From a virus, in IMG/VR virus record IMGVR_UViG_3300042923_000281, positions 124,001 through 188,000 of that record: a stretch of DNA of 64,000 nt. The stretch is one strand, 5' to 3'. Numbering within the stretch: position 1 is the stretch's first letter; the number at the start of each line of letters is the position of its first letter. The notes below the pieces were generated by a model, which did not search any database, was not told the DNA's origin, and saw nothing but the letters and a program-made list of their open reading frames with translations. This document shows positions 1 through 64,000 of the stretch, piece after piece. Position numbers and translations under genes: made by a program.

Positions 1-592
1 TCCACGGATGCAGCGCAATCTGCTGACGGATCTCTTCAGCGCGGTGATTGCCGAAGGTGTCCGTGAACAGCAACAGACGACGAGAGGCGTCTTCCATCTC
101 CTCGGTCATGTTGTACGAGTCAGGCACGATGACGTGAGTCTTGCCGACCTTATCGAGATCACGCAACGAAGGAGGTAGGGAGTCGATCAGACAGAGGATC
201 GTCGGATCGTCGTTAGCAGCGTATCGCAGCTTGTCCAACCATTCTTCGGCGGTAGGGAAGGGCGGGTTGTTCTCGATCAGCTTCTCCGCCATATCCACCG
301 CAGCTTCGACTTCGATGCCGCCGGTGGTGTCCAACAGGTGCTCGTCCAGTGGATAGAGCATCATGCCGACCAGTACCTTGTTGTAGCGGACCAGTTGCTT
401 GGAGCCATTCCCGTCAGCGTGCATAAGGACTTCGACGTGGCGACGCTCTGGCAGCGTGCTCAGGTTCTCGCCTTTTTGGATGGTCTCCAACAGCGCCTGC
501 ATGGTGTTGGTTTCAAGTTTGATCGGGTCGCCAAAAGAGGCTTTGGTGTCACCCACCGAAACGGCAGGATAGAACAGGTTCTGTAACGACAT
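1..592 (-). CDS. Hypothetical protein, C-terminus cut by window edge
   Basis: The minus-strand frame starts with ATG at 592-590 and stays open to base 1, giving 197 codons without a stop. The protein begins MSLQNLFYPAVSVGD and is mixed in charge, without a membrane segment. I do not recognise the family. It lies downstream of the hairpin at 656-675, and only a weak purine stretch precedes the ATG. The real length is unknown because the gene leaves the window. Confidence 0.75.
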   Translation of the reverse strand, partial: MSLQNLFYPAVSVGDTKASFGDPIKLETNTMQALLETIQKGENLSTLPERRHVEVLMHADGNGSKQLVRYNKVLVGMMLYPLDEHLLDTTGGIEVEAAVDMAEKLIENNPPFPTAEEWLDKLRYAANDDPTILCLIDSLPPSLRDLDKVGKTHVIVPDSYNMTEEMEDASRRLLLFTDTFGNHRAEEIRQQIALHPW

Positions 593-655
593 GGTGAGAT
601 CTCACTGGTAGACATAGATGTTGAAGGGTTCGTTTCTTTTGACATGCGGCATAAA

Positions 656-675
656 CGCCGCCCCGAAGGACGGCG
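656..675 (-). terminator. Hairpin terminator followed by TTTATGCCG
   Basis: On the minus strand an 8-bp stem (CGCCGTCC with GGGCGGCG, one mismatch) closes a TTCG-type loop and is followed by TTTATGCCGC. It sits a few bases past the stop of the gene at 681-1160. The TTTATGCCG tail recurs at other gene ends in this window. Confidence 0.7.
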
Positions 676-680
676 TCGAA

Positions 681-1160
681 TCAGCGATAGGTATCGTAAC
701 TCGGGTGCGTAAACGGCACGCTCTTCCTCGAGAGATCACCCAGCAATTCAGTGCGCTCCTTGCGTTCCAGCAAGTTGATTGCGAAACGAGCAAGTTTCAG
801 CGGGGTGAGATCACCCTGCCGTTCAAAGATGTACCAGTTGTTGAGCTCGACCGCACGGAAGGCTCCTGGCAACGTGTTGTTGATGTACCCTTGCACGAGG
901 GTGGCTTCTCGTTGGGTGACACCTTCAAGTGTGGCATCAAGGATCTGAAGTTCCTTCACGCGGGTAGGACGGTTGCGTGGAGCACCAGTCTTTTCCCACA
1001 GACGTTCCAATGCCTTCTCGTCTTTAACGCAGAGCCCCCGCTCTACATCAAACCTGACGAGCGCCATCCCTTGCTTAGCCGGAACTTCTCCCTTGACTAG
1101 AAACAGCTCATTACCCGGTTGCCCCAAGATCACCGGTACTACATATTTGCCTTTCGACAT
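681..1160 (-). CDS. Hypothetical protein
   Basis: A 159-residue protein rich in Lys, Arg and Glu with no signal peptide or membrane segment. I do not recognise it. It appears to be a single-gene transcript: a TACATTAT box lies about 77 bases upstream at 1237-1244 and a hairpin terminator lies just downstream. That arrangement suggests early expression. The region before the ATG has an AAGGGATAA purine stretch that could serve as ribosome binding site. Confidence 0.8.
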   Translation of the reverse strand: MSKGKYVVPVILGQPGNELFLVKGEVPAKQGMALVRFDVERGLCVKDEKALERLWEKTGAPRNRPTRVKELQILDATLEGVTQREATLVQGYINNTLPGAFRAVELNNWYIFERQGDLTPLKLARFAINLLERKERTELLGDLSRKSVPFTHPSYDTYR

Positions 1161-1236
1161 GGAGAGTTATCCCTTAAAACTCAGCTCGACTCTTATTCTT
1201 CACGGTTATGTGTTGGCTTTATTGTCATGCTCGTGG

Positions 1237-1244
1237 ATAATGTA
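1237..1244 (-). promoter_or_regulatory. Candidate early promoter box TACATTAT
   Basis: TACATTAT on the minus strand, between the terminator of the upstream gene (1301-1316) and the start of 681-1160. The same octamer or TACATTAC occurs in other intergenic gaps, always pointing into a minus-strand gene. It resembles the phiKZ early element TATATTAC. Confidence 0.55.
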
Positions 1245-1300
1245 GGGTCATTTAATGATGGAGTGGAATACCCCAATCATACAATGATGCGAAATAAAGG

Positions 1301-1316
1301 GAGGGCCGAAGCCCTC
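1301..1316 (-). terminator. Hairpin terminator followed by CCCTTTATT
   Basis: GAGGGC-TTCG-GCCCTC stem-loop on the minus strand, followed by CCCTTTATTTCG. It begins a few bases past the stop of 1320-2486. Confidence 0.75.
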
Positions 1317-1319
1317 ACC

Positions 1320-2486
1320 TTATAGAACGCCTGGACCACCGAGCACAAGCAGCGAGCCTTCAAAGTCCAAGTAGTAGGACCAGTAGGGTGCAACCGTGTT
1401 CTTGTAGAGACGCCCTGGGGTCATCACATCAGGGTTGGTGAACTTCCCTGCATTGACCCACGAGCTTGTGGTAGCGTTCCAACGCCACACCGTTTTATCA
1501 CGGCTGTCGATGATGTCACGCTTGGCCACCGGCACTTGCAGGTTCTTCCACGTAGCTGCTGGTTGAGACACAGCAATGTAACCAATCTGGCACGGAGACT
1601 GGAACATGACCGGGATGTCAACCGTGGCGAAGATAGGGTTCGGCCATGGAGTACCGTCTGCCTGTGTGGCAGTGATTTCCAATTGGTTAGTCTTCTTGCG
1701 AACGACCTTGACCTTGATGCCCGCTTGCAGAGGCCCAGCCGCTGCCCACGTTTGACGAGGAATACCCAACTCCTGAGACCACAACGGAACAGCGCCGTTA
1801 GCAGCGCCTTGGTTATAGTTCACACCGCACCAAATGACTGGTGTTTTGGTTTCGTCGTAGTTGCCCGCTGGGAGCATACCGCCGCCGCTGACCAAGACTG
1901 TCAAGGTGTACTCTCGACCATTGGCTCGCTTGAATGCCGCGCACATGCCGATGGTGTCGTCATCACCACCCGTTGACTTCATGATGGTTTCGAAGGTGTA
2001 TTCTTCGAAACGATCCAAGCCAATCAACCCGATCAGACTGCCTGAGTTGACAGTAGACGACGCACTGTCTGTGGCGCTGTCGTACGCCCAACTGTTCATC
2101 TCAGAGACGTTGTTAGGGAACTGCAAGTTGTTACCGTGACTGATCCGTTGCCACGTGTTGTACACGTCAGCGAATGAAACGGTTTCAGCCTTGAGTGCGT
2201 TGATCGCATCGTCGTTGTCGGCCATGCGGAACTTCAGAAGCACCTCGCCACTGACGAACGACATCGGAGTCCCTTCCTCTTTAAAGAAAGGAAGTTCACC
2301 ACGACGACCATTGACCGTGCCAAGACTCTCTTGAACCACAGCCGATTTAACTTCAGCTAATGTCTTGCCGCCAAGTTTGGCTGAGTCCGTAGCCTGGGCA
2401 GTGGCGTCAAGCTTACTGGAAATCTTTGTACGAATTGCTTTAAGGATGCCATCAAATTTGACAGCCAACTGCGATGGGGTAGCCAT
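1320..2486 (-). CDS. Putative tail fibre or virion structural protein
   Basis: A 388-residue protein. Its N-terminal region contains a SAKLGGKTLAEVK-type segment typical of phage fibre shafts and the short helical start seen in the fibre protein at 25311-26225 (a KL..IL.AI...I.SKLD pattern). The rest is beta-rich, with many Trp, Tyr and Gly residues, and ends in a Gly-Pro-Gly stretch. The ATG at 2486 is preferred because AGGGACAG precedes it; an ATG 12 codons upstream lies in terminator sequence and lacks a ribosome binding site. It is bounded by hairpins on both sides, so it is probably its own transcription unit. Receptor binding is an inference. Confidence 0.7.
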   Translation of the reverse strand: MATPSQLAVKFDGILKAIRTKISSKLDATAQATDSAKLGGKTLAEVKSAVVQESLGTVNGRRGELPFFKEEGTPMSFVSGEVLLKFRMADNDDAINALKAETVSFADVYNTWQRISHGNNLQFPNNVSEMNSWAYDSATDSASSTVNSGSLIGLIGLDRFEEYTFETIMKSTGGDDDTIGMCAAFKRANGREYTLTVLVSGGGMLPAGNYDETKTPVIWCGVNYNQGAANGAVPLWSQELGIPRQTWAAAGPLQAGIKVKVVRKKTNQLEITATQADGTPWPNPIFATVDIPVMFQSPCQIGYIAVSQPAATWKNLQVPVAKRDIIDSRDKTVWRWNATTSSWVNAGKFTNPDVMTPGRLYKNTVAPYWSYYLDFEGSLLVLGGPGVL

Positions 2487-2539
2487 TTGTCTGTCCCTGT
2501 TGAAAGACGGAAATACATACAATTACAAAAAATAAAAAA

Positions 2540-2557
2540 GGAGGGCCGAAGCCCTCC
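2540..2557 (-). terminator. Hairpin terminator followed by T-rich tract
   Basis: GGAGGGC-TTCG-GCCCTCC on the minus strand followed by TTTTTTATTTTTTG. It closes the transcript that ends with 2563-2916. Confidence 0.85.
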
Positions 2558-2562
2558 CGTTA

Positions 2563-2916
2563 TTATCTTGCACCGCTCCCCACCCTTTCAAGGCAGTTAC
2601 GTTCAATCACTTCTTCATACGGCGTGTTGGGATTGAAGTCGCTTTCGAAGTATTCGTACGCCATGTCCAGCGTGTACGGCAGGATGTCCAGATAGATCAC
2701 CCGCTCCATGCCAGACAACTTGGTGTACCCCTCAACCCGCTCACGCAAGTACTGAGGGTAATCGAGACCCGCAGTCTTGGCAGTGATCGCCATGTAAGCG
2801 TGTTGCTTCAACAGAGCGCAATGAGCTGCGGTCATGACGAATTGAGGTTTCTCTTTCTCTTCTTCAGCAGAGACGGAGAAGATGCACAACGACAACAATA
2901 CCAGTAGCCATTTCAT
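2563..2916 (-). CDS. Small exported protein with Sec signal peptide
   Basis: A 117-residue protein beginning MKWLLVLLSLCIFSVSA, then EEEKEK. This is a textbook Sec signal with likely cleavage after Ala17. Cys11 does not sit in a good lipobox, so I do not call it a lipoprotein. The mature part is about 100 residues, with Cys residues that could form a disulfide in the periplasm. The ATG follows AGGGTAA, which is the end of the DHFR gene, so translation is probably coupled to it. Function unknown; a role at the envelope or in lysis is possible but unproven. Confidence 0.8.
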   Translation of the reverse strand: MKWLLVLLSLCIFSVSAEEEKEKPQFVMTAAHCALLKQHAYMAITAKTAGLDYPQYLRERVEGYTKLSGMERVIYLDILPYTLDMAYEYFESDFNPNTPYEEVIERNCLERVGSGAR

Positions 2917-2923
2917 GATTGAG

Positions 2924-3442
2924 TTACCCTGGGTGTTTCTCGTAGGTGTTGAAGACCAGTCGGTTATCGACGTAAGAGGTCTCTACACACTTGTAACCAT
3001 TCCAGACAGGATCTTCATCCTCTGGTTTGAGTACACGTGCCAACTGGCCTTTGAGAGGATGGTTGAGGACCATGGTCCGATAGATGGTGTCAGCTTTGCC
3101 GATCAGGTCGTTGATGATACCCGCTCCTCCGATGACAAAGATCTCTGTCATGTCGAGTTTACGGCATTCGTCGAGGACCAGCTCGATGCTGTTCAGAAAC
3201 TGTACGCTGTCCATACGGCCCAAACGCGGAAGACCTTTCCGGCGAGTCAGCACATAATGGAATCGACCCGGCAGCAGTCTTGGGAGGCTGTCGAAGGTGT
3301 CCATGCCCATGAGTAGCGGCTTGCCCTTCGTCAACTCCTTAAACCGTGCCAGGTCTTCGGGATGATGCCATGGAAGTGGATGGGGGCCGGCAAAGCCGAT
3401 CGCCCCATCTTCGTTCTGGGCATAGATCAGATTGATCTTCAT
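2924..3442 (-). CDS. folA: Dihydrofolate reductase
   Basis: A 172-residue protein of normal DHFR length. It reduces dihydrofolate to tetrahydrofolate with NADPH, regenerating the cofactor consumed by thymidylate synthase (encoded at 40270-41895). Visible motifs: IYAQNEDGAIG at residues 5-15, HPLPWH around 21-26 (the substrate-loop LPW), PEDLARFKELT with the acidic residue expected near position 29, and MGMDTFDSLP followed by PGR, the NADPH-binding segment. A GGAG appears upstream of the ATG. It is co-transcribed with the small exported protein downstream and with ligase-region genes upstream. Confidence 0.92.
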   Translation of the reverse strand: MKINLIYAQNEDGAIGFAGPHPLPWHHPEDLARFKELTKGKPLLMGMDTFDSLPRLLPGRFHYVLTRRKGLPRLGRMDSVQFLNSIELVLDECRKLDMTEIFVIGGAGIINDLIGKADTIYRTMVLNHPLKGQLARVLKPEDEDPVWNGYKCVETSYVDNRLVFNTYEKHPG

Positions 3443-3457
3443 GCCTAACGGTGCTCC

Positions 3458-4066
3458 TTAAACGGTGGTTTCAACACCATCAGCAACGACCTTGACGTCA
3501 GCCGTCTTGACGTTGGCCTTCTCTTCAGCTTCCTTGCGCTCACGCAGAATGCGGATCAACTTCGAGGCATCGGGTTCGATGTAGAAGTTCAGAGAGGATT
3601 CGAAGATGGCGAACTCGTCGTCAGACTTGAACACCACGATCACTTCCAGGCCAATGCCTTTACCGGCTGCTTGCCACTGACGCACGAATGCATGAGTACG
3701 CTCGAACTTCTCGTACTCACCCAGCACTGCTTGCGCGACGTCGTTGGATTCCTTGAGGAACATGTCGGCGTCGATGTTGGCAGCACGCAGGATGGCAGTC
3801 AACTGCACTTGCGCTTTGCCCGGCAGTGAAGTCCACGGCGATTGCTGCGGTGCTGTCAGACCGGCCAGGTACTGAGCCACGATTTCGGAGTCAGCACCCA
3901 AGGCCGACAGGTCACCGCGGTACAGCACTTTGCTCAGCAAGTTGTCGCGCTTGTAGTGCACGCGGACGTTCTGGTTGCCATGGCCTTCTTTACCGGCGAG
4001 GGTCAGTTGGACGTCGTCGGTGGCCAGTGGTTTCAGGGCGGCTACGATGGAGTTGAAGATGCTCAT
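3458..4066 (-). CDS. Hypothetical protein
   Basis: A 202-residue protein that starts MSIFNSIVAALKP. It has a predicted beta-rich N-terminal half, a helical middle, and a Lys/Glu-rich C-terminal helix (around residues 170-185) followed by a Val/Lys/Asp tail. The start codon overlaps the previous stop by 4 bases (ATGA), so it is translationally coupled to 4063-4521. I do not recognise the family. Its place between DHFR and DNA ligase suggests, but does not show, a DNA-metabolism role. Confidence 0.8.
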   Translation of the reverse strand: MSIFNSIVAALKPLATDDVQLTLAGKEGHGNQNVRVHYKRDNLLSKVLYRGDLSALGADSEIVAQYLAGLTAPQQSPWTSLPGKAQVQLTAILRAANIDADMFLKESNDVAQAVLGEYEKFERTHAFVRQWQAAGKGIGLEVIVVFKSDDEFAIFESSLNFYIEPDASKLIRILRERKEAEEKANVKTADVKVVADGVETTV

Positions 4067-4521
4067 TGGTTGGTCTTCTTCGGCAGGATGTTGTTGACGT
4101 TGATGTGGTCACCGTATTCACGCAACTGCGTGTAAATGTAACCGACGGCTTTGTGGTCATCGTCGAGGACCAGGAGCATCAGGCCTTGTTCTTCTTCCGG
4201 CGTGAGTTCCTGGATGACGTGGACTTCGTGGTTGTCGAAGTGACCGATCAGGGATTCGACCTGATCAGTACGCTTGAAGTGATCCGGGTTGGTGATGGCG
4301 CCTTCAGGCAGGTCGTACAAGTACTGACCGATGCCCGCAGTCACACCCAGAGCATAGCGGAAATGCTCCGAGCGTGCAGCGGCCAGCAACACCATCGAGC
4401 GGACCGTGTCGACCACCATGGACTGGATACCCCAGCCCAATGCGTTGTTGTGGTCCGGGGCTTTAGCAACAGCCTCGGTCACAGTGAGTGGATGGTCGAA
4501 CATGATCATTTCATTGCTCAT
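4063..4521 (-). CDS. Hypothetical protein
   Basis: A 152-residue protein, acidic overall, beginning MSNEMIMFDHPLTV. The ATG at 4521 overlaps the last codons of the DNA ligase and has GGAG eight bases upstream; longer versions of the frame would sit entirely inside the ligase gene. The centre contains an Ala/Leu/Arg-rich helical stretch (residues about 35-65). Function unknown. It is coupled both to the ligase upstream and to 3458-4066 downstream. Confidence 0.8.
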   Translation of the reverse strand: MSNEMIMFDHPLTVTEAVAKAPDHNNALGWGIQSMVVDTVRSMVLLAAARSEHFRYALGVTAGIGQYLYDLPEGAITNPDHFKRTDQVESLIGHFDNHEVHVIQELTPEEEQGLMLLVLDDDHKAVGYIYTQLREYGDHINVNNILPKKTNQ

Positions 4522-6550
4522 TGGTATCTCCAGTTGCGGTAGAAGTAAGTCCGTTGTCGGTGGACATAATGGTGGTGAGAGAGTTGGGGTTGGTGAACTT
4601 GATCCCATCTTCGATGAAACGCAGTTCCCTGGCCTTCCTGACTTTATCAGGACCGGCACCTACACCAGCAAAGAGGATGTCGGTGTTCTTGCTGACAGAT
4701 TTCGTCAACTTGCCACCTCGTGAAATCACGTCATCTTCCATGGCCCGGCGAGTTAGACCGTCAAAGTCCGATCCACTGACGACCACCGTCTTGCCAGCCA
4801 GGTCTTGAACCTCAGCTTTCGGGATCACAACGTCGGTGTACGTGAAGACGGTGTCCAGTGCATGCAGGTCAGCATCGTTAGCCACGTAGGTCAACATGAT
4901 ACTGGTGGCTACCGCAGGGCCCACGTCGTCCACTTCCTGCAACGTCTTGAAGCTGGCCTTACCCAGTTCACGGAACGAAGGGAATCGTGCTGCCAGAGCC
5001 CGTGCAGTGCTGTCACCGACATCTGGGATGCCCACAGCGCGCAGTGCTTTGTAGAACGGCAGCTTCTTGCAACGGTTCAGGCCGGCAATGATCTTATCAG
5101 TCATCGCTTCGCCAATACCCGCCGCGTAGAAATCCTGCTCACCCAGATAGAACAGCGAACTGAACGACCCCAACGACCCCACAGCAATCAAAGACTCAAC
5201 CGCAGCAGGTCCCAAGTTCTTGACATCGATGCCATCACGGCTCACGAAGTAGGCCATGCGGTTAATCAGCTGGGCTGGGCAGTTGATCAGGTTGGTGCAG
5301 AACAGCTTCACCCCCTCATCATCGCCTTCACCGCGCTTGGTCACCTTGGCACCGCAGCACGGACACTCAACCGGCGTGTGGATCAGCCCATGGTCATCGA
5401 CCCGAAGCGCCAGAATGACACTTTCGATCTTCGGAATCACGTCACCACGACGAGAGACCACCACGGTATCGCCAATGCGCAGGTCAAGACGCTCGATTTC
5501 CTCGAAGTTGTGCAACGTGACACTCGAGATGGTCACACCACACAGGCTCACAGGACGAATCTTCGCTACTGGCGTCAACACACCCGTCCGACCCACTTGC
5601 ACTTCCACACTTTCCAGCACGGTTGTGGCTGTTTGAGCCTCGAACTTGTACGCCACTGCCCAACGAGGGGAAGTAGAACGCTGTCCAAGGGTCGCTCGTT
5701 CGGCAGGATGGATCAGTTTCAGCACCAGACCGTCAATGTCATACCCCAATTCCTTACGGCGCTTGGTAATGTCATTGATTGCTTCGACAATCTTGTCTAA
5801 CTGCCCAGTCAAACCTTTCCAAACAGGCTCGGAGATGTAGAACTTGTCCTGAACCTCCGGTGCAAGGTACGACATCGGGATGGACAGCGGTCCTGCGTCG
5901 GTATGAAGCACCGCGTCATAAGCAATAAAGCGAATGCCCATGCCCTGAAGGCCTTCACCTTCCTTTTTACGAGCCAGTCCAGCGACCATGTTGCGTGGGT
6001 TGGCGTAAATCTTCTTGCCTTGAGCCACTCGCATCTGACACGCTCGGTGAAAGTGGTCGTGCGGGATGATTGCTTCACCCCGAATCTCCACTTTACCCTT
6101 GAAGTTCTCCAGTTGCTCAGGAATGCCTTCAAAGTGAATCGCGTTGTCTGTGATGTCATCGCCAATATCGCCGTCGCCACGAGTCGCAGCGTACTTCAAC
6201 TTGGATTTGTCATACAACAGATCGATGGCCAGCCCGTCCAGCTTCTTTTCCAGCTGAGCATGAGCCGAATAACCCAACGCAGTGACCCAATCGGTCAGCT
6301 CTTCCTCATTGTAGACGTTACCGAGGCTGAGCATGGGCGTCAGGTGCTTGACTTTCTCAAAGCCGCCATTAGAGACGGCCCCGACTTGGTTCAACGGCGA
6401 GAGGGGATCGTCAGTTTCCCCTTCCAGCTCCCGCAACTCTGCTTTGAGGGAGGTGTACACGTCGTCTTCGACGTCTGACTCCCCCTCGTTGTAGTAGAGG
6501 TGGTTCAGACGACTGATCTCTGCTCGCAGAGCTTCGATGCGGTTGTCCAT
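4511..6550 (-). CDS. ligA: NAD-dependent DNA ligase
   Basis: A 679-residue protein, close to the 670 usual for bacterial LigA. It seals nicks in duplex DNA using NAD+. Domains in order: domain Ia with NHLYY (16-20) for NMN binding; the nucleotidyltransferase with catalytic Lys103 in K-L-D-G and the following ATRGDG motif; an OB fold with TLHNFEEI; a four-Cys zinc finger (C-P-C-C ... C ... C); a helix-hairpin-helix region; and a C-terminal BRCT domain starting near LAGKTVVVSG. All expected domains are intact, so it should be active. Many phages instead encode an ATP-dependent ligase. It starts right after the gene at 6561-7019 and overlaps the next gene. Confidence 0.95.
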   Translation of the reverse strand: MDNRIEALRAEISRLNHLYYNEGESDVEDDVYTSLKAELRELEGETDDPLSPLNQVGAVSNGGFEKVKHLTPMLSLGNVYNEEELTDWVTALGYSAHAQLEKKLDGLAIDLLYDKSKLKYAATRGDGDIGDDITDNAIHFEGIPEQLENFKGKVEIRGEAIIPHDHFHRACQMRVAQGKKIYANPRNMVAGLARKKEGEGLQGMGIRFIAYDAVLHTDAGPLSIPMSYLAPEVQDKFYISEPVWKGLTGQLDKIVEAINDITKRRKELGYDIDGLVLKLIHPAERATLGQRSTSPRWAVAYKFEAQTATTVLESVEVQVGRTGVLTPVAKIRPVSLCGVTISSVTLHNFEEIERLDLRIGDTVVVSRRGDVIPKIESVILALRVDDHGLIHTPVECPCCGAKVTKRGEGDDEGVKLFCTNLINCPAQLINRMAYFVSRDGIDVKNLGPAAVESLIAVGSLGSFSSLFYLGEQDFYAAGIGEAMTDKIIAGLNRCKKLPFYKALRAVGIPDVGDSTARALAARFPSFRELGKASFKTLQEVDDVGPAVATSIMLTYVANDADLHALDTVFTYTDVVIPKAEVQDLAGKTVVVSGSDFDGLTRRAMEDDVISRGGKLTKSVSKNTDILFAGVGAGPDKVRKARELRFIEDGIKFTNPNSLTTIMSTDNGLTSTATGDTNEQ

Positions 6551-6560
6551 GATGCGACTC

Positions 6561-7019
6561 CTAACTCACTTTCAGGTTTACCATCAGGCGATCGAGTCGG
6601 ATAGCTCGACGCCCTTGGGTAGGATCGCCTCGAACAATGTCGACACTTTGAATAATGGGGTAGGGTGAGGTCAATTGACTGTTATCCAGTCGGTCTCCGC
6701 CATTCCAGAGGACCTTCCCATGTAATACCCACTTTTCATTTTCTTTCACCAGCGCCGATACCTCGAACAGACCGATCTGGCGAGGCTTGAGCTTGCGGTA
6801 GAACTCACCGATGGGTTCATCACCCCAGTCGCGCTTCGGCCAGTTCATGTAGATCGGCATAAAGTCAACCGGCACCAACTCACCAGCGCTTTCGTCGCAG
6901 ATCCCCATGCCATCTGGGAGGCCGATGCTGACGTTACGGTTGTGAGCAGGAGCATTTGCGAATACATCGGCTGCATCGAAGATCGTGATCTCCCTGAACA
7001 GCTGTATTTGTCCCGTCAT
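6561..7019 (-). CDS. Hypothetical protein
   Basis: A 152-residue protein beginning MTGQIQLFREITIF. It alternates short hydrophobic strands with Pro/Gly/Asp loops, suggesting a compact beta-rich fold. There is no signal peptide and no recognised motif. Its ATG overlaps the stop of 7016-7366 by four bases and the ligase gene follows after about ten bases, so it belongs to the ligase operon. Confidence 0.8.
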   Translation of the reverse strand: MTGQIQLFREITIFDAADVFANAPAHNRNVSIGLPDGMGICDESAGELVPVDFMPIYMNWPKRDWGDEPIGEFYRKLKPRQIGLFEVSALVKENEKWVLHGKVLWNGGDRLDNSQLTSPYPIIQSVDIVRGDPTQGRRAIRLDRLMVNLKVS

Positions 7020-7366
7020 TTGATGTCTCTAGGGTTGAGGCACAAGTAGTCCGTCTCGCAAGTCTCCTTGATCTCTTTCAGGAGCGCCGTACGGGCCTTC
7101 TTAGCTTTAAGAGGGTACTCGAACAACCGGATCTCAGCATCCTTGGAGTAAAGCCCGTTAAGGAGCTTACAGGGATGCTTACCGATGGCGAGTAGGGAAA
7201 GTTGTTTGTCTACTTCAGATGAAACGGTCTCGCTTTGGCCCAGATAGAAACGCCCAGTCGCTACATGCTCTAACATGTAGCAACCTTGGTTAGTGGTATC
7301 GCTTCGTTTACTGCGGCCCGAGGAGGAGTGTAGCCATTTGACAACATTCACCAGGGCGTCAGTCAT
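7016..7366 (-). CDS. Degenerate GIY-YIG-like domain protein
   Basis: A 116-residue protein. GCY at residues 28-30 and FYLG at 40-43 have the spacing of the GIY...YIG signature (first Tyr to second Tyr, 11 residues). They are followed by a helix, a GKHPCKLLN segment, Glu in LLKEIKE near 98-101, and Asn111, as in GIY-YIG nucleases. The Arg expected in the helix after YIG is not visible, so catalysis is doubtful. Known family members cut DNA in homing, restriction or repair. Here a DNA-binding or inactive descendant is as likely as a nuclease. It overlaps both neighbours, in the ligase operon. Confidence 0.55.
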   Translation of the reverse strand: MTDALVNVVKWLHSSSGRSKRSDTTNQGCYMLEHVATGRFYLGQSETVSSEVDKQLSLLAIGKHPCKLLNGLYSKDAEIRLFEYPLKAKKARTALLKEIKETCETDYLCLNPRDIK

Positions 7367-7367
7367 T

Positions 7368-7736
7368 TCAGGTCTCGGTTTTCATGAGGACGAAGGTCAG
7401 TCGAGCTTGACCTTCCAAGGATTCGGTAATGAAGTCCACACTGCCATCAGGCTGAGTGAAATTTTCACAACCAACTGCCGTACGATAGGCGCCGTCCATG
7501 CTGAAGAATGTACGGAGGAAGCTCATCGCCACGTGATAGCAGTCAAAATCAGGACCAGGACCCATCCAGCCTACATGAGAGCGGAACAGTTTGGCCTCGT
7601 TGACATCGGTGGTGTATTCTACCATCGGTTTGTTGTCTTTACTGTCACCGAAGGTCTTCAGATACTTCTTCTCTTCGCCTTTGGCTTGGAAGCACACGCG
7701 GGAGTTGTAGCAAGCAGGCAGATTGTTCTGTGTCAT
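7368..7736 (-). CDS. Hypothetical protein
   Basis: A 122-residue protein starting MTQNNLPACYNSRV, with three Cys residues and several aromatic residues (GWMGPGPDFDCYH around residues 56-68). No transmembrane segment and no family recognised. It is separated from the next gene by one base, so the pair is co-translated. Confidence 0.8.
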   Translation of the reverse strand: MTQNNLPACYNSRVCFQAKGEEKKYLKTFGDSKDNKPMVEYTTDVNEAKLFRSHVGWMGPGPDFDCYHVAMSFLRTFFSMDGAYRTAVGCENFTQPDGSVDFITESLEGQARLTFVLMKTET

Positions 7737-7746
7737 GGTGATACTC

Positions 7747-7956
7747 CTAAGCCCACTTATCGGTGACGGCTTTCAACTTGGCGCCCTTCATCACTTCCTT
7801 GTAAGTGTCGATCTGCTTCAACTGATCGAACCCCTTGCGACACTCTTGGAGTGCCAGTACTTCGTCCCTGGACAGAACTTCCCCATTATTGACGCGCGCC
7901 AGCAGATTGGCTAAGCCGTGCTGGATGTTAGCGATGTTTGCGTCGATGTCTGCCAT
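7747..7956 (-). CDS. Small helical hypothetical protein
   Basis: A 69-residue protein that is nearly all predicted helix, with heptad-like hydrophobic spacing (IANIQHGLANLLARV, then LSRDEVLALQECRKGF). A small coiled coil or regulator is possible. A clear GAGATTATC region precedes the ATG. It starts the run of genes leading to the ligase and lies just past the weak hairpin at 7991-8009. Confidence 0.75.
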   Translation of the reverse strand: MADIDANIANIQHGLANLLARVNNGEVLSRDEVLALQECRKGFDQLKQIDTYKEVMKGAKLKAVTDKWA

Positions 7957-7990
7957 GATAATCTCGATGATGGTGTACAGGTAGTTGTGC

Positions 7991-8009
7991 GGGAGACACC
8001 TTGTCTCCC
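7991..8009 (-). terminator. Possible weak hairpin terminator
   Basis: GGGAGAC and GTCTCCC arms with a 5-base loop on the minus strand, just past the stop of 8028-8744. No TTAT or T-run follows, so it may be an attenuator or processing site and not a full stop. Confidence 0.4.
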
Positions 8010-8027
8010 TGTTCTTGGTGTATTTGC

Positions 8028-8744
8028 TTAGCGGCAGAACTGGTCGTAACCTACCACTGGGGCTTTCTTCTTGGTGGCAAAGACGTACTGGTCTGCTTGA
8101 GGCAAGATCATGACGCCACGTTCACCCATGTCGGCGAACTTGTTCCACCAGCTACCATCTTTGTTGATGCCCACCACGGTGATCGGATCACCCTTGATGT
8201 CGATGATGGTCTTCTGCTCGATGTCCTTGTCCAGACGGAAGTGAACCCCGAACAGTGAACGCTCCAGATAGGAGAACTCACGCTTGCCAGTGATCTCAAC
8301 ACCCAGCTTCTCGTCAACGAAAGAGCAGGTGCGGAAGTCCACCATACGTTTACCCGGCTTGGTAAATTCGTAATAGCCGTAACCCGCAGCCCCCGCCACG
8401 AGTAGTACGACTGCGGTGATGATCAGGATGTAAGTCCGGACCACAGCGCGCTTTACCTTCTGCCCACGGGTGAGCACTTTCTCACGGGCCTTGGCCCCTG
8501 GATCAATGCCTTGAGAACGCAGTACCAGATAATCCTGGAGCTTCATATCGCCCTCAGGATGGTGCACGACACTCTCGCCTTGATCATCGCTGGTAACGCG
8601 AAGACGTTCTTCCCCCTTCCCTTGCTCGTTAACCACCAGTACTTTCTCGGTGGGGTTGTGATGAGCAATCTTTTCTGCTGCCGTCGGGCTGGCTGCTTCT
8701 GGAAGTTCTTCACCTGCTACGGTATCGTGGAGTGTGTTACGCAT
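8028..8744 (-). CDS. Single-pass membrane protein
   Basis: A 238-residue protein with a hydrophilic N-terminal domain of about 100 residues, a basic patch (RGQKVKRAVVR), one transmembrane helix at about 104-122, and a C-terminal domain of about 115 residues with two Cys. The positive-inside rule places the N-terminus in the cytoplasm and the C-terminus in the periplasm. Family unknown. It has its own TACATTAT box upstream at 8789-8796, so it is a candidate early inner-membrane protein. Confidence 0.8.
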   Translation of the reverse strand: MRNTLHDTVAGEELPEAASPTAAEKIAHHNPTEKVLVVNEQGKGEERLRVTSDDQGESVVHHPEGDMKLQDYLVLRSQGIDPGAKAREKVLTRGQKVKRAVVRTYILIITAVVLLVAGAAGYGYYEFTKPGKRMVDFRTCSFVDEKLGVEITGKREFSYLERSLFGVHFRLDKDIEQKTIIDIKGDPITVVGINKDGSWWNKFADMGERGVMILPQADQYVFATKKKAPVVGYDQFCR

Positions 8745-8788
8745 TACAGATTCCCCTTACTTTCGGTTATGGTTGTAGTTCCACGATT

Positions 8789-8796
8789 ATAATGTA
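8789..8796 (-). promoter_or_regulatory. Candidate early promoter box TACATTAT
   Basis: Minus-strand TACATTAT with an AT-rich upstream flank and the extended context GGCAATACATTAT, shared with the box at 33476-33483. It lies about 45 bases upstream of 8028-8744 and just past the terminator at 8838-8856. Confidence 0.6.
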
Positions 8797-8837
8797 TTGC
8801 CTTATAATTTTTAATTACAATCGGTGAAACGGCATAA

Positions 8838-8856
8838 AGGCGGGACTAGCCCGCCT
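8838..8856 (-). terminator. Hairpin terminator followed by TTATGCCG
   Basis: AGGCGGG-CTAGT-CCCGCCT on the minus strand followed by TTATGCCGTTTC, a few bases past the stop of 8861-9271. Confidence 0.8.
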
Positions 8857-8860
8857 ATGC

Positions 8861-9271
8861 TCAACGACGATAGCCAAGATCGGCGTGTGGATCATCTTTC
8901 TCTGCCAAGCCTTCAAACGCATTGCTGAAGCCTACTGGCATGGAGGACTTCAATACCCGGACCACGTCGTGACTGGGCTTAGGGCGTGACATCAGCTTCT
9001 TCATCCAGTCCACATTGAAACCGATGAATTCACGTTTGCCTTTGACAGACAACACACCACGACGGACATTGAACCGGTTGGCGTAGCTCTTCATGTTTTC
9101 AACAGGACCGTTCAGAATGGCGATGAAGACCTCGTTCTCCAAGTCCGGCATGAGCAGGTGAGGGAGGGCTTCGATCAGGTGAGTCTCGGTGATCCCTAAG
9201 CCAGCAGCAATCGTTAACGCCTCGTCCTCAGAGTCGGCAATGATGATACTGATACCGTTTTCATTACGCAT
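8861..9271 (-). CDS. Hypothetical protein
   Basis: A 136-residue protein starting MRNENGISIIIADSEDEAL. The ATG at 9271 has AGGAG eight bases upstream and is preferred over an in-frame upstream ATG that lies inside the hairpin region. The first 80 residues look like an alternating alpha/beta fold; the C-terminus is basic then acidic. Family unknown. It is the last gene before the non-coding stretch at 9272-9688. Confidence 0.8.
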   Translation of the reverse strand: MRNENGISIIIADSEDEALTIAAGLGITETHLIEALPHLLMPDLENEVFIAILNGPVENMKSYANRFNVRRGVLSVKGKREFIGFNVDWMKKLMSRPKPSHDVVRVLKSSMPVGFSNAFEGLAEKDDPHADLGYRR

Positions 9272-9299
9272 TTGGATGTCTCCTGAGAAATGTCTATCG

Positions 9300-9486
9300 G
9301 CATAAATGGGCAGCATGAGTTTGAGCCCATGCTGCCCGGTACAGGCGCCGTTGAAACGTATGCTACTGGCTCCCGCCGTTGCTAAACCGTTTCGGGTTAA
9401 GCGTGTGCTGGATCACCCCCTCACTAGACAGTATCTACTGCCTGTACATACAATAGGATCACCTCGATTAGTTTTTAGCTACGAGG
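9300..9486 (-). ncRNA. Possible short non-coding early RNA
   Basis: A minus-strand TACATTAC box (9487-9494) is followed about 150-180 bases later by a 10-bp hairpin with ATTTATGCC downstream. Only very short open frames lie between them (at most about 17 codons). If both signals work, they define a transcript of about 180-190 bases without a real gene. This is inference from the two flanking signals; no RNA family is recognised. Confidence 0.35.
9308..9337 (-). terminator. Strong hairpin followed by ATTTATGCC
   Basis: Perfect 10-bp arms (GGGCAGCATG and CATGCTGCCC) with a 10-base loop. On the minus strand it is followed by ATTTATGCCGATAG, like the other terminators here. It would end any transcript started at 9487-9494, before gene 8861-9271. 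Confidence 0.7.
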
Positions 9487-9494
9487 GTAATGTA
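9487..9494 (-). promoter_or_regulatory. Candidate early promoter box TACATTAC
   Basis: TACATTAC on the minus strand in a gene-free region. It differs by one base from the phiKZ early consensus TATATTAC. It is the only copy in this window not directly in front of a coding gene. Confidence 0.5.
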
Positions 9495-9527
9495 TCGTTT
9501 GAGTAAAATCAAATCCACTATAAACAG

Positions 9528-9553
9528 GGGATACAGGCCACGGCCTGTATCCC
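9528..9553. terminator. Near-perfect palindrome with TTAT on both sides
   Basis: Twelve-base arms GGGATACAGGCC and GGCCTGTATCCC are separated by two bases. Downstream on the plus strand is TTCCTTATTTG; on the minus strand CCTGTTTATAG. It could stop transcription from both sides, or serve as a protein-binding site at the divergent junction. Confidence 0.55.
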
Positions 9554-9688
9554 TTCCTTATTTGCTTTATATCTTTTATAGGTACTTACCGTATCAGGGC
9601 ACGCCAAATGATGTGTAGCTGCTCTCTTTAATTCATCTCGATTTATCGAGTGTCAGCCGCTCTTTAAATCCACTTCGGGTATCAAGAC

Positions 9689-10204
9689 ATGTCTGACATT
9701 TCCCTGCTTTCCAAGGACCAAGTACTTGCCTTGGTCAACGAGCAAAACCCGGGCCTGAACCTTACGCACGAGAAAGTCACTTTCGGTGATCCTGTCGCAG
9801 CGTCTGGTGAAAACCCGGAACGTAACACTGAACTGGTCATGACCGGTATCCCGGGCAAGGGCTTCAAGAACACTGCCACCATCCTTTACAACCGGATCGA
9901 CTTGGCAGACTTCGAAGTTCAGATCCCATCGCAGATCCAAGTAGAAGGCGATGTGACCATCCAATCCATTCTGGATGGTTTCAACCTGTTCTACGGGGCG
10001 AACCTGCAACTGAACGACGTGCGTAGCGACCTCACGCTGCCCGGCGATCTGACCAGCACTCCGGAAGACTTCACCCTGATCGCCGCTGCGGGCTCCTACG
10101 CCTACCGTGGTCAGGTGGTCATCAGTATCCAGATGGCTGACCAAGACCTGAACGCTGCCGTCACCAAGAAAGTCCTGGATGGCTTGACGCTCTCCCTGAG
10201 CTAA
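9689..10204 (+). CDS. Fibre-array paralogue with modules A and B
   Basis: A 171-residue protein, first of the plus-strand structural array. Module A (about residues 1-75) has VNEQNPG, the NTELVMTGIPGKGFK segment and ILYNRIDLADF. Module B (about 76-160) has DGFNLFYGANLQLND and AAAGSYAYRGQVVIS. The family signature is G-x-x-[YF]-x-G followed by [YF]-N-R-x-D-L. Module C is absent. The C-terminus TKKVLDGLTLSLS resembles the end of 21407-21613. Probably a virion or tail-fibre component; no enzymatic motif. Confidence 0.75.
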   Translation: MSDISLLSKDQVLALVNEQNPGLNLTHEKVTFGDPVAASGENPERNTELVMTGIPGKGFKNTATILYNRIDLADFEVQIPSQIQVEGDVTIQSILDGFNLFYGANLQLNDVRSDLTLPGDLTSTPEDFTLIAAAGSYAYRGQVVISIQMADQDLNAAVTKKVLDGLTLSLS

Positions 10205-10216
10205 TGGTGCTGGTAG

Positions 10217-10252
10217 TTGACCAGAACGCGCACTGGGGCCTTCGGGTCTCAG
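10217..10252 (+). other. Intercistronic hairpin
   Basis: CACTGGGGCC-TTCG-GGTCTCAGTG can fold between the first and second fibre genes. No T-run or TTAT follows directly, so partial termination or mRNA processing, setting the ratio of the two proteins, is more likely than a full stop. Confidence 0.4.
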
Positions 10253-10282
10253 TGGCATTAGTCTCTTAACCGGGAAAGAATC

Positions 10283-11122
10283 ATGTCAATCTACAGTCAG
10301 TCGCCCGACCAGATGGTGCGCGAACTGATCAACAATGCCAACACCCCTCTCGTTCCCTTCGCTCCAGAGAACTTGACCTTCGGTACGCCCCAAGTTGTAA
10401 CGGGCAATCCTTCTGTCAACGCCACAGTGAAGGTGCGAGGTATCCAGGGTGAGGTCTACGCTGGTCAGGTTGCTATTTCGTACAATCGCTTGGACCTTGG
10501 TGTCCTGTACCGCGGTAACTACCGCCCAGAATTCACGGCGTTGGGTCAATCGACCCTCTATCGTCTATTGCCTGAGATCAACAAGGCCCTCGGCCTGAAC
10601 TTGACGAAGAACGACTTGATTGACGTCGACCTCAAGTTGTTGGAAGAAGGCGATCAGGTCAACCTTGAACTGCGTGCTAAGCCTGGCTCGTTGGCTTACA
10701 CCGGTCTGGCCACGATCTTGTTCAACCGTCGGCAGTTGATGCTCACGGACGTCTTGCCAGTGGAAGCGTTCGAAGAGTTCAAACACGCTGACCCAGTCCT
10801 TGAAGGTTATCAGAGCGCTGGTTTGCTTACTTGGGGGCAGGATTTCACGATCATTGCGCAGTACCTCAAGGTCAACCGTTACGGTAACAACTACAAGGGT
10901 AGCTGGATCGACGAAGCCGGGCTCAGAGCAGGCCTGGCTCAGTATTTCGGCATCGAGAATTGGCCGAGGATTGACACGAGTGCCAACTCCAAGATGACGA
11001 TCAGGGATTACGCCACGAAAGATCACCCGGATGCCAACCGTAACTACCAGCGGGTGGTGGTGCAAACCAGCCTGCGCAGCGACGGGTACTCCGGTACTGC
11101 TTTCTTCCACTATAACGCCTGA
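10283..11122 (+). CDS. Fibre-array paralogue with modules A, B and C
   Basis: A 279-residue protein. Module A carries INNANTPLVPFAPENLTFG, then VYAGQVAISYNRLDLG. Module B carries INKALGLNLTKNDL and AKPGSLAYTGLATI. Module C (about 180-279) begins WGQDFTIIAQYLK and ends with the typical YQRVVVQTS...GTAFFHYNA. It is the first full three-module member. It is most similar in layout to 11993-12796 and 12827-13831. Structural role inferred from repetition and from neighbouring adhesin-like domains. Confidence 0.75.
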   Translation: MSIYSQSPDQMVRELINNANTPLVPFAPENLTFGTPQVVTGNPSVNATVKVRGIQGEVYAGQVAISYNRLDLGVLYRGNYRPEFTALGQSTLYRLLPEINKALGLNLTKNDLIDVDLKLLEEGDQVNLELRAKPGSLAYTGLATILFNRRQLMLTDVLPVEAFEEFKHADPVLEGYQSAGLLTWGQDFTIIAQYLKVNRYGNNYKGSWIDEAGLRAGLAQYFGIENWPRIDTSANSKMTIRDYATKDHPDANRNYQRVVVQTSLRSDGYSGTAFFHYNA

Positions 11123-11135
11123 TCGGAGATGACTC

Positions 11136-11984
11136 ATGTCTCTTTATAAGAACCCCGTCACGACGCTTTTGAACGTCGTCGGGAGTTACAACGGGATCAC
11201 GCTCGATCCGGCTGACTTCGACTTCATCGATCCTCGGCCGAACACCAGCGGCAAGCATCCTGAGCAAAACTCCATCGTCACCATCAAGGCCAACAACGCC
11301 TTTGCCCCGTATCAGGGCGAGACCGTGGTGTACTACAACCGTCTGGACTTGGCTGACTTGGCGAAACTCGTCACGTTAACCATGAAGGCCCCAAGCGTCA
11401 CCAACTCCCACGACCTCCTGCCGTTCCTGAATGACCGTTTCGGTCTGAACCTGGAAGAGTCGGATCTGGAACTGGTTGATGCTGAAGACATGACCGATTA
11501 CAAGACCGTGCAACTGACGGCTGTACCGGGCAGTCTGGGTTGGATCGGCACTGTGTCCATTTCGGTGGCACAAGGTGACATCCCGCTGACCAACTACCTG
11601 ACGACCACTGCACTCAACGGTCTGAACTACCCAACGCCGTACGCTACCCTGCCGTTTGCGCAGATGTACAGCTACTGGCGTGACTTCTCGGCTCACGTGA
11701 ATTACCTGAAGACCATCACGGCTGGTCAGGCGATCCCACAAGAGCTGGCTGACATCCTCTCCAGCATCACTGGCGACGCATGGTTCCGTACTGGCTACCA
11801 TGAGTTCAGTCTGGGCGGTGCTCAGGTTGTGTGGGCTGGTAAAGCGGCTGACAACGGTCTGATGAACCCGTCGTACGACTACGGCATTCAGGTCCGTCTG
11901 AACCACGATGATGCGTTCGGTATCACTGGCGACTTGATCATTCACTTCAGCGATCCGGTTGACCCGTTCGCTCAGCCAGCGTGA
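11136..11984 (+). CDS. Fibre-array paralogue with modules A, B and C
   Basis: A 282-residue protein. Module A includes VYYNRLDLADLAKL and module B includes NDRFGLNLEESDLELVDAEDM and AVPGSLGWIGTVSIS. Module C begins YWRDFSAHVNYLKTI and ends LIIHFSDPVDPFAQPA. The DPVDPF ending is shared with 13843-14721, so these two form a subfamily that alternates with members ending HYN. An ATG with GGAG upstream follows the previous stop closely. Confidence 0.75.
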   Translation: MSLYKNPVTTLLNVVGSYNGITLDPADFDFIDPRPNTSGKHPEQNSIVTIKANNAFAPYQGETVVYYNRLDLADLAKLVTLTMKAPSVTNSHDLLPFLNDRFGLNLEESDLELVDAEDMTDYKTVQLTAVPGSLGWIGTVSISVAQGDIPLTNYLTTTALNGLNYPTPYATLPFAQMYSYWRDFSAHVNYLKTITAGQAIPQELADILSSITGDAWFRTGYHEFSLGGAQVVWAGKAADNGLMNPSYDYGIQVRLNHDDAFGITGDLIIHFSDPVDPFAQPA

Positions 11985-11992
11985 GGTGAGTC

Positions 11993-12796
11993 ATGGACGG
12001 ACGTGATCTGATTATCCAGATGGTCAACGAGCAGAACACTCTGTATCGGCCGATCACGCTGGACAACGTGGCGATGTCGCTGCCTGTAAAGAAAGGACAG
12101 AACGATCCGCGTAACACCGGGGTGACCCTCAGTGGCGTACACGGTAAGGGCTACAAAGGTCAGACGGAGATCTTCTACAACCGTCACGACTTGCCTGAGC
12201 TGTTTGGTGAAGCGGGCATCACGCCTAACCTTCGTCACAACGCTGAGATCACTCCAGCCTGGATCATCGACAAGTTGAACACCAAGTACGGCCTGTACCT
12301 TGAGGCCACGGACTTGAACAACATCGATGTCCCTATCTTCGACCAATTGGAAACTACCAAGCCCATCGAGATCGTCGTCAAAGACAACTCGTGGAACTGG
12401 GTCGGGACCATTACCCTCGAAATGACCTACGGCAACCCATTACTGGAAACCGTGGTCTTGGTACAGCTCCTGCCGATCCTGGAACACCCCACGGATCACA
12501 AAGAGCTTCGAGGTCGGAAGTCCGGGTACATGTGCACGTACAACTTCGACTTCACAGCCTATAAAGCTGACCTGCAACGTGACCCGAAGACTGGCCGTTG
12601 GGCTAACTTCGACTTGGTCATGGCCGCAGGCGCCAAAGCAGGTTTGCCCGCATGGGGTAATGCAGGCGGGATCGTCGACCTCCCAACCAGCGCAATGCCT
12701 GAAGCCAACCCGAAGTTTCAACGGGTGATGGTGCAGAGCTACGCGACCGGTGGTGTGGTAGGTCCGATCTTATTCCACTACGACCTGGACTGGTGA
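11993..12796 (+). CDS. Fibre-array paralogue with modules A, B and C
   Basis: A 267-residue protein. Module A: MVNEQNTLYRPITL and GKGYKGQTEIFYNRHDLPELF. Module B: LNTKYGLYLEATDL and SWNWVGTITLEM. Module C: YNFDFTAYKADLQR, ending FQRVMVQSYATGG...GPILFHYDLDW. A GTGAG purine stretch lies before the ATG, which directly follows the previous stop. Confidence 0.75.
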   Translation: MDGRDLIIQMVNEQNTLYRPITLDNVAMSLPVKKGQNDPRNTGVTLSGVHGKGYKGQTEIFYNRHDLPELFGEAGITPNLRHNAEITPAWIIDKLNTKYGLYLEATDLNNIDVPIFDQLETTKPIEIVVKDNSWNWVGTITLEMTYGNPLLETVVLVQLLPILEHPTDHKELRGRKSGYMCTYNFDFTAYKADLQRDPKTGRWANFDLVMAAGAKAGLPAWGNAGGIVDLPTSAMPEANPKFQRVMVQSYATGGVVGPILFHYDLDW

Positions 12797-12826
12797 TTCC
12801 TGTCCTTTCTTGAGAAGGTTTAGCTC

Positions 12827-13831
12827 ATGGCTATCTATAGCAAAACGACCAAGCAGATGATGGTCGATCTGATTAACGCAGGGAATCCGCAACTGCCATT
12901 CCCGATCAACGAGACGGACTTCGAGTTCGGTCTGCCGGAAGTCATCGCTGACCCAGGCAATGGCCACAACACTCGCATCCGGATCACTGCGAAACCGAAC
13001 ACCAACTACGTCGGCAACGTACAGCTTACCTATCGTCGTCTGGACGTGGGCCGTATCTTCCGCAACATGACGCTGGAAGTGTCTCGCTGGGTTGCCAACA
13101 CCGGCGCCAACGGTAGCCCTCTGATTCTGCTGAGTTCGCTGTACCCGCTTTATAGCGAGAAGTACGGTTTCAACTTCGCAGTGGGTGAATGGGGCGACGG
13201 TAACTTGAGTGGCCTCAATGGTATCCGCGGTGACGTGTTTAACATCGCGCCGATTGCCAACAACTTGGCTTTCGTGGGTAACGTGCAGGGCAAGTGGACC
13301 ATCGGTGAACGTACGCTGGAATCGCTACTGTCTGTAGACGTTGTTGCAGGTCGTCGCTACCCAGGCGGTAATGACTTCGTGACTCCGGGCCACAAGTACT
13401 GGGTCACCCCAGACGGCTTCGACATGGACTTCTCGGCATTCAAGGACACGCTGGAATCGGGTGTTGTGGCCACAGGCTACGCTGGCGGTATCCGTGCTAA
13501 CGTGTACGTGGGCGACAACTACGCTGACGGTAGCCAACCAATTCGTCAGATCATCGAGAACAACATTCTCAAGACGCTGAAGAACCGCAATGGCGATTTC
13601 TACACCATTGTAACGGCTGGCGGTCCTGCGGCTGTCACCGAAGCCATGACCACGCCATTCCGGTTGAACGGTGCGTACTTCCGTCGCTATGCCCTCCCGC
13701 ATGCTGACGTGCCAGAAGCCAACTCCGAGTTCTACAACCGTTGCTTGGTCATCAGTGTGAATGACGCCTTCGGTGGTCTGGGCCAGCGTGACTGGGGCAC
13801 TGGTCGCATCCTTCTCCACTACAACGTCTAA
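12827..13831 (+). CDS. Fibre-array paralogue, long three-module member
   Basis: A 334-residue protein, the longest simple A-B-C member. Module A: INAGNPQLPFPINETDFEFG and NYVGNVQLTYRRLDVGRIF. Module B has a longer loop around EKYGFNFAVGEWGDGN. Module C starts FDMDFSAFKDTLES and ends RILLHYNV after NRCLVISVNDA. The C-terminal RILLHYNV is near identical in type to KILLHYNV of 14768-15631. AGAAGG precedes the ATG. Confidence 0.75.
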   Translation: MAIYSKTTKQMMVDLINAGNPQLPFPINETDFEFGLPEVIADPGNGHNTRIRITAKPNTNYVGNVQLTYRRLDVGRIFRNMTLEVSRWVANTGANGSPLILLSSLYPLYSEKYGFNFAVGEWGDGNLSGLNGIRGDVFNIAPIANNLAFVGNVQGKWTIGERTLESLLSVDVVAGRRYPGGNDFVTPGHKYWVTPDGFDMDFSAFKDTLESGVVATGYAGGIRANVYVGDNYADGSQPIRQIIENNILKTLKNRNGDFYTIVTAGGPAAVTEAMTTPFRLNGAYFRRYALPHADVPEANSEFYNRCLVISVNDAFGGLGQRDWGTGRILLHYNV

Positions 13832-13842
13832 GGGCAGGTGCC

Positions 13843-14721
13843 ATGACTATTCATTTCAACTCCAAGCAGAGTTTGGTGAACTACATCAACGCTGCTAACA
13901 GTTCACCACTGACCGTGGATGAGCTGGACTTTGGTACACCGCAGCCCACAGCAGGGACGTGGCGTGAAGGGTTGGTCAATGCCAACACCGCTATCAAGAT
14001 CACTGCTAAAGAAGCCTCGGTGTTCCAAGGTTCTCGCGTGATCTGCTACGACCGCCTGAACCTGCCGGATCTTTCGACCCTGGCCAACGGGCTGTCGGTC
14101 AAGTGCTACCAGCCTGCGACCAACTTCGACGTGCTGCCTGCGTTGTTCCGCCGTTACGGGATTGTGCTGAGTAAGGAAGACTTCATCGAAGAGCCTTTCG
14201 CTCACGATGGTGCTAACCCCACTCCGTGCGTGTTCAAAGCCAAGCCAGGTGCTATCGGCTGGACAGGTCAACTGACCGTCATGTCCCAGTCGGGCTCTGC
14301 GGTACTGGGCCAGCACTTGACTCAAGCAGCTCTGCCGGGGCTGAACTACCCAGTGACCGGTGACGGTTCTCAAGGTTCGGCACTGACTTACCTCTACGGG
14401 TATGATTTCACAGCGTACAAGTCGACGCTGGAGAACTACCAAGTGGGCACCAAGTTGGGTGCGGCTGATACAGCGCTTCTGGCTGCGATCAAGGCGATTG
14501 ACACCAACGCCGGTAAGTCGCTGTGGAACTTGGACCCGGCAAGCACTGCGTGGTCTCTGGAGGGCGCTGAGGTTGTCTACAGCGGTATCAACTCCAATGT
14601 CCTGCCAACTAACCAGTCGTACAAGTACGCACTCGGTCTGTTGCTCAAGGCGACCAACATCACGCCTCCGGGCGTGTGCTACCTCCACTACGACGATCCG
14701 TTCGATCCGAACGAGGTGTGA
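13843..14721 (+). CDS. Fibre-array paralogue with modules A, B and C
   Basis: A 292-residue protein. Module A: NYINAANSSPLTVDELDFG, then ICYDRLNLPDL. Module B: RYGIVLSKEDF and AKPGAIGWTGQLTV. Module C: YGYDFTAYKSTLEN, then a W-N-L-D...W-S-L-E-G-AEVVY segment, ending CYLHYDDPFDPNEV. The module C pattern W..D....W.L..A.VVY matches the free-standing module C protein at 16132-16476, useful for aligning that split copy. Confidence 0.75.
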   Translation: MTIHFNSKQSLVNYINAANSSPLTVDELDFGTPQPTAGTWREGLVNANTAIKITAKEASVFQGSRVICYDRLNLPDLSTLANGLSVKCYQPATNFDVLPALFRRYGIVLSKEDFIEEPFAHDGANPTPCVFKAKPGAIGWTGQLTVMSQSGSAVLGQHLTQAALPGLNYPVTGDGSQGSALTYLYGYDFTAYKSTLENYQVGTKLGAADTALLAAIKAIDTNAGKSLWNLDPASTAWSLEGAEVVYSGINSNVLPTNQSYKYALGLLLKATNITPPGVCYLHYDDPFDPNEV

Positions 14722-14767
14722 GTAAACGGCCCTAGGTAACTGGGGCCATCACAAAGGAAGACTGAAG
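14722..14767 (+). other. Intercistronic spacer with short hairpin
   Basis: GGCCC and GGGCC arms around TAGGTAACTG can fold here, followed by AAAGGAAGACTGAAG, the ribosome binding site of the next gene. It may modulate readthrough inside the array; no TTAT follows. Confidence 0.35.
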
Positions 14768-15631
14768 ATGTCGTCTTACTACTCAAAACCTCAGGTCGAA
14801 CTGTTACTGAAGCTGATCAACGAGTCCAACCCAGGGCTGTTAGAGCTTCGTGACTTGGTGAACACTCGCCTCGGTGTGCCATTTGTACGCACGCCTGCTG
14901 CCGGTGAGATCCAGAACACGTCGTTGGAACTGTACGCACAACCCGGGTCATTCTACATCGGCAAGAAGATCGTTCACTATCGGCGAATCGATCTGAGCAA
15001 GCTGTTTGCCAACATGACGTTGGACATCGAGTACTGGGCTCCGGGCAACTTGCCTAAAGCCACGTGGATCGATTTGATCAACAAGAAGTACGGTCTGGCC
15101 TTGGTCGATGCTGACATGGCAGGCTACGGGGACATGGGCGAAACGACGTACGTCTTGAACCTGGCGGGTACTTCGCTGGGCTACAATGGTACGTTGCGGG
15201 TTCGTTGGACACGTGGCAAACGGGCCATGGACCAGATCTTGACAGTGGATCGGTACGCCGGTCTGTATTGGGATAGTTCCTATGTGCAAGGGAAGCCACT
15301 CATGACACCAGTGAACTTCAGTCTGGACTACAGTCGGTTCTTCAACATCGACACCATCACAAACGGGATCACGCTGAACAACGCAGGTGCGTACTACAGT
15401 GAGATCAAAACGATTGTGGACTGGTTCAACAAGTGCGCCGGTCTGGCCTTGGATCTGGGGGTCGATCACACGTTGCCAAATGGGCTCAAGGGCTTGACCA
15501 TGTCTCGCTTCACATTGCCCAACGTCAACGTGCCTGAAGCCAACGCTGCCAAGTTCAACCGTGTCTTGGTGATCTCCAGTCGGACCACCAGTTGGTTCGG
15601 TGGCAAGATCCTGCTGCACTACAACGTCTAA
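14768..15631 (+). CDS. Fibre-array paralogue with modules A, B and C
   Basis: A 287-residue protein. Module A: INESNPGLLELRDL and FYIGKKIVHYRRIDLSKLF. Module B: INKKYGLALVDADM and GTSLGYNGTLRVRW. Module C: NFSLDYSRFFNIDTI, ending NRVLVISSRTTSWFGGKILLHYNV. The strong AAAGGAAG ribosome binding site sits just upstream of the ATG. Confidence 0.75.
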   Translation: MSSYYSKPQVELLLKLINESNPGLLELRDLVNTRLGVPFVRTPAAGEIQNTSLELYAQPGSFYIGKKIVHYRRIDLSKLFANMTLDIEYWAPGNLPKATWIDLINKKYGLALVDADMAGYGDMGETTYVLNLAGTSLGYNGTLRVRWTRGKRAMDQILTVDRYAGLYWDSSYVQGKPLMTPVNFSLDYSRFFNIDTITNGITLNNAGAYYSEIKTIVDWFNKCAGLALDLGVDHTLPNGLKGLTMSRFTLPNVNVPEANAAKFNRVLVISSRTTSWFGGKILLHYNV

Positions 15632-15642
15632 CGAGGACGCCC

Positions 15643-16128
15643 ATGGCTCTTATTCAAGGTTCGAAAGTTGACCTCGTGTCAGCATTGAACCGGGAGACGC
15701 CAGTCGCATTGGACTACGCTGGGTTGGTTTTCAGCCCAGTCGTACCGCTCCAGTCTGATCCGTCCGGCAAGTTGGTGAAGGTGCGCTTGTCGACACTTCC
15801 CACCTACACGTACAAGGGCAACGATGTCCTTGAATACAGCCGGCGTAATCTGGCCGATCTACCCGGTATCTTTCCGGTACTTCCACGCTGCGTCCCCGGT
15901 GCTACGCTGTACGCCATGCTGACGGCCTTGGCCGATGGGACCAGCATCCTGTTCACAACTGACGATCTCGAAGATGCACCGGTGGTCACCCGTCAAGACG
16001 GTAACTATCAAGTGCAGTTGACGGCGAAGGCAGGCTCGTATGCTTGGTACGGTACCGGCTTGTTGGTATTCCGCAACCTTCCTCACATTTCGTTGGCCAT
16101 CGTGGACAACAACCTCTCCTGGAGTTAA
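15643..16128 (+). CDS. Fibre-array paralogue, modules A and B of a split copy
   Basis: A 161-residue protein. The ATG at 15643 has GAGGAC upstream; an earlier in-frame ATG lies inside the previous gene. Module A: LVSALNRETPVALDYAGLVF and YTYKGNDVLEYSRRNLADL. Module B: TTDDLEDAPV and AKAGSYAWYGTGLLVF. It ends LSWS then TAA. The next codons in the same frame are GTG ATG, opening 16132-16476, which carries module C. Together they equal one full-length paralogue interrupted by a single in-frame stop. Whether this is a natural split, a nonsense mutation or a readthrough site cannot be decided here. Confidence 0.75.
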   Translation: MALIQGSKVDLVSALNRETPVALDYAGLVFSPVVPLQSDPSGKLVKVRLSTLPTYTYKGNDVLEYSRRNLADLPGIFPVLPRCVPGATLYAMLTALADGTSILFTTDDLEDAPVVTRQDGNYQVQLTAKAGSYAWYGTGLLVFRNLPHISLAIVDNNLSWS

Positions 16129-16131
16129 GTG

Positions 16132-16476
16132 ATGACCATTAACTGGATCAACTACTTCTTTCACACGGACTTCAGTGAGCACGCTGAGACGCTGTCTCAG
16201 ATCCCCGTCACTGAAGAACTGGAACACGACCAGCGACTGGCTTTGGCCAGTATCCTGACCAGCACTGACAAAGGTGTGGGCAAGGACCTGTGGATCGTTG
16301 ACGGTTCGGGCAAAGAGTGGAACCTGAGCTTGGCCTCCGTGTTCTACAACGACCGCAACAGCACCCGGTTTGCCACGAACTCCAAGTACAGCCACGTGCT
16401 GATCTTGGCATTCAGTTCTGAGTCGGAAGGTCCGACTGGCAAGCTCTACCTTCAATACAACCGCGAGGTGGTGTAA
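16132..16476 (+). CDS. Fibre-array module C protein, second half of split copy
   Basis: A 114-residue protein (115 if GTG at 16129 is used). It contains HTDFSEHAETLSQ, then W-I-V-D-G...W-N-L-S-LASVFYN and ends KLYLQYNREVV, which matches module C of full-length members such as 13843-14721. GGAG from the end of the preceding gene is placed correctly for the ATG at 16132, so separate translation is plausible. It is in the same reading frame as 15643-16128, separated only by TAA and GTG. Confidence 0.7.
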   Translation: MTINWINYFFHTDFSEHAETLSQIPVTEELEHDQRLALASILTSTDKGVGKDLWIVDGSGKEWNLSLASVFYNDRNSTRFATNSKYSHVLILAFSSESEGPTGKLYLQYNREVV

Positions 16477-16478
16477 TC

Positions 16479-18101
16479 ATGTCCGTACCCTTGATGTTCG
16501 GATTTGACACCCTGCCGCTTCGCACAGGGTTGTACGCAGCACACATGAAGGCCGAAGGGTTCGATCAACTCGATCTCATCTCGACCAACGCTGCTTGGCA
16601 GACCACCAAGATCAATGGTCGGACGTGGCTGACTGCTCAACAGACCTACTACGCTCCCAATGGCTCGCTGGTAAGCCGATCGTTCTGGCTGATGACTCGT
16701 ACGTTAGGCGAACTCTTTGGTAACCCGACACCGCTGACAAAGGGTGTCCTTGGTCTGCGTATCTGGGTCGATCAAAACCTCATTGATCGGTTAGCCGCAG
16801 GATCAGTAGGTACTTATCTGCTGGGTATTAACGGTGCGCCTATCGATGGACCGCTCCTGAGTAAGCTCACAGTGGGTGAACACTTTGTTGAGTACGAAAT
16901 CGACTTCGTAGCCAATACGGTCAAAACCTACTACGACGCTAGCTTGGTCAACACGTACCAGGCTGCTGGACAGCTGCTATTCACACACGCGATGACGTTG
17001 GGCTTCAGCGGGACCGGGTATCAGAATTTGCCCACAGTAAACATGCTGAGCTTTAACGACATCTACACCACTTACGATCTTCAGGATGGAGACATTTCTG
17101 GGAGGTTGGGTCCGGTGAAGGTGTTGCCGATGGTAGTGGACAAGTCTACCCGTCCGGCCAACTGGTCGTACGCTGACACAGACGCCATGTACAACTACTT
17201 CGATTGGGATCAAGATGCCACGGCGGGGTTGTTCACCGGCCATTGCTTGATCCCACGGTTCACCAGTGAAATCGACGTAGCTGGACAGTTCAAATGGGAC
17301 ACTGCACCGCTCAGTACCTCCCCCACGATCTTCCAGCGTTTCAACCCACCGACGGGTGCCGGTGATTCGTGGGCTGCCCCAGCTGCCGCCACGAAGATCA
17401 TTGCCAACATTACCTTTGAACGGGCGAAGAAGGCAGTAGGTTACAGCCTGAATGGCTACAGCAACGGTTACGGGGCGTTCGACGACTGGACCTTTGAGGG
17501 CAGTAACGATGGCCAAGCCTGGACTGTTCTTGACACACGGGTAGGTTGTGCTACAAAGATCCAATTGGGCACCAAGACGTACGCCTTCAAGATCGACCCG
17601 GTCAAGGTGGGCAGTTATCGCTACTTCCGTTGGAATGTGTCGAAGGTACTCGTTGCCCCTCAACAAGCCGGTCGCGTGTACATGGGTCACTTCCAAATCT
17701 TGGGTGATCCGGCAGATGCTGCTTTGAACGGGATTTACGACGGTCTGACCCGCAGTCCGAACACGTCACAAGGCGACATGGACTATCCAGTGGTCCGTAC
17801 CGGCATTGACGGCAGCGAAGGGTCGTTCGGGTTCAAGGTTCCAGACACCGGCACCAGTCAGATCTTGGCCGTGCGCATGGGTGTGACGGGTCGTCGTGAT
17901 CAGGCCAGTTCTGAACACATGCGTGCACGCTTGAAAGTCGGTGAAGCCGTTACTCCTGAACGCGTCATTGAACTCAAGCCTCACGTTGAGCGCCATGAAC
18001 TGTTCCCGACCGTGACCAAAGCGCCGGACGGGACTGCTTGGACCAAAGCGAGCCTGGAAAGTCTTCAGGTTGTCATTAAATCGAAAAGTGGAGCCAAGTA
18101 A
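16479..18101 (+). CDS. Virion protein with discoidin-like domain
   Basis: A 540-residue protein. The N-terminal 200 residues form a lectin-like, concanavalin-type beta-rich region (MFGFDTLP start, then VEYEIDFVANTVKTYYDASL). Around residues 285-410 there is a discoidin (F5/8 type C)-like segment with TKIIANITFERAKKAVGYSL, DDWTFEGSNDGQAWTVLD and YRYFRWNVSKV. The C-terminus (LESLQVVIKSKSGAK) is shared in type with the end of 18104-19165, as is the GRLGPVKV...P.NW linker. Discoidin domains bind carbohydrates or lipids, so receptor recognition is likely. Confidence 0.7.
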   Translation: MSVPLMFGFDTLPLRTGLYAAHMKAEGFDQLDLISTNAAWQTTKINGRTWLTAQQTYYAPNGSLVSRSFWLMTRTLGELFGNPTPLTKGVLGLRIWVDQNLIDRLAAGSVGTYLLGINGAPIDGPLLSKLTVGEHFVEYEIDFVANTVKTYYDASLVNTYQAAGQLLFTHAMTLGFSGTGYQNLPTVNMLSFNDIYTTYDLQDGDISGRLGPVKVLPMVVDKSTRPANWSYADTDAMYNYFDWDQDATAGLFTGHCLIPRFTSEIDVAGQFKWDTAPLSTSPTIFQRFNPPTGAGDSWAAPAAATKIIANITFERAKKAVGYSLNGYSNGYGAFDDWTFEGSNDGQAWTVLDTRVGCATKIQLGTKTYAFKIDPVKVGSYRYFRWNVSKVLVAPQQAGRVYMGHFQILGDPADAALNGIYDGLTRSPNTSQGDMDYPVVRTGIDGSEGSFGFKVPDTGTSQILAVRMGVTGRRDQASSEHMRARLKVGEAVTPERVIELKPHVERHELFPTVTKAPDGTAWTKASLESLQVVIKSKSGAK

Positions 18102-18103
18102 TC

Positions 18104-19165
18104 ATGGCGATCAAAGAAATCCTGGGTACTGACGATCTTCCTATCGCTGCCCGATGGCCCACACTGAACCTGTTGTGCAAAGGTGTCATGCCTCAGGTTA
18201 ACCAAGGGCTCACTTCAGCCAACACTGGTGCGGTCGTCAACAACGGCCGTAACTGGATCAAGGTCACCGGCAACGCCAACCAGAGCCTCACAACACTCTT
18301 GTCGACGATGAAATACAGTGTCGCTGAGATGCGTGCCAAAAAGATCTGGATTGGCTTCCGGTATCAGATTGGCAGTAACGCAGCAGCACTGTCGGCGAAC
18401 GCGATCCTGAACATAAACACTGTAGGCTCTGCTGGTTCTTTCAACCCGGTACTTGAGTCAGACCTTCAGCGCGCTACCGATGAGGTGTTCATCGAATGTC
18501 TGATTGACTTGGTCGCTCAGAAGATCGACGGTTATCTGGACGGTAACTTGGTGCGTTCGGTGTCGACTTCTGCATTGGTTCCAGCCAACCTGACGGACAT
18601 CCGTATCAACTACGGCCAGACTTCCGGTGCAGTGGTGGCCGAAGTCCACATGTACACCGACTTCTACTGGTTGGTGGACTCGAGCGATGTGGATCAGTTG
18701 CCATCGAACCGTCTGGGTCCGATCAAGATCAAGACGGCCAAGGTTGCAGGTTCTGTATTGCCAAGCGACTGGACCGTTCCAGAAGGTCAGACAGCAGACG
18801 GCATTCTTGATGCGAGTACCATGGCTCCGACGACTGAACTCACTCCGGTGATTCGTACGTCGCCTGCCGAATCGGTGGCTTCGATTGGTTTCGCCAAGCC
18901 CGCTGCTGAGCTGGCGATCAAGGCTGTGTCGATCGAGGTGTTCGGTTATCGCGACACCGGTACGGCTCCAACCCTGCAAGCGCAATTGAAGCAGGGTGCC
19001 AAGACCGATACCAAGAAGACCTTCAGCACGCCAACGTTGGATTACAACCGCGGTGCGGCCAGTGACCGTCTGGGGTGCTTCAACGTGGATCTCAATGGCG
19101 CTGCTTGGAACAACGACAGCATCGACTCCCTTGAAGTTCTCATCAACTCCAAAACCGGGGCGTAA
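18104..19165 (+). CDS. Virion protein related to 16479-18101 without the discoidin domain
   Basis: A 353-residue protein. It shares with its neighbour a lectin-like N-terminal half (LIDLVAQKIDGYLDGNLVRS compared with IDFVANTVKTYYDA), the RLGPIKI...LPSDW linker and the C-terminal IDSLEVLINSKTGA. The discoidin-like insert of the neighbour is absent, so the pair look like a duplication followed by domain gain or loss. Probably part of the same fibre or adhesin complex. Confidence 0.7.
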   Translation: MAIKEILGTDDLPIAARWPTLNLLCKGVMPQVNQGLTSANTGAVVNNGRNWIKVTGNANQSLTTLLSTMKYSVAEMRAKKIWIGFRYQIGSNAAALSANAILNINTVGSAGSFNPVLESDLQRATDEVFIECLIDLVAQKIDGYLDGNLVRSVSTSALVPANLTDIRINYGQTSGAVVAEVHMYTDFYWLVDSSDVDQLPSNRLGPIKIKTAKVAGSVLPSDWTVPEGQTADGILDASTMAPTTELTPVIRTSPAESVASIGFAKPAAELAIKAVSIEVFGYRDTGTAPTLQAQLKQGAKTDTKKTFSTPTLDYNRGAASDRLGCFNVDLNGAAWNNDSIDSLEVLINSKTGA

Positions 19166-19170
19166 CTATC

Positions 19171-20688
19171 ATGAGCGAAGCGGCTAATCTGAGGACGGTG
19201 CGCGTTCAATACCTTGTCCTCGATGACTCGCCGACTAAGTTCAGGGACACTCGGCTTCAATATACTGGCGATGGGGATAACCCCGCCAGTATCCGCCGCA
19301 TCAACGGCCAAGCTCTTATCATTGATCGCAACCCTCTGAACGTGCGTAGTGCACGGATGCAGTTCTCAGAGGACATCCAAAACCCGGCGAGTATTCGTCG
19401 GGTGACGGGTCAGGTCTTGATCATCGACAAGAGTCCAGTCAGCGTACGCGATGTACGGATGCAGTATTCGAGTGACCAGAGCAGTCCGGCCAGTTTGCGA
19501 CGGTTGAATGGCTTCGTCATGACCCGCACGGTTGATGGACAACCTGTAAAGGCATTGCGTCTCCAGTATCTGGAAGTGGTCAACGATCCACCGCGGTTTG
19601 GCATTGACCCATGGGTCCGCCTGATCACGGCTATCAACGGTAACAACAACACCCGTTTTATCCCGGCACACTTCACGCACGGTAATCCCGAGCCAAGCAC
19701 AGTGCCGAACAAATGGAACACCCAGATGGAGATCACGGCGCTGCCTGCCTCCGGATTCTCTGGGTCCATGAAGATTCACTTCCAGCGTTATGCGGTGGGC
19801 AAGATCTTCGATGGAAAGACTGCCGTGCTGGATCTGAATGGTAAGGTTGGTACTCATGACCTGATCCCTCAGATCAACGCAGCCTTCGGCACGACCTTTG
19901 TTCCGAACGATCTGGATGACGTCCCGATTGATCACGCTCGCAACCAATTCACGCTGCGCATTGCCAGCAACAGTTGGTTCTTCATCCCCGGCAGTGAAAC
20001 CGTCTACCAGAACGTGGCAGACCTCTCGCTGTTGTACAAGACTGTTGACTTGCCAGGGTTCGTCAAGAACACCGGTCCGTTGTCGGTTGTGGGGGCGAAG
20101 GAGAAAGTCAACGGCATTTACCCAGTCCGGGCAGATGACGGTACGACGTTCAATGCGTACGTGGACATGACCACCGATGGCGGTTACTGGGTACTGTTGG
20201 CAGACTGGACAGGGAACATGGGAACCACACTGTCGTACAACGAGACTATTGTACGCGGTGGGGCGTTGAGAGGCTGGTCGCGCGATGCGGTCAACCGCCC
20301 AGCAATTCCAGCCGGGAAGATCCTGAACAACCAAGCGTCGAGCTGGATGTTCCAATCTGACAACGCTACTTGGAAGACCTTATTCGGCGCTTACCAGAAG
20401 GCAGCTCCGATCGACCCTGTACCGCTCACATCGGCAGGTCTTGTGGTCGATACGCCAGAAGGTCGTCGTCAAGTGTTCGGTATCCGTTCGGGTTGGTCAG
20501 CAGACACTACATTGAACCTTGCCTTCGGTTTCTGGAGTGCGTGGGCCAACGTGGGTGGTTGTGGTGGTGCCAACGTCTTCGGTACAACCCGTGAATGCCC
20601 TGTGGCAGACGCTGGTGCGTACGCAGGACATGGGGACTACGTCTCGAACAAGCGCTTGTTTGTTCGTGCTGCGTCTTACAACCTGTAA
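19171..20688 (+). CDS. Putative adhesin: tandem repeats, modules A-B and fibrinogen-like domain
   Basis: A 505-residue protein in three parts. Residues 7-135 hold 34-residue repeats marked by [VF]R..R[LMV]Q[YF] at about 7, 24, 58, 92 and 126, with NPASIRR between. Residues 145-300 hold modules A and B of the array (INGNNNTRF...GFSGSMKIHFQRYAVGKIF, INAAFGTTFVPNDL). Residues 315-505 resemble a fibrinogen-like C-terminal domain: GIYPVRADDGTTFNAYVDM, then DGGYWVLLADW, and a Gly/Cys-rich end with GGCGGAN. Fibrinogen-like domains often bind acetylated sugars. It ends the main operon before the terminator at 20705-20724. Confidence 0.72.
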   Translation: MSEAANLRTVRVQYLVLDDSPTKFRDTRLQYTGDGDNPASIRRINGQALIIDRNPLNVRSARMQFSEDIQNPASIRRVTGQVLIIDKSPVSVRDVRMQYSSDQSSPASLRRLNGFVMTRTVDGQPVKALRLQYLEVVNDPPRFGIDPWVRLITAINGNNNTRFIPAHFTHGNPEPSTVPNKWNTQMEITALPASGFSGSMKIHFQRYAVGKIFDGKTAVLDLNGKVGTHDLIPQINAAFGTTFVPNDLDDVPIDHARNQFTLRIASNSWFFIPGSETVYQNVADLSLLYKTVDLPGFVKNTGPLSVVGAKEKVNGIYPVRADDGTTFNAYVDMTTDGGYWVLLADWTGNMGTTLSYNETIVRGGALRGWSRDAVNRPAIPAGKILNNQASSWMFQSDNATWKTLFGAYQKAAPIDPVPLTSAGLVVDTPEGRRQVFGIRSGWSADTTLNLAFGFWSAWANVGGCGGANVFGTTRECPVADAGAYAGHGDYVSNKRLFVRAASYNL

Positions 20689-20704
20689 GCAAATCGGCAT
20701 ATTC

Positions 20705-20724
20705 GGGAGGGCTTCGGCCCTCCC
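20705..20724 (+). terminator. Hairpin terminator of the fibre operon
   Basis: GGGAGGGC-TTCG-GCCCTCCC on the plus strand followed by TTATTTTGC, starting about 17 bases past the stop of 19171-20688. Confidence 0.85.
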
Positions 20725-20817
20725 TTATTTTGCTGGACCCATCGTGTAATTTTTTACGACCTATCCTATGAGGTCAGGAATTCTTGATCTTTTCGTAAAC
20801 CTGCATCGGAGATCGCC

Positions 20818-21354
20818 ATGCAAATTGACATCCTCAAAAGTGGCCAAGAGAACTTCTTGCTGTTGGCTAACACTGCTAACAGCCAGACTCTGACTGCTGC
20901 TCAAATGACCATCGGCGCGCCTCAGGTGTTCGATGATCCTGAAGACACCAACCAGCGCAACACCCAGGTCACCATCTCGGCTCTGCCGGGCTCGACCGAG
21001 TTCAAGGGCGCGCAGACCCTGCGTTACACCCGTCTGGACGTGGCTGCACTTGTTGGCGCAAGCTACGAGTTCCAGACCACCGAAGAAAGCACCATCGCCG
21101 ACGTACTGGCCGCTGTTGCTGCTGCCAAAGGCCTGATCGCTGCCGATCTCGAAATCACCGAGACCGAAATGCCGACTTGGGACGACGGTACTGTGGACGG
21201 CGAAACCGCTCCACTGACCCTGAAGGCCAAGGCTGGTTCGTACGCCTACATCGGTACCGTGACCATCAACGTGATCGAGCCAGTTGATGGCCGTGAGCGC
21301 TTCGCTGACCTGTACGCCGTACAGGACCTGGACGGTTTCGAAGCTCAGGCTTAA
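20818..21354 (+). CDS. Acidic fibre-array paralogue with modules A and B
   Basis: A 178-residue, strongly acidic protein. Module A: LLLANTANSQTLTAAQMTIG and FKGAQTLRYTRLDVAAL. Module B: AAAKGLIAADLEITE and AKAGSYAYIGTVTIN, then a C-terminal LYAVQDLDGFEAQA. It lies between two terminators (20705-20724 and 21373-21397), so it is expressed apart from the main array, possibly at a different level. TCGGAGATC precedes the ATG. Composition and spacing suggest a high-copy structural protein, but that is an inference. Confidence 0.75.
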   Translation: MQIDILKSGQENFLLLANTANSQTLTAAQMTIGAPQVFDDPEDTNQRNTQVTISALPGSTEFKGAQTLRYTRLDVAALVGASYEFQTTEESTIADVLAAVAAAKGLIAADLEITETEMPTWDDGTVDGETAPLTLKAKAGSYAYIGTVTINVIEPVDGRERFADLYAVQDLDGFEAQA

Positions 21355-21372
21355 TCCCGTACTTGCAGCACA

Positions 21373-21397
21373 GAGCGAGGGCCATCGGCCCTCGCTC
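21373..21397 (+). terminator. Hairpin terminator followed by TTTATGCCG
   Basis: Ten-base arms GAGCGAGGGC and GCCCTCGCTC followed on the plus strand by TTTATGCCGTTAG. This plus-strand copy shows that the TTTATGCCG tail follows the direction of transcription. Confidence 0.85.
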
Positions 21398-21406
21398 TTT
21401 ATGCCG

Positions 21407-21613
21407 TTAGCCCAGAAGATTGAGGATGAGACCATCCAGCGTCTTATTGGTCATGGCAGTGCTCAGATCAACGTCACCGTTGTCATTAGGCATCTCCCAC
21501 GGAACCCACTTGCCGTCAATCTTGTTGTAGCCTTGCAGTACGTTTCGGTAAGTACCCTCGACCCTGACAGCAACACCAGTGGATTCGGGGTACGTTCCTT
21601 GTTTAATCCGCAT
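21407..21613 (-). CDS. Small fibre-associated protein
   Basis: A 68-residue protein on the opposite strand to the array. Its C-terminus (DLSTAMTNKTLDGLILNLLG) has the same pattern as the C-terminus of 9689-10204 (DLNAAVTKKVLDGLTLSLS), suggesting a shared assembly or capping motif. The N-terminal part (GTYRNVLQGYNKIDGKWVP) is beta-like. Together with 21626-21877 it forms a small operon. Confidence 0.65.
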   Translation of the reverse strand: MRIKQGTYPESTGVAVRVEGTYRNVLQGYNKIDGKWVPWEMPNDNGDVDLSTAMTNKTLDGLILNLLG

Positions 21614-21625
21614 GACGCACCTCGC

Positions 21626-21877
21626 TTATTGCTGAGGCGGCTGAATGGTCAGCCAGATGTCACCATCGTTGCCAACAGCGTTGTCAGGTTGTTGGGTGCT
21701 GACATGCAGGTCACGCATGGCCATGGACTTGACACCAGCGAGCTTGTCTTTCTCTTCGGTGGTGTAATCTTCAGTAGAGAGTTGTTTACCCTCAACCTTG
21801 TCGACCTTGCCGCCCAGTGCTTGCAGGACTAGACCCGCATAGCGACTGATGGACGCTTTGATAGCAGTGATGTTCAT
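21626..21877 (-). CDS. Small tail-fibre-like protein
   Basis: An 83-residue protein. It has a helical N-terminus, then GGKVDKVEGKQLSTEDYTTEEKDKLAGV, a pattern common in phage fibre and neck-passage proteins, and a DGDIWLTIQPPQQ ending like the attachment tags found in many fibre proteins. It probably forms a short fibre segment or connector next to the receptor-binding genes. Confidence 0.65.
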   Translation of the reverse strand: MNITAIKASISRYAGLVLQALGGKVDKVEGKQLSTEDYTTEEKDKLAGVKSMAMRDLHVSTQQPDNAVGNDGDIWLTIQPPQQ

Positions 21878-21947
21878 TGAGAGATACCTTCAGGCGCTGA
21901 ATAGAAGAAGCCACATAAAATACCCAATCCCTTGGAAAACAAAAAAA

Positions 21948-21970
21948 AGAAAAGGGGATGGCCCTTTTCT
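21948..21970 (-). terminator. Hairpin terminator with eight-T tract
   Basis: AGAAAAGGG and CCCTTTTCT arms followed on the minus strand by TTTTTTTTG. It is the most classical rho-independent terminator in the window and ends the transcript of 21972-22181. Confidence 0.85.
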
Positions 21971-21971
21971 G

Positions 21972-22181
21972 TTAAGCGGTGAACTTGAAGACGCATGTCT
22001 TCTCGGAATGCTCAGCGGTGTCGTAGAACTCTACGTGTACGCCAACGTCGCTGATGGCGACTTCCAGAATGACACGGGAGGCCATCTTGCGAGCGATCAG
22101 ACGAGCGTGCAATTTCGACAGACCGGCTTTAACCAGTTCTACATAGTTGTCGATCATGCGGATGTGTTTAAGAGTGTACAT
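21972..22181 (-). CDS. Small basic hypothetical protein
   Basis: A 69-residue protein with a basic helical N-terminal half (MYTLKHIRMIDNYVELVKAGLSKLHARLIARK) and a beta-like C-terminal half. A nucleic-acid-binding role is possible but unproven. It is a single-gene transcript with a TACATTGT box upstream and a strong terminator downstream; GGAGA precedes the ATG. Confidence 0.75.
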   Translation of the reverse strand: MYTLKHIRMIDNYVELVKAGLSKLHARLIARKMASRVILEVAISDVGVHVEFYDTAEHSEKTCVFKFTA

Positions 22182-22198
22182 AGTGAATCTCCTACAAT

Positions 22199-22224
22199 GG
22201 TTAATGAATAAGGGACTCCTTACT
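22199..22224 (-). other. Leader hairpin upstream of 21972-22181
   Basis: AATGAGTAAGG and CCTTATTCATT pair almost fully around a short loop between the promoter box at 22232-22239 and the ribosome binding site. Such a 5' hairpin may stabilise the mRNA or regulate translation. Confidence 0.4.
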
Positions 22225-22231
22225 CATTGCT

Positions 22232-22239
22232 ACAATGTA
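22232..22239 (-). promoter_or_regulatory. Candidate early promoter box TACATTGT
   Basis: A one-mismatch version of the TACATTAY box on the minus strand, about 50 bases upstream of the 21972-22181 start and after the hairpin at 22269-22288. Confidence 0.45.
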
Positions 22240-22268
22240 GGGTTGAAATAAATTCGAATCGAAATAGA

Positions 22269-22288
22269 GAGGGGACCGAAGTCCCCTC
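22269..22288. terminator. Hairpin overlapping a gene end, possibly bidirectional
   Basis: GAGGGGAC-TTCG-GTCCCCTC arms directly after the stop of 22292-22738. On the minus strand CTATTTCG follows. On the plus strand CCCTTATGCCG follows, the tail seen at other terminators, and the reverse of this tail supplies the TAA stop of the minus-strand gene. It may stop transcription from both directions. Confidence 0.6.
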
Positions 22289-22291
22289 CCC

Positions 22292-22738
22292 TTATGCCGA
22301 TTCGAAGTGACTGGCAGCGAACCACCGGACACCGTAGAAGAACATCCCTGCACGCCAACGGGCAATGCCTTCACCACGAAGAGCACGGTAGAAGATCTCG
22401 TCAGCTTGTTGGCGAGTCACCTTGACCTGTTCACCATTGACGGTAATGGTACCGCCACTGTATAGCCAGTCATGGATCGTTGCCGCCATGTCCCCGTAAT
22501 CAGCCAGCAAGGCGTACACAGGGAATAACACAATATTACGCAAGGCATCCAGCGATGCGTAGTTGGTCTTGAATCCCTTCGGCACCGTGATGGTTCCGTA
22601 GACTTCATCATCGAAGCTGAAGTCCGCGAGCATCAGGTACTCACGCTTACCCACCTGACGCGTGTCGAAGTTGGAGAAGCGTTTGAAGTATTTCACTTCA
22701 GCCGGGGTGTCTGTAAATTGGGGAAGTGGAATATCCAT
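22292..22738 (-). CDS. DUF1353-family protein
   Basis: A 148-residue protein. VPKGFKTNYASLDALRN, AATIHDWLYSGG, and RQQADEIFYRALRGEGI...VRWFA match the order of conserved blocks in DUF1353 phage proteins (PKGF-T-AS, HD-LY, AD-F--AL, VR). The family is common near phage tail and lysis genes, but its biochemical role is unknown to me. It overlaps no gene and directly follows the large virion gene. Confidence 0.7.
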   Translation of the reverse strand: MDIPLPQFTDTPAEVKYFKRFSNFDTRQVGKREYLMLADFSFDDEVYGTITVPKGFKTNYASLDALRNIVLFPVYALLADYGDMAATIHDWLYSGGTITVNGEQVKVTRQQADEIFYRALRGEGIARWRAGMFFYGVRWFAASHFESA

Positions 22739-22747
22739 AGCCGTTCC

Positions 22748-25300
22748 TTAGGAGGCGCTGTACTCTTGTGTTTTCCACACGCCTGGCGTAGGACGCAGGA
22801 CAACTTCACCGGTAGCGAGGTTGACCACGGCACACGTCCAGTAGGATGGAGTGTTGGCTGGGGTGTTGATGTTCGACACCTTTAACGCGTAGAACTTGCT
22901 TTCAGCGACTGTGAAGTCTTGAGTGAACTGACCGCCACCGTACGCTTTCTGCACACCGTCCATGGAGAAGTCAAAGACGTCATCCGCCTGTGCAAACACC
23001 CGGTAGTTACCTGCCGGGATAAACACGTTGGCGTAGTAGTCCAGTTTGAAGTTGGCAGGAACCAGCTCACTTCCGTAGACCGGAGAGAAAGCAAAGTAGC
23101 CAAAATCAATAGGTGCGCCTGTAACGGGGTTAGGCGGTGCCCAAAGAGCATACCCACCCGTAGCCGCCCATGGGCGAGAACCTGCCGTGTACGTCTTCAT
23201 AGCCGCGTTAGGCAGCACAATGGACGCCAAGCCTTGATCCTTGAAGTAGTCCCTCATCAGCTTCAGGTTGATCGGCATGTTCAAGACCAACTTGATCCCC
23301 AACCACGGAACCGTAGAAGCGATCTCGTCGATGATGGTCTTCATGGCCTTGATCGGAGTCAGCGTCGGTTTGTACGCACGGATGATCCGCATCACATCGC
23401 CCAATGACCGATGAGGGGTGAGATCTGGCTGGAACCGGTTGATTGTCATGGCACTGGTGTAACTGATAGGTGAAGCAATCACGACACTGAACGCATCGTT
23501 GTTCTTCACAGCCACAGGTCCCACACCACCATTGTCCCACGCTTGCGACAACACACCGGCAGCAGTCAATCCGATACTGCCCACCTTGACACCGTTCTTC
23601 AATACGTTGCCCGTAGCCGCTACCCCAGGGTTACCACTGAGGACGACATTGATGGTCGACTGGTTCTTTGCCCCGACGTTCAAGCGTTGGCCATTGTCAA
23701 CCGTCAGAACACCGTCCGAAAAGGACAGTTTGAAGTTCACAACGTTGTACTCGATCTTGAACGGGATGATCTCACCCGAATTCAGAATCGCTGCCACTCG
23801 GATGATGGTCTTGCCATTCCCGATATTGAAGGGTTGAACCTGACCGGGCGTCACGGACGCGAATGTGGCCACCTGCACCCGACTTTCAGAACCGCCAGCG
23901 CTGATACTTTCATCATTGGTCATCCCCGCATACAACGGATGGTCCCCGTACGTCGAACGCAAGAACCCCACGTTAACGGGTGTACGGTTGTAATCGCCGC
24001 TGAAGTACGCACCAAACTGCGTGATGAGTTTGTTCGCTGTCCAGAAGAACGCACCACCGAGAGCAGAGTTGTTGGCTTGACTGATATCGCTGATAACCGG
24101 TCCGTGGTCCGTGACGATGATCAGACCGTTACCCGCTTCACGATACGCCACCATGTTTGCCACACATGCGTCGGAGATCGCAGCCGCACCTGTAGCAGAC
24201 GACATGAGCAAGACACACGCATACTGGTCAAGTTCAGTAGCAGTGCAGCCCAAGACGCCCCCGGTGTAATCGGAGACATCTTTGAAAGTTGGCGTAAAAC
24301 CTACCGCGGCACACAGTCGGGTGAAGCTTGTGTAGAACCCGTTAGCCGCAGTGCCCTTGACTGGGTACGACCCGGTGGATATGGCATCACCCAAGATCAG
24401 GATCTTCCGATTACCGGCCGTAACCTTCTTTGGGTTGGCCACCCACAAGATTGCGTTGTACAAGTACTTAAACGATGCAGTAAGCTGCCCACGAGGGTCG
24501 TAGAGCATCTTAACGAGGTTGGTGTAACCCGATGCCCCGACTTCTGTCGAAGAGTTGCCTGGGAGGTCGAGGACGTCCTTAAACAAGGTAGCCTTGATGT
24601 TCCCATTCCGATCGAGGATGTACACGTCTCGGAAGCGGGTGGCAAAGTTACCTGCCGTTTCACCTTCGTAAGCCAACGACCATTTGATGAACGTGTTACC
24701 GGCACACGGACTCAGGTCGAATTCACGGTGGTACCATTGGTTGACGGCTCGACTGCCCAAGTTGGTGGCAGGATGAATGCTCAGACCGTTCTGGTCCTTG
24801 ATCACCGACGAAGCCTGACCCCAGTCACGCAACGAGTACTGAGTACTGTTGGCAGGGTCTGCGTTGGTCACCGCATCCAAACCCACACGGGCATCGATGC
24901 TGTCCTGCGCCATGTCGTAGACCAACTTGTCACCGGTAGCAATGGTGACGTTCTTGTTGGTGAACGCATTGTAGTAGTACAGGTTGGTGCCTGCCGATGC
25001 ACCCTGACATGTAGCACGGAACTCCATGGAGATCGACGCGTTAATGCCTTGGATCGGTGCGACGTTGTTGTAGAACTTCGGGAAGCCCCCATCATAGACC
25101 ACGTTGCCGTTACCATCTTGCGTCACGGCAATGAACGGGTTCGGTGGAACAAGCTGGTCGTAGGCCACGTACTTGGAAATTGACGGAGGCGCACCGTTAA
25201 CGCTGAACTGCAAGCTCTGAACGTTACCGCTCAGGATCATCTTGGCAGTGAACGGGGAGAGGTAGTAACCCTCTGCCACGTCAAATGAAATATCGGCCAT
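22748..25300 (-). CDS. Large virion protein, putative fibre or adhesin
   Basis: An 850-residue protein. The N-terminal 110 residues are beta-rich (SVNGAPPS...ASISMEFRATCQG). Residues about 299-465 resemble a class I glutamine-amidotransferase-like or ThuA-like fold: KILILGD, YACVLLMSSATG, MVAYREAGNGLIIVTDHG and GDHPLYAGM; no catalytic Cys is evident, so it may be a binding domain. Residues about 735-820 resemble a PA14-like sugar-binding domain (YYANVFIPAGNYRVFAQADDV). The two neighbours are a DUF1353 protein and a fibre shaft, so a receptor-recognition role is plausible. Domain labels are by-eye inferences. Confidence 0.7.
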   Translation of the reverse strand: MADISFDVAEGYYLSPFTAKMILSGNVQSLQFSVNGAPPSISKYVAYDQLVPPNPFIAVTQDGNGNVVYDGGFPKFYNNVAPIQGINASISMEFRATCQGASAGTNLYYYNAFTNKNVTIATGDKLVYDMAQDSIDARVGLDAVTNADPANSTQYSLRDWGQASSVIKDQNGLSIHPATNLGSRAVNQWYHREFDLSPCAGNTFIKWSLAYEGETAGNFATRFRDVYILDRNGNIKATLFKDVLDLPGNSSTEVGASGYTNLVKMLYDPRGQLTASFKYLYNAILWVANPKKVTAGNRKILILGDAISTGSYPVKGTAANGFYTSFTRLCAAVGFTPTFKDVSDYTGGVLGCTATELDQYACVLLMSSATGAAAISDACVANMVAYREAGNGLIIVTDHGPVISDISQANNSALGGAFFWTANKLITQFGAYFSGDYNRTPVNVGFLRSTYGDHPLYAGMTNDESISAGGSESRVQVATFASVTPGQVQPFNIGNGKTIIRVAAILNSGEIIPFKIEYNVVNFKLSFSDGVLTVDNGQRLNVGAKNQSTINVVLSGNPGVAATGNVLKNGVKVGSIGLTAAGVLSQAWDNGGVGPVAVKNNDAFSVVIASPISYTSAMTINRFQPDLTPHRSLGDVMRIIRAYKPTLTPIKAMKTIIDEIASTVPWLGIKLVLNMPINLKLMRDYFKDQGLASIVLPNAAMKTYTAGSRPWAATGGYALWAPPNPVTGAPIDFGYFAFSPVYGSELVPANFKLDYYANVFIPAGNYRVFAQADDVFDFSMDGVQKAYGGGQFTQDFTVAESKFYALKVSNINTPANTPSYWTCAVVNLATGEVVLRPTPGVWKTQEYSAS

Positions 25301-25310
25301 GACTCAGTCC

Positions 25311-26225
25311 TTAAATGGGGTGTACGAGGACTTTGACATAGAGGTCGACAGCCCCGCCGGATTGGTTAGCGATGATGACGTAACGTTCGTCCTTGATACC
25401 GTAGCTGATAAATGATTCAGCGTTGGCGTACGCATTGAGCAACGGCGAAGAACCGTTGGTGTCTTTGGCCCGGACGGAGATCTCAGCCGTCTTCTTGTCA
25501 AAGGCCGCATGACCTGCACCCAACAGGGTCTGCAAGTCGTATTGCTTCACGCCATCAACTGCGACAGTGACGTACTCGTTAACCACAATGGCAGTCTGAG
25601 CTTTGATGTCGATCAAGGTGACATCAGTGACACGCCCTTTCGCATCTACGGTCAACTTAGGGATCTGAGTTGCGCTACCGTAGGCCCCAGCAGCCACACC
25701 CGAAGCAGTCAGAGTGAAAGCAGCCGTGGCATTGGCGTTACCGTCGAAGTTGACAGTCCATGAACCATCGCCTGTGAGGCTGATAGACCGTGCGGTAGCC
25801 AAGCGGGCTGGCAAAGGGATGCGTGCAGCGTTGAACACGCCACTACCGACCTTAGACGCATCCAGGCTTGGGATACGAGCTGGGTCAAATGCACCGGTGG
25901 CAATCTTTCCAGCATCCAGTGCAGGAATGTCACCGGCGATCAGCAATTCACCACCGACCACTTGGCCTTTGGCGTTGATGGTGACCTTTGGGTAGGTCCC
26001 TGCGGAAGCAATGTTCGGCAGGGTGACCGCGATACTGACATTGGCCCCGCCATGGATACTGGCAGAACCTAGTGCATCAGCAGTCAGGGAGAGGGTAAAG
26101 GGTGAGGTCAGTCGAGCAGCACTTACGGAGGCAGCATTCTTATCAAGCTTGCTGTCCACCCGCAAAGCGATTGCAGTCAAGATCCCTGCGAGTTTCTGTT
26201 TCAGTATATCGAGGCTGGGCGGCAT
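25311..26225 (-). CDS. Tail fibre protein with shaft repeats
   Basis: A 304-residue protein. Fibre-shaft motifs are clear: SLTADALGSASIHGGANVSIAV, IPSLDASKVGSGVFNAARIP, LATARSISLTGDGSW and IPKLTVDAKGRVTDVTLI. Such triple-stranded repeats occur in many phage side-tail fibres. The C-terminal 80 residues differ and may be the tip or a connector. It immediately precedes the 850-residue virion gene in the same operon. Confidence 0.8.
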   Translation of the reverse strand: MPPSLDILKQKLAGILTAIALRVDSKLDKNAASVSAARLTSPFTLSLTADALGSASIHGGANVSIAVTLPNIASAGTYPKVTINAKGQVVGGELLIAGDIPALDAGKIATGAFDPARIPSLDASKVGSGVFNAARIPLPARLATARSISLTGDGSWTVNFDGNANATAAFTLTASGVAAGAYGSATQIPKLTVDAKGRVTDVTLIDIKAQTAIVVNEYVTVAVDGVKQYDLQTLLGAGHAAFDKKTAEISVRAKDTNGSSPLLNAYANAESFISYGIKDERYVIIANQSGGAVDLYVKVLVHPI

Positions 26226-26315
26226 GATTTACTACCTTGGTTGAGGCTGGGTCGGCCGTTAAAAAGAATCTGTACATAGGGATACCTTGGAAAAAATAAA
26301 GGGTGAGACGGCATA

Positions 26316-26337
26316 GAGGCGGGCCTAGGCCCGCCTC
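26316..26337 (-). terminator. Perfect 22-base palindrome terminator
   Basis: GAGGCGGGCCTAGGCCCGCCTC on the minus strand followed by TATGCCGTC, a few bases past the stop of 26341-27177. The full dyad symmetry could also make it work from the other strand. Confidence 0.75.
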
Positions 26338-26340
26338 TTA

Positions 26341-27177
26341 TTATCGACGACGACTCTCTTCCCATCGGGTGAGAGATGTACGGTGCCAGTAAGGCGAACG
26401 ACCCTTGTAACGATCAGGGGCTGGGAACACTGGTGCGTCACCTGGAACACGCCCATCGCGGTAGCGAGTAAGCGTAGTGTCGGAGACATTCAAGCGATCA
26501 CAGACCTGACGGATACTCAGGAAGTCCTGCCATCCTTCGTTGAACGAACGCGAGTAGAAACGATCCACCGCATCCACTTCATCATTGATGGCTTCTGCCC
26601 ACTGGCGGTTCATTGCATCACGAGCTTGTTTAGGCAAGCTGTCAATGAAGTGCCGTGCTTTGCCCGTGACCATCTGCAAGATGCTCTTGAAGCGGGTGAC
26701 CGTCCCTTGACGCAGGATCGAACCATCCACTTGAACACCCGAGACCAGACAGTCAATGGCCAGCAACATCGCATCATTAACAATGCGCAGACCGACCTTC
26801 ATTCCGCCATTACCGTGGAAGATCACCAATTCATGCTGCGCACGAGGTCCGAAGATCTCATCGTTAGCGCCGTGATGCTCGACCACACGGTGGACGTCAC
26901 GGATCATGTTGGTGTAGACCTCCATCATGAACAGCTCTTTGCTCCAGATGTGCAGGTGCTCGTGCTGTCGGATGGAATCCAGTTTCTCCCCAGGGACCAA
27001 CGCCAAGGCATTCCCTGTTAAGAACTCTTCCAGTTGGTACATCGTTTCCTTACCGCGTTCAGTTGGAACCACCGTACGGATGATCTCCACACGGTTGCGT
27101 TCTTGGTTGAACTGGAGGATGCCCGGTGTTGTCTTTACATTCATGATGATTCTCACATGGTGAGGAAAGGAGGACAT
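26341..27177 (-). CDS. Helix-turn-helix DNA-binding protein
   Basis: A 278-residue protein. The C-terminal 65 residues (FLSIRQVCDRLNVSDTTLTRYRDG...SPYWHRTSLTRWEESRRR) look like an AlpA/MerR-type helix-turn-helix as found in excisionases and phage regulators, with a small wing and a basic end. The N-terminal 200 residues are mostly helical and unrecognised, perhaps an effector or oligomerisation domain. A transcription-regulator role is likely. The start is uncertain: ATG 27177 has GGAGG but lies in a hairpin; ATG 27144 is the alternative. Confidence 0.7.
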   Translation of the reverse strand: MSSFPHHVRIIMNVKTTPGILQFNQERNRVEIIRTVVPTERGKETMYQLEEFLTGNALALVPGEKLDSIRQHEHLHIWSKELFMMEVYTNMIRDVHRVVEHHGANDEIFGPRAQHELVIFHGNGGMKVGLRIVNDAMLLAIDCLVSGVQVDGSILRQGTVTRFKSILQMVTGKARHFIDSLPKQARDAMNRQWAEAINDEVDAVDRFYSRSFNEGWQDFLSIRQVCDRLNVSDTTLTRYRDGRVPGDAPVFPAPDRYKGRSPYWHRTSLTRWEESRRR

Positions 27178-27189
27178 GGGCCCTCCTCC
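27169..27189 (-). terminator. Possible hairpin overlapping a start region
   Basis: GGAGGA and TCCTCC arms on the minus strand between the stop of 27193-27429 and the next gene. It also contains the GGAGG and ATG of the longer start of that gene, so it could be a terminator or hide the ribosome binding site. Confidence 0.4.
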
Positions 27190-27192
27190 CTA

Positions 27193-27429
27193 TTACTTGG
27201 TGTACAACGGATACCGGCACTGACCTACAATCGAGTAGATTGAATCAGGGTCGACACCGTGGTCCTTCTGAGCATACGCCTTCAAGCGCTTGACAGCCCA
27301 TTCTTTATCAACGGTAGCTCGTGCTTTGAACCAGAAGCTGGCCTGGATCGACAGGACGTGCGTATCGCTACGCACGGTGTAGTCAGGACGAGCGTTGGCA
27401 AGTGGCACGACCAGTTTAAGATCGCCCAT
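27193..27429 (-). CDS. Hypothetical protein
   Basis: A 78-residue protein, basic, with a beta-like N-terminal half and AVKRLKAYAQKDHGVDPDSIYSIVG near the C-terminus. No known motif. GGAGG lies six bases before the ATG. It is the last gene of the long operon that ends at the palindrome upstream of the regulator. Confidence 0.75.
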   Translation of the reverse strand: MGDLKLVVPLANARPDYTVRSDTHVLSIQASFWFKARATVDKEWAVKRLKAYAQKDHGVDPDSIYSIVGQCRYPLYTK

Positions 27430-27437
27430 GATGCCTC

Positions 27438-27758
27438 CTAGAAGAATACTTCGCCGCCAAGATCATGGAGGTAGAAGTACGCTTCCCTGTAACTGGCACT
27501 GTCCACCACAAAGCCAAAGCCGGTCGGCAGTGCTGAGAGGGGATGGTACCCGATGGCGTTGATGAAGAAGGCTTGGTCAGGATCTTTCTTGATCCGATAG
27601 GCTTTGCCTGGCTTGAACTTGTCGATCTTGATCTGGCTCAGGTCTTTGACCTTCTTGAGCTGGACCTTGATCAGGGTGCCTTTGCCGAAGCTGGCTTGAC
27701 GCAGGTCAACAATGGCTTCGTCATCCGGTTCTTCAACAGTCGGGGTCAGATTAGTCAT
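27438..27758 (-). CDS. Hypothetical protein
   Basis: A 106-residue protein starting MTNLTPTVEEPDD. The ATG at 27758 overlaps the previous stop by 8 bases; longer versions run inside the neighbouring gene. The middle is basic (KVQLKKVKDLSQIKIDKFKPGKAYRIKK), the end aromatic and beta-like. A role in nucleic-acid binding is possible but there is no motif. Confidence 0.75.
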   Translation of the reverse strand: MTNLTPTVEEPDDEAIVDLRQASFGKGTLIKVQLKKVKDLSQIKIDKFKPGKAYRIKKDPDQAFFINAIGYHPLSALPTGFGFVVDSASYREAYFYLHDLGGEVFF

Positions 27759-28011
27759 CGTCGCCACCGTCGAGTTCCCGGTCGAGCTCGCGCTGCTCTT
27801 GCTCTTCCGTAGCACGGATAGAAGCCGCTGCATCAGCGTCGTCTTCTGCGTGGCAGGCTTCATCCAGATAGATGTCGCGGATTTGTTGAGGTGTCTTGTT
27901 GGCGAACTCGCCGGATGCAATACGGGCATCATAGTCCTCCATCGCGTCTACTTGGAAGTCTTCCCCAGCGTCGATGATCTTCTGGGAAAACGGTTTGTCT
28001 TGGTCTGGCAT
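27751..28011 (-). CDS. Small highly acidic protein
   Basis: An 86-residue protein ending in a run of Glu, Asp and Gly (EEQEQRELDRELDGGDDD). The ATG at 28011 with CGGAGAT upstream is preferred over one nine codons earlier. The acidic helical composition resembles DNA-mimic or antirestriction proteins of phages, but there is no sequence match that would prove this. Confidence 0.75.
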   Translation of the reverse strand: MPDQDKPFSQKIIDAGEDFQVDAMEDYDARIASGEFANKTPQQIRDIYLDEACHAEDDADAAASIRATEEQEQRELDRELDGGDDD

Positions 28012-28021
28012 GTAATCTCCG

Positions 28022-28285
28022 TTAGCGGTGGAGGCCACCGCGTGTTAGGTGAGGGATTCGCTGGCTGCGCGGAAGGCGCTTGGGTTCCAGCGTTGGGATG
28101 CGAAGGTAGACAGGGTTCGGCACTTCATACTGCACCGTGACCTTATCGCCCGGTTCAATTCCCGCTGGCATGTGTACATGCCCGTGTGCATCAGCACAGG
28201 CGTAGTAATGCTTCCCGTCATCCGGGACATGGTCAGCGTAGTGAAACTCTACAGGGTTAATGAGAAGCTGTTTGATCTGGTTCAC
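28022..28285 (-). CDS. Hypothetical protein, GTG start
   Basis: An 87-residue protein starting with GTG, which overlaps the stop of 28282-28650 by four bases (GTGA). It contains five His residues between 15 and 38 and a beta-rich DKVTVQYEVPNP segment, then a basic Pro/Arg-rich C-terminus. Family unknown. Confidence 0.75.
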   Translation of the reverse strand: MNQIKQLLINPVEFHYADHVPDDGKHYYACADAHGHVHMPAGIEPGDKVTVQYEVPNPVYLRIPTLEPKRLPRSQRIPHLTRGGLHR

Positions 28286-28650
28286 GCCATGTTCTCCAGC
28301 AGTTCAGCAAAACGGCTGTTGAGTTTGACGATGTCCTCCTTCTCAAAGATCAGGAACTGGACTTCATCCCCGTCGTAGCAACCGTCACGACCAGTGTAAT
28401 GGAAGTCAGTGGGTACCGACATAGTCGGATCACGTTCCATTTTGTGGATGTTGTCCCACAGCTCATCCGAACCACCGCACTCCATGGCACCGCAACCCGA
28501 GATGGCGTCGTAGTTCCAGTCGTTGTGGTTTTGACCTTCACAGTGCGGGTACTTGATGTTGATGCCTTCCTCAGGCGACCCCTTGTGGACCTTGGAGTAC
28601 AGGACTTGGCCAGGAAGGGCTAAGAACTCTGCACGGTTAACAATGCGCAT
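28282..28650 (-). CDS. Hypothetical Cys/His-containing protein
   Basis: A 122-residue protein with Cys and His clusters (YPHCEGQNH and SGCGAMECGG, then GRDGCYDG), which could bind zinc. It ends FLIFEKEDIVKLNSRFAELLENMA. The N-terminus overlaps the end of 28620-28967 by 31 bases. No family recognised. Confidence 0.75.
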   Translation of the reverse strand: MRIVNRAEFLALPGQVLYSKVHKGSPEEGINIKYPHCEGQNHNDWNYDAISGCGAMECGGSDELWDNIHKMERDPTMSVPTDFHYTGRDGCYDGDEVQFLIFEKEDIVKLNSRFAELLENMA

Positions 28651-28967
28651 TTCAACTCCTTAACAAGTCGTTCTGCTTCAGCGTTCATCTCGTCTGTCAT
28701 GTCACAATCAACATAACTCGCGTAACCACGCCAAGACTGCTTGTCTTCATCGAAGTCATCCAGTCGACGTTCAATGGTTTCACGCAGCGGTTCATAGACA
28801 GCCAAGATAGGAGCGAACTGCTCCTTGGTCAGGCGAGGACGCTCAGGGATGTTCCCAAGCGCCTCCGCGAACCCTAGGCTGATGTTGTTCTCGGGAGCTT
28901 CATCGACAACGAGGTTCCATTGCCATGCGACGAAGTCCTCAAGGGTGTACCCAGGGATACTGCTCAT
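28620..28967 (-). CDS. Hypothetical protein
   Basis: A 115-residue acidic, mostly helical protein starting MSSIPGYTLEDFVAWQW. It has one Cys near the centre of CDMTDEMNAEAERLVKELK. No membrane segment or known motif. It follows 28977-29459 after about ten bases. Confidence 0.75.
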   Translation of the reverse strand: MSSIPGYTLEDFVAWQWNLVVDEAPENNISLGFAEALGNIPERPRLTKEQFAPILAVYEPLRETIERRLDDFDEDKQSWRGYASYVDCDMTDEMNAEAERLVKELKCALLTVQSS

Positions 28968-28976
28968 AACGATCCC

Positions 28977-29459
28977 TCAGTCCATTGGCTCTTCTTCGTC
29001 TACCGGACCACCATCTGGGTCAGGCATGTTGATGCCGTCCAGACGAGAACTGGCTGCAAAGTTACGCAGCTTGTTACGCTCGAAAGCGCCGGAGGTACCG
29101 GTGTTGCCCTGGTAGCCACCGCCATTACCAGTAGGACGATCTTGCACCGGGTCTGGGTTGATCAGCCACTGCGAGAACGCCTTACCGAAGTCCTGCGGTT
29201 GATCGTCTTCCTTCTTGTTCTCCAGCAGAACACCAGTCGGAGTGACGATGCTGTAACCTTCCTCACTCAGCTGACTGAGCATGCCTTGAACGCCCGCACC
29301 CACACCGAGGTTGTAGATGAACATGCCTTCTTCGGTGACCGGGAATTGTTCTTCACCACGGATGTCGCGAAAGATACCCGTGGTCTGATTACCGTCATGT
29401 GCAGCTTCGCACTCGGCACGATGCGCAGTGACGAACAAGTCTCGAAGTTCTTTGCTCAT
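28977..29459 (-). CDS. Hypothetical protein with disordered tail
   Basis: A 160-residue protein starting MSKELRDLFVTAHRAEC. The first 90 residues are mixed helix and strand; the rest is rich in Gly, Asn, Pro and Asp (GNGGGYQGNTGTSG, MPDPDGGPVDEEE), which is likely to be disordered. The ATG at 29459 shares a TAATG junction with the upstream gene. Confidence 0.75.
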   Translation of the reverse strand: MSKELRDLFVTAHRAECEAAHDGNQTTGIFRDIRGEEQFPVTEEGMFIYNLGVGAGVQGMLSQLSEEGYSIVTPTGVLLENKKEDDQPQDFGKAFSQWLINPDPVQDRPTGNGGGYQGNTGTSGAFERNKLRNFAASSRLDGINMPDPDGGPVDEEEPMD

Positions 29460-30391
29460 TACTTCAACTCCCAAAGCGGTTTGAGTTTCAGGTCCGTAAC
29501 GAACCCTTGGTTGTGGCGGACAGACATCAGATCCTCGTACGTGATCAAAACACCGCCGCAATACTTGATGATGTAATGATGGAAGTCGTTAGTCCGATCG
29601 AACTTCGGCTGATCTTTCAGACCCCATACACACCCTGCCGCATGACGACCATGGCGAGAACGCAGTTCTCTGAACACGTGATCACGCAACGGACCGCCCC
29701 ATGGAATCATGCCTTCCAGACGAGCTTTTTCGTGATAAGCAATGACGCCTTCACAATCGCCCTGATTGGTCCACCAGATGAACTCGCCAGCAGGATCAAG
29801 ATCTAAAGCATGTGCTGGATCTTTTAAGATTGACCGCGGTCCAGTCCACGCTTCGGCCAGTTGACTGAAGCGCTCCATGTCAACACTGCTGTTTACAACC
29901 GCATTGAAGACGCGGATCTGGTTGGAGTACCAGATGAACTCAGCTTGTTGTTGGTCACGGATCTCTTGAGGTCCTTCGAGCCACAGATGATGGAAGCGCC
30001 GATCAATGAGACGACGGACACCAAAGTCCAGACGACTCATCAGTACCATGGCATCACGGTTATCGACCAGCGTGAACTCATCGGAGTACTTGCGCTGAGC
30101 TTTCAAGAAGGCGAACATCTCATCAAGACGTTCTTCCGTGTCCTTGTCCATGATCTCTAAGGTTTCTAGAGTCCAGTTGGGCAGTTCTTCGAGAATGAAC
30201 GCATGCAAGTCATCCTGCTGCTTCTGCATCACCGCCACATTTTCAGAAGGGTCGGTGTTCAGTCCTTTGCAGTAGTCGGTGATGAACGTGATTACGTCAC
30301 CCCAGACATGTACCGCATTCTTCTTACGGCTGACAAACTCATGATGGAGTTCTTGCTTCTTCCAGTTCAACGCATAAATGGCGTACGACAT
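29459..30391 (-). CDS. Hypothetical protein with MSYxIY N-terminus
   Basis: A 310-residue protein beginning MSYAIYALNWKK. It is helical and rich in Trp, His and charged residues. The first residues match those of the next gene upstream (MSYGIYLLK), suggesting two related or jointly assembled proteins. No motif of known function; no membrane segment. Confidence 0.78.
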   Translation of the reverse strand: MSYAIYALNWKKQELHHEFVSRKKNAVHVWGDVITFITDYCKGLNTDPSENVAVMQKQQDDLHAFILEELPNWTLETLEIMDKDTEERLDEMFAFLKAQRKYSDEFTLVDNRDAMVLMSRLDFGVRRLIDRRFHHLWLEGPQEIRDQQQAEFIWYSNQIRVFNAVVNSSVDMERFSQLAEAWTGPRSILKDPAHALDLDPAGEFIWWTNQGDCEGVIAYHEKARLEGMIPWGGPLRDHVFRELRSRHGRHAAGCVWGLKDQPKFDRTNDFHHYIIKYCGGVLITYEDLMSVRHNQGFVTDLKLKPLWELK

Positions 30392-30392
30392 G

Positions 30393-31037
30393 TCAAGCTT
30401 CCTTTTGCGATGGGTGGGCCACGATGCGCATCGTGTTCAAGAAGTCCACGTACGCCGTGACGGCCGTTTGCAGTTCACGGATGGCATCCCCTTGAAAGCT
30501 CAGCATCGAGTAGGAGACACACTGCTTGGACTTGCGGTCCACCTCGTTGATCAGGTGATTGAGTTCCTGTACCCGGCCACGTGGGTTGCTCGCCATCGCC
30601 AAGGCGCGAGTGACTTCGGCATCACGCACGATCTCACGGGCTTCGTCGATCAAGTCGCACACCGATGGCGGCAACATGGCAACGCATTCCAACGCACACC
30701 CGGCGAACATGGTGTCCAGCTCACCGTGCTTGTGATCGAGATCGATCTCACGGAATGAACGGGCCACTTCCATGTCAGGATCGTGACCAGCGATGGGTTC
30801 CATTTCCGTGGTGTACATCAGTTCCAAGTCGTCAGGGACCCGACGATCCAGCTTCTCTTGAAGGCGATCAGCGAGGAACTTGAACAGGTCCACTTTGACT
30901 TCCAACGTGGTCTTGCCAAACGTAAAGAAGCGACTGTCATGGACACCCGACGACAGAAGACCGGTGTCAGTTGGGAAGGCATCCAGACCGAGTGCGGCAG
31001 GGTGGTGAGCTTTGAGTAGGTAGATACCGTACGACAT
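30393..31037 (-). CDS. Hypothetical protein with MSYxIY N-terminus
   Basis: A 214-residue helical protein beginning MSYGIYLLKAHH. It shares only this N-terminal tag and a C-terminal aromatic/His region with 29459-30391, so distant paralogy is possible. It includes several Asp/Glu pairs (FREIDLDHKHGELD) but no recognised active site. One base separates the two genes. Confidence 0.78.
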   Translation of the reverse strand: MSYGIYLLKAHHPAALGLDAFPTDTGLLSSGVHDSRFFTFGKTTLEVKVDLFKFLADRLQEKLDRRVPDDLELMYTTEMEPIAGHDPDMEVARSFREIDLDHKHGELDTMFAGCALECVAMLPPSVCDLIDEAREIVRDAEVTRALAMASNPRGRVQELNHLINEVDRKSKQCVSYSMLSFQGDAIRELQTAVTAYVDFLNTMRIVAHPSQKEA

Positions 31038-31055
31038 GGTGAGGTTCCTAGGTGT

Positions 31056-31724
31056 TTATTCGGTGGGTTTCGGCTCAGGCCATTCAAGATCGAGGGGCTT
31101 GCCGTCACGACGGTTGTAGCGCTCGACAGTCTGCTTTAAGTAGTCCAGCAGTACAAAGCACTGCTCTGCATAAAACGTCACCACCATGCGCTCTGTGAGC
31201 GACTGGAGGATGATGGTGATGGTACTGCCATCGATCACCGAGCAGTTGTACTTAAAGCCCATGTCTTTCTGAGCAAAGAACATGATGCAATGAAACGGTA
31301 AGGCAGGGTTGTTTGCCCCATCTCCCAAGCTGTTGGTGAAGTTCTCCAGCAACGTTAGGCAGTCCACATCGGTTTTCTGCACGTCCCACAGACGGGTACT
31401 GACTTCGATCTTGCCAACCAAAGGGAACACATTGTCCTTCTTCGGGATGCGGCAATTATAGAAGTCGATCACCCACGATCCGGGCTCTTGAGGTGGATCA
31501 ACGGGAACTACAGCGGACAACCACCAGTCGGTGGTGTTTGGCATGTCAAGGTAACCTGCCCAGCCAGCGCAGATGCTCTGACCAGATAGCGGATACAGGA
31601 ACCCCGGGACGAACGTCATGTCCGCAACCTTCTTGGCATAGCCTTTCAGGTACGTCCGCTGCTTGGCTGAGGCTTCTTCAACCTTGCGACTGTTGAACGC
31701 CATGAAGTCAGTTACGTTGCTCAT
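31056..31724 (-). CDS. Hypothetical protein
   Basis: A 222-residue protein (or one residue longer from a tandem ATG). It has a basic N-terminal helix, then alternating strands with many Trp, Phe and Cys residues, and a C-terminal PLDLEWPEPKPTE. GAGGTGG precedes the tandem ATGs, which overlap the end of 31708-32655. Confidence 0.75.
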   Translation of the reverse strand: MSNVTDFMAFNSRKVEEASAKQRTYLKGYAKKVADMTFVPGFLYPLSGQSICAGWAGYLDMPNTTDWWLSAVVPVDPPQEPGSWVIDFYNCRIPKKDNVFPLVGKIEVSTRLWDVQKTDVDCLTLLENFTNSLGDGANNPALPFHCIMFFAQKDMGFKYNCSVIDGSTITIILQSLTERMVVTFYAEQCFVLLDYLKQTVERYNRRDGKPLDLEWPEPKPTE

Positions 31725-32655
31725 CATCCACCTCTGGAGTCAGCTCCTGCACGTAGCCTGTGTCGTAACCTTCCTCGCCGGGCAAGATGTTGTTCTTGTC
31801 ACCGACGAAGACTTGCATGTAACGTTTCATGCCAGCATTCATCGCCCCCAGTAGGCGCGTGGTAGCCACAGGACCCATGACCTGCTCAGTAGCGACTGCT
31901 TTAAGAGGTTCGCCACCAGGACCGACTGTGTAGCCAGGGATCGTGAACGGGATGTTCTCAATGAAACCACCCGTTTCAATGGCCCACTTGGTGAGTTGTG
32001 CCAACATTGCACCGGAGTTCGGACCAGCGTTGACAATCAACACTTCGTAACCGAGTTTGCCTTGAGCGCCGTACGTGTAAGAGTACGACCTCCAAGTGTC
32101 CTTCGGGTCATTGGAAGTGACGTTCTGAACAGCGAAGCCTTGTTCCGCAGTCGCCATGTCCTGATTGCGCTTGAACCAGCTCTTGAACAAGGCCATCTTC
32201 TTCGTTTCGAAGCTACCGGCCTTGTGGTCGCCCATCCAGCGGAAGTAGGTCTGACGGTCGAAGTTCACATCGGTGATGAGCGGGGAACGGTAGCCTGTAG
32301 CGTACAGTTCACGCTCGTACACCGACATGGCATTGAACTGCTCATCGCCAATGGCCTGCTGCAATCGCCGCATGCAATCAGGAGTAGGCACCAATTCAGC
32401 CTTCGGGTCGGCTTTCATGAAGAACCAGTCGAAGTAGCGGTCGATGTTGTCCGGGATCACTTCGGCATCACTGACTTCATTGACCATGCCACTGGAGATC
32501 AAGGTTTCAAGGAAGATCTCCTTGCGCTCGTCCAAGGTTTCCTTACGAGCGATGCCGTGGCGCTGGAACGTTTCCCATTTCTCGTAGACATCGAGCGTGC
32601 CATCGACGACGAAGACGAGGAAACCCCAGATAGAGATGTAGGTGTTAGTTTCCAT
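31708..32655 (-). CDS. Hypothetical protein
   Basis: A 315-residue protein starting METNTYISIWGFLVFVVDG. The N-terminal hydrophobic stretch is short and interrupted by Asp, so a true membrane anchor is unlikely. The C-terminal 130 residues include a GYEVLIVNAGPNSGAMLAQ segment and a Gly-rich loop, which could form a nucleotide-type pocket, but I cannot name a family. Confidence 0.78.
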   Translation of the reverse strand: METNTYISIWGFLVFVVDGTLDVYEKWETFQRHGIARKETLDERKEIFLETLISSGMVNEVSDAEVIPDNIDRYFDWFFMKADPKAELVPTPDCMRRLQQAIGDEQFNAMSVYERELYATGYRSPLITDVNFDRQTYFRWMGDHKAGSFETKKMALFKSWFKRNQDMATAEQGFAVQNVTSNDPKDTWRSYSYTYGAQGKLGYEVLIVNAGPNSGAMLAQLTKWAIETGGFIENIPFTIPGYTVGPGGEPLKAVATEQVMGPVATTRLLGAMNAGMKRYMQVFVGDKNNILPGEEGYDTGYVQELTPEVDDEQRN

Positions 32656-32663
32656 GATGGACC

Positions 32664-33443
32664 TCAGCGATAGGTGATGGAGTTTTTATCCAGACAGGTG
32701 ATCAAGTCACGGTAAGCTGCGTTGAAGTAGACCACCGAGTCATGGTCACTGAACATCGCTTTCATCGGACCATCGCGGAACTTCTCGAAGTAATCGACCG
32801 CGTCTTTGGCGTCGTACAGCTTGATCTCGTCCGGAATGATTCCAATGGCCGTTGGGTAGCGGTGATCACCCTGATACCCGGCGATGATTGCAGGGCCTTG
32901 CCAACCGCCCTCAATCCAACCTAGATCGGTGAACAACTTGATACACGGATGCAAGGTGTTGTTCGACTTGATGAACATCATGGGCTCTGGGGCCGTGATA
33001 AGTCGCGCGGTTGCACCGATTTTCTGTGTCAGGTCTTCCATGCGGCCGGCGAGGTTATGGCACTCGTCGATGTCTTCAATCCAATCGCCTGGTGTTTCGA
33101 TTTCATCCCAAGTTTGAGGAATGTATTCCGGTGGGACTGGAACGTAATCCAAGTGACGATGGAAGTCATCAGGCATGTGTGACAACACATAGGCGTTTAC
33201 GTAGTTGCCTTCCGGGTTCTGGTGATACAGCTTCCGAGCATCAACGTAGTTGAAGCACTTCCCGCGAAGGATGATGTATTCATTACGTTTGAGGTTTTTG
33301 ACAGCCGTAGCAATGGCGGCTAAGTCCATGACCGGTTCAGACTGAGGAACAGGTTCAGAAGGCATACGGGCAGGTGGAGTCACAATTACCTCGACGTCAG
33401 GGAGCATACCAAGTTTCTTGAGAACAACGGCGAACCAATTCAT
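32664..33443 (-). CDS. Hypothetical protein, first gene of an early-type unit
   Basis: A 259-residue protein starting MNWFAVVLKKLGMLPD. It has a Pro-rich linker (residues 20-40) and then a globular region with many Tyr and Asp residues. No motif found. A TACATTAT box at 33476-33483 lies about 35 bases before the ATG, so this gene probably starts a transcript covering the genes down to 26341. Confidence 0.78.
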   Translation of the reverse strand: MNWFAVVLKKLGMLPDVEVIVTPPARMPSEPVPQSEPVMDLAAIATAVKNLKRNEYIILRGKCFNYVDARKLYHQNPEGNYVNAYVLSHMPDDFHRHLDYVPVPPEYIPQTWDEIETPGDWIEDIDECHNLAGRMEDLTQKIGATARLITAPEPMMFIKSNNTLHPCIKLFTDLGWIEGGWQGPAIIAGYQGDHRYPTAIGIIPDEIKLYDAKDAVDYFEKFRDGPMKAMFSDHDSVVYFNAAYRDLITCLDKNSITYR

Positions 33444-33475
33444 TGTCTTTCCTAGAGGGTTAGGGATTCACCGCA

Positions 33476-33483
33476 ATAATGTA
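33476..33483 (-). promoter_or_regulatory. Candidate early promoter box TACATTAT
   Basis: Minus-strand GGCAATACATTATTG, nearly the same context as at 8789-8796. It lies between 33502-33780 and 32664-33443. Confidence 0.6.
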
Positions 33484-33501
33484 TTGCCGTAATAAAGTTG
33501 A

Positions 33502-33780
33502 CTAGCGTCGCTCGTCATGGACTTTGTCAAGGGTGATGATATCGCTCACCCCGTACGTCTCAAACCGACGAAGCAGATGTAGGTAACGCTCAGTAATTTC
33601 CTTCTGTTGAGTGAAGCGTGTAAAGACAGGGTCGCCTTCGGTCGTTGGTTGAAGGATGGTCGTGTAGTACTTCAAGTCCTCTTCAAGGTCAAAAAAAGAT
33701 TGGCCCTTCAAGGGATGACGGAGCATCTCTTCGTGTTGTGCTGGGGTGAGAGGTCCGGATTCTTCGGGATCGTTGTTCAT
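33502..33780 (-). CDS. Hypothetical protein
   Basis: A 92-residue protein starting MNNDPEESGPLTPAQHEEML. Acidic N-terminus, helical middle, basic end (LDKVHDERR). Its ATG overlaps the stop of 33777-34238 by four bases. It is the last gene before a promoter box. Confidence 0.75.
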   Translation of the reverse strand: MNNDPEESGPLTPAQHEEMLRHPLKGQSFFDLEEDLKYYTTILQPTTEGDPVFTRFTQQKEITERYLHLLRRFETYGVSDIITLDKVHDERR

Positions 33781-34238
33781 GGCTGGTTCCTCTGGAAAAT
33801 GTCATTGCGTGCTGCTTTGGCTAAGTCATCATCAAGTTCCTTACGGACGTCGAAAAACGTGTACGCCATTACGCCACATGCAAGCCATGGTCCTTCCATG
33901 CGCTCGATGGAGTACACACCTAGCCGGTGCATGGTTTCTTTAAAGATAGCCTGAAGTTCGTCTGTTCGCCCGGCAGGGAGGTCGTGTTCAAACTTGGCAC
34001 CTGGCGGAATAGCGTTCTCAAACACCAGTACCATGTTCGGTGAATCAACCAGCTCATCACGGATCTGAACATGGACAATTTGCACATCAGGGACTTCGGT
34101 CTTTACCTTGTAGAAATGTTGAGTGCCTTGTGTTGTCTTACCGACAAGTACTGGATCGAAACCACGATACTCGAGGATCAGCTCGTCGGATATATCGGGT
34201 TCCTTACCAAAGGCAACAATGCTCATGTTGAAAGCCAT
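33777..34238 (-). CDS. Hypothetical protein
   Basis: A 153-residue protein starting MAFNMSIVAFGKEPDIS. The ATG at 34238 has AGGAGG six bases upstream; a longer frame runs through the terminator at 34261-34282 and inside the next gene. Mixed alpha/beta composition; no recognised motif. Confidence 0.75.
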   Translation of the reverse strand: MAFNMSIVAFGKEPDISDELILEYRGFDPVLVGKTTQGTQHFYKVKTEVPDVQIVHVQIRDELVDSPNMVLVFENAIPPGAKFEHDLPAGRTDELQAIFKETMHRLGVYSIERMEGPWLACGVMAYTFFDVRKELDDDLAKAARNDIFQRNQP

Positions 34239-34260
34239 ACAGCCTCCTATCGGGATATAA

Positions 34261-34282
34261 GCCCCGAGGCGAACCCCGGGGC
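34261..34282 (-). terminator. GC-rich hairpin followed by TTAT
   Basis: GCCCCGGGG-TTCG-CCTCGGGGC on the minus strand, followed directly by TTATATCCC. It lies between 34288-34491 and 33777-34238, so the latter needs its own promoter or readthrough. Confidence 0.75.
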
Positions 34283-34287
34283 ATTGG

Positions 34288-34491
34288 TTACGGATTTGAA
34301 AATTGCTTGAGGAACACTGACTCAGCAATAACCCAGATCTCACCGATTGGACTATCGTGAGTAGGTTCCAGATTGGTGTAAACAACCATCGGCCATGAAC
34401 AGTCTTGTCCGTGTTTACCACGATGAAGCACCTTAAACCGAAGACCTGACGGAGAAAGGTATTCGTGATCCTTTTCAACTTCAGAAAGCAC
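34288..34491 (-). CDS. Small hypothetical protein
   Basis: A 67-residue protein starting MLSEVEKDHEYLSPSGLRFKVL. It has an SH3-like small beta composition (FKVLHRGKHGQDCSWPMVVYTNL, then GEIWVIAESVFLKQF). The ATG overlaps the stop of the Tat-signal gene by one base. Confidence 0.72.
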   Translation of the reverse strand: MLSEVEKDHEYLSPSGLRFKVLHRGKHGQDCSWPMVVYTNLEPTHDSPIGEIWVIAESVFLKQFSNP

Positions 34492-34796
34492 TACGGGTAC
34501 GTCACGACAGTGTGGAAGAAACGCTCATCAAAGTCGTTTTGTTTAGCGGTAGCGAGTGCGTGTTTAATGTCGCGAGGCGTGACGACCCGATTGGTCTCGA
34601 TGCCCGCACACGCTTGCTCCTGAGTGGCCACGACATACTGACCATTCAACTGGTACGCTAACTCACCCAGAGTATCGAGTGGTTCAGGCGCAGTGGTGGC
34701 GATGAGGTCAGGGATGTTCGCAATAGCAGGACCTGCCACGAGAGCACCAGCGCCCAGACCTAACAGACCTAAGAATTCACGCCGATTGGGTTTCAT
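34491..34796 (-). CDS. Exported protein with Tat-type signal
   Basis: A 101-residue protein starting MKPNRREFLGLLGLGAGALVAGPAIA. N-R-R-E-F-L-G-L-L closely follows the twin-arginine consensus, with a weakly hydrophobic Gly/Ala-rich core and an A-x-A cleavage site near residue 26. The mature part (about 75 residues) is unrecognised. A Tat signal implies export of a folded or cofactor-bearing protein, which is unusual for a phage. The ATG overlaps the end of 34777-35115. Confidence 0.7.
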   Translation of the reverse strand: MKPNRREFLGLLGLGAGALVAGPAIANIPDLIATTAPEPLDTLGELAYQLNGQYVVATQEQACAGIETNRVVTPRDIKHALATAKQNDFDERFFHTVVTYP

Positions 34797-35115
34797 CGAG
34801 TGGGGCCTCTTCATGGAAAGCTTCGTCTTCGGCAGTCGGAACATCAACTGTCTTGGACTCGTCTTGCTGCTTGCGCACTGCCTGTTCGGTGAAGTACACC
34901 GCAGCCTCATGCGAACCCAGCTTGGTCAGCAGGTTGCGCTCTTCGTCCTTCGGGTCTTTCTTGGCCAGGTTCAGGCTGATCAACTCGCGCATGCCGGGTT
35001 TATTCGGCAGGTCAGCTTTGGCCAATGGGCCTTTGTTGAACAACGCAGTGAACACGGCCAGAGCGTCATCGCTCATGGTGTACGCACGGACCTGATTGAC
35101 ATTCTTCTCAGACAT
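34777..35115 (-). CDS. Hypothetical protein
   Basis: A 112-residue protein starting MSEKNVNQVRAYTMSDDALAVF. It is helical with an acidic C-terminus (PTAEDEAFHEEAPLDE). The ATG at 35115 with AAGGAA upstream overlaps the end of the HD-domain gene. The centre (FNKGPLAKADLPNKPGMRELISLNLAKK) could be a winged helix, but this is uncertain. Confidence 0.75.
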   Translation of the reverse strand: MSEKNVNQVRAYTMSDDALAVFTALFNKGPLAKADLPNKPGMRELISLNLAKKDPKDEERNLLTKLGSHEAAVYFTEQAVRKQQDESKTVDVPTAEDEAFHEEAPLDETQSA

Positions 35116-35833
35116 CGGGTGTTCCTTTTTCTTTCGCGTATTCTTGAAGCCGTACAAGGTAACGGGGAGCGTAAATGTCCCAGATAGCACGACCGGTTAC
35201 TGTGAAGAGCTCTGCGGATTCCATGAACTTGGATTGTCCGACCAGCATCTCTTCATAGGTCACGTCACGTTTCGCCGCTACCTGTATCTCAGCACGGAGG
35301 TCTTCCATGACGAGGGTAGGATCAAGACTGACAGTCGCATAAAGGACATCGCAATCCCGCATGACCATCTCCAGCTTGTTGCGCGGAGGGATCACAAACG
35401 GAAACTCGGTGCACTCGATGGCGCTATCAATGACTTCAACGACGCGACTTGGCAAACTATAACCGTTGCGTGCAATTAACTCCGCGACGAACTCACGGGT
35501 ACTGAGGACGTTGTAGTGGTCGTTGTCCTTGCCAGCTGAATGACCGTAGTCGTGCAACAAGGTGACGAACATCAACGCCACGTACGCCCAATCACCGCCA
35601 AGGCCGAGGTCTTCACCTTCAGCCTCCCACATGACCTGAGCAATGCTCCAGACACCCTCCATGTGTGCGTTGTTGTGATAAGGTACATTGGCCGAAGGGT
35701 TGCCTTTCAGCACCTCGAGCAACTTACCTTCCAAACGAGACATGAAATGGTTCAGAGCAGGCATCTTGACGCACACCTGCTCATGTTGCCTCATGCTCGC
35801 AAGGATTGTTTCAAGAGGGAACGTGGCTTTCAT
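35108..35833 (-). CDS. HD-domain phosphohydrolase
   Basis: A 241-residue protein. YHNNAH (residues 52-57), LLHDYGHSAG with HD at 94-95, and RDCDVLYA with Asp160 and Asp162 form the metal-binding pattern of HD/PDEase-type metal-dependent phosphohydrolases (His, His-Asp, distal Asp). The family hydrolyses phosphate esters such as nucleotides or cyclic nucleotides; substrate unknown. Ligands look intact, so it should be active. In a phage it may recycle nucleotides or remove a defence signal. It overlaps 35833-36051 by one base. Confidence 0.7.
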   Translation of the reverse strand: MKATFPLETILASMRQHEQVCVKMPALNHFMSRLEGKLLEVLKGNPSANVPYHNNAHMEGVWSIAQVMWEAEGEDLGLGGDWAYVALMFVTLLHDYGHSAGKDNDHYNVLSTREFVAELIARNGYSLPSRVVEVIDSAIECTEFPFVIPPRNKLEMVMRDCDVLYATVSLDPTLVMEDLRAEIQVAAKRDVTYEEMLVGQSKFMESAELFTVTGRAIWDIYAPRYLVRLQEYAKEKGTPDV

Positions 35834-36051
35834 CAGAACCTCTTCATCTTTCCATCACGACCGCGTTGATAGAAAGGCTGCACACGAAGCTTTTTGTTCG
35901 TGCGTTCGCCTTGGTCATTGGGATGATCGCCATGGAAACGATCGTCACAGCACGGATCTGGACCTAAGTCCAACTCTCCGTAAAGTGCGAGGAGATCATC
36001 CGTGTTACGTGACTTCCCCCGGAAGTGACCGATATGAACATCGCTAAACAT
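35833..36051 (-). CDS. Small hypothetical protein
   Basis: A 72-residue protein starting MFSDVHIGHFRGKSRNT. It has a C-C-D-D-R-F-H-G-D-H cluster (about residues 34-43) that could bind metal, and a basic C-terminus (RGRDGKMKRF). Its stop overlaps the HD-domain gene start by one base, so they are co-translated. Confidence 0.7.
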   Translation of the reverse strand: MFSDVHIGHFRGKSRNTDDLLALYGELDLGPDPCCDDRFHGDHPNDQGERTNKKLRVQPFYQRGRDGKMKRF

Positions 36052-36063
36052 GGTTCAGCTCCT

Positions 36064-36552
36064 TCAATGGTTGCTGTAGATGACGCGTTCTACCCCGACC
36101 GCCCTCAACTGCTCGAACCACATGCGGTAGGCAGGTTTGAGGTGCTCGGTCCATGTGACTTTCTCGTCACCGTAACCAGTGTTAACGAGTTCTTTATCGA
36201 AGTCGTACGCCAACATCTCGTCGAGCATGACCCAACTGATGCTGCTGCGGTACTCGTCCTCGAACAGTTCTTTGATCTCGTCGTCTGCATCTTCCGGAAG
36301 ACCGCGCTTGGCCCACGGAGCATACTCGTCAGGCTCACAGTACTCGCCCGGAGACTGAAAGTCTTGACGCTTGGCAGACAGGATACCCAGTCGCTCAAGG
36401 TTGATACCCATGGATTTGTCGATCTTGTCCATCTGATCCAGCTTACCGTAGTGATGCGGGAGTTCAGGGTCGTAACCCAATCCTTCAGGCAGGACGATGA
36501 ACCACTTGTCACCGATCTTGCGCTGACAGACGATCTGAGTGTACGTACCCAT
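36064..36552 (-). CDS. Hypothetical protein
   Basis: A 162-residue acidic protein starting MGTYTQIVCQRKIGDKWFIV. The N-terminal part is beta-like; the rest is helical with Asp/Glu-rich segments (EDADDEIKELFEDEYR). No known motif. The start overlaps the stop of 36552-37061 by one base. Confidence 0.78.
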   Translation of the reverse strand: MGTYTQIVCQRKIGDKWFIVLPEGLGYDPELPHHYGKLDQMDKIDKSMGINLERLGILSAKRQDFQSPGEYCEPDEYAPWAKRGLPEDADDEIKELFEDEYRSSISWVMLDEMLAYDFDKELVNTGYGDEKVTWTEHLKPAYRMWFEQLRAVGVERVIYSNH

Positions 36553-37061
36553 CAGACTGCTCCTTCAGGCGCCGGTGGCACGTAGAACGGATTGCGTTCA
36601 CGGCTTACAGCGCCGTCACGGGCGACCTGGATGTACGGGGCGTCTTCGATCTTCTCAGGAACTGGTTCACGGAACCAACCTTCTTTGAGAGCGGCCAGCA
36701 TCGCATCAATGCCTTTGACCTGCTGCGCATAGAGCGTACCGCGTTCACGACGCCAGAGCACAATGCTGAAGTGCTTGTCGAAGGTTTCGAGATCAACCTC
36801 GAACTCTTGGTAAACCAAGCGAGGGCCTTTGTAGTCTTTATATGGACCGTCCGGCACATGCAAGAAGATGTCTTGAAGGTGATTGTCGCGGTTGTAATCG
36901 GTGAAGAGGACGTGAGCCACGCCGTCTACGGTGACAGGAACCACAGCCCGATCTGCATCACCTACCTTTGACAGCTGAGGCGTGACGATCAAACGGAACC
37001 CTTCATGAAAACACATAAAACGATGGCGGTCTTCATCGAGTATCGAACGAAGTTTCAGCAT
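36552..37061 (-). CDS. Hypothetical protein
   Basis: A 169-residue protein starting MLKLRSILDEDRHRFMCFH. A beta-rich centre (VVPVTVDGVAHVLFTDYNRDNHLQD) is followed by a helical part and a Pro-rich end (FYVPPAPEGAV). Not recognised. It follows 37063-37263 after one base. Confidence 0.78.
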   Translation of the reverse strand: MLKLRSILDEDRHRFMCFHEGFRLIVTPQLSKVGDADRAVVPVTVDGVAHVLFTDYNRDNHLQDIFLHVPDGPYKDYKGPRLVYQEFEVDLETFDKHFSIVLWRRERGTLYAQQVKGIDAMLAALKEGWFREPVPEKIEDAPYIQVARDGAVSRERNPFYVPPAPEGAV

Positions 37062-37062
37062 G

Positions 37063-37263
37063 TCACTTCTCCTCAGGAATGGGCTCTTCGCACTTCTTCA
37101 CGGTCAGTTCGTAGAGATCAGCAGCAGCATCAACGATCTCACGCCGACCACGGGTGCCGTCAGAACCGATGTCTTGTCCACGACCACTCAAACGAGCGTT
37201 CAGGATGTACTGCAACATGAAGTCGCGTTTGGTAGGATTGACCTGCGTGTTCGAAGTAGCCAT
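37063..37263 (-). CDS. Small hypothetical protein
   Basis: A 66-residue protein starting MATSNTQVNPTKRDFML. Mostly helical, with an Arg/Gly-rich loop (RLSGRGQDIGSDGTRGRR) in the middle. Part of the same tightly packed operon as 37273-37416; GGAAG precedes the ATG. Confidence 0.72.
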   Translation of the reverse strand: MATSNTQVNPTKRDFMLQYILNARLSGRGQDIGSDGTRGRREIVDAAADLYELTVKKCEEPIPEEK

Positions 37264-37272
37264 GAATCTTCC

Positions 37273-37416
37273 TTAATGAAGCTTGCCAGCCCGCTTGAGC
37301 TGGATAGCGGTGATCTGGTCTTTAGCTTTTTCGATGTCAGGGAGGATAGACCGATTGCCCTCCCTCCACCGTGCCCACCGCTCTTCAGCAGTGGGCGGCT
37401 TCTTGGCAGACGCCAT
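37273..37416 (-). CDS. Small basic protein of 47 residues
   Basis: A short gene that fills the gap between 37263 and 37416. The protein reads MASAKKPPTAEERWARWREG at its start and ends LKRAGKLH. The ATG shares a TAATG junction with the upstream dioxygenase-like gene, and GGAAG after its stop serves the next gene. Basic, helical and Trp/Arg-rich; nucleic-acid binding is possible. Confidence 0.7.
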   Translation of the reverse strand: MASAKKPPTAEERWARWREGNRSILPDIEKAKDQITAIQLKRAGKLH

Positions 37417-38588
37417 TAGCCCTTCATGAACTTGTCACGACGAGGCAGGATGTCGTTCGACGGTTTGATGCCGGTAGGGTTCTCGGTGTAGCCTTCAAAC
37501 CAAGGACCGTTATTGGGCATGGACAGACGCACGAACTGACGCTTGGTGGTTTCTTCCACGGGCAACGATTCGTGGATGCACGCACCGTCAACCCAGTAGA
37601 CATCACCCGCCCCGAAGATAACGGAACCACAGGCACTGAGGTCCATCTGATCGGCTTCACCTTCACTGCCGATCTCGCCACGTGCGATCCCCAGCCAGGC
37701 TTTGCAGTGAGCGGTGCTGGACACAGTCAACATGCCGTTACCAACGCTGCCCCAACCACCGCCACCACCCCAGGCGCCACAGCGACCTTGGTAGTAGCCG
37801 TCTACGTGCAGGCCAGAACGACGCAGGGTCTCGCCTGGTTGCAGCTCTTGCTCATCGATGGTCAGATAACCGATGTCACCCATGAAGCGTGATTCAACCA
37901 TGCCGAACAGGTCGTAGACGAGGTCCATGTACTGGACAGGCACACCGTCAAGGCAACCGAGTTTGACCGGCATCATCATGACACGCAGGCCAGTGAAGTC
38001 CGGGAACGGCATTGGAGAGTGGTTCCACACCTTGCGGAACGTGGAGACTACTTGTGGTGCGGGTGTGTTCATTTCCACCTCTTTGGCATAGTCGCGATAC
38101 ATGCGGACGGATTCAGCCTCAAGGCCGAACTTGATACGCAGTTCACCCAGTGCAATCGTGCCTTCTGGCAACCCGGTTGGCGGAGCCACTACCAGACTGT
38201 ACATGGCCACGAACGAGAAGTCCTTCAATTTCATCACGACCACAGTACCTTGAAGGTCTTTGTGGTGGCTGACAGTCAGGACCTCAGGATGCACACTACT
38301 GAGGAGGAAGCGGTTAACCATCCCGGGAGACGAGAACACCACCGAGCGATCTTCCAGCTCCTGAAGTGTGTCCTCTGGCTCCACGATGTTGACCTGCACG
38401 TAGTGCTTGGCTGCTTCGCGCATGACCGCGTCAACGATCGCTCCATCGAGGACGATCTTGGCAGTGGTGCCGATCTGCTCAACCGCTTCGGTGAACGGAA
38501 TATCGACGATGCCTTTGAGAATCTTGATCTCACGGGTGAAATCAGGTTCTTCAACAAAGGGTACAGAGTAGAGACGTTCAAAGCACAT
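37416..38588 (-). CDS. Putative 2OG-Fe(II) dioxygenase-like protein
   Basis: A 390-residue protein. The C-terminal half shows the pattern of 2-oxoglutarate/Fe(II) oxygenases: H261-V-D263, a distal His339 in CIHESLPV, and Arg350 or Arg354 (KRQFVRLSM) at the usual distance for 2-oxoglutarate binding. A very Gly/Trp-rich loop (GAWGGGGGWG, 271-280) follows the HxD. The N-terminal 180 residues are unrecognised. In phages such enzymes can modify bases or proteins. Fold and activity are inferred from three motif positions only. Confidence 0.55.
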   Translation of the reverse strand: MCFERLYSVPFVEEPDFTREIKILKGIVDIPFTEAVEQIGTTAKIVLDGAIVDAVMREAAKHYVQVNIVEPEDTLQELEDRSVVFSSPGMVNRFLLSSVHPEVLTVSHHKDLQGTVVVMKLKDFSFVAMYSLVVAPPTGLPEGTIALGELRIKFGLEAESVRMYRDYAKEVEMNTPAPQVVSTFRKVWNHSPMPFPDFTGLRVMMMPVKLGCLDGVPVQYMDLVYDLFGMVESRFMGDIGYLTIDEQELQPGETLRRSGLHVDGYYQGRCGAWGGGGGWGSVGNGMLTVSSTAHCKAWLGIARGEIGSEGEADQMDLSACGSVIFGAGDVYWVDGACIHESLPVEETTKRQFVRLSMPNNGPWFEGYTENPTGIKPSNDILPRRDKFMKG

Positions 38589-38597
38589 GACGATTCC

Positions 38598-38816
38598 TTA
38601 CGGGGCAGTGGAGATAGAGCAGTTATCGTGAGCACCTTTACCGTCAGTCACGAAGAAACGTATTCCGTGTTCAAACCCAGAATAGATCTTACAGCCTGGT
38701 GTTTCCCCCACGTAGCGCATGTTGGGAGACTTGGCATCATTACTGGAGCGTGCTTCTTGAGGACCGCAGCTCACTACTGCTAACAGCATGAGCAACAAAA
38801 TGGGTACATTCTTCAC
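38598..38816 (-). CDS. Small lipoprotein
   Basis: A 72-residue protein starting MKNVPILLLMLLAVVSCGPQ. The lipobox V-V-S-C puts the lipidated Cys at 17, giving a mature peptide of 56 residues with two more Cys (GCKIYSG, DNCSIS) that may form a disulfide. Residue +2 is Gly, which does not favour inner-membrane retention. Phage lipoproteins act in superinfection exclusion or lysis; which applies here is unknown. Confidence 0.78.
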   Translation of the reverse strand: MKNVPILLLMLLAVVSCGPQEARSSNDAKSPNMRYVGETPGCKIYSGFEHGIRFFVTDGKGAHDNCSISTAP

Positions 38817-38827
38817 GGTAATTCCCT

Positions 38828-39073
38828 TTAAGCGGTGTGAGCGATCTTCAGGCGCTGAGACTTGGACATCTGCAAGAGGATCTTGGCCAGCTCCTCACCT
38901 TCTTTATCACCCTCGTTGATGGCGTACTCGATGCACCACTCGACGTGATGGTTATCGACGTTGAAGTCCTCGAGGACGATGTGAAGCGAATGCCAGACTG
39001 GATGGTCCAGGTGGTAGGCTTTAAACCGATCAAGAACTTCAGGCACGGTAATCGTGGCAGATGGCGCAGTCAT
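38828..39073 (-). CDS. Hypothetical protein
   Basis: An 81-residue helical protein starting MTAPSATITVPEVLDRF, with a His/Asp-rich centre (HLDHPVWHSLHIVLEDFNVDNHHVEW). Its ATG overlaps the stop of 39070-39342 by four bases. No family recognised. Confidence 0.75.
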   Translation of the reverse strand: MTAPSATITVPEVLDRFKAYHLDHPVWHSLHIVLEDFNVDNHHVEWCIEYAINEGDKEGEELAKILLQMSKSQRLKIAHTA

Positions 39074-39342
39074 AACTCACCTTGTTGAGCCAGCACGTCC
39101 TTGATAACGTTCAGGTGCGTACTGGCAATCTGTACATGGTCAATGCCGCAGGATCGTCCACTCATGATCGCGACAATGGCTGGATACTTCTTAGGCCGAC
39201 CGTAAACTTCCATCTCCTTCCAGTCGTCAAACTGTTGCTTGATGGCTTTACGCAGACCCGCCTGGGTACGCACGATATACATCGAGCCGCCCAGGTGAGT
39301 CATGTTCGGCTGCTTACCTTCTTGCAACCGAGGATTGGACAT
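39070..39342 (-). CDS. Hypothetical protein
   Basis: A 90-residue basic protein starting MSNPRLQEGKQPNMTH. Composition suggests an alpha/beta fold with a basic helix (AGLRKAIKQQFDDWKEME). No recognised motif. It follows the SPFH-type lipoprotein gene by about ten bases. Confidence 0.75.
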   Translation of the reverse strand: MSNPRLQEGKQPNMTHLGGSMYIVRTQAGLRKAIKQQFDDWKEMEVYGRPKKYPAIVAIMSGRSCGIDHVQIASTHLNVIKDVLAQQGEL

Positions 39343-39352
39343 TTACTGCCCC

Positions 39353-40054
39353 TTACTGTTCCGAGTTGTTCTCGCCACCAGTGATGACCTGGATTTTGGT
39401 AGCGCCGGCGCGGGCAGTCATCACGTTCTCGCCAACGGTACGGATACCGGCAGCATCAAACACGCGGATTGCTGTAGCAGCGTCGATGGCCAGACGAGTC
39501 AGGTCGTCGTTCTCAATGACCAAAGCCAGGTCGCTAAGCACGATGCCTTTCTTCTCCAGTGTGTCTTTGGCTGTCTTCAGAATGGCGTCTTCGATTTCTG
39601 CCGGGTTGGCATCAACCACGTCCAGGTCACGGGTCAGCTCAGTCGTCACTTCACGCAGCATCTTGTCGATGATGATGTTCTCAGCCATCTCGTAACGGCT
39701 GCCGACGGTATCAGCAGAGAGTTCGAGAGAACCGCCCATCTTGCCAAGGTAACGCGCTTCGCTGATAAACCGGATCGGATCAGTGATCGTGTAGGTGTAC
39801 GACATCTTGGCCATACTCAAGACCTTCTTGGAGAATTGGGTCTTGAACTGAGTACCGCCAGCCATCGGCCAGTTCGGCAGTGCTACGTTGTAGCCGCACG
39901 GATTACCGGTGTGCTTGGGCACGGTGGAGGCCACCGCGAGCTTTTCCCAACTGGCGCCACAGTTGCTGGTCGACAGCACGTGGACGTTTGACGGGGTACG
40001 GCTGCAACCGGCAATGGCCAGCATGAGGAGTACAGCTACGACAACATTTTTCAT
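39353..40054 (-). CDS. Lipoprotein with Band-7/SPFH-like domain
   Basis: A 233-residue protein. The start MKNVVVAVLLMLAIAGCSR gives a signal with lipobox A-I-A-G-C and lipidated Cys17. The mature domain follows the SPFH (prohibitin/HflK-type) pattern: a strand YTYTITDPIRFI, helix MAENIIIDKMLREVTTELTRDLDVV, then NPAEIEDAILKTAKDTLEKKGIVLSDLALVIEN. SPFH proteins form oligomeric membrane rings that control proteases or membrane domains. The ATG at 40054 overlaps the stop of the two-helix membrane protein at 40051-40260, a likely partner. Confidence 0.7.
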   Translation of the reverse strand: MKNVVVAVLLMLAIAGCSRTPSNVHVLSTSNCGASWEKLAVASTVPKHTGNPCGYNVALPNWPMAGGTQFKTQFSKKVLSMAKMSYTYTITDPIRFISEARYLGKMGGSLELSADTVGSRYEMAENIIIDKMLREVTTELTRDLDVVDANPAEIEDAILKTAKDTLEKKGIVLSDLALVIENDDLTRLAIDAATAIRVFDAAGIRTVGENVMTARAGATKIQVITGGENNSEQ

Positions 40055-40260
40055 TTGAAGCTCCAGAGTTTGATGGTGTAAACGACACCGGCGTAAAGTA
40101 CAACGATTGTCACGACTGCATAGAACAGCCACGTGCCCCAACCCAGCGAGAAGCTATTGCCGGAGTTCTGAAACGCGGTGTATGCCAGTCCAAGGATGAC
40201 AACCCAAAAGACCACAACAGCAAACCGAGCTGCGTTGCGAGTATGGTTGATAGCTTTCAT
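40051..40260 (-). CDS. Small protein with two transmembrane helices
   Basis: A 69-residue protein with a basic N-terminus, transmembrane segments at about 13-31 and 44-63, and a short Gly/Ser loop between them. A hairpin membrane protein with both ends in the cytoplasm is likely. It overlaps the SPFH lipoprotein gene by four bases and follows thyA. A holin is conceivable because of size and topology, but there is no specific evidence. Confidence 0.75.
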   Translation of the reverse strand: MKAINHTRNAARFAVVVFWVVILGLAYTAFQNSGNSFSLGWGTWLFYAVVTIVVLYAGVVYTIKLWSFK

Positions 40261-40269
40261 TCCGTTTCC

Positions 40270-41895
40270 TTACACAGCTACCGGCATGTCCTTGGTAAGG
40301 GCCGGGTGGCTGTCGTAGTCGATGATCTCGAGGTCACTGATCTTGAAGCCGTCGATCGATTTGATCTCAGGGTTCAGTTTCAGACGAGGGATGCAGTCCT
40401 TCGATTCCAGTGTCAACTGGTGTTCGAGGGCTTGCACGTGGTTGGTGTACACGTGAGCGTCCACAGCAGCCCACACCAGCTCCAATGGAGCCATGTCGAC
40501 ACACTGGGCGATCATGTGGGTCAGCGTCGCGTACTGAGCCACGTTGAACGGTTGGCCGAGACCGAGATCGTTCGAGCGCAGCAACAGGAAGCAGTACAGA
40601 CCACGACGATGGATACCGGCTTCATCCAGACGACGGTGCATCTCTTCATCAGAGACCAACGTTTGAGCCTGATAATGAGTCCAGTCAGTCCAGGTGCGCA
40701 GTGCCATGTCCATCATGCCAGTCTGACGCTGTTTCTTCTCGAGGTCGTACTTGGCCAGCTCGACCTGATCCTGAGCGATCATGACACGCTGCTCCAGAGT
40801 CAACTCATGAGAGATGAACTGGAAGTACAGGTGGCACGGTGGCAGAGCCGCCTTCCATGTCAGCGCTGGGTTCCAGGCAGACACGATGATACGACGGCTG
40901 TTCGGATCGTGTTTCAGGAGCTGGATCGCATTGACCAGTTGGTCGATTTCACGGTGCACGATAAAGCGAGGCACATCAGCAATGACCGTGAAGATCTTGC
41001 GCAAGCCTTCATCGTTGTGATAACGCGCCCACAGCGTACCGCCATCGTTGTAGACGTCGTAGCCCTTATCGCCTACTTCGTCGAACGACACCTTCACGAC
41101 ATCAGTGCGTACGTAGCCTTTCTCACTGGCTACCTTGTCCAGTTCAGCCAGCAAGGCGGCTTCACCTTGTGGCAGACCCACTGGAGCGATCTCACCACGG
41201 TAGGTATAACCCTGTTGGTAGTACTCGTGCAGGCCAGTCTGGGACACGATTTGGGTGTCTTGCCAGTGACGCCACTGTGGACCATAGCCGCCTGGACCAA
41301 TGTCACCATCGACCAGTACCCGCAGAGCAATACCCAGTTCAACCGCGATGTAGTTGATGATCGCCTCGACACTGGCGAACTCGGCGGTACTGCCGTAGAC
41401 AGCCACCGTCTTCTTCAGGCTTTCCTTCAGCGTGATCTTGACGACGCACTTGCCGTAGGTGTTGATCCCCTTGCCTTCCTGGATCTTGGCCAGATTGTCA
41501 GGCGTGGTGATGTTGACCGTGCCTTCATCGCCATCGAACTTGCGAGTGATGAGGTGAACGAGTTCTTCAAGGTCACGGATGTGGTACCTGCCCGAACCCG
41601 GGATCAACCAGCTGTTCCAGATACCGATCTTCTGGTCACGCAGTTCCTTGATGCTGGAACTACCCCCACAGAACCAGAGCATCTCGCGCTCAGCGGTGTC
41701 CTGCATGCCTTTGGTAGTCAGGCGAGGAGAACGCTTGTTCAGGAGGCTGTAACGAGCCAGACGCCCGACCACGGCGTGAGTGCCTGTGCCAGTACGGTCA
41801 CCCTTGAAGTTACCGTTGTGCAGCACGTCTTCGATCAGGTTGTGGTACTGATCATCGGTGGGGGTCAGACGAGTGTTAACTACGAATGGACTCAT
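40270..41895 (-). CDS. thyA: Thymidylate synthase, expanded with insertions
   Basis: A 541-residue protein, about twice the usual 264. It makes dTMP from dUMP with methylene-tetrahydrofolate. Conserved blocks in order: GDRTGTGT (32-39), EMLWFCGG (71-78), GIWNSW (91-96), GDIGPGGYGPQW (197-208), SRRIIVSAWNP (333-343), catalytic Cys354 in PPCHLYFQF, LRSNDLGLGQPFN (439-451) and DAHVYTNH (479-486). Three long inserts, about 100-195, 225-310 and 361-430, separate them. Asn451 is the residue that marks preference for uracil. The start at 41895 has AAGGA; a nearby upstream ATG does not. Whether it methylates or hydroxymethylates is undecided. Confidence 0.9.
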   Translation of the reverse strand: MSPFVVNTRLTPTDDQYHNLIEDVLHNGNFKGDRTGTGTHAVVGRLARYSLLNKRSPRLTTKGMQDTAEREMLWFCGGSSSIKELRDQKIGIWNSWLIPGSGRYHIRDLEELVHLITRKFDGDEGTVNITTPDNLAKIQEGKGINTYGKCVVKITLKESLKKTVAVYGSTAEFASVEAIINYIAVELGIALRVLVDGDIGPGGYGPQWRHWQDTQIVSQTGLHEYYQQGYTYRGEIAPVGLPQGEAALLAELDKVASEKGYVRTDVVKVSFDEVGDKGYDVYNDGGTLWARYHNDEGLRKIFTVIADVPRFIVHREIDQLVNAIQLLKHDPNSRRIIVSAWNPALTWKAALPPCHLYFQFISHELTLEQRVMIAQDQVELAKYDLEKKQRQTGMMDMALRTWTDWTHYQAQTLVSDEEMHRRLDEAGIHRRGLYCFLLLRSNDLGLGQPFNVAQYATLTHMIAQCVDMAPLELVWAAVDAHVYTNHVQALEHQLTLESKDCIPRLKLNPEIKSIDGFKISDLEIIDYDSHPALTKDMPVAV

Positions 41896-42061
41896 GAACA
41901 ACATCCTTGAGAACGGAGAGGATAGTGCTTTGATGGCGCTTCATCTTTGCACTGATGAATTTACGGTGGGCGACTTTACGCTTCATCGACCAGTTGTTGT
42001 TGACCTTGGGGTATTCCTTCTGGATCACCTCAGCCAAGTTGATGGTACGGGTCTCGATCAT
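41876..42061 (-). CDS. Small basic hypothetical protein
   Basis: A 61-residue protein starting MIETRTINLAEVIQKEYPKV. The centre is very basic (WSMKRKVAHRKFISAKMKRHQS). Start and stop both overlap neighbours (ATGA with 42058-42537; about 20 bases with thyA), the normal pattern in this operon. Nucleic-acid binding is plausible. Confidence 0.7.
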   Translation of the reverse strand: MIETRTINLAEVIQKEYPKVNNNWSMKRKVAHRKFISAKMKRHQSTILSVLKDVVHESIRS

Positions 42062-42537
42062 GACGACTTACCCATCAGGGTGCGCATCAATGCTTCGATG
42101 GCTGGGGTGTCGTAGCTGATCTGCTTGGCCACCTCATTGACTACGGCACCGGCTGGAGCTTCGTCATGCACTTCGATTTCCAGTAGCACGAACTTGCCAC
42201 ACCAGCTTTCCAACTCAGCGATCAGGTCATGGCCGCCGACCTGAGCATCTTCAGTGGTGTACAGATAACCGGTGACTTCGGACCAGTGATGGATGCACTT
42301 GGCCGATACCGCACCAGCGCCCATGACCTGCTCGAGCGTCAGTTCGGTAGCGTGCTCCACAGAGGTCAGTTCACGATCATTGACCCAGTAGCGCATGGTG
42401 ACGTACTTGCCACTGAACTGGTTCATGTACTCGGCCAGTTCTTGGTCGTGCACGTGGAGACAGCAATGATCGGCGTACTGGTCTCGGAGCTTACCGCCAA
42501 GCAGGTAGACATTACCCGTCACGGATTCAATGCTCAC
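42058..42537 (-). CDS. Hypothetical protein, GTG start
   Basis: A 159-residue acidic protein starting with GTG, overlapping the stop of the 37-residue gene by GTGA. It includes HCCLHVHDQELAEYMNQF and a beta-rich KYVTMRYWVND...KFVLLEIEVHDEA pattern that occurs twice, so the protein may be an internal duplication of one beta unit. Family unknown. Confidence 0.78.
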   Translation of the reverse strand: MSIESVTGNVYLLGGKLRDQYADHCCLHVHDQELAEYMNQFSGKYVTMRYWVNDRELTSVEHATELTLEQVMGAGAVSAKCIHHWSEVTGYLYTTEDAQVGGHDLIAELESWCGKFVLLEIEVHDEAPAGAVVNEVAKQISYDTPAIEALMRTLMGKSS

Positions 42538-42647
42538 TTGACCTCCTTGTGGACCGTACAGCGGTTGTAAAGCGTCTCGTAGGGGAACAGGCCATCAATG
42601 ATGACAGCGATCCGGCTACAGAGACGACAGATGGCGACAGGCTTCAC
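42534..42647 (-). CDS. Tiny Cys-rich protein of 37 residues
   Basis: A GTG-initiated gene in the gap between 42537 and 42650. The protein starts MKPVAICRLCSRIAVIIDGL and ends with CTVHKEVK. The C-x2-C...C-x2-H spacing suggests a small zinc-binding knuckle. GAGGA from the end of the upstream gene is correctly placed before the GTG, and its TGA overlaps the next GTG start (GTGA), so it fits the operon. Confidence 0.65.
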   Translation of the reverse strand: MKPVAICRLCSRIAVIIDGLFPYETLYNRCTVHKEVK

Positions 42648-42649
42648 GA

Positions 42650-42871
42650 CTAGGTCCTCGGGATACGGATGATCAGTTCCACGTACTCTTCGTGATTAGG
42701 GTCAACGAACACCACGTTGTCACCGTTCTCAGTGAAGCGATGGACCGCGTCAGCCAGATCGTTAGGCAGACCTTCAGAGGCATGAAAGCCAGTGCCGTCA
42801 AAGATCGCTTCTTCAATCGCTTCGTAGTTGTCCAGCAGGATAGCGCCTACCGGCTCTTGGTTAATGCTCAT
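42650..42871 (-). CDS. Small acidic hypothetical protein
   Basis: A 73-residue protein starting MSINQEPVGAILLDNYEAIEE. Acidic throughout, with a beta-like end (DNVVFVDPNHEEYVELIIRIP). It overlaps the upstream gene by four bases. No motif. Confidence 0.73.
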   Translation of the reverse strand: MSINQEPVGAILLDNYEAIEEAIFDGTGFHASEGLPNDLADAVHRFTENGDNVVFVDPNHEEYVELIIRIPRT

Positions 42872-43197
42872 TCCACTTCCTCCGGGTTAGGTATATCCAT
42901 GATCATGCCGAGTGTGTACTCATGGACGTCTACATCGTAGCGCATGAAGTCCTGAGTGCTGATCGCCAGCCTGTAGTCTTTACGGAACTCTTCCAGCAGG
43001 GCGGGGCGCTCCTCAAGAGGCTTCTCTTGGATCTCACGCAGTTTGGCCCGGACGGCATAGCAGAACTTGAACAGCTCCGCTTTGGCTTCCGGGTCTTCCT
43101 TGGCGTACAGAGGCTCTTCTTTGAGATGCCTGACCTGCTTCTTGATAAGCTTGGATGACTTCCAGTTCTTCAACGCGAAATCGGTGTCGCTCTCCAT
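42868..43197 (-). CDS. Hypothetical charged helical protein
   Basis: A 109-residue protein starting MESDTDFALKNWKSSKLIKK. Long charged helices (KEEPLYAKEDPEAKAELFKF, LREIQEKPLEERPALLEEF). GGGAGGTAA lies just before the ATG at 43197. No recognised family. Confidence 0.75.
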   Translation of the reverse strand: MESDTDFALKNWKSSKLIKKQVRHLKEEPLYAKEDPEAKAELFKFCYAVRAKLREIQEKPLEERPALLEEFRKDYRLAISTQDFMRYDVDVHEYTLGMIMDIPNPEEVE

Positions 43198-43198
43198 C

Positions 43199-43327
43199 TT
43201 ACCTCCCAGAGAACACAGCAAGGCCAATTGCTACTACAATGAGGAACGCCATACCCTTCAACACATTCAACTGACGCTGACGCATCTTGCGGGCTTCTTT
43301 CATCTTCTTACGGTGTTTAACAGTCAT
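43199..43327 (-). CDS. Small membrane protein of 42 residues
   Basis: A short gene filling the gap between 43197 and 43324. It starts MTVKHRKKMKEARKMRQRQL, a strongly basic helix, then a single transmembrane segment at about 24-40 (MAFLIVVAIGLAVFSG). The positive N-terminus would stay in the cytoplasm. The ATG overlaps the upstream stop (ATGA) and its end supplies GGGAGG for the next gene. Confidence 0.7.
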   Translation of the reverse strand: MTVKHRKKMKEARKMRQRQLNVLKGMAFLIVVAIGLAVFSGR

Positions 43328-43728
43328 TTGAAGTCGTACCAAAAAGGATTCACTGCTACAACACCCGACTCCCTGAACAGTGGTTCGACGGTATTGATTC
43401 TGTAAACACAGAACCCAGCGCCGCGAATACCACCTTGACGGTTCATTGCGGATTCAAGCATGTAGATTGCATAATTGCCCACCCGGTGCCCTGGGTGATT
43501 GACAAGGTCTCGCCGTTGAATACCAACGAGCATCGGTGCAAAGACCAGATGGAGTGCGTTCGTTGCATGAAGGTCATGTACCGTCTCCGGCCACTCACCT
43601 ACCCAATCCGGAACAAAGTCGTTCAGGCAGCGTATCCAGAGCTCAAAGCGACTGACTTGCTTATAGCTCTGGACATCGTGTCGACATTGTTCCTTAAACG
43701 CATCCAGTGCTGCTTCAAACACACTCAT
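43324..43728 (-). CDS. Hypothetical protein
   Basis: A 134-residue protein starting MSVFEAALDAFKEQCRHD. It has a helical N-terminal half with several Trp residues and a C-terminal half with GNYAIYMLESAMNRQGGIRG. Overlaps neighbours at both ends by four bases. Not recognised. Confidence 0.77.
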   Translation of the reverse strand: MSVFEAALDAFKEQCRHDVQSYKQVSRFELWIRCLNDFVPDWVGEWPETVHDLHATNALHLVFAPMLVGIQRRDLVNHPGHRVGNYAIYMLESAMNRQGGIRGAGFCVYRINTVEPLFRESGVVAVNPFWYDFK

Positions 43729-44012
43729 TGCCTTCCCTCATGAAGAAGTAGTACCCGCGCCATGTCCATCAACTCACAGGAGTCGTTGGTCATGAAGTCA
43801 CGGGCAAATGCGATCGCGCCTTCGGTGTCACCTTGATACTGCTCGGTGTCAGGCCCTATCAAGAAGAGCTCAAACGGACGACCCTTCAGCACGACAGTGT
43901 GACGTTGCAGCGGGAAGACCCCAGGACGAGTCAACATGGCGATCTTGTCCGGGTCATCGGTGACCCACACTTGTGTCGGCCCTTCCTGCTTACTGATAAA
44001 TGTACGTTCCAT
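43725..44012 (-). CDS. Hypothetical protein
   Basis: A 95-residue protein starting MERTFISKQEGPTQVWV. GAGGA lies before this ATG. The N-terminal 60 residues are beta-like with a VVLKGRPFELFLIGPD segment; the end is helical (DMARVLLLHEGRQ). It lies downstream of the terminator at 44082-44103 and so starts a transcription unit; I see no clear TACATTAY box in front of it. Confidence 0.75.
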   Translation of the reverse strand: MERTFISKQEGPTQVWVTDDPDKIAMLTRPGVFPLQRHTVVLKGRPFELFLIGPDTEQYQGDTEGAIAFARDFMTNDSCELMDMARVLLLHEGRQ

Positions 44013-44081
44013 AGCGGCATCCTCGTGGTTACCTATTTGATAGGTCACATCTGTTCAAAAACACATGTCAGACGGCATAAA

Positions 44082-44103
44082 GGCGAGAGCCGAAGCCCTC
44101 GCC
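44082..44103 (-). terminator. Hairpin terminator followed by TTTATGCCG
   Basis: GGCGAGGGC-TTCG-GCTCTCGCC on the minus strand (one mismatch) followed by TTTATGCCGTCTG, past the stop of 44116-44778. Confidence 0.8.
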
Positions 44104-44115
44104 CTCATGTCACCC

Positions 44116-44778
44116 TTAGGCAGCGCGTGTAACGATACCAGCACGCACGCCATGGAAGGATTCGCCCAACTTGAAGTTGGTGTAGAACGGCACGCCCTTG
44201 TACGAGTTCTCGACCGAGTCCACACAATGGATCGGACGGGTGAACCGTGCAAACTCGAACGCCGTCAGGTCGAACCGCTGTTGAGCAGTCAGGTCCTTGT
44301 AGGCAATCGGGGTCAGGACGGACGGCATGCTGCGCAATGCAATATCGACCGACTCGTCAGCTTCCTCTCCTAAGCTGAGCGTGTCGAGCCAATACATTTC
44401 GCGGCACGAGATCTGACTCACCGCACGATGACGGTTGAGCGCCGAAGAGATCTCATGGGCGGACAGAAGGGAAATGAACATCAGATCACCCGCCTTCATG
44501 TAGTTGATGGATTCACCCCGAATCTCATCGACTTCGCCCATCGCTTTGAACAAAGGATTCCATGTACCGGAAGTCCGGATGCGGAACGGTCTCGCTTTGC
44601 GCTCACTGAAGAGGGCTTGGACCGGTGTTGGCACTTTCCGCACATTGTCGCCAATCACGAAGAACTCTTTAACGTTCGGCATGCGCTGGATCAGGTTGGC
44701 AGCTTCCTCGTAGGAAGTCACAAACACGATGGCGTGGCCGAGCAGGGTCAACGGGTTGGCGTTATCTTGAGTTTTCAT
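44116..44778 (-). CDS. Hypothetical protein
   Basis: A 220-residue protein starting MKTQDNANPLTLLGHAIVFV. It has a Rossmann-like beginning (HAIVFVTSYEEAANLIQRM...EFFVIGDNVRKV) and a helical remainder. It could be a small nucleotide-binding domain, but no active-site motif is visible. It is the last gene before a strong terminator. Confidence 0.77.
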   Translation of the reverse strand: MKTQDNANPLTLLGHAIVFVTSYEEAANLIQRMPNVKEFFVIGDNVRKVPTPVQALFSERKARPFRIRTSGTWNPLFKAMGEVDEIRGESINYMKAGDLMFISLLSAHEISSALNRHRAVSQISCREMYWLDTLSLGEEADESVDIALRSMPSVLTPIAYKDLTAQQRFDLTAFEFARFTRPIHCVDSVENSYKGVPFYTNFKLGESFHGVRAGIVTRAA

Positions 44779-44823
44779 GGCTATCCCTTCTACTACTTGG
44801 TGGTTATGTTGGTGCAGATGACT

Positions 44824-45129
44824 TTATTCGTCACCCAAAGAGACGGGGTCTAGAGAGCAGGACATGTGGATGTTGCGCATGAACTTGATGGCATTGTCTG
44901 CCTCCCAAGCACTGGCCCCAACGTCACGAATCTCGAGGCGAATGAGCAGCTGTGTGAGCCGTACATTCACTTCTTCGGTGACAACCGGGATGAAACGCAA
45001 CTGAATGGACTTCATGATCCGCCATAGCGGTTTCATCTCACTCAATGCCACATAGGACTTGACCTTCTCAAGCTCGTTGGTGAATTGCTCCAGCTTGGAA
45101 AAGGTGTCGTACCAGGTTTGTTCGATCAT
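44824..45129 (-). CDS. Small helical hypothetical protein
   Basis: A 101-residue protein starting MIEQTWYDTFSKLEQFTNELEKV. Nearly all helical with possible coiled-coil heptads. It follows the SspB-like gene after seven bases and precedes 44116-44778. Function unknown; the close spacing suggests co-expression with the adaptor. Confidence 0.75.
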   Translation of the reverse strand: MIEQTWYDTFSKLEQFTNELEKVKSYVALSEMKPLWRIMKSIQLRFIPVVTEEVNVRLTQLLIRLEIRDVGASAWEADNAIKFMRNIHMSCSLDPVSLGDE

Positions 45130-45136
45130 TGTGTCC

Positions 45137-45619
45137 TCATGACCTTCTTTTGGCTACGAGTTGCAGTTCATCCTGCCCAGGCTGGGCATGCATCTCGGCG
45201 TCGGCAGCCTTTTGGGCTCTCTCGGCCAACTCGTGCTCGTTGCGAAAGCGTGACGCAGGCGGGTAAATCACCGGCGGTATGCTAATAATGTTCATGTGCC
45301 CATCTTCAGTCAGCACCCCACCGCTGTTAGCAGCGATCACCGCCTTGATGGCGTTGTACGGAATGCTCATGACGTGAGCGAGGTTATCAAACTTGACAGC
45401 GATGATCAGTTCAGCCTCATCGAAGTCCAGTTGGGTGGTGAAGCCAGGAGCAACGCACACGATGAAGTCGCCGCCGTCCTGTTTCAATGACGCTAGGACT
45501 CCGTCCTTCAGAACGGTGTTGTCCACAATGAGGCAAGCCTGTACCGAACGCTCATTGAAGTAATCAATGGACGCTCGGATCAAGTGCTTACTCCAGAGTG
45601 ACACGGGAGTGCGATCCAT
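45137..45619 (-). CDS. sspB: SspB-like ClpXP adaptor
   Basis: A 160-residue protein, the length of bacterial SspB (about 165). SspB carries ssrA-tagged proteins to the ClpXP protease. The core, residues 11-104, follows SspB block by block: KHLIRASIDYFNERSV, ACLIVDNTVLKDGVL, DGGDFIVCVAPGFTTQL, ELIIAVKFDNLAHVMSIPYNAIKAVIAANSGG. After a charged linker the C-terminus LQLVAKRRS resembles the ClpX-binding XB peptide (L-R-V-V-K type). Start at 45619; a TTG two codons upstream is unlikely. A phage copy could redirect host proteolysis or compete with the host adaptor. Confidence 0.78.
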   Translation of the reverse strand: MDRTPVSLWSKHLIRASIDYFNERSVQACLIVDNTVLKDGVLASLKQDGGDFIVCVAPGFTTQLDFDEAELIIAVKFDNLAHVMSIPYNAIKAVIAANSGGVLTEDGHMNIISIPPVIYPPASRFRNEHELAERAQKAADAEMHAQPGQDELQLVAKRRS

Positions 45620-45675
45620 AGACAAATACCTAAGGTTGCTTTATTGGAGTATTGCCATAAGATCACACTCCTACA

Positions 45676-46413
45676 TCAGTCCTCGCTGACCACTGCCAGA
45701 AACAGATCCGTGCCTTTGGAACTGGTCGGCTCAGAGACGAAGTAGATGTCCTTGTGCGTCGGGCAGGTGTTCAAGAACGACAGCGCAGCCAGCTCGATCA
45801 GGTCGTGGAAACCCTTCTTCGGATAGTACGTGTAGTTCTGATGGTCCGTGATGGTGCCGTAGTGCTCACCTTCGATGAAGATCTGGTGCTTGCCGATGGC
45901 GAAGTCCAAGGACAGCTCAGCCATCTCGATGAAATCATCCGAGTACTGCGTGTTGAACAACATCGGGAAGATCACGGCTGCCAGAGGCCCCAGTAGCTTC
46001 GGCGTGGCCACGAACTGATTGAGGTCGATGTTCTCGAACGCCAAACACTTCTTCTCAGCCGAGCCCCACTGCATGAATCGGTCCCCACCGACTCGCGCTG
46101 TAGTCACCCCACGCACATGCACATCCGACCTGACCAACGCTAGATCATCGTTGAACAACATCAGCACTTCAAAGGTGATCCCAGGCGTGCCCTTGAGTTC
46201 AAAGAACTCACGGACTTCCATCAGGCCTTCCTTCATCTGCACGCCCACCACCGTCACCTCGTGTTTCACGAGGGTCTTGGCTGCGGCGAGTGTGGCAAAG
46301 TGGTCACGGGGAGTAGGAGCCTGATCCACCAAGATCTCAAGCTCTGTGCTCAGGTCAATGACCAAGATGTCCAGCAGGGCCGCAAAGCCCAAGGTGTTAG
46401 AACGGTTATACAT
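45676..46413 (-). CDS. Hypothetical protein
   Basis: A 245-residue protein starting MYNRSNTLGFAALLDILVID. The ATG at 46413 has GGAGG five bases upstream. Alternating strands and helices with several DDL/DDF pairs; an enzymatic fold is possible but no family recognised. Its upstream neighbour overlaps the start by eight bases. Confidence 0.77.
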   Translation of the reverse strand: MYNRSNTLGFAALLDILVIDLSTELEILVDQAPTPRDHFATLAAAKTLVKHEVTVVGVQMKEGLMEVREFFELKGTPGITFEVLMLFNDDLALVRSDVHVRGVTTARVGGDRFMQWGSAEKKCLAFENIDLNQFVATPKLLGPLAAVIFPMLFNTQYSDDFIEMAELSLDFAIGKHQIFIEGEHYGTITDHQNYTYYPKKGFHDLIELAALSFLNTCPTHKDIYFVSEPTSSKGTDLFLAVVSED

Positions 46414-46816
46414 CGGAACCTCCACGGCTTCCTTGATTGGTTTCGATGGTGGTGATAGCCCACTCACCCTTCATGTACACGTATTCGTGAGAACCGTGCT
46501 CGAAACTCTGTAAATGTCCAACCACATCGCCAGTCGCAAAGTTAGCCTTGACCGAGAAGACGTGGGTGTAGTCTGGTGTATGGATGGTCCGGCGGACAAT
46601 GCCATTCTTGATAGCCAATGCCGGACGGAGGATGAAGTCCACACCCTCGATCCGAACGAGGTCAACAACGTGGGTGACGTTGATCAACTTCCTGCGAGCC
46701 ATGGTTGGCTTCTCACGCGGGTCCCACTGAGACTTCACCGGTGCGGTGGAGACAAAGTAGTCGCCCTTCGTGGCATGTAGACTGGCAATGGCCAAGGCCA
46801 AAGGCTTAGCTCGCAT
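46406..46816 (-). CDS. Hypothetical protein
   Basis: A 136-residue protein starting MRAKPLALAIASLHATKGDYF. The ATG at 46816 overlaps the previous stop and uses AGGAA from it. Basic first half (REKPTMARRKLINV), then beta-like strands with many His and Val residues. Not recognised. Confidence 0.75.
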   Translation of the reverse strand: MRAKPLALAIASLHATKGDYFVSTAPVKSQWDPREKPTMARRKLINVTHVVDLVRIEGVDFILRPALAIKNGIVRRTIHTPDYTHVFSVKANFATGDVVGHLQSFEHGSHEYVYMKGEWAITTIETNQGSRGGSDV

Positions 46817-47225
46817 ACGGTTCCTCCGGGATGGTAGCCAGTACGTCGAAGTAACGGGCCAGTGCATCTTCGGTGGTGGTGTTCTCATCACCCCACTTGC
46901 GACTGGTCTGGTCACGCAGTGGCAGGATCTTCTTGCCATCCACGAACACAAACACATCTTCAGCCAAGAAGGTCGTCTGGGAAGGCATCTTGACGATGGT
47001 CTCCCCAGTGGTCTCAGCTTGAAGGAAGATCAAGCGAGCTTTGTTCTGGAAGTCGTCAGGGTTGGCGTGAAACTCTTCCCAACCAATCGGCTCCTCTTGG
47101 GAGATGCGATCACCCAGCACGACCTGAAGGGCCTTGACGTGGCGAAGCGAAGGAACGCAGACGATGATACGGCCAACAGTAGGAGGCAGAGGGATGAACT
47201 CGGACTTACGCATATTGTCGAACAT
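46806..47225 (-). CDS. Hypothetical protein
   Basis: A 139-residue protein starting MFDNMRKSEFIPLPPTVGR. The first half has IIVCVPSLRHVKALQVVLGDR, which resembles a small alpha/beta domain. A second ATG four codons in is an alternative start. It comes right after the tandem hairpins at 47246-47358, so it needs its own promoter or readthrough. Confidence 0.75.
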   Translation of the reverse strand: MFDNMRKSEFIPLPPTVGRIIVCVPSLRHVKALQVVLGDRISQEEPIGWEEFHANPDDFQNKARLIFLQAETTGETIVKMPSQTTFLAEDVFVFVDGKKILPLRDQTSRKWGDENTTTEDALARYFDVLATIPEEPYAS

Positions 47226-47245
47226 GGTTTAGCTTCCGGAATAAG

Positions 47246-47269
47246 GGGCCAGGAATGTGTTCCTGGCCC
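47246..47269 (-). terminator. Hairpin terminator followed by CTTATT
   Basis: GGGCCAGGA and TCCTGGCCC arms with a 6-base loop on the minus strand, followed by CTTATTCCGG. It is the second of two hairpins in the gap between 47366-47728 and 46806-47225. Confidence 0.75.
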
Positions 47270-47331
47270 AGGGTGTTTGTCATAGAGGATGAAACTCTAG
47301 TTCTTTAAAACGAAGACAAAAGAAATAGAAA
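47270..47331 (-). other. Sixty-base spacer between tandem hairpins
   Basis: This stretch lies between two strong hairpins. It has TTTCTATTTCTTTTGTC after the first hairpin, then a small TAGAG...CTCTA stem. No open frame of useful length. It may hold a promoter plus a short RNA, or be simple spacer. Confidence 0.3.
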
Positions 47332-47358
47332 GCCTAGTGCGGGGATACCGCACTAGGC
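47332..47358 (-). terminator. Long hairpin terminator followed by T-rich tract
   Basis: Eleven-base arms GCCTAGTGCGG and CCGCACTAGGC with a 5-base loop, followed on the minus strand by TTTCTATTTCTTTTG. It ends the transcript of 47366-47728. Confidence 0.85.
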
Positions 47359-47365
47359 CTAGGGG

Positions 47366-47728
47366 TTATGCAGTCAACAACCAGTTGTAGCCCGTCCACG
47401 CGTAGACGAACAACGCAGGATACAGGAGGCCACAGTCGAGGATGTGGGTCCAGTAAGACTTGTACTCATAGCGCAGTTCTTTGCCTGTGCTGCTGAGGAA
47501 TTCTTCGATGTTCTTCACCAGCCACCAGTGATGGTAAAGGTTGATGAAGAAACGGCCTGCGTTGACGAAGGGAATCCGGCCTACCTTGTAATCCACCTGA
47601 TGAGGACCCAATGGAATGGTTCCACTGACCCTCGGGTAAATCAAGCCGTGTACAATGTACGCGACCAATAGAACGATGAAACCTGACATTGCAAACAGGT
47701 GGATAGAGAAGGCCAAGTGGGCGCCCAT
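47366..47728 (-). CDS. Membrane protein with two transmembrane helices
   Basis: A 120-residue protein. Transmembrane helices at about 9-30 and 98-116 flank a polar, basic region of about 65 residues (DYKVGRIPF...LYHHWWLVKNIEEFL). Likely in the inner membrane. No family recognised. Last gene before the long hairpin. Confidence 0.77.
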   Translation of the reverse strand: MGAHLAFSIHLFAMSGFIVLLVAYIVHGLIYPRVSGTIPLGPHQVDYKVGRIPFVNAGRFFINLYHHWWLVKNIEEFLSSTGKELRYEYKSYWTHILDCGLLYPALFVYAWTGYNWLLTA

Positions 47729-47743
47729 GATGCAGCTTACTCC

Positions 47744-48340
47744 TTAAACGGTTAGGTCGGACTTTGGTGCTTTGAAGTTGATTGCTGCCAACGACAGAGC
47801 GTTGACTTCGATGTCCTTGTTGAGGACTTGAGCTTTGGTGATCCGTCCAAGGACAGTCCCCAGTTGGGCGACGAGTTCATCCACAGTGTGGTTGTCATCG
47901 CCTTGTACTTCCATCGCCCATATGAATTCCCCTTCAACGACCGACGGGTACATGAAGCGTTCCATGTCCAGTGCAATGTCGATGTGAGGGGCGTCCAAGG
48001 TGCGTACGACCTTACCGATGACCGTACGGTTCAAAGACATGTACGGATCGGTCTCAGAGGCCGCTACGAAGTCCTCTGGGCCGATTTGGAAGCTCACGTA
48101 CAGCGTAGGGGCGCCTAAGCTGTTAAACGCGTAGTAGACGTGCTCATCCTCGACCATGGTGTACGGCAGGATGTGCACCGCCACGGGACGGTAGCCGGCT
48201 GGACACTCTTCATCAATGTCCAGATGTTGTTGGATGAACGCATCCAGTTGATACAGGCCCTTGGGAGTCTGACGAAACGCCAGACGACCCATCTGCTTGG
48301 CTACCTTGGGGGTGTCACGGACAAAGAGGCGGTTTGCCAT
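47744..48340 (-). CDS. Hypothetical protein
   Basis: A 198-residue protein starting MANRLFVRDTPKVAKQMGRL. Helical, basic N-terminus and then strands typical of an alpha/beta sandwich (YRPVAVHILPYTMVEDEHVYYAFNS, then PHIDIALDMERFMYP). No motif. GGAAAG precedes the ATG. Confidence 0.78.
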   Translation of the reverse strand: MANRLFVRDTPKVAKQMGRLAFRQTPKGLYQLDAFIQQHLDIDEECPAGYRPVAVHILPYTMVEDEHVYYAFNSLGAPTLYVSFQIGPEDFVAASETDPYMSLNRTVIGKVVRTLDAPHIDIALDMERFMYPSVVEGEFIWAMEVQGDDNHTVDELVAQLGTVLGRITKAQVLNKDIEVNALSLAAINFKAPKSDLTV

Positions 48341-48349
48341 GGTCTTTCC

Positions 48350-49027
48350 TTACCCTTCGTGGGTGAGATGGAACAGTTGACGAACAGCAGCAGACCCATT
48401 GCCTGCTTTCATTTGAGCTGCCATCTCTTCGTTCAAGACGCGCATGTCGTGCATGGCTTGCGGCTTGACGTAGTAGTTGGTGCCAGGGTACTTGACCATG
48501 CCTTCCACATCCCCACAGGCCATCTCGATGATACGTGGCTCACCGGAGAAACCGAATTTGGGGAAGAGGACGACCTTGCCGTAGAACCGACCTTTGTCAT
48601 GCTCTTTCATCCAGTTGTTCACGCAGTCGTGCTGGATGATCATTTCCTGCTCTTCGTCCCAACGCTTGCCTTCGGTCAACCAGCTTTCACGCGTGTTGAG
48701 TTGGATAGGCCAAACGTCAGTACCGTTCTTGCCGGTGAAGATCATGCCGTGGCAACCGTCAGCAATGAACTGCTCGATCAACATGGCACAGTCGCGGATC
48801 TTGTCGATGCACGAGCGCATGTACTTGACCGGGTCATCCGCACGGTAAATGTCACGGCAGACACGCTTCTGAATCTCCAGCGTACATTCGTTGTACAGTC
48901 GAGCAGCGAGCTTCTTGACCTTCTTGGCATTGGGGTTCTTCAAGGCCTCGAACTTGTCAAGGATGGCCGACTCCTGTTTCAGGGTGTCGTGCTCGATGTT
49001 GTCGATTGCGTTGGTGGTCTCGTCCAC
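48350..49027 (-). CDS. Hypothetical protein, GTG start
   Basis: A 225-residue protein starting with GTG (MDETTNAIDNIEHDTLK), preceded by TAGGAG. The first 70 residues are a charged helical region; the middle contains three Cys residues (YNECTLEIQKRVCRDI, SCIDKIRDCAML). It comes right after a terminator region, so it is probably the first gene of a unit that runs to 47366. Confidence 0.78.
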   Translation of the reverse strand: MDETTNAIDNIEHDTLKQESAILDKFEALKNPNAKKVKKLAARLYNECTLEIQKRVCRDIYRADDPVKYMRSCIDKIRDCAMLIEQFIADGCHGMIFTGKNGTDVWPIQLNTRESWLTEGKRWDEEQEMIIQHDCVNNWMKEHDKGRFYGKVVLFPKFGFSGEPRIIEMACGDVEGMVKYPGTNYYVKPQAMHDMRVLNEEMAAQMKAGNGSAAVRQLFHLTHEG

Positions 49028-49061
49028 GAGTGGTGCTCCTAGGTGTCTATGCGGTTAGTGT

Positions 49062-49082
49062 GCAGGGGCTGTGTGCCCCTGC
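49062..49082 (-). terminator. Hairpin terminator without TTAT
   Basis: GCAGGGGC and GCCCCTGC arms on the minus strand after the stop of 49095-50504, followed by ACACTAACC. The stem is strong but the usual TTAT tail is missing, so termination may be incomplete. Confidence 0.6.
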
Positions 49083-49094
49083 CTTCATGTTGTA

Positions 49095-50504
49095 TCAGTC
49101 GGATGGGCTGCTGCTGGACGAATCGTTCGACGACGTATCCGATACAGGGCTCGGAGACGGGTCTGGACTGGAGAAACGGCTGGACGACTCTTGCGACCAA
49201 TCTTTACCAGTCTGTTCCATAGGCACGCCGCCGTACGTGTGCTCACCTTGCTGACTACTACGGGCCAATGAAACACCACGTAGATGGATGTCTTGCAAGT
49301 CAGCCGGGTCCAGTGGCTTTGCATCACGCTCGAAGCCGGTCTGGATCAGTTGACGGTTGATTGGCCGATGAGTATCGCGGTCAATGACATCCCGTCCACG
49401 GCTCAGTACGTCTTCGATTTCACCAGGTTCCGGCGCACGTGGCATGATCGTTGGGATCTCGCACTCAATGCGGATTGGATCAGGATGGTGGAACTTGTGG
49501 ATCGCCGGACATTCGATGTCATGGCCCGCCGCCAAGTGAGCACGGATGTTGTCTACTTGCAGTTCGAAATCAGCAGGCAGCTCTGGGCAATGGCCACTTG
49601 GCAACAGCTTAACGCCGAACCATGCGATGTAGAACTGCTGTGCTTCGGACAACTGCGAGTACGGACGCACTTCCGCTTGGAAGTTACGGAAGTCGTCCAG
49701 CGTAGGGGCCTGACGCGGCTTACGGAGAACTGGTGGAGATTGGAACTGGTACTCTGGCTTCATGGTTAGCTTGCGCAGATCACGATCAATGCTCGCAAGG
49801 TGTACTGGAACGATGTCTTCCAGCCCAGCCTGTGGCAGACCGCCGAAGAAACGGTGCAGAGATGCCTGGATCGACAGCTCCATTTCCTTGGTCAGGATCA
49901 TCGGCTTCTCAAGGAGAGGCAGGATGAATTCCATTGCAAAGACGTCACCGATCTCATTGTCTTTGTGCTTGGCCAGCAGGTCGATCAACGACTCAGCACG
50001 ATCCGGGTACACTTGGCACGGGATCGAGAAGCTACGCATGGTGATGCGAGTACCGCCAGCGTTAGCGCCGAACTGAGCCTTGTTACTGGTCATGGCCCAC
50101 TGCGTGTAGATGCCCTTGACTTTGTAGCCGTAGGACAGTGCACTGAGCAGGTCGAACAGTTCCAGGCAAGAGATGTCCACGCCACTCAGCGTTTCCAGAT
50201 CCACGTCGGCTTCGAAGGTGGTGCTGTGCGGCACGTAACCACGATCTGCCAGCAAGCGAGCAATGCAGCCCAGCATGAACAGCAGGTCTTCAGGATCACC
50301 GGCTGGGTTACCCAACGCGGCCACACTGACAGCCACGCGGCAGGCGTCTTCCACGGTCAACTGAGTACCTTCTTCAAGCACCAGGTCGTACGTGGTGTCG
50401 TCGATCTTCTCGAAGCCCAGATCCTTACACAGACCTTCAAGGTAGTCTGGTTTGGTAACGTCGGTGAAGAAGATGCGGTGATGCGTTGTAGTTGATGTGT
50501 GCAT
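49095..50504 (-). CDS. Large hypothetical protein with Ser-rich tail
   Basis: A 469-residue protein. The first 320 residues look globular (ACRVAVSVAALGNPAGDPEDLLFMLGCIARLLADRG and a long helical section). The last 35 residues are almost only Ser, Pro and Asp (SSSRFSSPDPSPSPVSD and onwards), clearly disordered. It is one of the largest genes in this accessory region; I cannot place it in a family. Confidence 0.8.
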   Translation of the reverse strand: MHTSTTTHHRIFFTDVTKPDYLEGLCKDLGFEKIDDTTYDLVLEEGTQLTVEDACRVAVSVAALGNPAGDPEDLLFMLGCIARLLADRGYVPHSTTFEADVDLETLSGVDISCLELFDLLSALSYGYKVKGIYTQWAMTSNKAQFGANAGGTRITMRSFSIPCQVYPDRAESLIDLLAKHKDNEIGDVFAMEFILPLLEKPMILTKEMELSIQASLHRFFGGLPQAGLEDIVPVHLASIDRDLRKLTMKPEYQFQSPPVLRKPRQAPTLDDFRNFQAEVRPYSQLSEAQQFYIAWFGVKLLPSGHCPELPADFELQVDNIRAHLAAGHDIECPAIHKFHHPDPIRIECEIPTIMPRAPEPGEIEDVLSRGRDVIDRDTHRPINRQLIQTGFERDAKPLDPADLQDIHLRGVSLARSSQQGEHTYGGVPMEQTGKDWSQESSSRFSSPDPSPSPVSDTSSNDSSSSSPSD

Positions 50505-50514
50505 GGTGAGTTCC

Positions 50515-50958
50515 TTAGTTAATGGCTAAGCTTACGTGTTGACCGACGGTTTCGCGGACATGCTCCCAGTCATTGCTGACGTGAAAGAGCACAAGGCGAT
50601 CATCGCTCATGCCAATGAATTGGTGATCGTTGTCAACGAACTTCTTGACGCGGAAGTTTTCCCCCATGAGTTTAGTGAATTCTTCAAGGGCCATCAGGTT
50701 CTGCGTGTCGAACCTGATGGACTCAAATGCAGCGGCGACTTCATCCATCGTACTGTCGCAGTAACGAGCGTCGGGTTTGCCGCTATGGAAGACGCCATGC
50801 CAGTTATCCATGCGATGCTTTTCTTGAGTGACAGCAACCTCTAGAAAACCACCTTTTGGATTACTGATGTTCAGGAGGATCATCGAAGTGGTCTCTCCGG
50901 TATCCAGTCGTGCAATGGCTTCGTTAATGAGTACGTGATACTCTTCGCGGGTCTTCAT
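50515..50958 (-). CDS. Hypothetical protein
   Basis: A 147-residue protein starting MKTREEYHVLINEAIARLD. Alternates helices and strands with many His and Asp residues near the C-terminus (FHVSNDWEHVRETVGQH). GGAGG lies before the ATG. Not recognised. Confidence 0.77.
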   Translation of the reverse strand: MKTREEYHVLINEAIARLDTGETTSMILLNISNPKGGFLEVAVTQEKHRMDNWHGVFHSGKPDARYCDSTMDEVAAAFESIRFDTQNLMALEEFTKLMGENFRVKKFVDNDHQFIGMSDDRLVLFHVSNDWEHVRETVGQHVSLAIN

Positions 50959-50966
50959 GACGCCTC

Positions 50967-51362
50967 CTAGAACTTGTATTTAAGGTAAGCGTCAACCACA
51001 TCACGGGCATCGGAAAGGACAAACGCCGGACTGCTTGCAAACTCGATCAGAAGCTTGATAGCCTCCACCCGCCGGCCCGCATCTGCCAACTCTCGCCAGC
51101 CAGCTGGAGTATTGATGGATTCCTTTTCACGGATGTAAAGGACGTTGCCCAGTGTATCGAGCGAGTCTTTCATCCGTTTGACTAAGACGTTCATGATGGC
51201 GCCGGATTCGGCAAGGGTAGCCCCGCGGTTGTCACGGAACTGATCGACAAAGGCGAAGTCAGCATCCGTGAAGGCTTTAGCCACGAGGGCTTCGATAGTG
51301 TTGACGTTCTGCTCGATGCCGATGACAGCTTGAGCCAACTGTTCTGCGCTGGTGTTAGACAT
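50967..51362 (-). CDS. Hypothetical protein, first gene of an early-type unit
   Basis: A 131-residue helical protein starting MSNTSAEQLAQAVIGIEQN. AGGAGAC precedes the ATG and a TACATTAC box lies about 30 bases upstream at 51390-51397. No motif. It probably starts the transcript that continues through 49095-50504. Confidence 0.78.
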   Translation of the reverse strand: MSNTSAEQLAQAVIGIEQNVNTIEALVAKAFTDADFAFVDQFRDNRGATLAESGAIMNVLVKRMKDSLDTLGNVLYIREKESINTPAGWRELADAGRRVEAIKLLIEFASSPAFVLSDARDVVDAYLKYKF

Positions 51363-51389
51363 TATTGTCTCCTGGGTGCTTGTACGTTG

Positions 51390-51397
51390 GTAATGTA
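51390..51397 (-). promoter_or_regulatory. Candidate early promoter box TACATTAC
   Basis: Minus-strand GCGCTACATTACCAACG in the gap between 51401-51718 and 50967-51362. It is one of two copies ending in C, as the phiKZ consensus does. Confidence 0.58.
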
Positions 51398-51400
51398 GCG

Positions 51401-51718
51401 CTATTTCGCTTTTGAATCGTCCTCGAGCAAAGCCTCAGAACGCTCGTGTGCACGTTCGTAAGATTCATCGTTGACGTACGACAGCGTCCCGTAACCATCT
51501 ACGCTGTAGCCGATAAGCTGAGCGACCTGACGGTGCTCTGCCGGTGAGTAGTGCCCACAGGCGATCTCGTTGAGGCCATAGCCGCGAGGTTGAGCGAAGT
51601 CCAGTAGATCGCGGACAATGCGGTTCTCAAGGAAACGGTGTACGCCATGTGCATCAACACCCACGGGCTGCATGGGTTCTTCTTCACCAGCCAAGATGGT
51701 GGTCAATTCAATAGTCAT
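51401..51718 (-). CDS. Hypothetical protein
   Basis: A 105-residue acidic protein starting MTIELTTILAGEEEPMQPV. Includes YSPAEHRQVAQLIGYSVDGYG and an acidic/Arg C-terminus. GGAGG lies in the gap before the ATG. It is separated from tmk upstream by a terminator. Confidence 0.75.
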   Translation of the reverse strand: MTIELTTILAGEEEPMQPVGVDAHGVHRFLENRIVRDLLDFAQPRGYGLNEIACGHYSPAEHRQVAQLIGYSVDGYGTLSYVNDESYERAHERSEALLEDDSKAK

Positions 51719-51740
51719 GATACCCTCCTACGGGCATAAA

Positions 51741-51760
51741 GCGGTGGGCGGACCCACCAC
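51741..51760 (-). terminator. Hairpin terminator followed by TTTATGCCC
   Basis: GTGGTGGG and CCCACCGC arms on the minus strand with TTTATGCCCG after them, ten bases past the stop of tmk. Confidence 0.8.
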
Positions 51761-51770
51761 TCAGGGGAAG

Positions 51771-52451
51771 TTACGCAGGAACGCTCACCGGTCTTCTGCG
51801 CAAGTGTGCGTCGATCTGCATCAAGTACGGGATCAACTGAGCCTGCACTTGTTCGAACGCTTGTTCAGCGTCAATCACCGCGTAACGGTTCATGTCCAGG
51901 ATCGCGCACTCTTTGTAGACCTTGCGAGTGGCGTGGTGGAACTCGATCGGCTTGAGGTCGTAGAAGTTCAAGGCGTCATCGCCTCGACCTGCCATCCGCT
52001 CACGGAACACTTCAGGATTGCCATCAAGTAAGATGGTCAAGTCCGGTTTGAAGTTGTCGAACGCAACATCGTGCAGTACACGCAGCTTGCTGGTAGCGAC
52101 GCCTTCTTGAGTCTGGTAAGCAAACGTGCTGTCACAGAACCGATCAGTGATAACCAGCTCGCCATTGGCCAGACGAGGCTTGATGAGCATCTCAATGTGC
52201 TGCGCACGAGCCGCCATGAACTTGAAGGTCTGGGTCAGTGCGCAGACAGGTTCTTCATGGTCCTTACGCTTGCGCAGGATGTCCTCACGGATCATCTCAG
52301 CTTCTGGTGTGCCGCCTGGTTCACGGGTGAGCACGGCAGTGATGCCATGACCGTTGAACCATTCGTTTAACCACGTGCGGAGGGTGGACTTGCCTGCCCC
52401 ATCTGGTCCTTCGATACCGAGCAGAAAGCCCTTGTGATTCGGTAACAGCAT
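51771..52451 (-). CDS. tmk: Thymidylate kinase
   Basis: A 226-residue protein, near the usual 210. It phosphorylates dTMP to dTDP, the step after ThyA. Motifs: P-loop GPDGAGKST (15-23), REPGGTPEAE (the dTMP-binding P/DR region), TDRFCDSTFAYQ (DRY-type motif and the Y/Q that follows), a LID region near the middle, and LTILLDGNPE. All expected blocks are present. It is followed by a terminator and preceded by 52461-52937 within ten bases. Confidence 0.92.
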   Translation of the reverse strand: MLLPNHKGFLLGIEGPDGAGKSTLRTWLNEWFNGHGITAVLTREPGGTPEAEMIREDILRKRKDHEEPVCALTQTFKFMAARAQHIEMLIKPRLANGELVITDRFCDSTFAYQTQEGVATSKLRVLHDVAFDNFKPDLTILLDGNPEVFRERMAGRGDDALNFYDLKPIEFHHATRKVYKECAILDMNRYAVIDAEQAFEQVQAQLIPYLMQIDAHLRRRPVSVPA

Positions 52452-52460
52452 GCATTACTC

Positions 52461-52937
52461 CTAGAGATTCTTGGTGTAGCGTTTGTGTTGTTTTACAGCG
52501 TAGCGGAACGTGATTCGATCCGAGTCAGGGCGCGTCCAATAATACAGTCGGTCTTCATCGGCAAGAGGTGCAACATCATGTTTGGTCAACCGCTCAGGGG
52601 TTAACTCAATGACGATGCCCTTGAACTTGGTCTGCCATTCGCCAAAGACCAGCCCAGTCCATTCTACGTATTCTTCCAGCAGCTTCTTGGTGACCAACTG
52701 CTGATTGCCTTTGAACGTCCCCTTAGGGAACTCAATGACGTACCGACGACCATCACGTTCGTCGTGCAGGTTCCAGTAATCCTTGGCTTCAAGATCAATG
52801 GGATGTGCCAAGGACGAGAGCACGAGATCACTAGACCCACCTTCAAAGAACGTGAGGACAGATTGATGGTTACGAATCCCCACTTTGTTCATGTTGATGC
52901 AGGTGACGATTGTTTTGGTCTGTTTGACGGTAGCCAT
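52461..52937 (-). CDS. Hypothetical protein
   Basis: A 158-residue basic protein starting MATVKQTKTIVTCINMNKVG. Beta-rich, with many Lys/Arg and His residues (TFRYAVKQHKRYTKNL at the end). Nucleic-acid binding is possible. It lies between the SLOG-like gene and tmk. Confidence 0.77.
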   Translation of the reverse strand: MATVKQTKTIVTCINMNKVGIRNHQSVLTFFEGGSSDLVLSSLAHPIDLEAKDYWNLHDERDGRRYVIEFPKGTFKGNQQLVTKKLLEEYVEWTGLVFGEWQTKFKGIVIELTPERLTKHDVAPLADEDRLYYWTRPDSDRITFRYAVKQHKRYTKNL

Positions 52938-52962
52938 GGTGAGTTCCTTGGTGATGCGACAT

Positions 52963-53607
52963 TTAAGCCGCTACTGGTAATTCTAAAGGAGGGATCTCAA
53001 GTCCCTGCTTGGTCATTTGTGCTTTGATCCATTCGATGAACTGAGTCCGCTGTTCCTCAACGTAGAGGTTCACAATCGGGATGTTGTTCATGATGGACAG
53101 TTGAACGGCTGTGTTCGTACCGCCGCGAACCAGACCCTTCTTCCCGACAGGTACAGCCCAAAAGACTGTAATCCACCGAGGCATATCGAGGCCCTCAGAG
53201 AGCACCTGGAATGCGTTGCGAGTATGCAGGGCTATCCCAGAGGGAAACAGCCCATTGAAGCTTCCACGCGCTTTGAAGGCCATTGCTTGGGCTTCATCGT
53301 ACGTACCGTACCACTCCGCTTCGTGATGTCCTTTCAAATGGTCTTGTTTCAAGTTGCGCATGTTCTTGAGCTTGGTGTAGTAGATCTGGGCAGGAGGCAT
53401 CATTGGCCCCTTACCCAGTTCGTACCCTTCCCAGAAGACCGTGTCAGACCCTGGCGCATCACCGGTGCACAACACCCCTCCAAGCATAGCCATGCACTGT
53501 CCAACCCAGCGCAGCAATGGCTCCCACTCTTCGGGTAAGTCGTTACGACTACCTACGCCGCACCAAGTGAATCGCCACTGCCATCCAATCGCCTTCCAGA
53601 AATCCAT
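52963..53607 (-). CDS. SLOG/DprA-like nucleotide-binding protein
   Basis: A 214-residue protein. GVGSRNDLPEEW (GSR at 19-21) and GGVLCTGDAPGSDTVFWEGY (GG at 43-44, TGDAPGSD at 48-55) match the Rossmann-like SLOG superfamily that includes DprA, LOG and YpsA. Such proteins bind nucleotides or nucleic acids; some act in recombination, others in defence signalling. The C-terminal half is less clear. The start at 53607 lies at the end of the membrane protein gene. It is two genes away from the macro-domain protein. Confidence 0.65.
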   Translation of the reverse strand: MDFWKAIGWQWRFTWCGVGSRNDLPEEWEPLLRWVGQCMAMLGGVLCTGDAPGSDTVFWEGYELGKGPMMPPAQIYYTKLKNMRNLKQDHLKGHHEAEWYGTYDEAQAMAFKARGSFNGLFPSGIALHTRNAFQVLSEGLDMPRWITVFWAVPVGKKGLVRGGTNTAVQLSIMNNIPIVNLYVEEQRTQFIEWIKAQMTKQGLEIPPLELPVAA

Positions 53608-53609
53608 CC

Positions 53610-53930
53610 CTACCCCCAATAGCTAAGGTACGCCGCTTTGATAAACACCCCAATGAACGTGAAGAAACACGCAATGAGGTACAGTGAGTAGACACCAGCG
53701 CAGAAGAACATCAGGTACCCACACCAGATGCCGAACTTCCGCCCCCGGTTCATCTTGTACTCACGGCCGTAACGCCAACCCTCGCGAAACTCCTCATCGT
53801 CCTTCATGGCCCACGGTAGACTACAGACCATGAGAATGGCGAACGGAAAGAACCCCATTCCAATGCCGCTACAGACATCGACGATGAGTTGGGTGTGCTC
53901 GCCCCAGACGTTGGTGAAGTTGATAGCCAT
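53610..53930 (-). CDS. Membrane protein with two transmembrane regions
   Basis: A 106-residue protein. Hydrophobic regions at about 20-40 and 67-97 flank a charged loop (MKDDEEFREGWRYGREYKMNRGRK). Four Cys residues lie in the hydrophobic parts. AAGGGT lies before the ATG at 53930; the longer frame upstream lies in the next gene. Confidence 0.75.
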   Translation of the reverse strand: MAINFTNVWGEHTQLIVDVCSGIGMGFFPFAILMVCSLPWAMKDDEEFREGWRYGREYKMNRGRKFGIWCGYLMFFCAGVYSLYLIACFFTFIGVFIKAAYLSYWG

Positions 53931-53938
53931 GGCGACCC

Positions 53939-54550
53939 TTAGCGTGGTTGGATCAGTGCGTTGTAACGCGCCATGCCGTCGTCGAAGAGGTGGAGGCAAC
54001 CGAGGTCTTCCTGGTGACGTGCACGTTGGAATTCCACGAGGGCTTCGTTCTGTTGGAACAGGGCCACTTCATGCGGGATGTTCGCTGTACCAGTGCAGAA
54101 CAACGGCACCAGTGCACGGTCGAAGTAAGCATTGTTGTCTTCTTCGTACTCGGCCAAGGCGCGCAACGCATTGTGCATCGCCATGTACGGAGCAATCGGG
54201 TCGACGTTGGACGTCGGGGCAAACATGGTGGGCACGTAGACCACAGCACGCTCATCATGCACCACCACTTCGGCAGCGCCGACTGGCATCATGCCCGCGT
54301 ACTTCTCGCGAATCATGCGCAGGACCTTGGTCTGGATCTCACGTCCAAACACGTCCACCACAGCCAGGTCGAAGCCACCGGTCATGTGACCGAAGCTGTT
54401 GCCGGGGGTGAACAGGACATCGTAACGACTTTTGATCTGGTCGCCGTTCTGTGCAGTGATGTTGGCGCGCAGCAAACCCGTCTCTACTGCTTGAGGGGCG
54501 TTGAGGGTGCGTTTGTGATCGGTGTTTACGAGGAAGTCGAGGTAGCGCAT
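53939..54550 (-). CDS. Macro-domain protein
   Basis: A 203-residue protein. DVLFTPGNSFGHMTGGFDLAV (TPGNSFGHMTGG, 48-59), PVGAAEVVV (89-97), VVYVPTMFAP and LFCTGTANIPHEVALFQQNEAL (CTGT at 153-156) correspond to the order of macro-domain motifs: the N-S-x-x-G-GG loop, V-G-x-A and the second G-T-G-type loop. Macro domains bind ADP-ribose and can remove ADP-ribose from proteins or process ADP-ribose derivatives. In a phage it may counter NAD-based or ADP-ribosylation defences. Start at 54550 overlaps the next stop by one base. Confidence 0.72.
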   Translation of the reverse strand: MRYLDFLVNTDHKRTLNAPQAVETGLLRANITAQNGDQIKSRYDVLFTPGNSFGHMTGGFDLAVVDVFGREIQTKVLRMIREKYAGMMPVGAAEVVVHDERAVVYVPTMFAPTSNVDPIAPYMAMHNALRALAEYEEDNNAYFDRALVPLFCTGTANIPHEVALFQQNEALVEFQRARHQEDLGCLHLFDDGMARYNALIQPR

Positions 54551-54894
54551 TATTTGATCGCCTTTAGGCCGAAGGTGGTGATGATGCCCGGGTACTGGCG
54601 CATCGTATTTAGGTGTACTTCTTCGAACGGGATACCGAACCAACCGTTAGAGAAGATCTGAGCCAAGTTGGCCTCTTCCTGCACGAAGTTCAAGTGATCC
54701 CGGTCGATGATGCTCAAGGTGACGGGAGGGTAGAGCTGACCACCGAAGTAGTGGCCTTCCGCTTGGCGCAACGCCATCTGGATGTGACCGGGTAACACAG
54801 GCGTGTTCACATTAGCCCGTTCAGCTTCCTCAAGCACCATGTCGGTTGCCATGAGGTGCCATTTGTCCAGCCACCAGATATAGACGTGGTCCAT
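54550..54894 (-). CDS. Hypothetical protein
   Basis: A 114-residue protein starting MDHVYIWWLDKWHLMATDM. It contains GQLYPPVTLSIIDRDHLNF and a C-terminal IITTFGLKAIK. No recognised motif. It is joined to the macro-domain gene by a TAATG junction, so a functional link to it is possible. Confidence 0.75.
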   Translation of the reverse strand: MDHVYIWWLDKWHLMATDMVLEEAERANVNTPVLPGHIQMALRQAEGHYFGGQLYPPVTLSIIDRDHLNFVQEEANLAQIFSNGWFGIPFEEVHLNTMRQYPGIITTFGLKAIK

Positions 54895-54896
54895 GC

Positions 54897-55076
54897 TTAC
54901 CTCTGCCCAGTGTTCATTTCGATAAAGCCTTTGCGGGTGACGCAGAGGCGGTACGTAGCTTGATTGTGCTTGACGTGATACGTTTGGCCACGATGAAGTT
55001 TACCTTCAAAGTAGGCCTTCTCAAGATCGTCTCGGGTGTCAAACTCCAAGTGTTCAGTGATAGGGACTTCTTTCAT
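54897..55076 (-). CDS. Small hypothetical protein under an inverted repeat
   Basis: A 59-residue protein starting MKEVPITEHLEFDTRDDLEK. CAGGAG lies eight bases before the ATG at 55076; a perfect inverted repeat (55091-55120) abuts this ribosome binding site. The C-terminal half is basic and beta-like (GQTYHVKHNQATYRLCVTRKG). It is the first gene after a terminator, so its own promoter must lie near the repeat. Confidence 0.72.
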   Translation of the reverse strand: MKEVPITEHLEFDTRDDLEKAYFEGKLHRGQTYHVKHNQATYRLCVTRKGFIEMNTGQR

Positions 55077-55090
55077 TTTACATGCTCCTG

Positions 55091-55120
55091 ACATACAAAC
55101 AATCTATCGGGTTTGTATGT
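55091..55120 (-). promoter_or_regulatory. Perfect inverted repeat, operator or RNA switch
   Basis: Ten-base arms ACATACAAAC and GTTTGTATGT with a 10-base spacer. The repeat ends directly at the ribosome binding site of 54897-55076. As DNA it has the size of a dimeric repressor site; as RNA it forms a hairpin next to the start. Not followed by a T-run, so not a terminator. Confidence 0.6.
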
Positions 55121-55144
55121 TTTAACTTGTCCAAGCGGCATAAT

Positions 55145-55164
55145 GGGAGGACCGAAGTCCTCCC
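55145..55164 (-). terminator. Hairpin terminator followed by ATTATGCCG
   Basis: GGGAGGAC-TTCG-GTCCTCCC on the minus strand with ATTATGCCGCTTGG after it, just past the stop of 55171-55494. Confidence 0.8.
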
Positions 55165-55170
55165 AGTGAA

Positions 55171-55494
55171 TCACACCGCGGTGTAGAACTTCATGAACTT
55201 TGCCAGCGACAAGCTTTGGGTGTGCTTGTCTTCTTCCTTGTCCTTGAACAGGGCGACATCCTTGCGGACTTCGACCAGGAAGATCTTCGAGGTGACGCCA
55301 TTGCGCGTGGTCTTGTACCATGCGTTGTTGGCACCTTCGAACTTCAGCGGTTCAGGCTGTACTTGAGGTTTACGCTCAGGTTGAGCAATCTCACGCAAAG
55401 CCCCCAAGCTGCTCATGGTGTTACCGACCGGTTTCGGACGACGATCAACACTGGCAGATGGACGAGTATCTTTCCACGAGGTTCTTTGGTTCAT
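55171..55494 (-). CDS. Hypothetical protein
   Basis: A 107-residue basic protein starting MNQRTSWKDTRPSASVDRR. The first 50 residues are probably disordered (Pro, Ser, Arg, Gln); the C-terminal half is charged and helical (EVRKDVALFKDKEEDKHTQ). No motif. It is the last gene before a terminator. Confidence 0.75.
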   Translation of the reverse strand: MNQRTSWKDTRPSASVDRRPKPVGNTMSSLGALREIAQPERKPQVQPEPLKFEGANNAWYKTTRNGVTSKIFLVEVRKDVALFKDKEEDKHTQSLSLAKFMKFYTAV

Positions 55495-55505
55495 TACGGG
55501 TACCT

Positions 55506-56216
55506 TTAAGTAGTTTTCTCTGATGAGGAATGACGGAGGGGTGCTACGTGCTTCTTAAATACATTTTGACCAAAGTCAGGGTTGGATGTCACTGTGACTC
55601 GTTCCACCATGACGCTGATCTCTTCAACGTTGAGGGTTATGTCTGCTTGAAGTGCCAGACGGATTCGTTCGATGTCGTCGTCGCTGATAAAGGAATGTCG
55701 TTGATCTGGCAGGATGGACAACCGAAGGTGCCCGAGATACTCTCCTTGCATGTCCACGATGGCTGCGTGTGCAGTGAATGGCGCGTCTACGCCCTGCATC
55801 ACAGTCAAGCAGTGGTGTTGGTGGTTAAAGACCGTGAACGAGCCGGTCGTGTAACGTTTGACCAGCTTGTCCTCCCAATACGACTCAGGATTGATCCGGA
55901 ACCGGTACTCGTTCATCAGGCGTGCAGCAGGACGACCCCGGTCGCCAAAGTGCACGCTGATCTCTTTACCGACGTGTATCAACTGTTTCTCTGATAAGGA
56001 CTGGAGGAACTCTGGAAGAGCGTTCTCTGTATAGATGTCCTTACCCGACCGGTCGGTCTCCGCACAGAACAAGGCCATTTCTCGACTGAGGTCGATGTCA
56101 ACAATGGCCACGACTGTGAGGTGACGTTTATGTCCAGAGACAGCTTCGTCGAATGTTAAGGTGAGTATTTCTCCTGCCCTGACGAACAACCTCCCCAGCG
56201 TATGATTATCATGCAT
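55506..56216 (-). CDS. Hypothetical protein, first gene of an early-type unit
   Basis: A 236-residue protein starting MHDNHTLGRLFVRAGEILTL. Beta-rich with many His residues; it may be a two-domain beta protein. A TACATTAT box lies about 35 bases upstream (56251-56258) and CCTGAGG lies before the ATG. It probably begins a unit with 55171-55494. Confidence 0.78.
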   Translation of the reverse strand: MHDNHTLGRLFVRAGEILTLTFDEAVSGHKRHLTVVAIVDIDLSREMALFCAETDRSGKDIYTENALPEFLQSLSEKQLIHVGKEISVHFGDRGRPAARLMNEYRFRINPESYWEDKLVKRYTTGSFTVFNHQHHCLTVMQGVDAPFTAHAAIVDMQGEYLGHLRLSILPDQRHSFISDDDIERIRLALQADITLNVEEISVMVERVTVTSNPDFGQNVFKKHVAPLRHSSSEKTT

Positions 56217-56250
56217 AGCTGTGGACCTCAGGTTGAGTTACTTCGCTTGA

Positions 56251-56258
56251 ATAATGTA
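56251..56258 (-). promoter_or_regulatory. Candidate early promoter box TACATTAT
   Basis: Minus-strand GCACTACATTATTCAAG immediately after the last virion gene (stop at 56262), pointing into 55506-56216. It marks the border between the structural and accessory regions. Confidence 0.58.
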
Positions 56259-56261
56259 GTG

Positions 56262-57644
56262 CTACGATTGCGTTGAATCGCTTGCTTCATCCAAGTACTT
56301 TTTGTACGCCGGGTTCTGACGATCTACCATCACCACCACTTCCGTAGTGATCTGATGAATCTTCTGATGCATCCCGGTTCCGGAGACTGCCGAGTAAGCG
56401 TGAGCGTGAACCACGACCGCTTTGACAAACTCAGGGTTGCCGTCGACCAAGAAGCCCACTTCACATTGCAGTCCAGGACTGATGGCATCTGGGTTACTGT
56501 TCTCCCAGTTCATCGTCAGGAATGCTCCATTGCGCACAGCGATCTTGCTCGCTTCGTTGAATGCGTTGGATGTGCCTATGTCTCCGCTCACACGGGACAT
56601 GTTGTTGGCTTTTCGGCTGACTGCCTCGTACTCATTTGCGTTGTTGGTTCTTTTTGCCACGGCTTTGTTGCCACTGACTTCAAAGAATCCTTCCATCATC
56701 GCGTCGGTATTGGCAAACCGCGTGCCGTTACCTTCGTTCAACAACAGGATCTCAGACGGGTCCATCCGCTGCACACCACCGGTCACAAACACGGTCAAGT
56801 GCTTGTCAACAATCCGCCATGTCCGTTCCACCCCACGGTACTGCTGAGAGGGCGCTAGGATGAACAACGCCGTGTACTCGGCCTCGTCATAGCGGTTGAA
56901 GTTATAAGGCGGCCAGACGTGCCAGAAGCCCTTCTGGAGGTAACATCCGACACCAGCGGTGTAGATCCCACCGAACTCTGCCTGCAACTTGTCTGCCACG
57001 GATACCAGAGGTGTCCCATGTGGGATAATCGTGGTGCCACGCTTGTTCAAGTTGTTCGGCGGAATGCTGTTGATCCCCAAGATGGATTGCTCCACCTCAA
57101 GCTCCATGCCTTTGATCGATTGATCGAGCAAGGCGATCAGGACATCGAACGGCGTGCTGTCTCGAAACACCCCACCCACCAATTCAGAGCGGGTGAGGGA
57201 AAACGCTTCTTCTTGCAACTGCACCGTCACCGTCTTCATACCCGAGAGGTCTGCCGAATACTCGGTGGCCGTCTCGGGGCTGTCTGCCATGGTGGAGGTT
57301 TCACCCTCAGTTGGCAGGTAGACGTTGAAGGTCTGAACCACGATGGCGTCAGCGGTGCGTTCCCCTTGATTACCCACCCGAGATCGGGTCACGGTCATCT
57401 TGAGGTTCTCCTTGAACGGGAGGACGCGGTTCAGGTACTGGCCCCAAGGCAAGACGACTTTGATCAGGACTTCATCCGTGGCCGCATTGCGGTAATCACG
57501 GATGGTGTCGGTGCTGACCACCATCATCGCGGGGATTTCTTCTTTCTCCGTGACGAAGGTGCAATCGAAGCTGTAATAGGACTCTTGCCCATCACGTCTG
57601 ATCAGGTCGTACTCTGCCATGAGGGTCGACTGGGAGAATTCCAT
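56262..57644 (-). CDS. Virion structural protein
   Basis: A 460-residue protein starting MEFSQSTLMAEYDLIRRDG. Large, without membrane segments, with a beta-rich first third and a C-terminal region of mixed character (VVVHAHAYSAVSG...VVVMVDRQNP). Its size and place next to the head-protein genes suggest a virion component, perhaps baseplate or tail. I cannot assign an individual role. Confidence 0.7.
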   Translation of the reverse strand: MEFSQSTLMAEYDLIRRDGQESYYSFDCTFVTEKEEIPAMMVVSTDTIRDYRNAATDEVLIKVVLPWGQYLNRVLPFKENLKMTVTRSRVGNQGERTADAIVVQTFNVYLPTEGETSTMADSPETATEYSADLSGMKTVTVQLQEEAFSLTRSELVGGVFRDSTPFDVLIALLDQSIKGMELEVEQSILGINSIPPNNLNKRGTTIIPHGTPLVSVADKLQAEFGGIYTAGVGCYLQKGFWHVWPPYNFNRYDEAEYTALFILAPSQQYRGVERTWRIVDKHLTVFVTGGVQRMDPSEILLLNEGNGTRFANTDAMMEGFFEVSGNKAVAKRTNNANEYEAVSRKANNMSRVSGDIGTSNAFNEASKIAVRNGAFLTMNWENSNPDAISPGLQCEVGFLVDGNPEFVKAVVVHAHAYSAVSGTGMHQKIHQITTEVVVMVDRQNPAYKKYLDEASDSTQS

Positions 57645-57659
57645 GAGGACCCCTTACGG

Positions 57660-58256
57660 TTACTTGCGTGCCTGGTTACGTTCGGCCAGCAGTGCTTCGA
57701 TACGACCCATGATCGGGGCGGTCTCTTGAACTGTGGTGCCCACGCCAGTTGGGTTGAACAGTTCTTCTGCACCGGCAATGCCACCAAACAACGAGGACAT
57801 GCGCTTGAGGTGAGGAACGTCGTCGACCTTAGGCTTAAAGCCCATGACCTGTGCCTGAATGGTCTTGCAGTAGTCGGACATCAAGTACAACGACTGAAGG
57901 GGTGCATCCTTGACGTTCGGGTCATGGTTGACGTGGCGTTGCCAGAAGCCCAAGTGAGCCACCAAGACTTCGTAGATGGTCACCAAGTCCTCACGGTGTT
58001 GCATCAGGACGTCAGCACCCTTCTCGTACAGCTTGAGGATGTCAACAATGCTGCCACCGACGTTCACGTACTCGTTCATGGCATCGGCATCGCCTTTCTT
58101 CGACCCGGTGCTCAGATGACCGACCTTCTCGTTGTACTCCCGCGAGTAGCGGTAGTAGCCCGGGATGGCGTAGAGGTACGTGGCGTTGAAGATGTGCTTG
58201 CGGACCGAATCAATGTTGGTCAGGTCCAGACCCGGGAACATGGTCTTGTTGGTCAC
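57660..58256 (-). CDS. Probable virion protein, GTG start
   Basis: A 198-residue protein. GTG at 58256 has AAGGAG six bases upstream and overlaps the stop of 58253-59677 by four bases; an ATG five codons later is possible. It is helical (DVLMQHREDLVTIYEVLVAHLGFWQRH) with Tyr-rich segments. It lies inside the block of large virion genes, so a structural or assembly role is likely. Confidence 0.72.
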   Translation of the reverse strand: MTNKTMFPGLDLTNIDSVRKHIFNATYLYAIPGYYRYSREYNEKVGHLSTGSKKGDADAMNEYVNVGGSIVDILKLYEKGADVLMQHREDLVTIYEVLVAHLGFWQRHVNHDPNVKDAPLQSLYLMSDYCKTIQAQVMGFKPKVDDVPHLKRMSSLFGGIAGAEELFNPTGVGTTVQETAPIMGRIEALLAERNQARK

Positions 58257-59677
58257 TTGAATCTCCTTTTGAACACGCGCAGCAGCGTGAACAGAATAGG
58301 GAAGTAATAGAAGCGTTCCAGGTTGTCCCAATGGATGGCGTGTGTGCAGAGGTAGTCAAGCGTGGTGATGTCGATGGCATCGCCTTTCATGGCGGCCATG
58401 GTCAATGCTTCCAGCTTGCTCAACTTCGTGTCTGGCTTGTGCAGATAGAAGTCTTTACTCAGCACGTAATAGTTGTCGACCGTGACACGCTTGATCTGTG
58501 GGGTACGCTCTGGCGAGTTAACCTCATAGATTTCCAGCGTCGGGTCTACATTTAACGTATCCTTGAGCAGACGGTTCAGATCCCGGAACCGGGCAGCACC
58601 ACGCACCAGCCGTTCGAGGTCTGGATCACCGATGTACGGGCCATAACCGCTGTCTGCGTCAGTACGGGACATGTCAGGGTAGATGACGGCTTCAACACCC
58701 GAGTAGTACACGCTGTTCAACGTAGGACGACGGTTGAAGAACTGGTCCACGTCCACCACACCTGCCTCGTGAACACTCATGGCCAGCATGGCATGGTCCA
58801 TGGTCTCCAGACAGTTCCAGAACGTGAACTCGTACATCGTCTGGTCGCCCTGGACGTTGAACTCGGTCAGGCTGCGCATGGCCGGATGATCCTGAGTGGT
58901 CAGGATGGTCTTCAGGTAACGCACGAGGAACGGGTCGTAGGTGATCCGTGGACGTTGGGCTTCACGCTGGTTCGGCACCAGCAACGAGTTCAGGTTACGG
59001 GAGAAGTGATCGTGGAAGTACAAGGCGATCAGACGCTCGTAGTGTTCCTTGAGGCGGTTGACCAGTTCGGTCTGCCCCTCGGAGATCATTGGATCGTTGC
59101 CGGTGTCCAAGAACTCCTTGTGGAAGACCGTGGTCTCTTGGGCACTGAAGTTGTACAGCTTGTCATGCAGCTCTTGATCGACAGGGCTGATGAGGCTGTA
59201 CTCGATCTCGTGAACGGTCGAGGTGTAGTGCGTCAGTCGATTGGTCGACGTCACACCAAACATGCCTTCACGGCCATCGCCCATGTCACCCAGGAAGATG
59301 TCGCCTTCCTTCGGTGGAAGCACCCCGTAGACGTTTGCAGCGCCTTTGAGCGTCATGTCCTTGGTGTCGCCCACCTGAGACGGCGTCAACGGCTGCGTGA
59401 CCTTCAGTTCAAAGCCCTTGATGAGCTTGTACTGTTGGAAGATCGGGTGCGTGTCCCGTTCTTGCAAGCGGTTGTCATCGTCCCGACCACGGATCAACCA
59501 GAAGTAGTCGATGGTCCACGACTGGCCTGCAATGTAGCTGGTCAACTGGTCGAAGTGGGTTTCACTTGTGTCGACCGTATTACCGATGTAGGCCTTCGGT
59601 TGGACCTTGACAGGTTCATTGACCGGCTTGCCGACAACGGTGTCGATGTTAGGCATCGTTGGAACTGGCATCTTCAT
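58253..59677 (-). CDS. Virion structural protein
   Basis: A 474-residue protein starting MKMPVPTMPNIDTVVGKPVNE. Mostly helical and acidic with many Tyr and Phe residues, ending in a basic RVFKRRFK. The start lies about 30 bases inside the previous gene end. Part of the run of three large proteins and one small one upstream of the head genes; no motif. Confidence 0.7.
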   Translation of the reverse strand: MKMPVPTMPNIDTVVGKPVNEPVKVQPKAYIGNTVDTSETHFDQLTSYIAGQSWTIDYFWLIRGRDDDNRLQERDTHPIFQQYKLIKGFELKVTQPLTPSQVGDTKDMTLKGAANVYGVLPPKEGDIFLGDMGDGREGMFGVTSTNRLTHYTSTVHEIEYSLISPVDQELHDKLYNFSAQETTVFHKEFLDTGNDPMISEGQTELVNRLKEHYERLIALYFHDHFSRNLNSLLVPNQREAQRPRITYDPFLVRYLKTILTTQDHPAMRSLTEFNVQGDQTMYEFTFWNCLETMDHAMLAMSVHEAGVVDVDQFFNRRPTLNSVYYSGVEAVIYPDMSRTDADSGYGPYIGDPDLERLVRGAARFRDLNRLLKDTLNVDPTLEIYEVNSPERTPQIKRVTVDNYYVLSKDFYLHKPDTKLSKLEALTMAAMKGDAIDITTLDYLCTHAIHWDNLERFYYFPILFTLLRVFKRRFK

Positions 59678-61310
59678 TCACCCTGTTACGGTTACCAGCA
59701 ATGACCGTCAAGTACATCACGTACGGAATGTCAAGACGGAAGCCGAAGTTGTCATCATTGTCATACCAGCTTTCGCTAGGGTGACGGTTGTTATTGTTGC
59801 TGCCATCAGGCCCTGGACCGTTGTTCTCAGACCCGACACGCTGATCCTGCAAGAAGCCAAAGAAGCGCTTGATGTAGGAGATGCTGAGTTTGCCGTCTTC
59901 CGTCATGTGGTTCTGTTGAGCGTCCACGACGTCCAAACGGTTGACCACAGTCTGGAACAGGTGCAGGGTGTTGTACCCTTCCTCATGCATGCCCATCAGA
60001 GCCGCTTCGGTGTACTTGGCCAGCTCGGTGCAGAACGCCATACGCACGTGGTACGTTTGACGCAAGTCGGCTGGGGTCTTGCAGCGGATCTCGAACGCTT
60101 TGTCCGTGACGGTCACTTCCATGTCGCCATCGTCGATGAACTGATCACCGCGGAACAAACTGAAGTGAATCGGACTACGGCCCAACGTGGCCATCTTGTT
60201 GCCCTGACGCTGCATCCACGCGATGAACTCAGGCTTGAAGCCCACATCAAGGATATCCTTCTCCGAGAGCACCAGCGTCAAGTCAGCCGGTTCAATCACC
60301 GTCATCCAGTTGATGAACGAGGTGGTGTACGGCATGACGGACTTGGGAATCCACTCATCGAAGTCAGGGATCATGATCCCGCCGATTGGCTTCTTCGGAA
60401 TGCGAGCCAAGTAGTCGAAGTGATCCAGCGCAAAGCGGTAGTCGCTCTTGTAGCTGGGCAGCATCATCGGGTCTTCGGTCTTCGCCTTGATGACGAGGAA
60501 GTCAGGTTTGATGAGCTGGTTGTGCACGATCTGCGGGTAGTACACGTTCAGCTCTACAGGCTTCAGGTAACTGAACTTGTAGTTGAACTGCACGATGTAA
60601 CTTGGACCGTCTTCCTGCTTCTCTTCTTCCACAGGCAGGTCGAAGTCGAACCATCCTTGGATACCGATCTGGGTTTCACCGATGACCAACAGCGTAACGT
60701 TTTCATTACCGGCTTGGTTGGTCAGGACTTTGGCCCGCTTGGTGTAATAACGACGCAAGTATTCGCCAAGGTTCTCACCGTAACCGGCTACGTTCTCACG
60801 CAGCTCATGCATGTGGATCAACAGACCTGCACAGAAGTCTGGCACAGCAAAGAAGTACTCGGCTTGGTGCAAGTGCGATTGACGGTTGTCTGCCATGCGC
60901 ACTTTGATGTCGTCACGCCACACAGCCGCTTCCTGTTTGGACTTGGCACGGTAGGTGAAGTTCAGCTCCATCTCGGTGTTGCTGTAGATGGGTTTGATGT
61001 GCACGCCAATCTGAGGATCAGCAAAAATAGGTTGGGCATACGGGTGACGGACTTCGCTGTTGATCACCTCGGTGTCCACGTAAGTTTCACGCAGCGAGAC
61101 AATTACACGCCCGTCATGTTGCCAGCGGTTAATCAGTTTGGTGTCGCCCAGTTCAGTACCGGGCTGTGCGGCTACACCCGAATCGCCCCTGATCTCAATA
61201 CGAGTGTCGGGAATGCGGGAGATGCGCACGACGTTGTCAATCACCGACTTGGCCACACGGCGTGTGACGGTATCGTAAGTGTTCGGCAACGGGATAAGAA
61301 GGTTAGGCAT
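59649..61310 (-). CDS. Virion structural protein
   Basis: A 553-residue protein starting MPNLLIPLPNTYDTVTRRVAK. Mixed alpha/beta, with an Asn/Gly/Pro-rich segment (ENNGPGPDGSNNNNRHPSE) near residue 505 and an Asn/Asp-rich C-terminus. GGGGGAG is the ribosome binding site and lies within a GGGGGAGCCCCC palindrome just before the ATG, which may limit initiation. Role unassigned. Confidence 0.7.
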   Translation of the reverse strand: MPNLLIPLPNTYDTVTRRVAKSVIDNVVRISRIPDTRIEIRGDSGVAAQPGTELGDTKLINRWQHDGRVIVSLRETYVDTEVINSEVRHPYAQPIFADPQIGVHIKPIYSNTEMELNFTYRAKSKQEAAVWRDDIKVRMADNRQSHLHQAEYFFAVPDFCAGLLIHMHELRENVAGYGENLGEYLRRYYTKRAKVLTNQAGNENVTLLVIGETQIGIQGWFDFDLPVEEEKQEDGPSYIVQFNYKFSYLKPVELNVYYPQIVHNQLIKPDFLVIKAKTEDPMMLPSYKSDYRFALDHFDYLARIPKKPIGGIMIPDFDEWIPKSVMPYTTSFINWMTVIEPADLTLVLSEKDILDVGFKPEFIAWMQRQGNKMATLGRSPIHFSLFRGDQFIDDGDMEVTVTDKAFEIRCKTPADLRQTYHVRMAFCTELAKYTEAALMGMHEEGYNTLHLFQTVVNRLDVVDAQQNHMTEDGKLSISYIKRFFGFLQDQRVGSENNGPGPDGSNNNNRHPSESWYDNDDNFGFRLDIPYVMYLTVIAGNRNRVNEDASSNDA

Positions 61311-61363
61311 GGGGGCTCCCCCGGATGGATGATCTCTGACATAAAATCAGTCGATTCGGCATA

Positions 61364-61387
61364 GGAGGAGGACCGAAGTCCTCCTCC
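61364..61387 (-). terminator. Hairpin terminator followed by TATGCCG
   Basis: GGAGGAGGAC-TTCG-GTCCTCCTCC on the minus strand followed by TATGCCGAATC, after the stop of 61393-62817. It separates inner-head genes from the other virion genes. Confidence 0.8.
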
Positions 61388-61392
61388 GTTGA

Positions 61393-62817
61393 TCAGCGGT
61401 TGACAGCCACGTAAGCTTTCATCTGCTCTTCCAGCACGTACAGCAGGCCATCGGCGTAGCGGTACATTGGGGAGCGCAGGGTCAGCGTGTGGTAGTACGC
61501 CTTGTCGAGGAACATGAACATCGCGGTGCAACCCACGTCCAGAGCACGCCACAGCTCGTTGTTCATGTGCGGGAATTCCATCGACACGATCATGGTGTAC
61601 AGGCGGTTGTACACTTTGTTCGCTTGAGCCCAGGCACTGGCCAGTTCGTCGTAGTAGGTCATGTCGGTCAGACCGGCATCGTCCAGGATGGTGCCCACGG
61701 CGTCCAGCACAGTGTGGAGGACTGGCATGTCGTAGACAGTGCTTGGCACCGAACCCACTTGACGATACTTCACGAACGCTTGGTTCATGTCGACCAGACG
61801 CACCAGTTCCATGATCCATTCAGCATCACGGTAGTTGGTACGATACTGCTTGGACGGGTCCATGAAGGTCATACCGCCGACCACTTCACGTTCACGGATG
61901 TTCGCCGAAGCGAAGTACGTGTCGATTGGCAGTGGCTGAGTGACGGTCTTGAAGATCGCACGCATCTTCTCTTCAGCAGCGATTTCGTCACGGGCAACCA
62001 GCACGTCAGCAATCACATCGCCGATAGCATCGGAACGGGTGATGGCGTCTTTGTACAGGTTCTCGTTGGCGAACTTCATCAGGTCAGACGCTTCTTTGAT
62101 CGCGGCCGACATGGTGGTTTGTTCGAACGGCACGAAGGCCCCGTCACGGTACATAGCGAACAACGCTTTCGGGTTGTAACGCATTTGCTTGACCGGGATG
62201 CCGTAGTCTTCGCCAATGGACGACATGCGCTTCTGAACGGCTTCAGCACGCTCGAGCAACGACTGACGGTTCACGGACACACGACGCTGGTTGATCGCCA
62301 TGTTCTGGAACTTCTCGACGATCCACTTCTTGATCGACAGCAGGGCTTTCTTCACCCAGTCAACCAGACCTTCCATCGAGGCAGTGGTGATCACGTTGTC
62401 AGCAGACACCAATACCGGCGCTTCTTCACCAATCCCGTACTGGGAGTTGATGTTGCCGATGGCAGTGTTCGCTGCTACCAGAGCGGTGTCGTCAATGCTT
62501 TCCATCGAAGCGATGGTAGCCAGCATTTCCATGGACGCCATGGTACCGCCGACCATTTCCTTGATGTCGTTGATCGAGCCACGCAGTTCAGCGTGTTCCA
62601 TCTCGTTCTGCTCAAGGAAGTCACGGCAGGATTCAGACAGGAAGTCCGCGTCCTTGTAACGTTCGTCTTTCATGTGCTCAGTCACGTCAGCAGCGATCTG
62701 CTCGGAGGTGATGAGGGACAGGCCTTCGACAGGACCTTGGTCATCGGTGTTGGTGGCGACTGGTTGAGTCACACCCGACAACGAATTGGCGAGCAGGGAT
62801 TCCAAACTGGCTTTCAT
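61393..62817 (-). CDS. Inner-head (inner body) protein with propeptide
   Basis: A 474-residue protein starting MKASLESLLANSLSGV. The N-terminal 149 residues are acidic and contain three S-M-E sites (95-97, 104-106, 147-149), the S-x-E type cut by the phiKZ-group head maturation protease. After the last, GLVDWVKKALLSIKKWIVEKF is a basic amphipathic helix, then a mostly helical domain. The same layout is in the next gene. Such proteins are packaged in the head of phiKZ-like phages. AAGGAAC precedes the ATG. Confidence 0.72.
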   Translation of the reverse strand: MKASLESLLANSLSGVTQPVATNTDDQGPVEGLSLITSEQIAADVTEHMKDERYKDADFLSESCRDFLEQNEMEHAELRGSINDIKEMVGGTMASMEMLATIASMESIDDTALVAANTAIGNINSQYGIGEEAPVLVSADNVITTASMEGLVDWVKKALLSIKKWIVEKFQNMAINQRRVSVNRQSLLERAEAVQKRMSSIGEDYGIPVKQMRYNPKALFAMYRDGAFVPFEQTTMSAAIKEASDLMKFANENLYKDAITRSDAIGDVIADVLVARDEIAAEEKMRAIFKTVTQPLPIDTYFASANIREREVVGGMTFMDPSKQYRTNYRDAEWIMELVRLVDMNQAFVKYRQVGSVPSTVYDMPVLHTVLDAVGTILDDAGLTDMTYYDELASAWAQANKVYNRLYTMIVSMEFPHMNNELWRALDVGCTAMFMFLDKAYYHTLTLRSPMYRYADGLLYVLEEQMKAYVAVNR

Positions 62818-62826
62818 GTCAGTTCC

Positions 62827-64000
62827 TTATTGAGCAGCGAGAGACTTGCGACCGTAGGTCAGCAGGTTGCGGGAAACAGTCAACAGGTTGGTGGTCATCT
62901 GATCCACCGGGCCAATGGCCCACCCTGCGTAGTTGCGTACAAAACGAAGCACGCTTTCATCAGCCCCAGTGCCGTCCGAAGAGGCCGTGGCTTGGAAGCG
63001 TTCACCGGCACGCAAGACATTCTTGATCTGAGCTTCGACTTTGTTGAAACCAATCGAGCGCTCTTGAGCATCAATCACGTCCAGGATCTCGACCACGCGC
63101 TTGGCAATGATCTCGACCTGCATCCCACTGGCTGCTTTCACAGACCCGGAGATGATGCTGGCGGAGTTGACACTGGTCAGGGCAAACTTCACCCCAGTGG
63201 TTCGCACAGCTTGTGCAAAGCCCAGAGGGTTAGCGGCAGCAAGGCCGCGTTGCTCAGGTTCCAGCGTCAGGAAGAACAGCGACCACCCACCGATGATCGG
63301 AGGAGCAGTCAGGGTCAGGCGACGACCAAAGCGAGGGTCACGGTACACCATGGCCTTCATCTTCGACGCAATCTGATCCACAGGCATGGTGGAGAACAGG
63401 TTGGACACCTCGTTCAACTTGGAGGTACCTGCGTTACCATCAGTGAGCATGCGTTCAAACTGCTTACCGATTTCCAACATGCCAGGACCGTACGCGTCAG
63501 TGAAGATCTTGTACTGGTCCAGCGCTGCACTGACCGACCGGATGATGGCATCTGGATCAGACAATACGTTGCTACCGGCGATCAAGGACTTGATCTCAAG
63601 ACCTAGGTCGATGTTCGGTTTACGCACGGTGCCGTAACGGCGCACAGCAGCTTGTTTGGCGAGGTGTTGAGCCGAGATGCGCAGACGGCCACGGTACGTG
63701 GAGATCTTGCCCCAGAAGCCTTTGAGGGACTTCAGGAGAGACAGGATCGCACCAACCAACCGCTTCCACAGTTCCTTGAGGCGATCCTTCAAAGATTCCG
63801 TGGAGACAGTACCGTTCTCGTGACCTTCCAGCTCAGGGATGATGTCAGCGACTGTCAGTCCGATGTTACCGATGAGGTTTTCGAAGCTGACAGTAATGGA
63901 GGCCTTGTGGCCCGGAGTAACAACTTCATGGCTGCCCAGATGGTTGATCAGGGCTTCCAGTGAGTCGGTGGCATTGAGCAGTGATTCGAGTTGGGCTTTC
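62827..64000 (-). CDS. Inner-head protein paralogue, start codon cut by edge
   Basis: The frame is open from 62827 to the right edge, and base 64000 on the minus strand is G followed by AAA GCC CAA CTC GAA TCA CTG CTC. This is most likely the end of ATG, giving M-K-A-Q-L-E-S-L-L, which matches M-K-A-S-L-E-S-L-L of 61393-62817. It would be about 391 residues. An S-T-E site near residue 69 is followed by SLKDRLKELWKRLVGAILSLLKSL, a basic amphipathic helix as in the paralogue. Head location is inferred. Confidence 0.72.
   Translation of the reverse strand, partial: KAQLESLLNATDSLEALINHLGSHEVVTPGHKASITVSFENLIGNIGLTVADIIPELEGHENGTVSTESLKDRLKELWKRLVGAILSLLKSLKGFWGKISTYRGRLRISAQHLAKQAAVRRYGTVRKPNIDLGLEIKSLIAGSNVLSDPDAIIRSVSAALDQYKIFTDAYGPGMLEIGKQFERMLTDGNAGTSKLNEVSNLFSTMPVDQIASKMKAMVYRDPRFGRRLTLTAPPIIGGWSLFFLTLEPEQRGLAAANPLGFAQAVRTTGVKFALTSVNSASIISGSVKAASGMQVEIIAKRVVEILDVIDAQERSIGFNKVEAQIKNVLRAGERFQATASSDGTGADESVLRFVRNYAGWAIGPVDQMTTNLLTVSRNLLTYGRKSLAAQ

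Follow-up and report, generated by a model that had tools for sequence, protein, structure and literature searches.

Does this phage carry its own adaptor for a protease of its host, and if so, which proteins might such an adaptor deliver? The question is raised by one open reading frame in the window, the 64,000-nucleotide stretch of DNA analysed here (bases 124001–188000 of a 277-kb IMG/VR virus record), whose product had been likened, in an earlier sequence-only reading, to SspB, which in bacteria hands other proteins over to the ClpXP protease.

The gene and its kinship with SspB

The open reading frame lies at 45137–45619 on the minus strand (no strand had been given before), with an ATG at 45619 and a stop codon at 45137–45139, and encodes a protein of 160 residues (P0001). 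A TTG at 45625, two codons upstream, is a possible alternative start, but the ATG and the residues MDRTP are conserved in all relatives. The reading frame is real: orthologues are found in four related phages at 71–93% identity, namely Pseudomonas phage pPa_SNUABM_DT01 (DT01; 71–72%, annotated hypothetical) and three other IMG/VR contigs of about 276 kb (93, 86 and 76%). No relatives were found in genome_contigs with patterns drawn from this family. The phage also encodes a homologue of chimallin, the phiKZ nuclear shell protein (G000:243041–244837, E=4.7e-20), and therefore belongs with the nucleus-forming jumbo phages, of Pseudomonas type. It thus shows both features of phiKZ232-type SspB-like genes: a chimallin-encoding genome, and a place for the gene ahead of a same-strand thymidylate synthase.

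Searches with the single sequence point to a distant relationship. Five NCBIfam SspB models match at E≤1e-3, the best at E=3.5e-6; its 27 bits fall short of the equivalog cut-off of the PRK11798 models (e.g. 191 bits), so that the phage protein is not filed as an SspB equivalog. The Pfam SspB model (PF04386) matches with E=0.03 and 14.7 bits, below its gathering score of 27 bits, and a KDPG aldolase model in Pfam scores about the same; the protein is therefore a distant homologue rather than a curated member of PF04386. PHROG 8945, ‘SspB-like’, matches at E=1.4e-3, and all ten PDB entries retrieved by sequence at E≤10 are SspB, the best with E=0.008.

Profile comparison gives a clearer result. 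A family profile of five orthologues (residues 1–112) was aligned by hhalign with six SspB sets: bacterial, phiKZ-type whole, phiKZ-type core, pooled, Klebsiella/Moabite-type and second copies. Bacterial SspB is matched with a score of 39.3 (P=3.9e-6) and residues 1–100 colinear, against at most 17.5 for 60 column shuffles and 10.7 for the reversed family. The phiKZ-type cores score 34.2 (shuffles ≤19.4), and the whole phiKZ-type set is also matched; the pooled bacterial and phage set reaches 57.2 (P=1e-9), a single comparison controlled by the reversed family only (13.3). The Klebsiella/Moabite-type phage set (score 16) and the second-copy proteins (9–15) are not matched significantly. Homology over the SspB core, on which membership of the PF04386 superfamily turns, is thus found by hhalign (39 for bacterial SspB, 57 for the wider set) and by Foldseek, and the block-by-block resemblance claimed in the sequence-only reading extends over residues 1–100, above the shuffle and reversal controls.

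The SspB-fold core spans residues 8–101 (45317–45598, minus strand), on the evidence of hhalign, of Foldseek against the PDB and of an AlphaFold model whose alignment included SspB rows; it is predicted to form a helix at residues 8–23 followed mostly by beta strands. With the four near relatives alone, AlphaFold failed (pLDDT 38); a model given phage and bacterial SspB rows reached a moderate mean pLDDT of 67.5, with block means of 55–86 over residues 11–100, and the presence of these rows means that the model is not independent of SspB but biased toward it. The comparison of profile and model with SspB that had been proposed earlier nevertheless yields a match, with the same proviso for the model: Foldseek returned 13 PDB matches at E≤1e-3, all SspB (E 4e-6 to 2.5e-5) and including 8et3, a ClpXP delivery complex, while ranks 14–19 are taken by the Caulobacter SspB orthologue and Agrobacterium AGR_C_3712. 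Among viral models, the matches include SspB-like proteins of Noxifer, Psa21, Phabio, PA7 (a phiKZ232 homologue), PhiPA3 and 201phi2-1. Across the five genomes the core is under purifying selection (pN/pS 0.17). The protein is a diverged SspB homologue.

The C-terminal tail and the putative substrate groove

Following a variable linker, the protein ends ELQLVAKRRS. The C-terminal L-x-L-V-x-K peptide described earlier is indeed present, as LQLVAK at residues 152–157 (45149–45166, minus strand), a putative XB-like docking peptide for the ClpX zinc-binding domain. In E. coli, the tail peptide of SspB (XB) binds the zinc-binding domain of ClpX and directs degradation (PMC12373786), and SspB without its ClpX-binding sequence loses its stimulation (PMC7804408). 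The phage tail, LQLV-A/V-K/R as against the canonical LRVVK, is conserved under selection: LQLV is invariant in the five genomes despite synonymous changes in all four of its codons, and pN/pS is 0.087 over residues 151–156 (uncorrected counts from six codons only) compared with 0.30 in the preceding linker. The ribosome-binding site of the next gene does not explain this invariance, since that gene starts 7 nt past the stop codon and an overlap would involve the last codons only. These observations, together with comparable tails in other phages, support the reading of the tail as putatively of the ClpX-docking type.

Of 20 further SspB-like proteins collected from phages, 14 show the pattern [LF]-x-[VLI]-[VI] near the C-terminus. 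These tails include LTVIKGGKK (phiKZ and PS119XW), LTVVK (RAY), LRVVK (pf16), LKVVK and LRVVK (second copies), LTLIQGGKK, LRVIQGGKA (D6 and its close relative L125), LTVIQGGKA, FSVIKGGKE with two similar tails, and FGLIQGGKE; the pattern is absent from Noxifer gp300, LucasX 196, Vibrio D69 65, L124, and gp347 and gp349 of 201phi2-1. Within the sampled phage loci it is carried by 9/13 SspB-like proteins and 4/262 other open reading frames (Fisher p=2e-11), a descriptive figure: the pattern was settled after the tails had been seen, SspB-like rows were assigned by hand, the DT01 orthologue is among the 13 and relatedness is ignored. Separately, Xanthomonas phage LucasX encodes LUCX_191 (L119:1037–1744), which was not picked up as SspB-like, ends in the XB-like RPRPQLSIVR and sits five genes before SspB-like LUCX_196; it is possibly a second ClpX-docking protein.

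The core has changed in a segment that may matter for cargo. NIAPRAVGN of E. coli SspB, which we take to line the substrate groove, aligns with CVAPGFTTQ in the phage protein, and many other phage SspB-like proteins retain more of it. This divergence makes delivery of ssrA-tagged protein doubtful, and makes it likely either that the cargo is another protein or that the phage protein acts as a decoy; judged from the alignment, the protein probably has a preferred cargo that is not just ssrA-tagged protein. The genome stretches scanned, which leave a 4-kb gap at 120001–124000, show no ssrA-like tag motif, and the window contains no tmRNA or Rfam family. The SspB mutations R73Q and A58V used in optogenetics were set aside as evidence, because the residue numbering could not be mapped securely.

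Genomic context and other phage loci

The next gene, at 44824–45129 on the minus strand, starts 7 nt past the SspB-like stop codon and encodes a 101-residue protein (56% identical in DT01) that was found in this phage group only and resembles none of the known families. The sequence-only reading had called it an unknown partner: adjacency and the lack of a known family hold, while the word partner draws on gene order alone. DT01 apart, the gene was not found in other phages with SspB-like genes. Next downstream, at 44116–44778 (minus strand), is a gene for a 220-residue protein of no known family, 60% identical in DT01.

About 3.2 kb downstream of the SspB-like gene lies a thymidylate synthase gene (40270–41904, minus strand; Pfam PF00303, E=7.5e-72). 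Its match is split, residues 19–366 covering profile positions 2–157 only, which indicates an insertion of roughly 190 residues. The same arrangement, an SspB-like gene followed further downstream by thymidylate synthase on that strand, recurs across distant Pseudomonas jumbo phages, in phiKZ, PS119XW, 201phi2-1, Noxifer and DT01, and this synteny suggests that the gene probably occupies an old locus; the tree is too weak to prove that the genes so linked are orthologous. A more extensive shared order with phiKZ and Klebsiella phages, SspB followed by proteins of about 100 and about 220 residues, was dropped: the neighbours compared by blastp are dissimilar, and only the thymidylate synthase synteny was kept.

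Upstream of the gene, TGATCTTATG (45656–45665, minus strand) is identical in five genomes and contains TATG, the core of the phiKZ late promoter (PMC10612078). The upstream regions of genes in this genome show no enrichment of TATG, and the late-promoter reading of TGATCTTATG was rejected on that ground; the early operon proposed from the sequence finds no support here either.

Some of these phages carry a second SspB-like gene, at L005:1315–1830 in DT01 and L009:1363–1836 in G002, with the canonical tails LKVVK or LRVVK. It stands between the counterparts of two window genes, 7016–7366 and 6561–7019, which overlap here at 7016–7019 (minus strand); it is absent from the window genome, and no second match was found in G001. 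The DT01 copy, PA10_00271 (‘putative ClpXP protease specificity-enhancing factor’, tail LKVVK), immediately follows a gene that bears the annotation GIY-YIG homing endonuclease. The second copy branches, in a tree, together with the SspB of enterobacterial jumbo phages (support 86/90, on long branches), a placement that hints that it was transferred and did not arise by duplication.

Other loci deserve mention in their own right. In Psa21-type phages (L031:6431–7795; D6, L033; RVTF4, L034) the second gene downstream of the SspB-like gene encodes an AAA ATPase, which is annotated as FtsH-like or, in RVTF4, as a respiratory complex III assembly protein; it is conceivable that the two form an adaptor–unfoldase pair. 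Erwinia phage PhiEaH1 has a gene annotated as an HslV-family peptidase (L121:3689–4252) 0.8 kb downstream of its SspB-like gene. In 201phi2-1, gp349 (L138:7880–8278; 132 residues) follows two genes after SspB-like gp347 and lacks a docking tail; it probably corresponds to a viral model that the SspB-like model also matched, weakly (E=8e-3).

Proposed function and comparison with known systems

Taken together, the core and the tail suggest, with somewhat better than even confidence, that this phage protein is an adaptor to the ClpXP protease of the host, which would dock on ClpX and deliver chosen proteins. Such an adaptor would be anchored to host ClpX by its tail, in the cytoplasm that surrounds the phage nucleus, and would use its core to hold selected host or phage proteins for degradation by ClpXP. 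The protease would be that of the host, given that searches of G000, its two relatives and DT01 gave no match to ClpP, to proteasome/HslV or to the zinc domain of ClpX, and retention of a ClpX-docking-type tail suggests that the phage probably steers the destruction of proteins by its host. As to location, Erwinia phage RAY gp39 is reported to be cytoplasmic (PMC10299810); PHIKZ232 co-fractionated with the phage shell and was also one of six overexpressed constructs, most of which appeared diffuse outside it (PMC10449902).

Against an adaptor role, the basic residue of LQLV-A/V-K/R is shifted by one relative to LRVVK, and further basic residues follow. The main rival, which we consider unlikely, is a decoy that sits on the ClpX zinc-binding domain, or pairs with host SspB in mixed dimers, and thereby blocks host SspB and other adaptors; phage proteins would then be shielded from ClpXP and no cargo delivered. 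Conservation of the tail alongside a diverged putative groove segment would fit this, and for the SspB of pf16 docking has led to the proposal of a competitive role (PMC5587285), but a pure competitor needs little beyond the tail, whereas here the core is under purifying selection as well. Somewhat less likely again is an SspB-fold peptide binder with no role at ClpX, acting with another partner such as the adjacent 101-residue product or another AAA+ machine. The non-canonical tail, the 7-nt spacing of the neighbouring gene and the AAA ATPase two genes downstream in Psa21, D6 and RVTF4 speak for it; the retention of LQLV through silent codon turnover speaks against it, as does the restricted occurrence of the 101-residue gene. 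That the resemblance to SspB arose by chance, without kinship, is very improbable: the low-scoring single-sequence Pfam match, about equalled by KDPG aldolase, is outweighed by the controlled profile match, the structure search and the conservation of the tail.

The adaptor reading can be extended, with more doubt than confidence, to a wider proposal in which re-targeted ClpXP adaptors, in some genomes two of them, are carried by nucleus-forming jumbo phages; these adaptors would have kept the docking tail but given up ssrA recognition in favour of dedicated targets in the host, defence or transcription proteins for example. Were this so, the cytoplasm outside the phage nucleus would be edited by host proteolysis. 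The tail pattern, present in most SspB-like proteins of these phages, joins scattered annotations into one hypothesis, and a diverged branch in which core and tail are both under selection offers a good test of whether host ClpXP is reprogrammed by jumbo phages, and for which cargo.

This kind of gene is already known in phages; what is new here is a strongly diverged member. Phage SspB-like proteins have been reported in pf16 (gp18; 2017, PMC5587285) and RAY (gp39; 2023, PMC10299810), and SspB-like names stand in the records of 201phi2-1, Moabite, Bobae, Churi and others, as in PHROG 8945. In the literature found, such proteins are annotated, modelled or localised, with no degradation function reported. 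RAY gp39, a putative SspB-like ClpXP adaptor, and pf16 gp18 share tails of this kind (PTLTVVK and PTLRVVK) but are closer to cellular SspB, E. coli SspB being 53% identical to the pf16 protein and 31% to that of RAY. Cellular SspB (E. coli, H. influenzae), the ClpXP specificity-enhancing factor, has the same fold, order of elements and arrangement of core, linker and C-terminal docking peptide; it differs in sequence (about 20–23% identity; NIAPRAVGN against CVAPGFTTQ, and LRVVK against LQLVAKRRS), and the phage gene is not adjacent to sspA. PHIKZ232 and 201phi2-1 gp347, the latter annotated ‘SspB domain-containing protein, similar to phiKZ gp232’, likewise have an SspB-type core and a same-strand thymidylate synthase downstream, but they are longer (302 and 373 residues), with long stretches between core and C-terminus; the phiKZ232-type profile is about 15% identical to the present protein, and PHIKZ232 has an XB-like tail, PKLTVIKGGKK, whereas gp347 ends EWLQVHEGGLK, outside the pattern. 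Closest of all is the DT01 orthologue PA10_00227 (QTH80425.1, hypothetical; 71–72%), which has the same neighbours and the tail LQLVVRRS, and differs in that DT01 carries the additional SspB-like PA10_00271.
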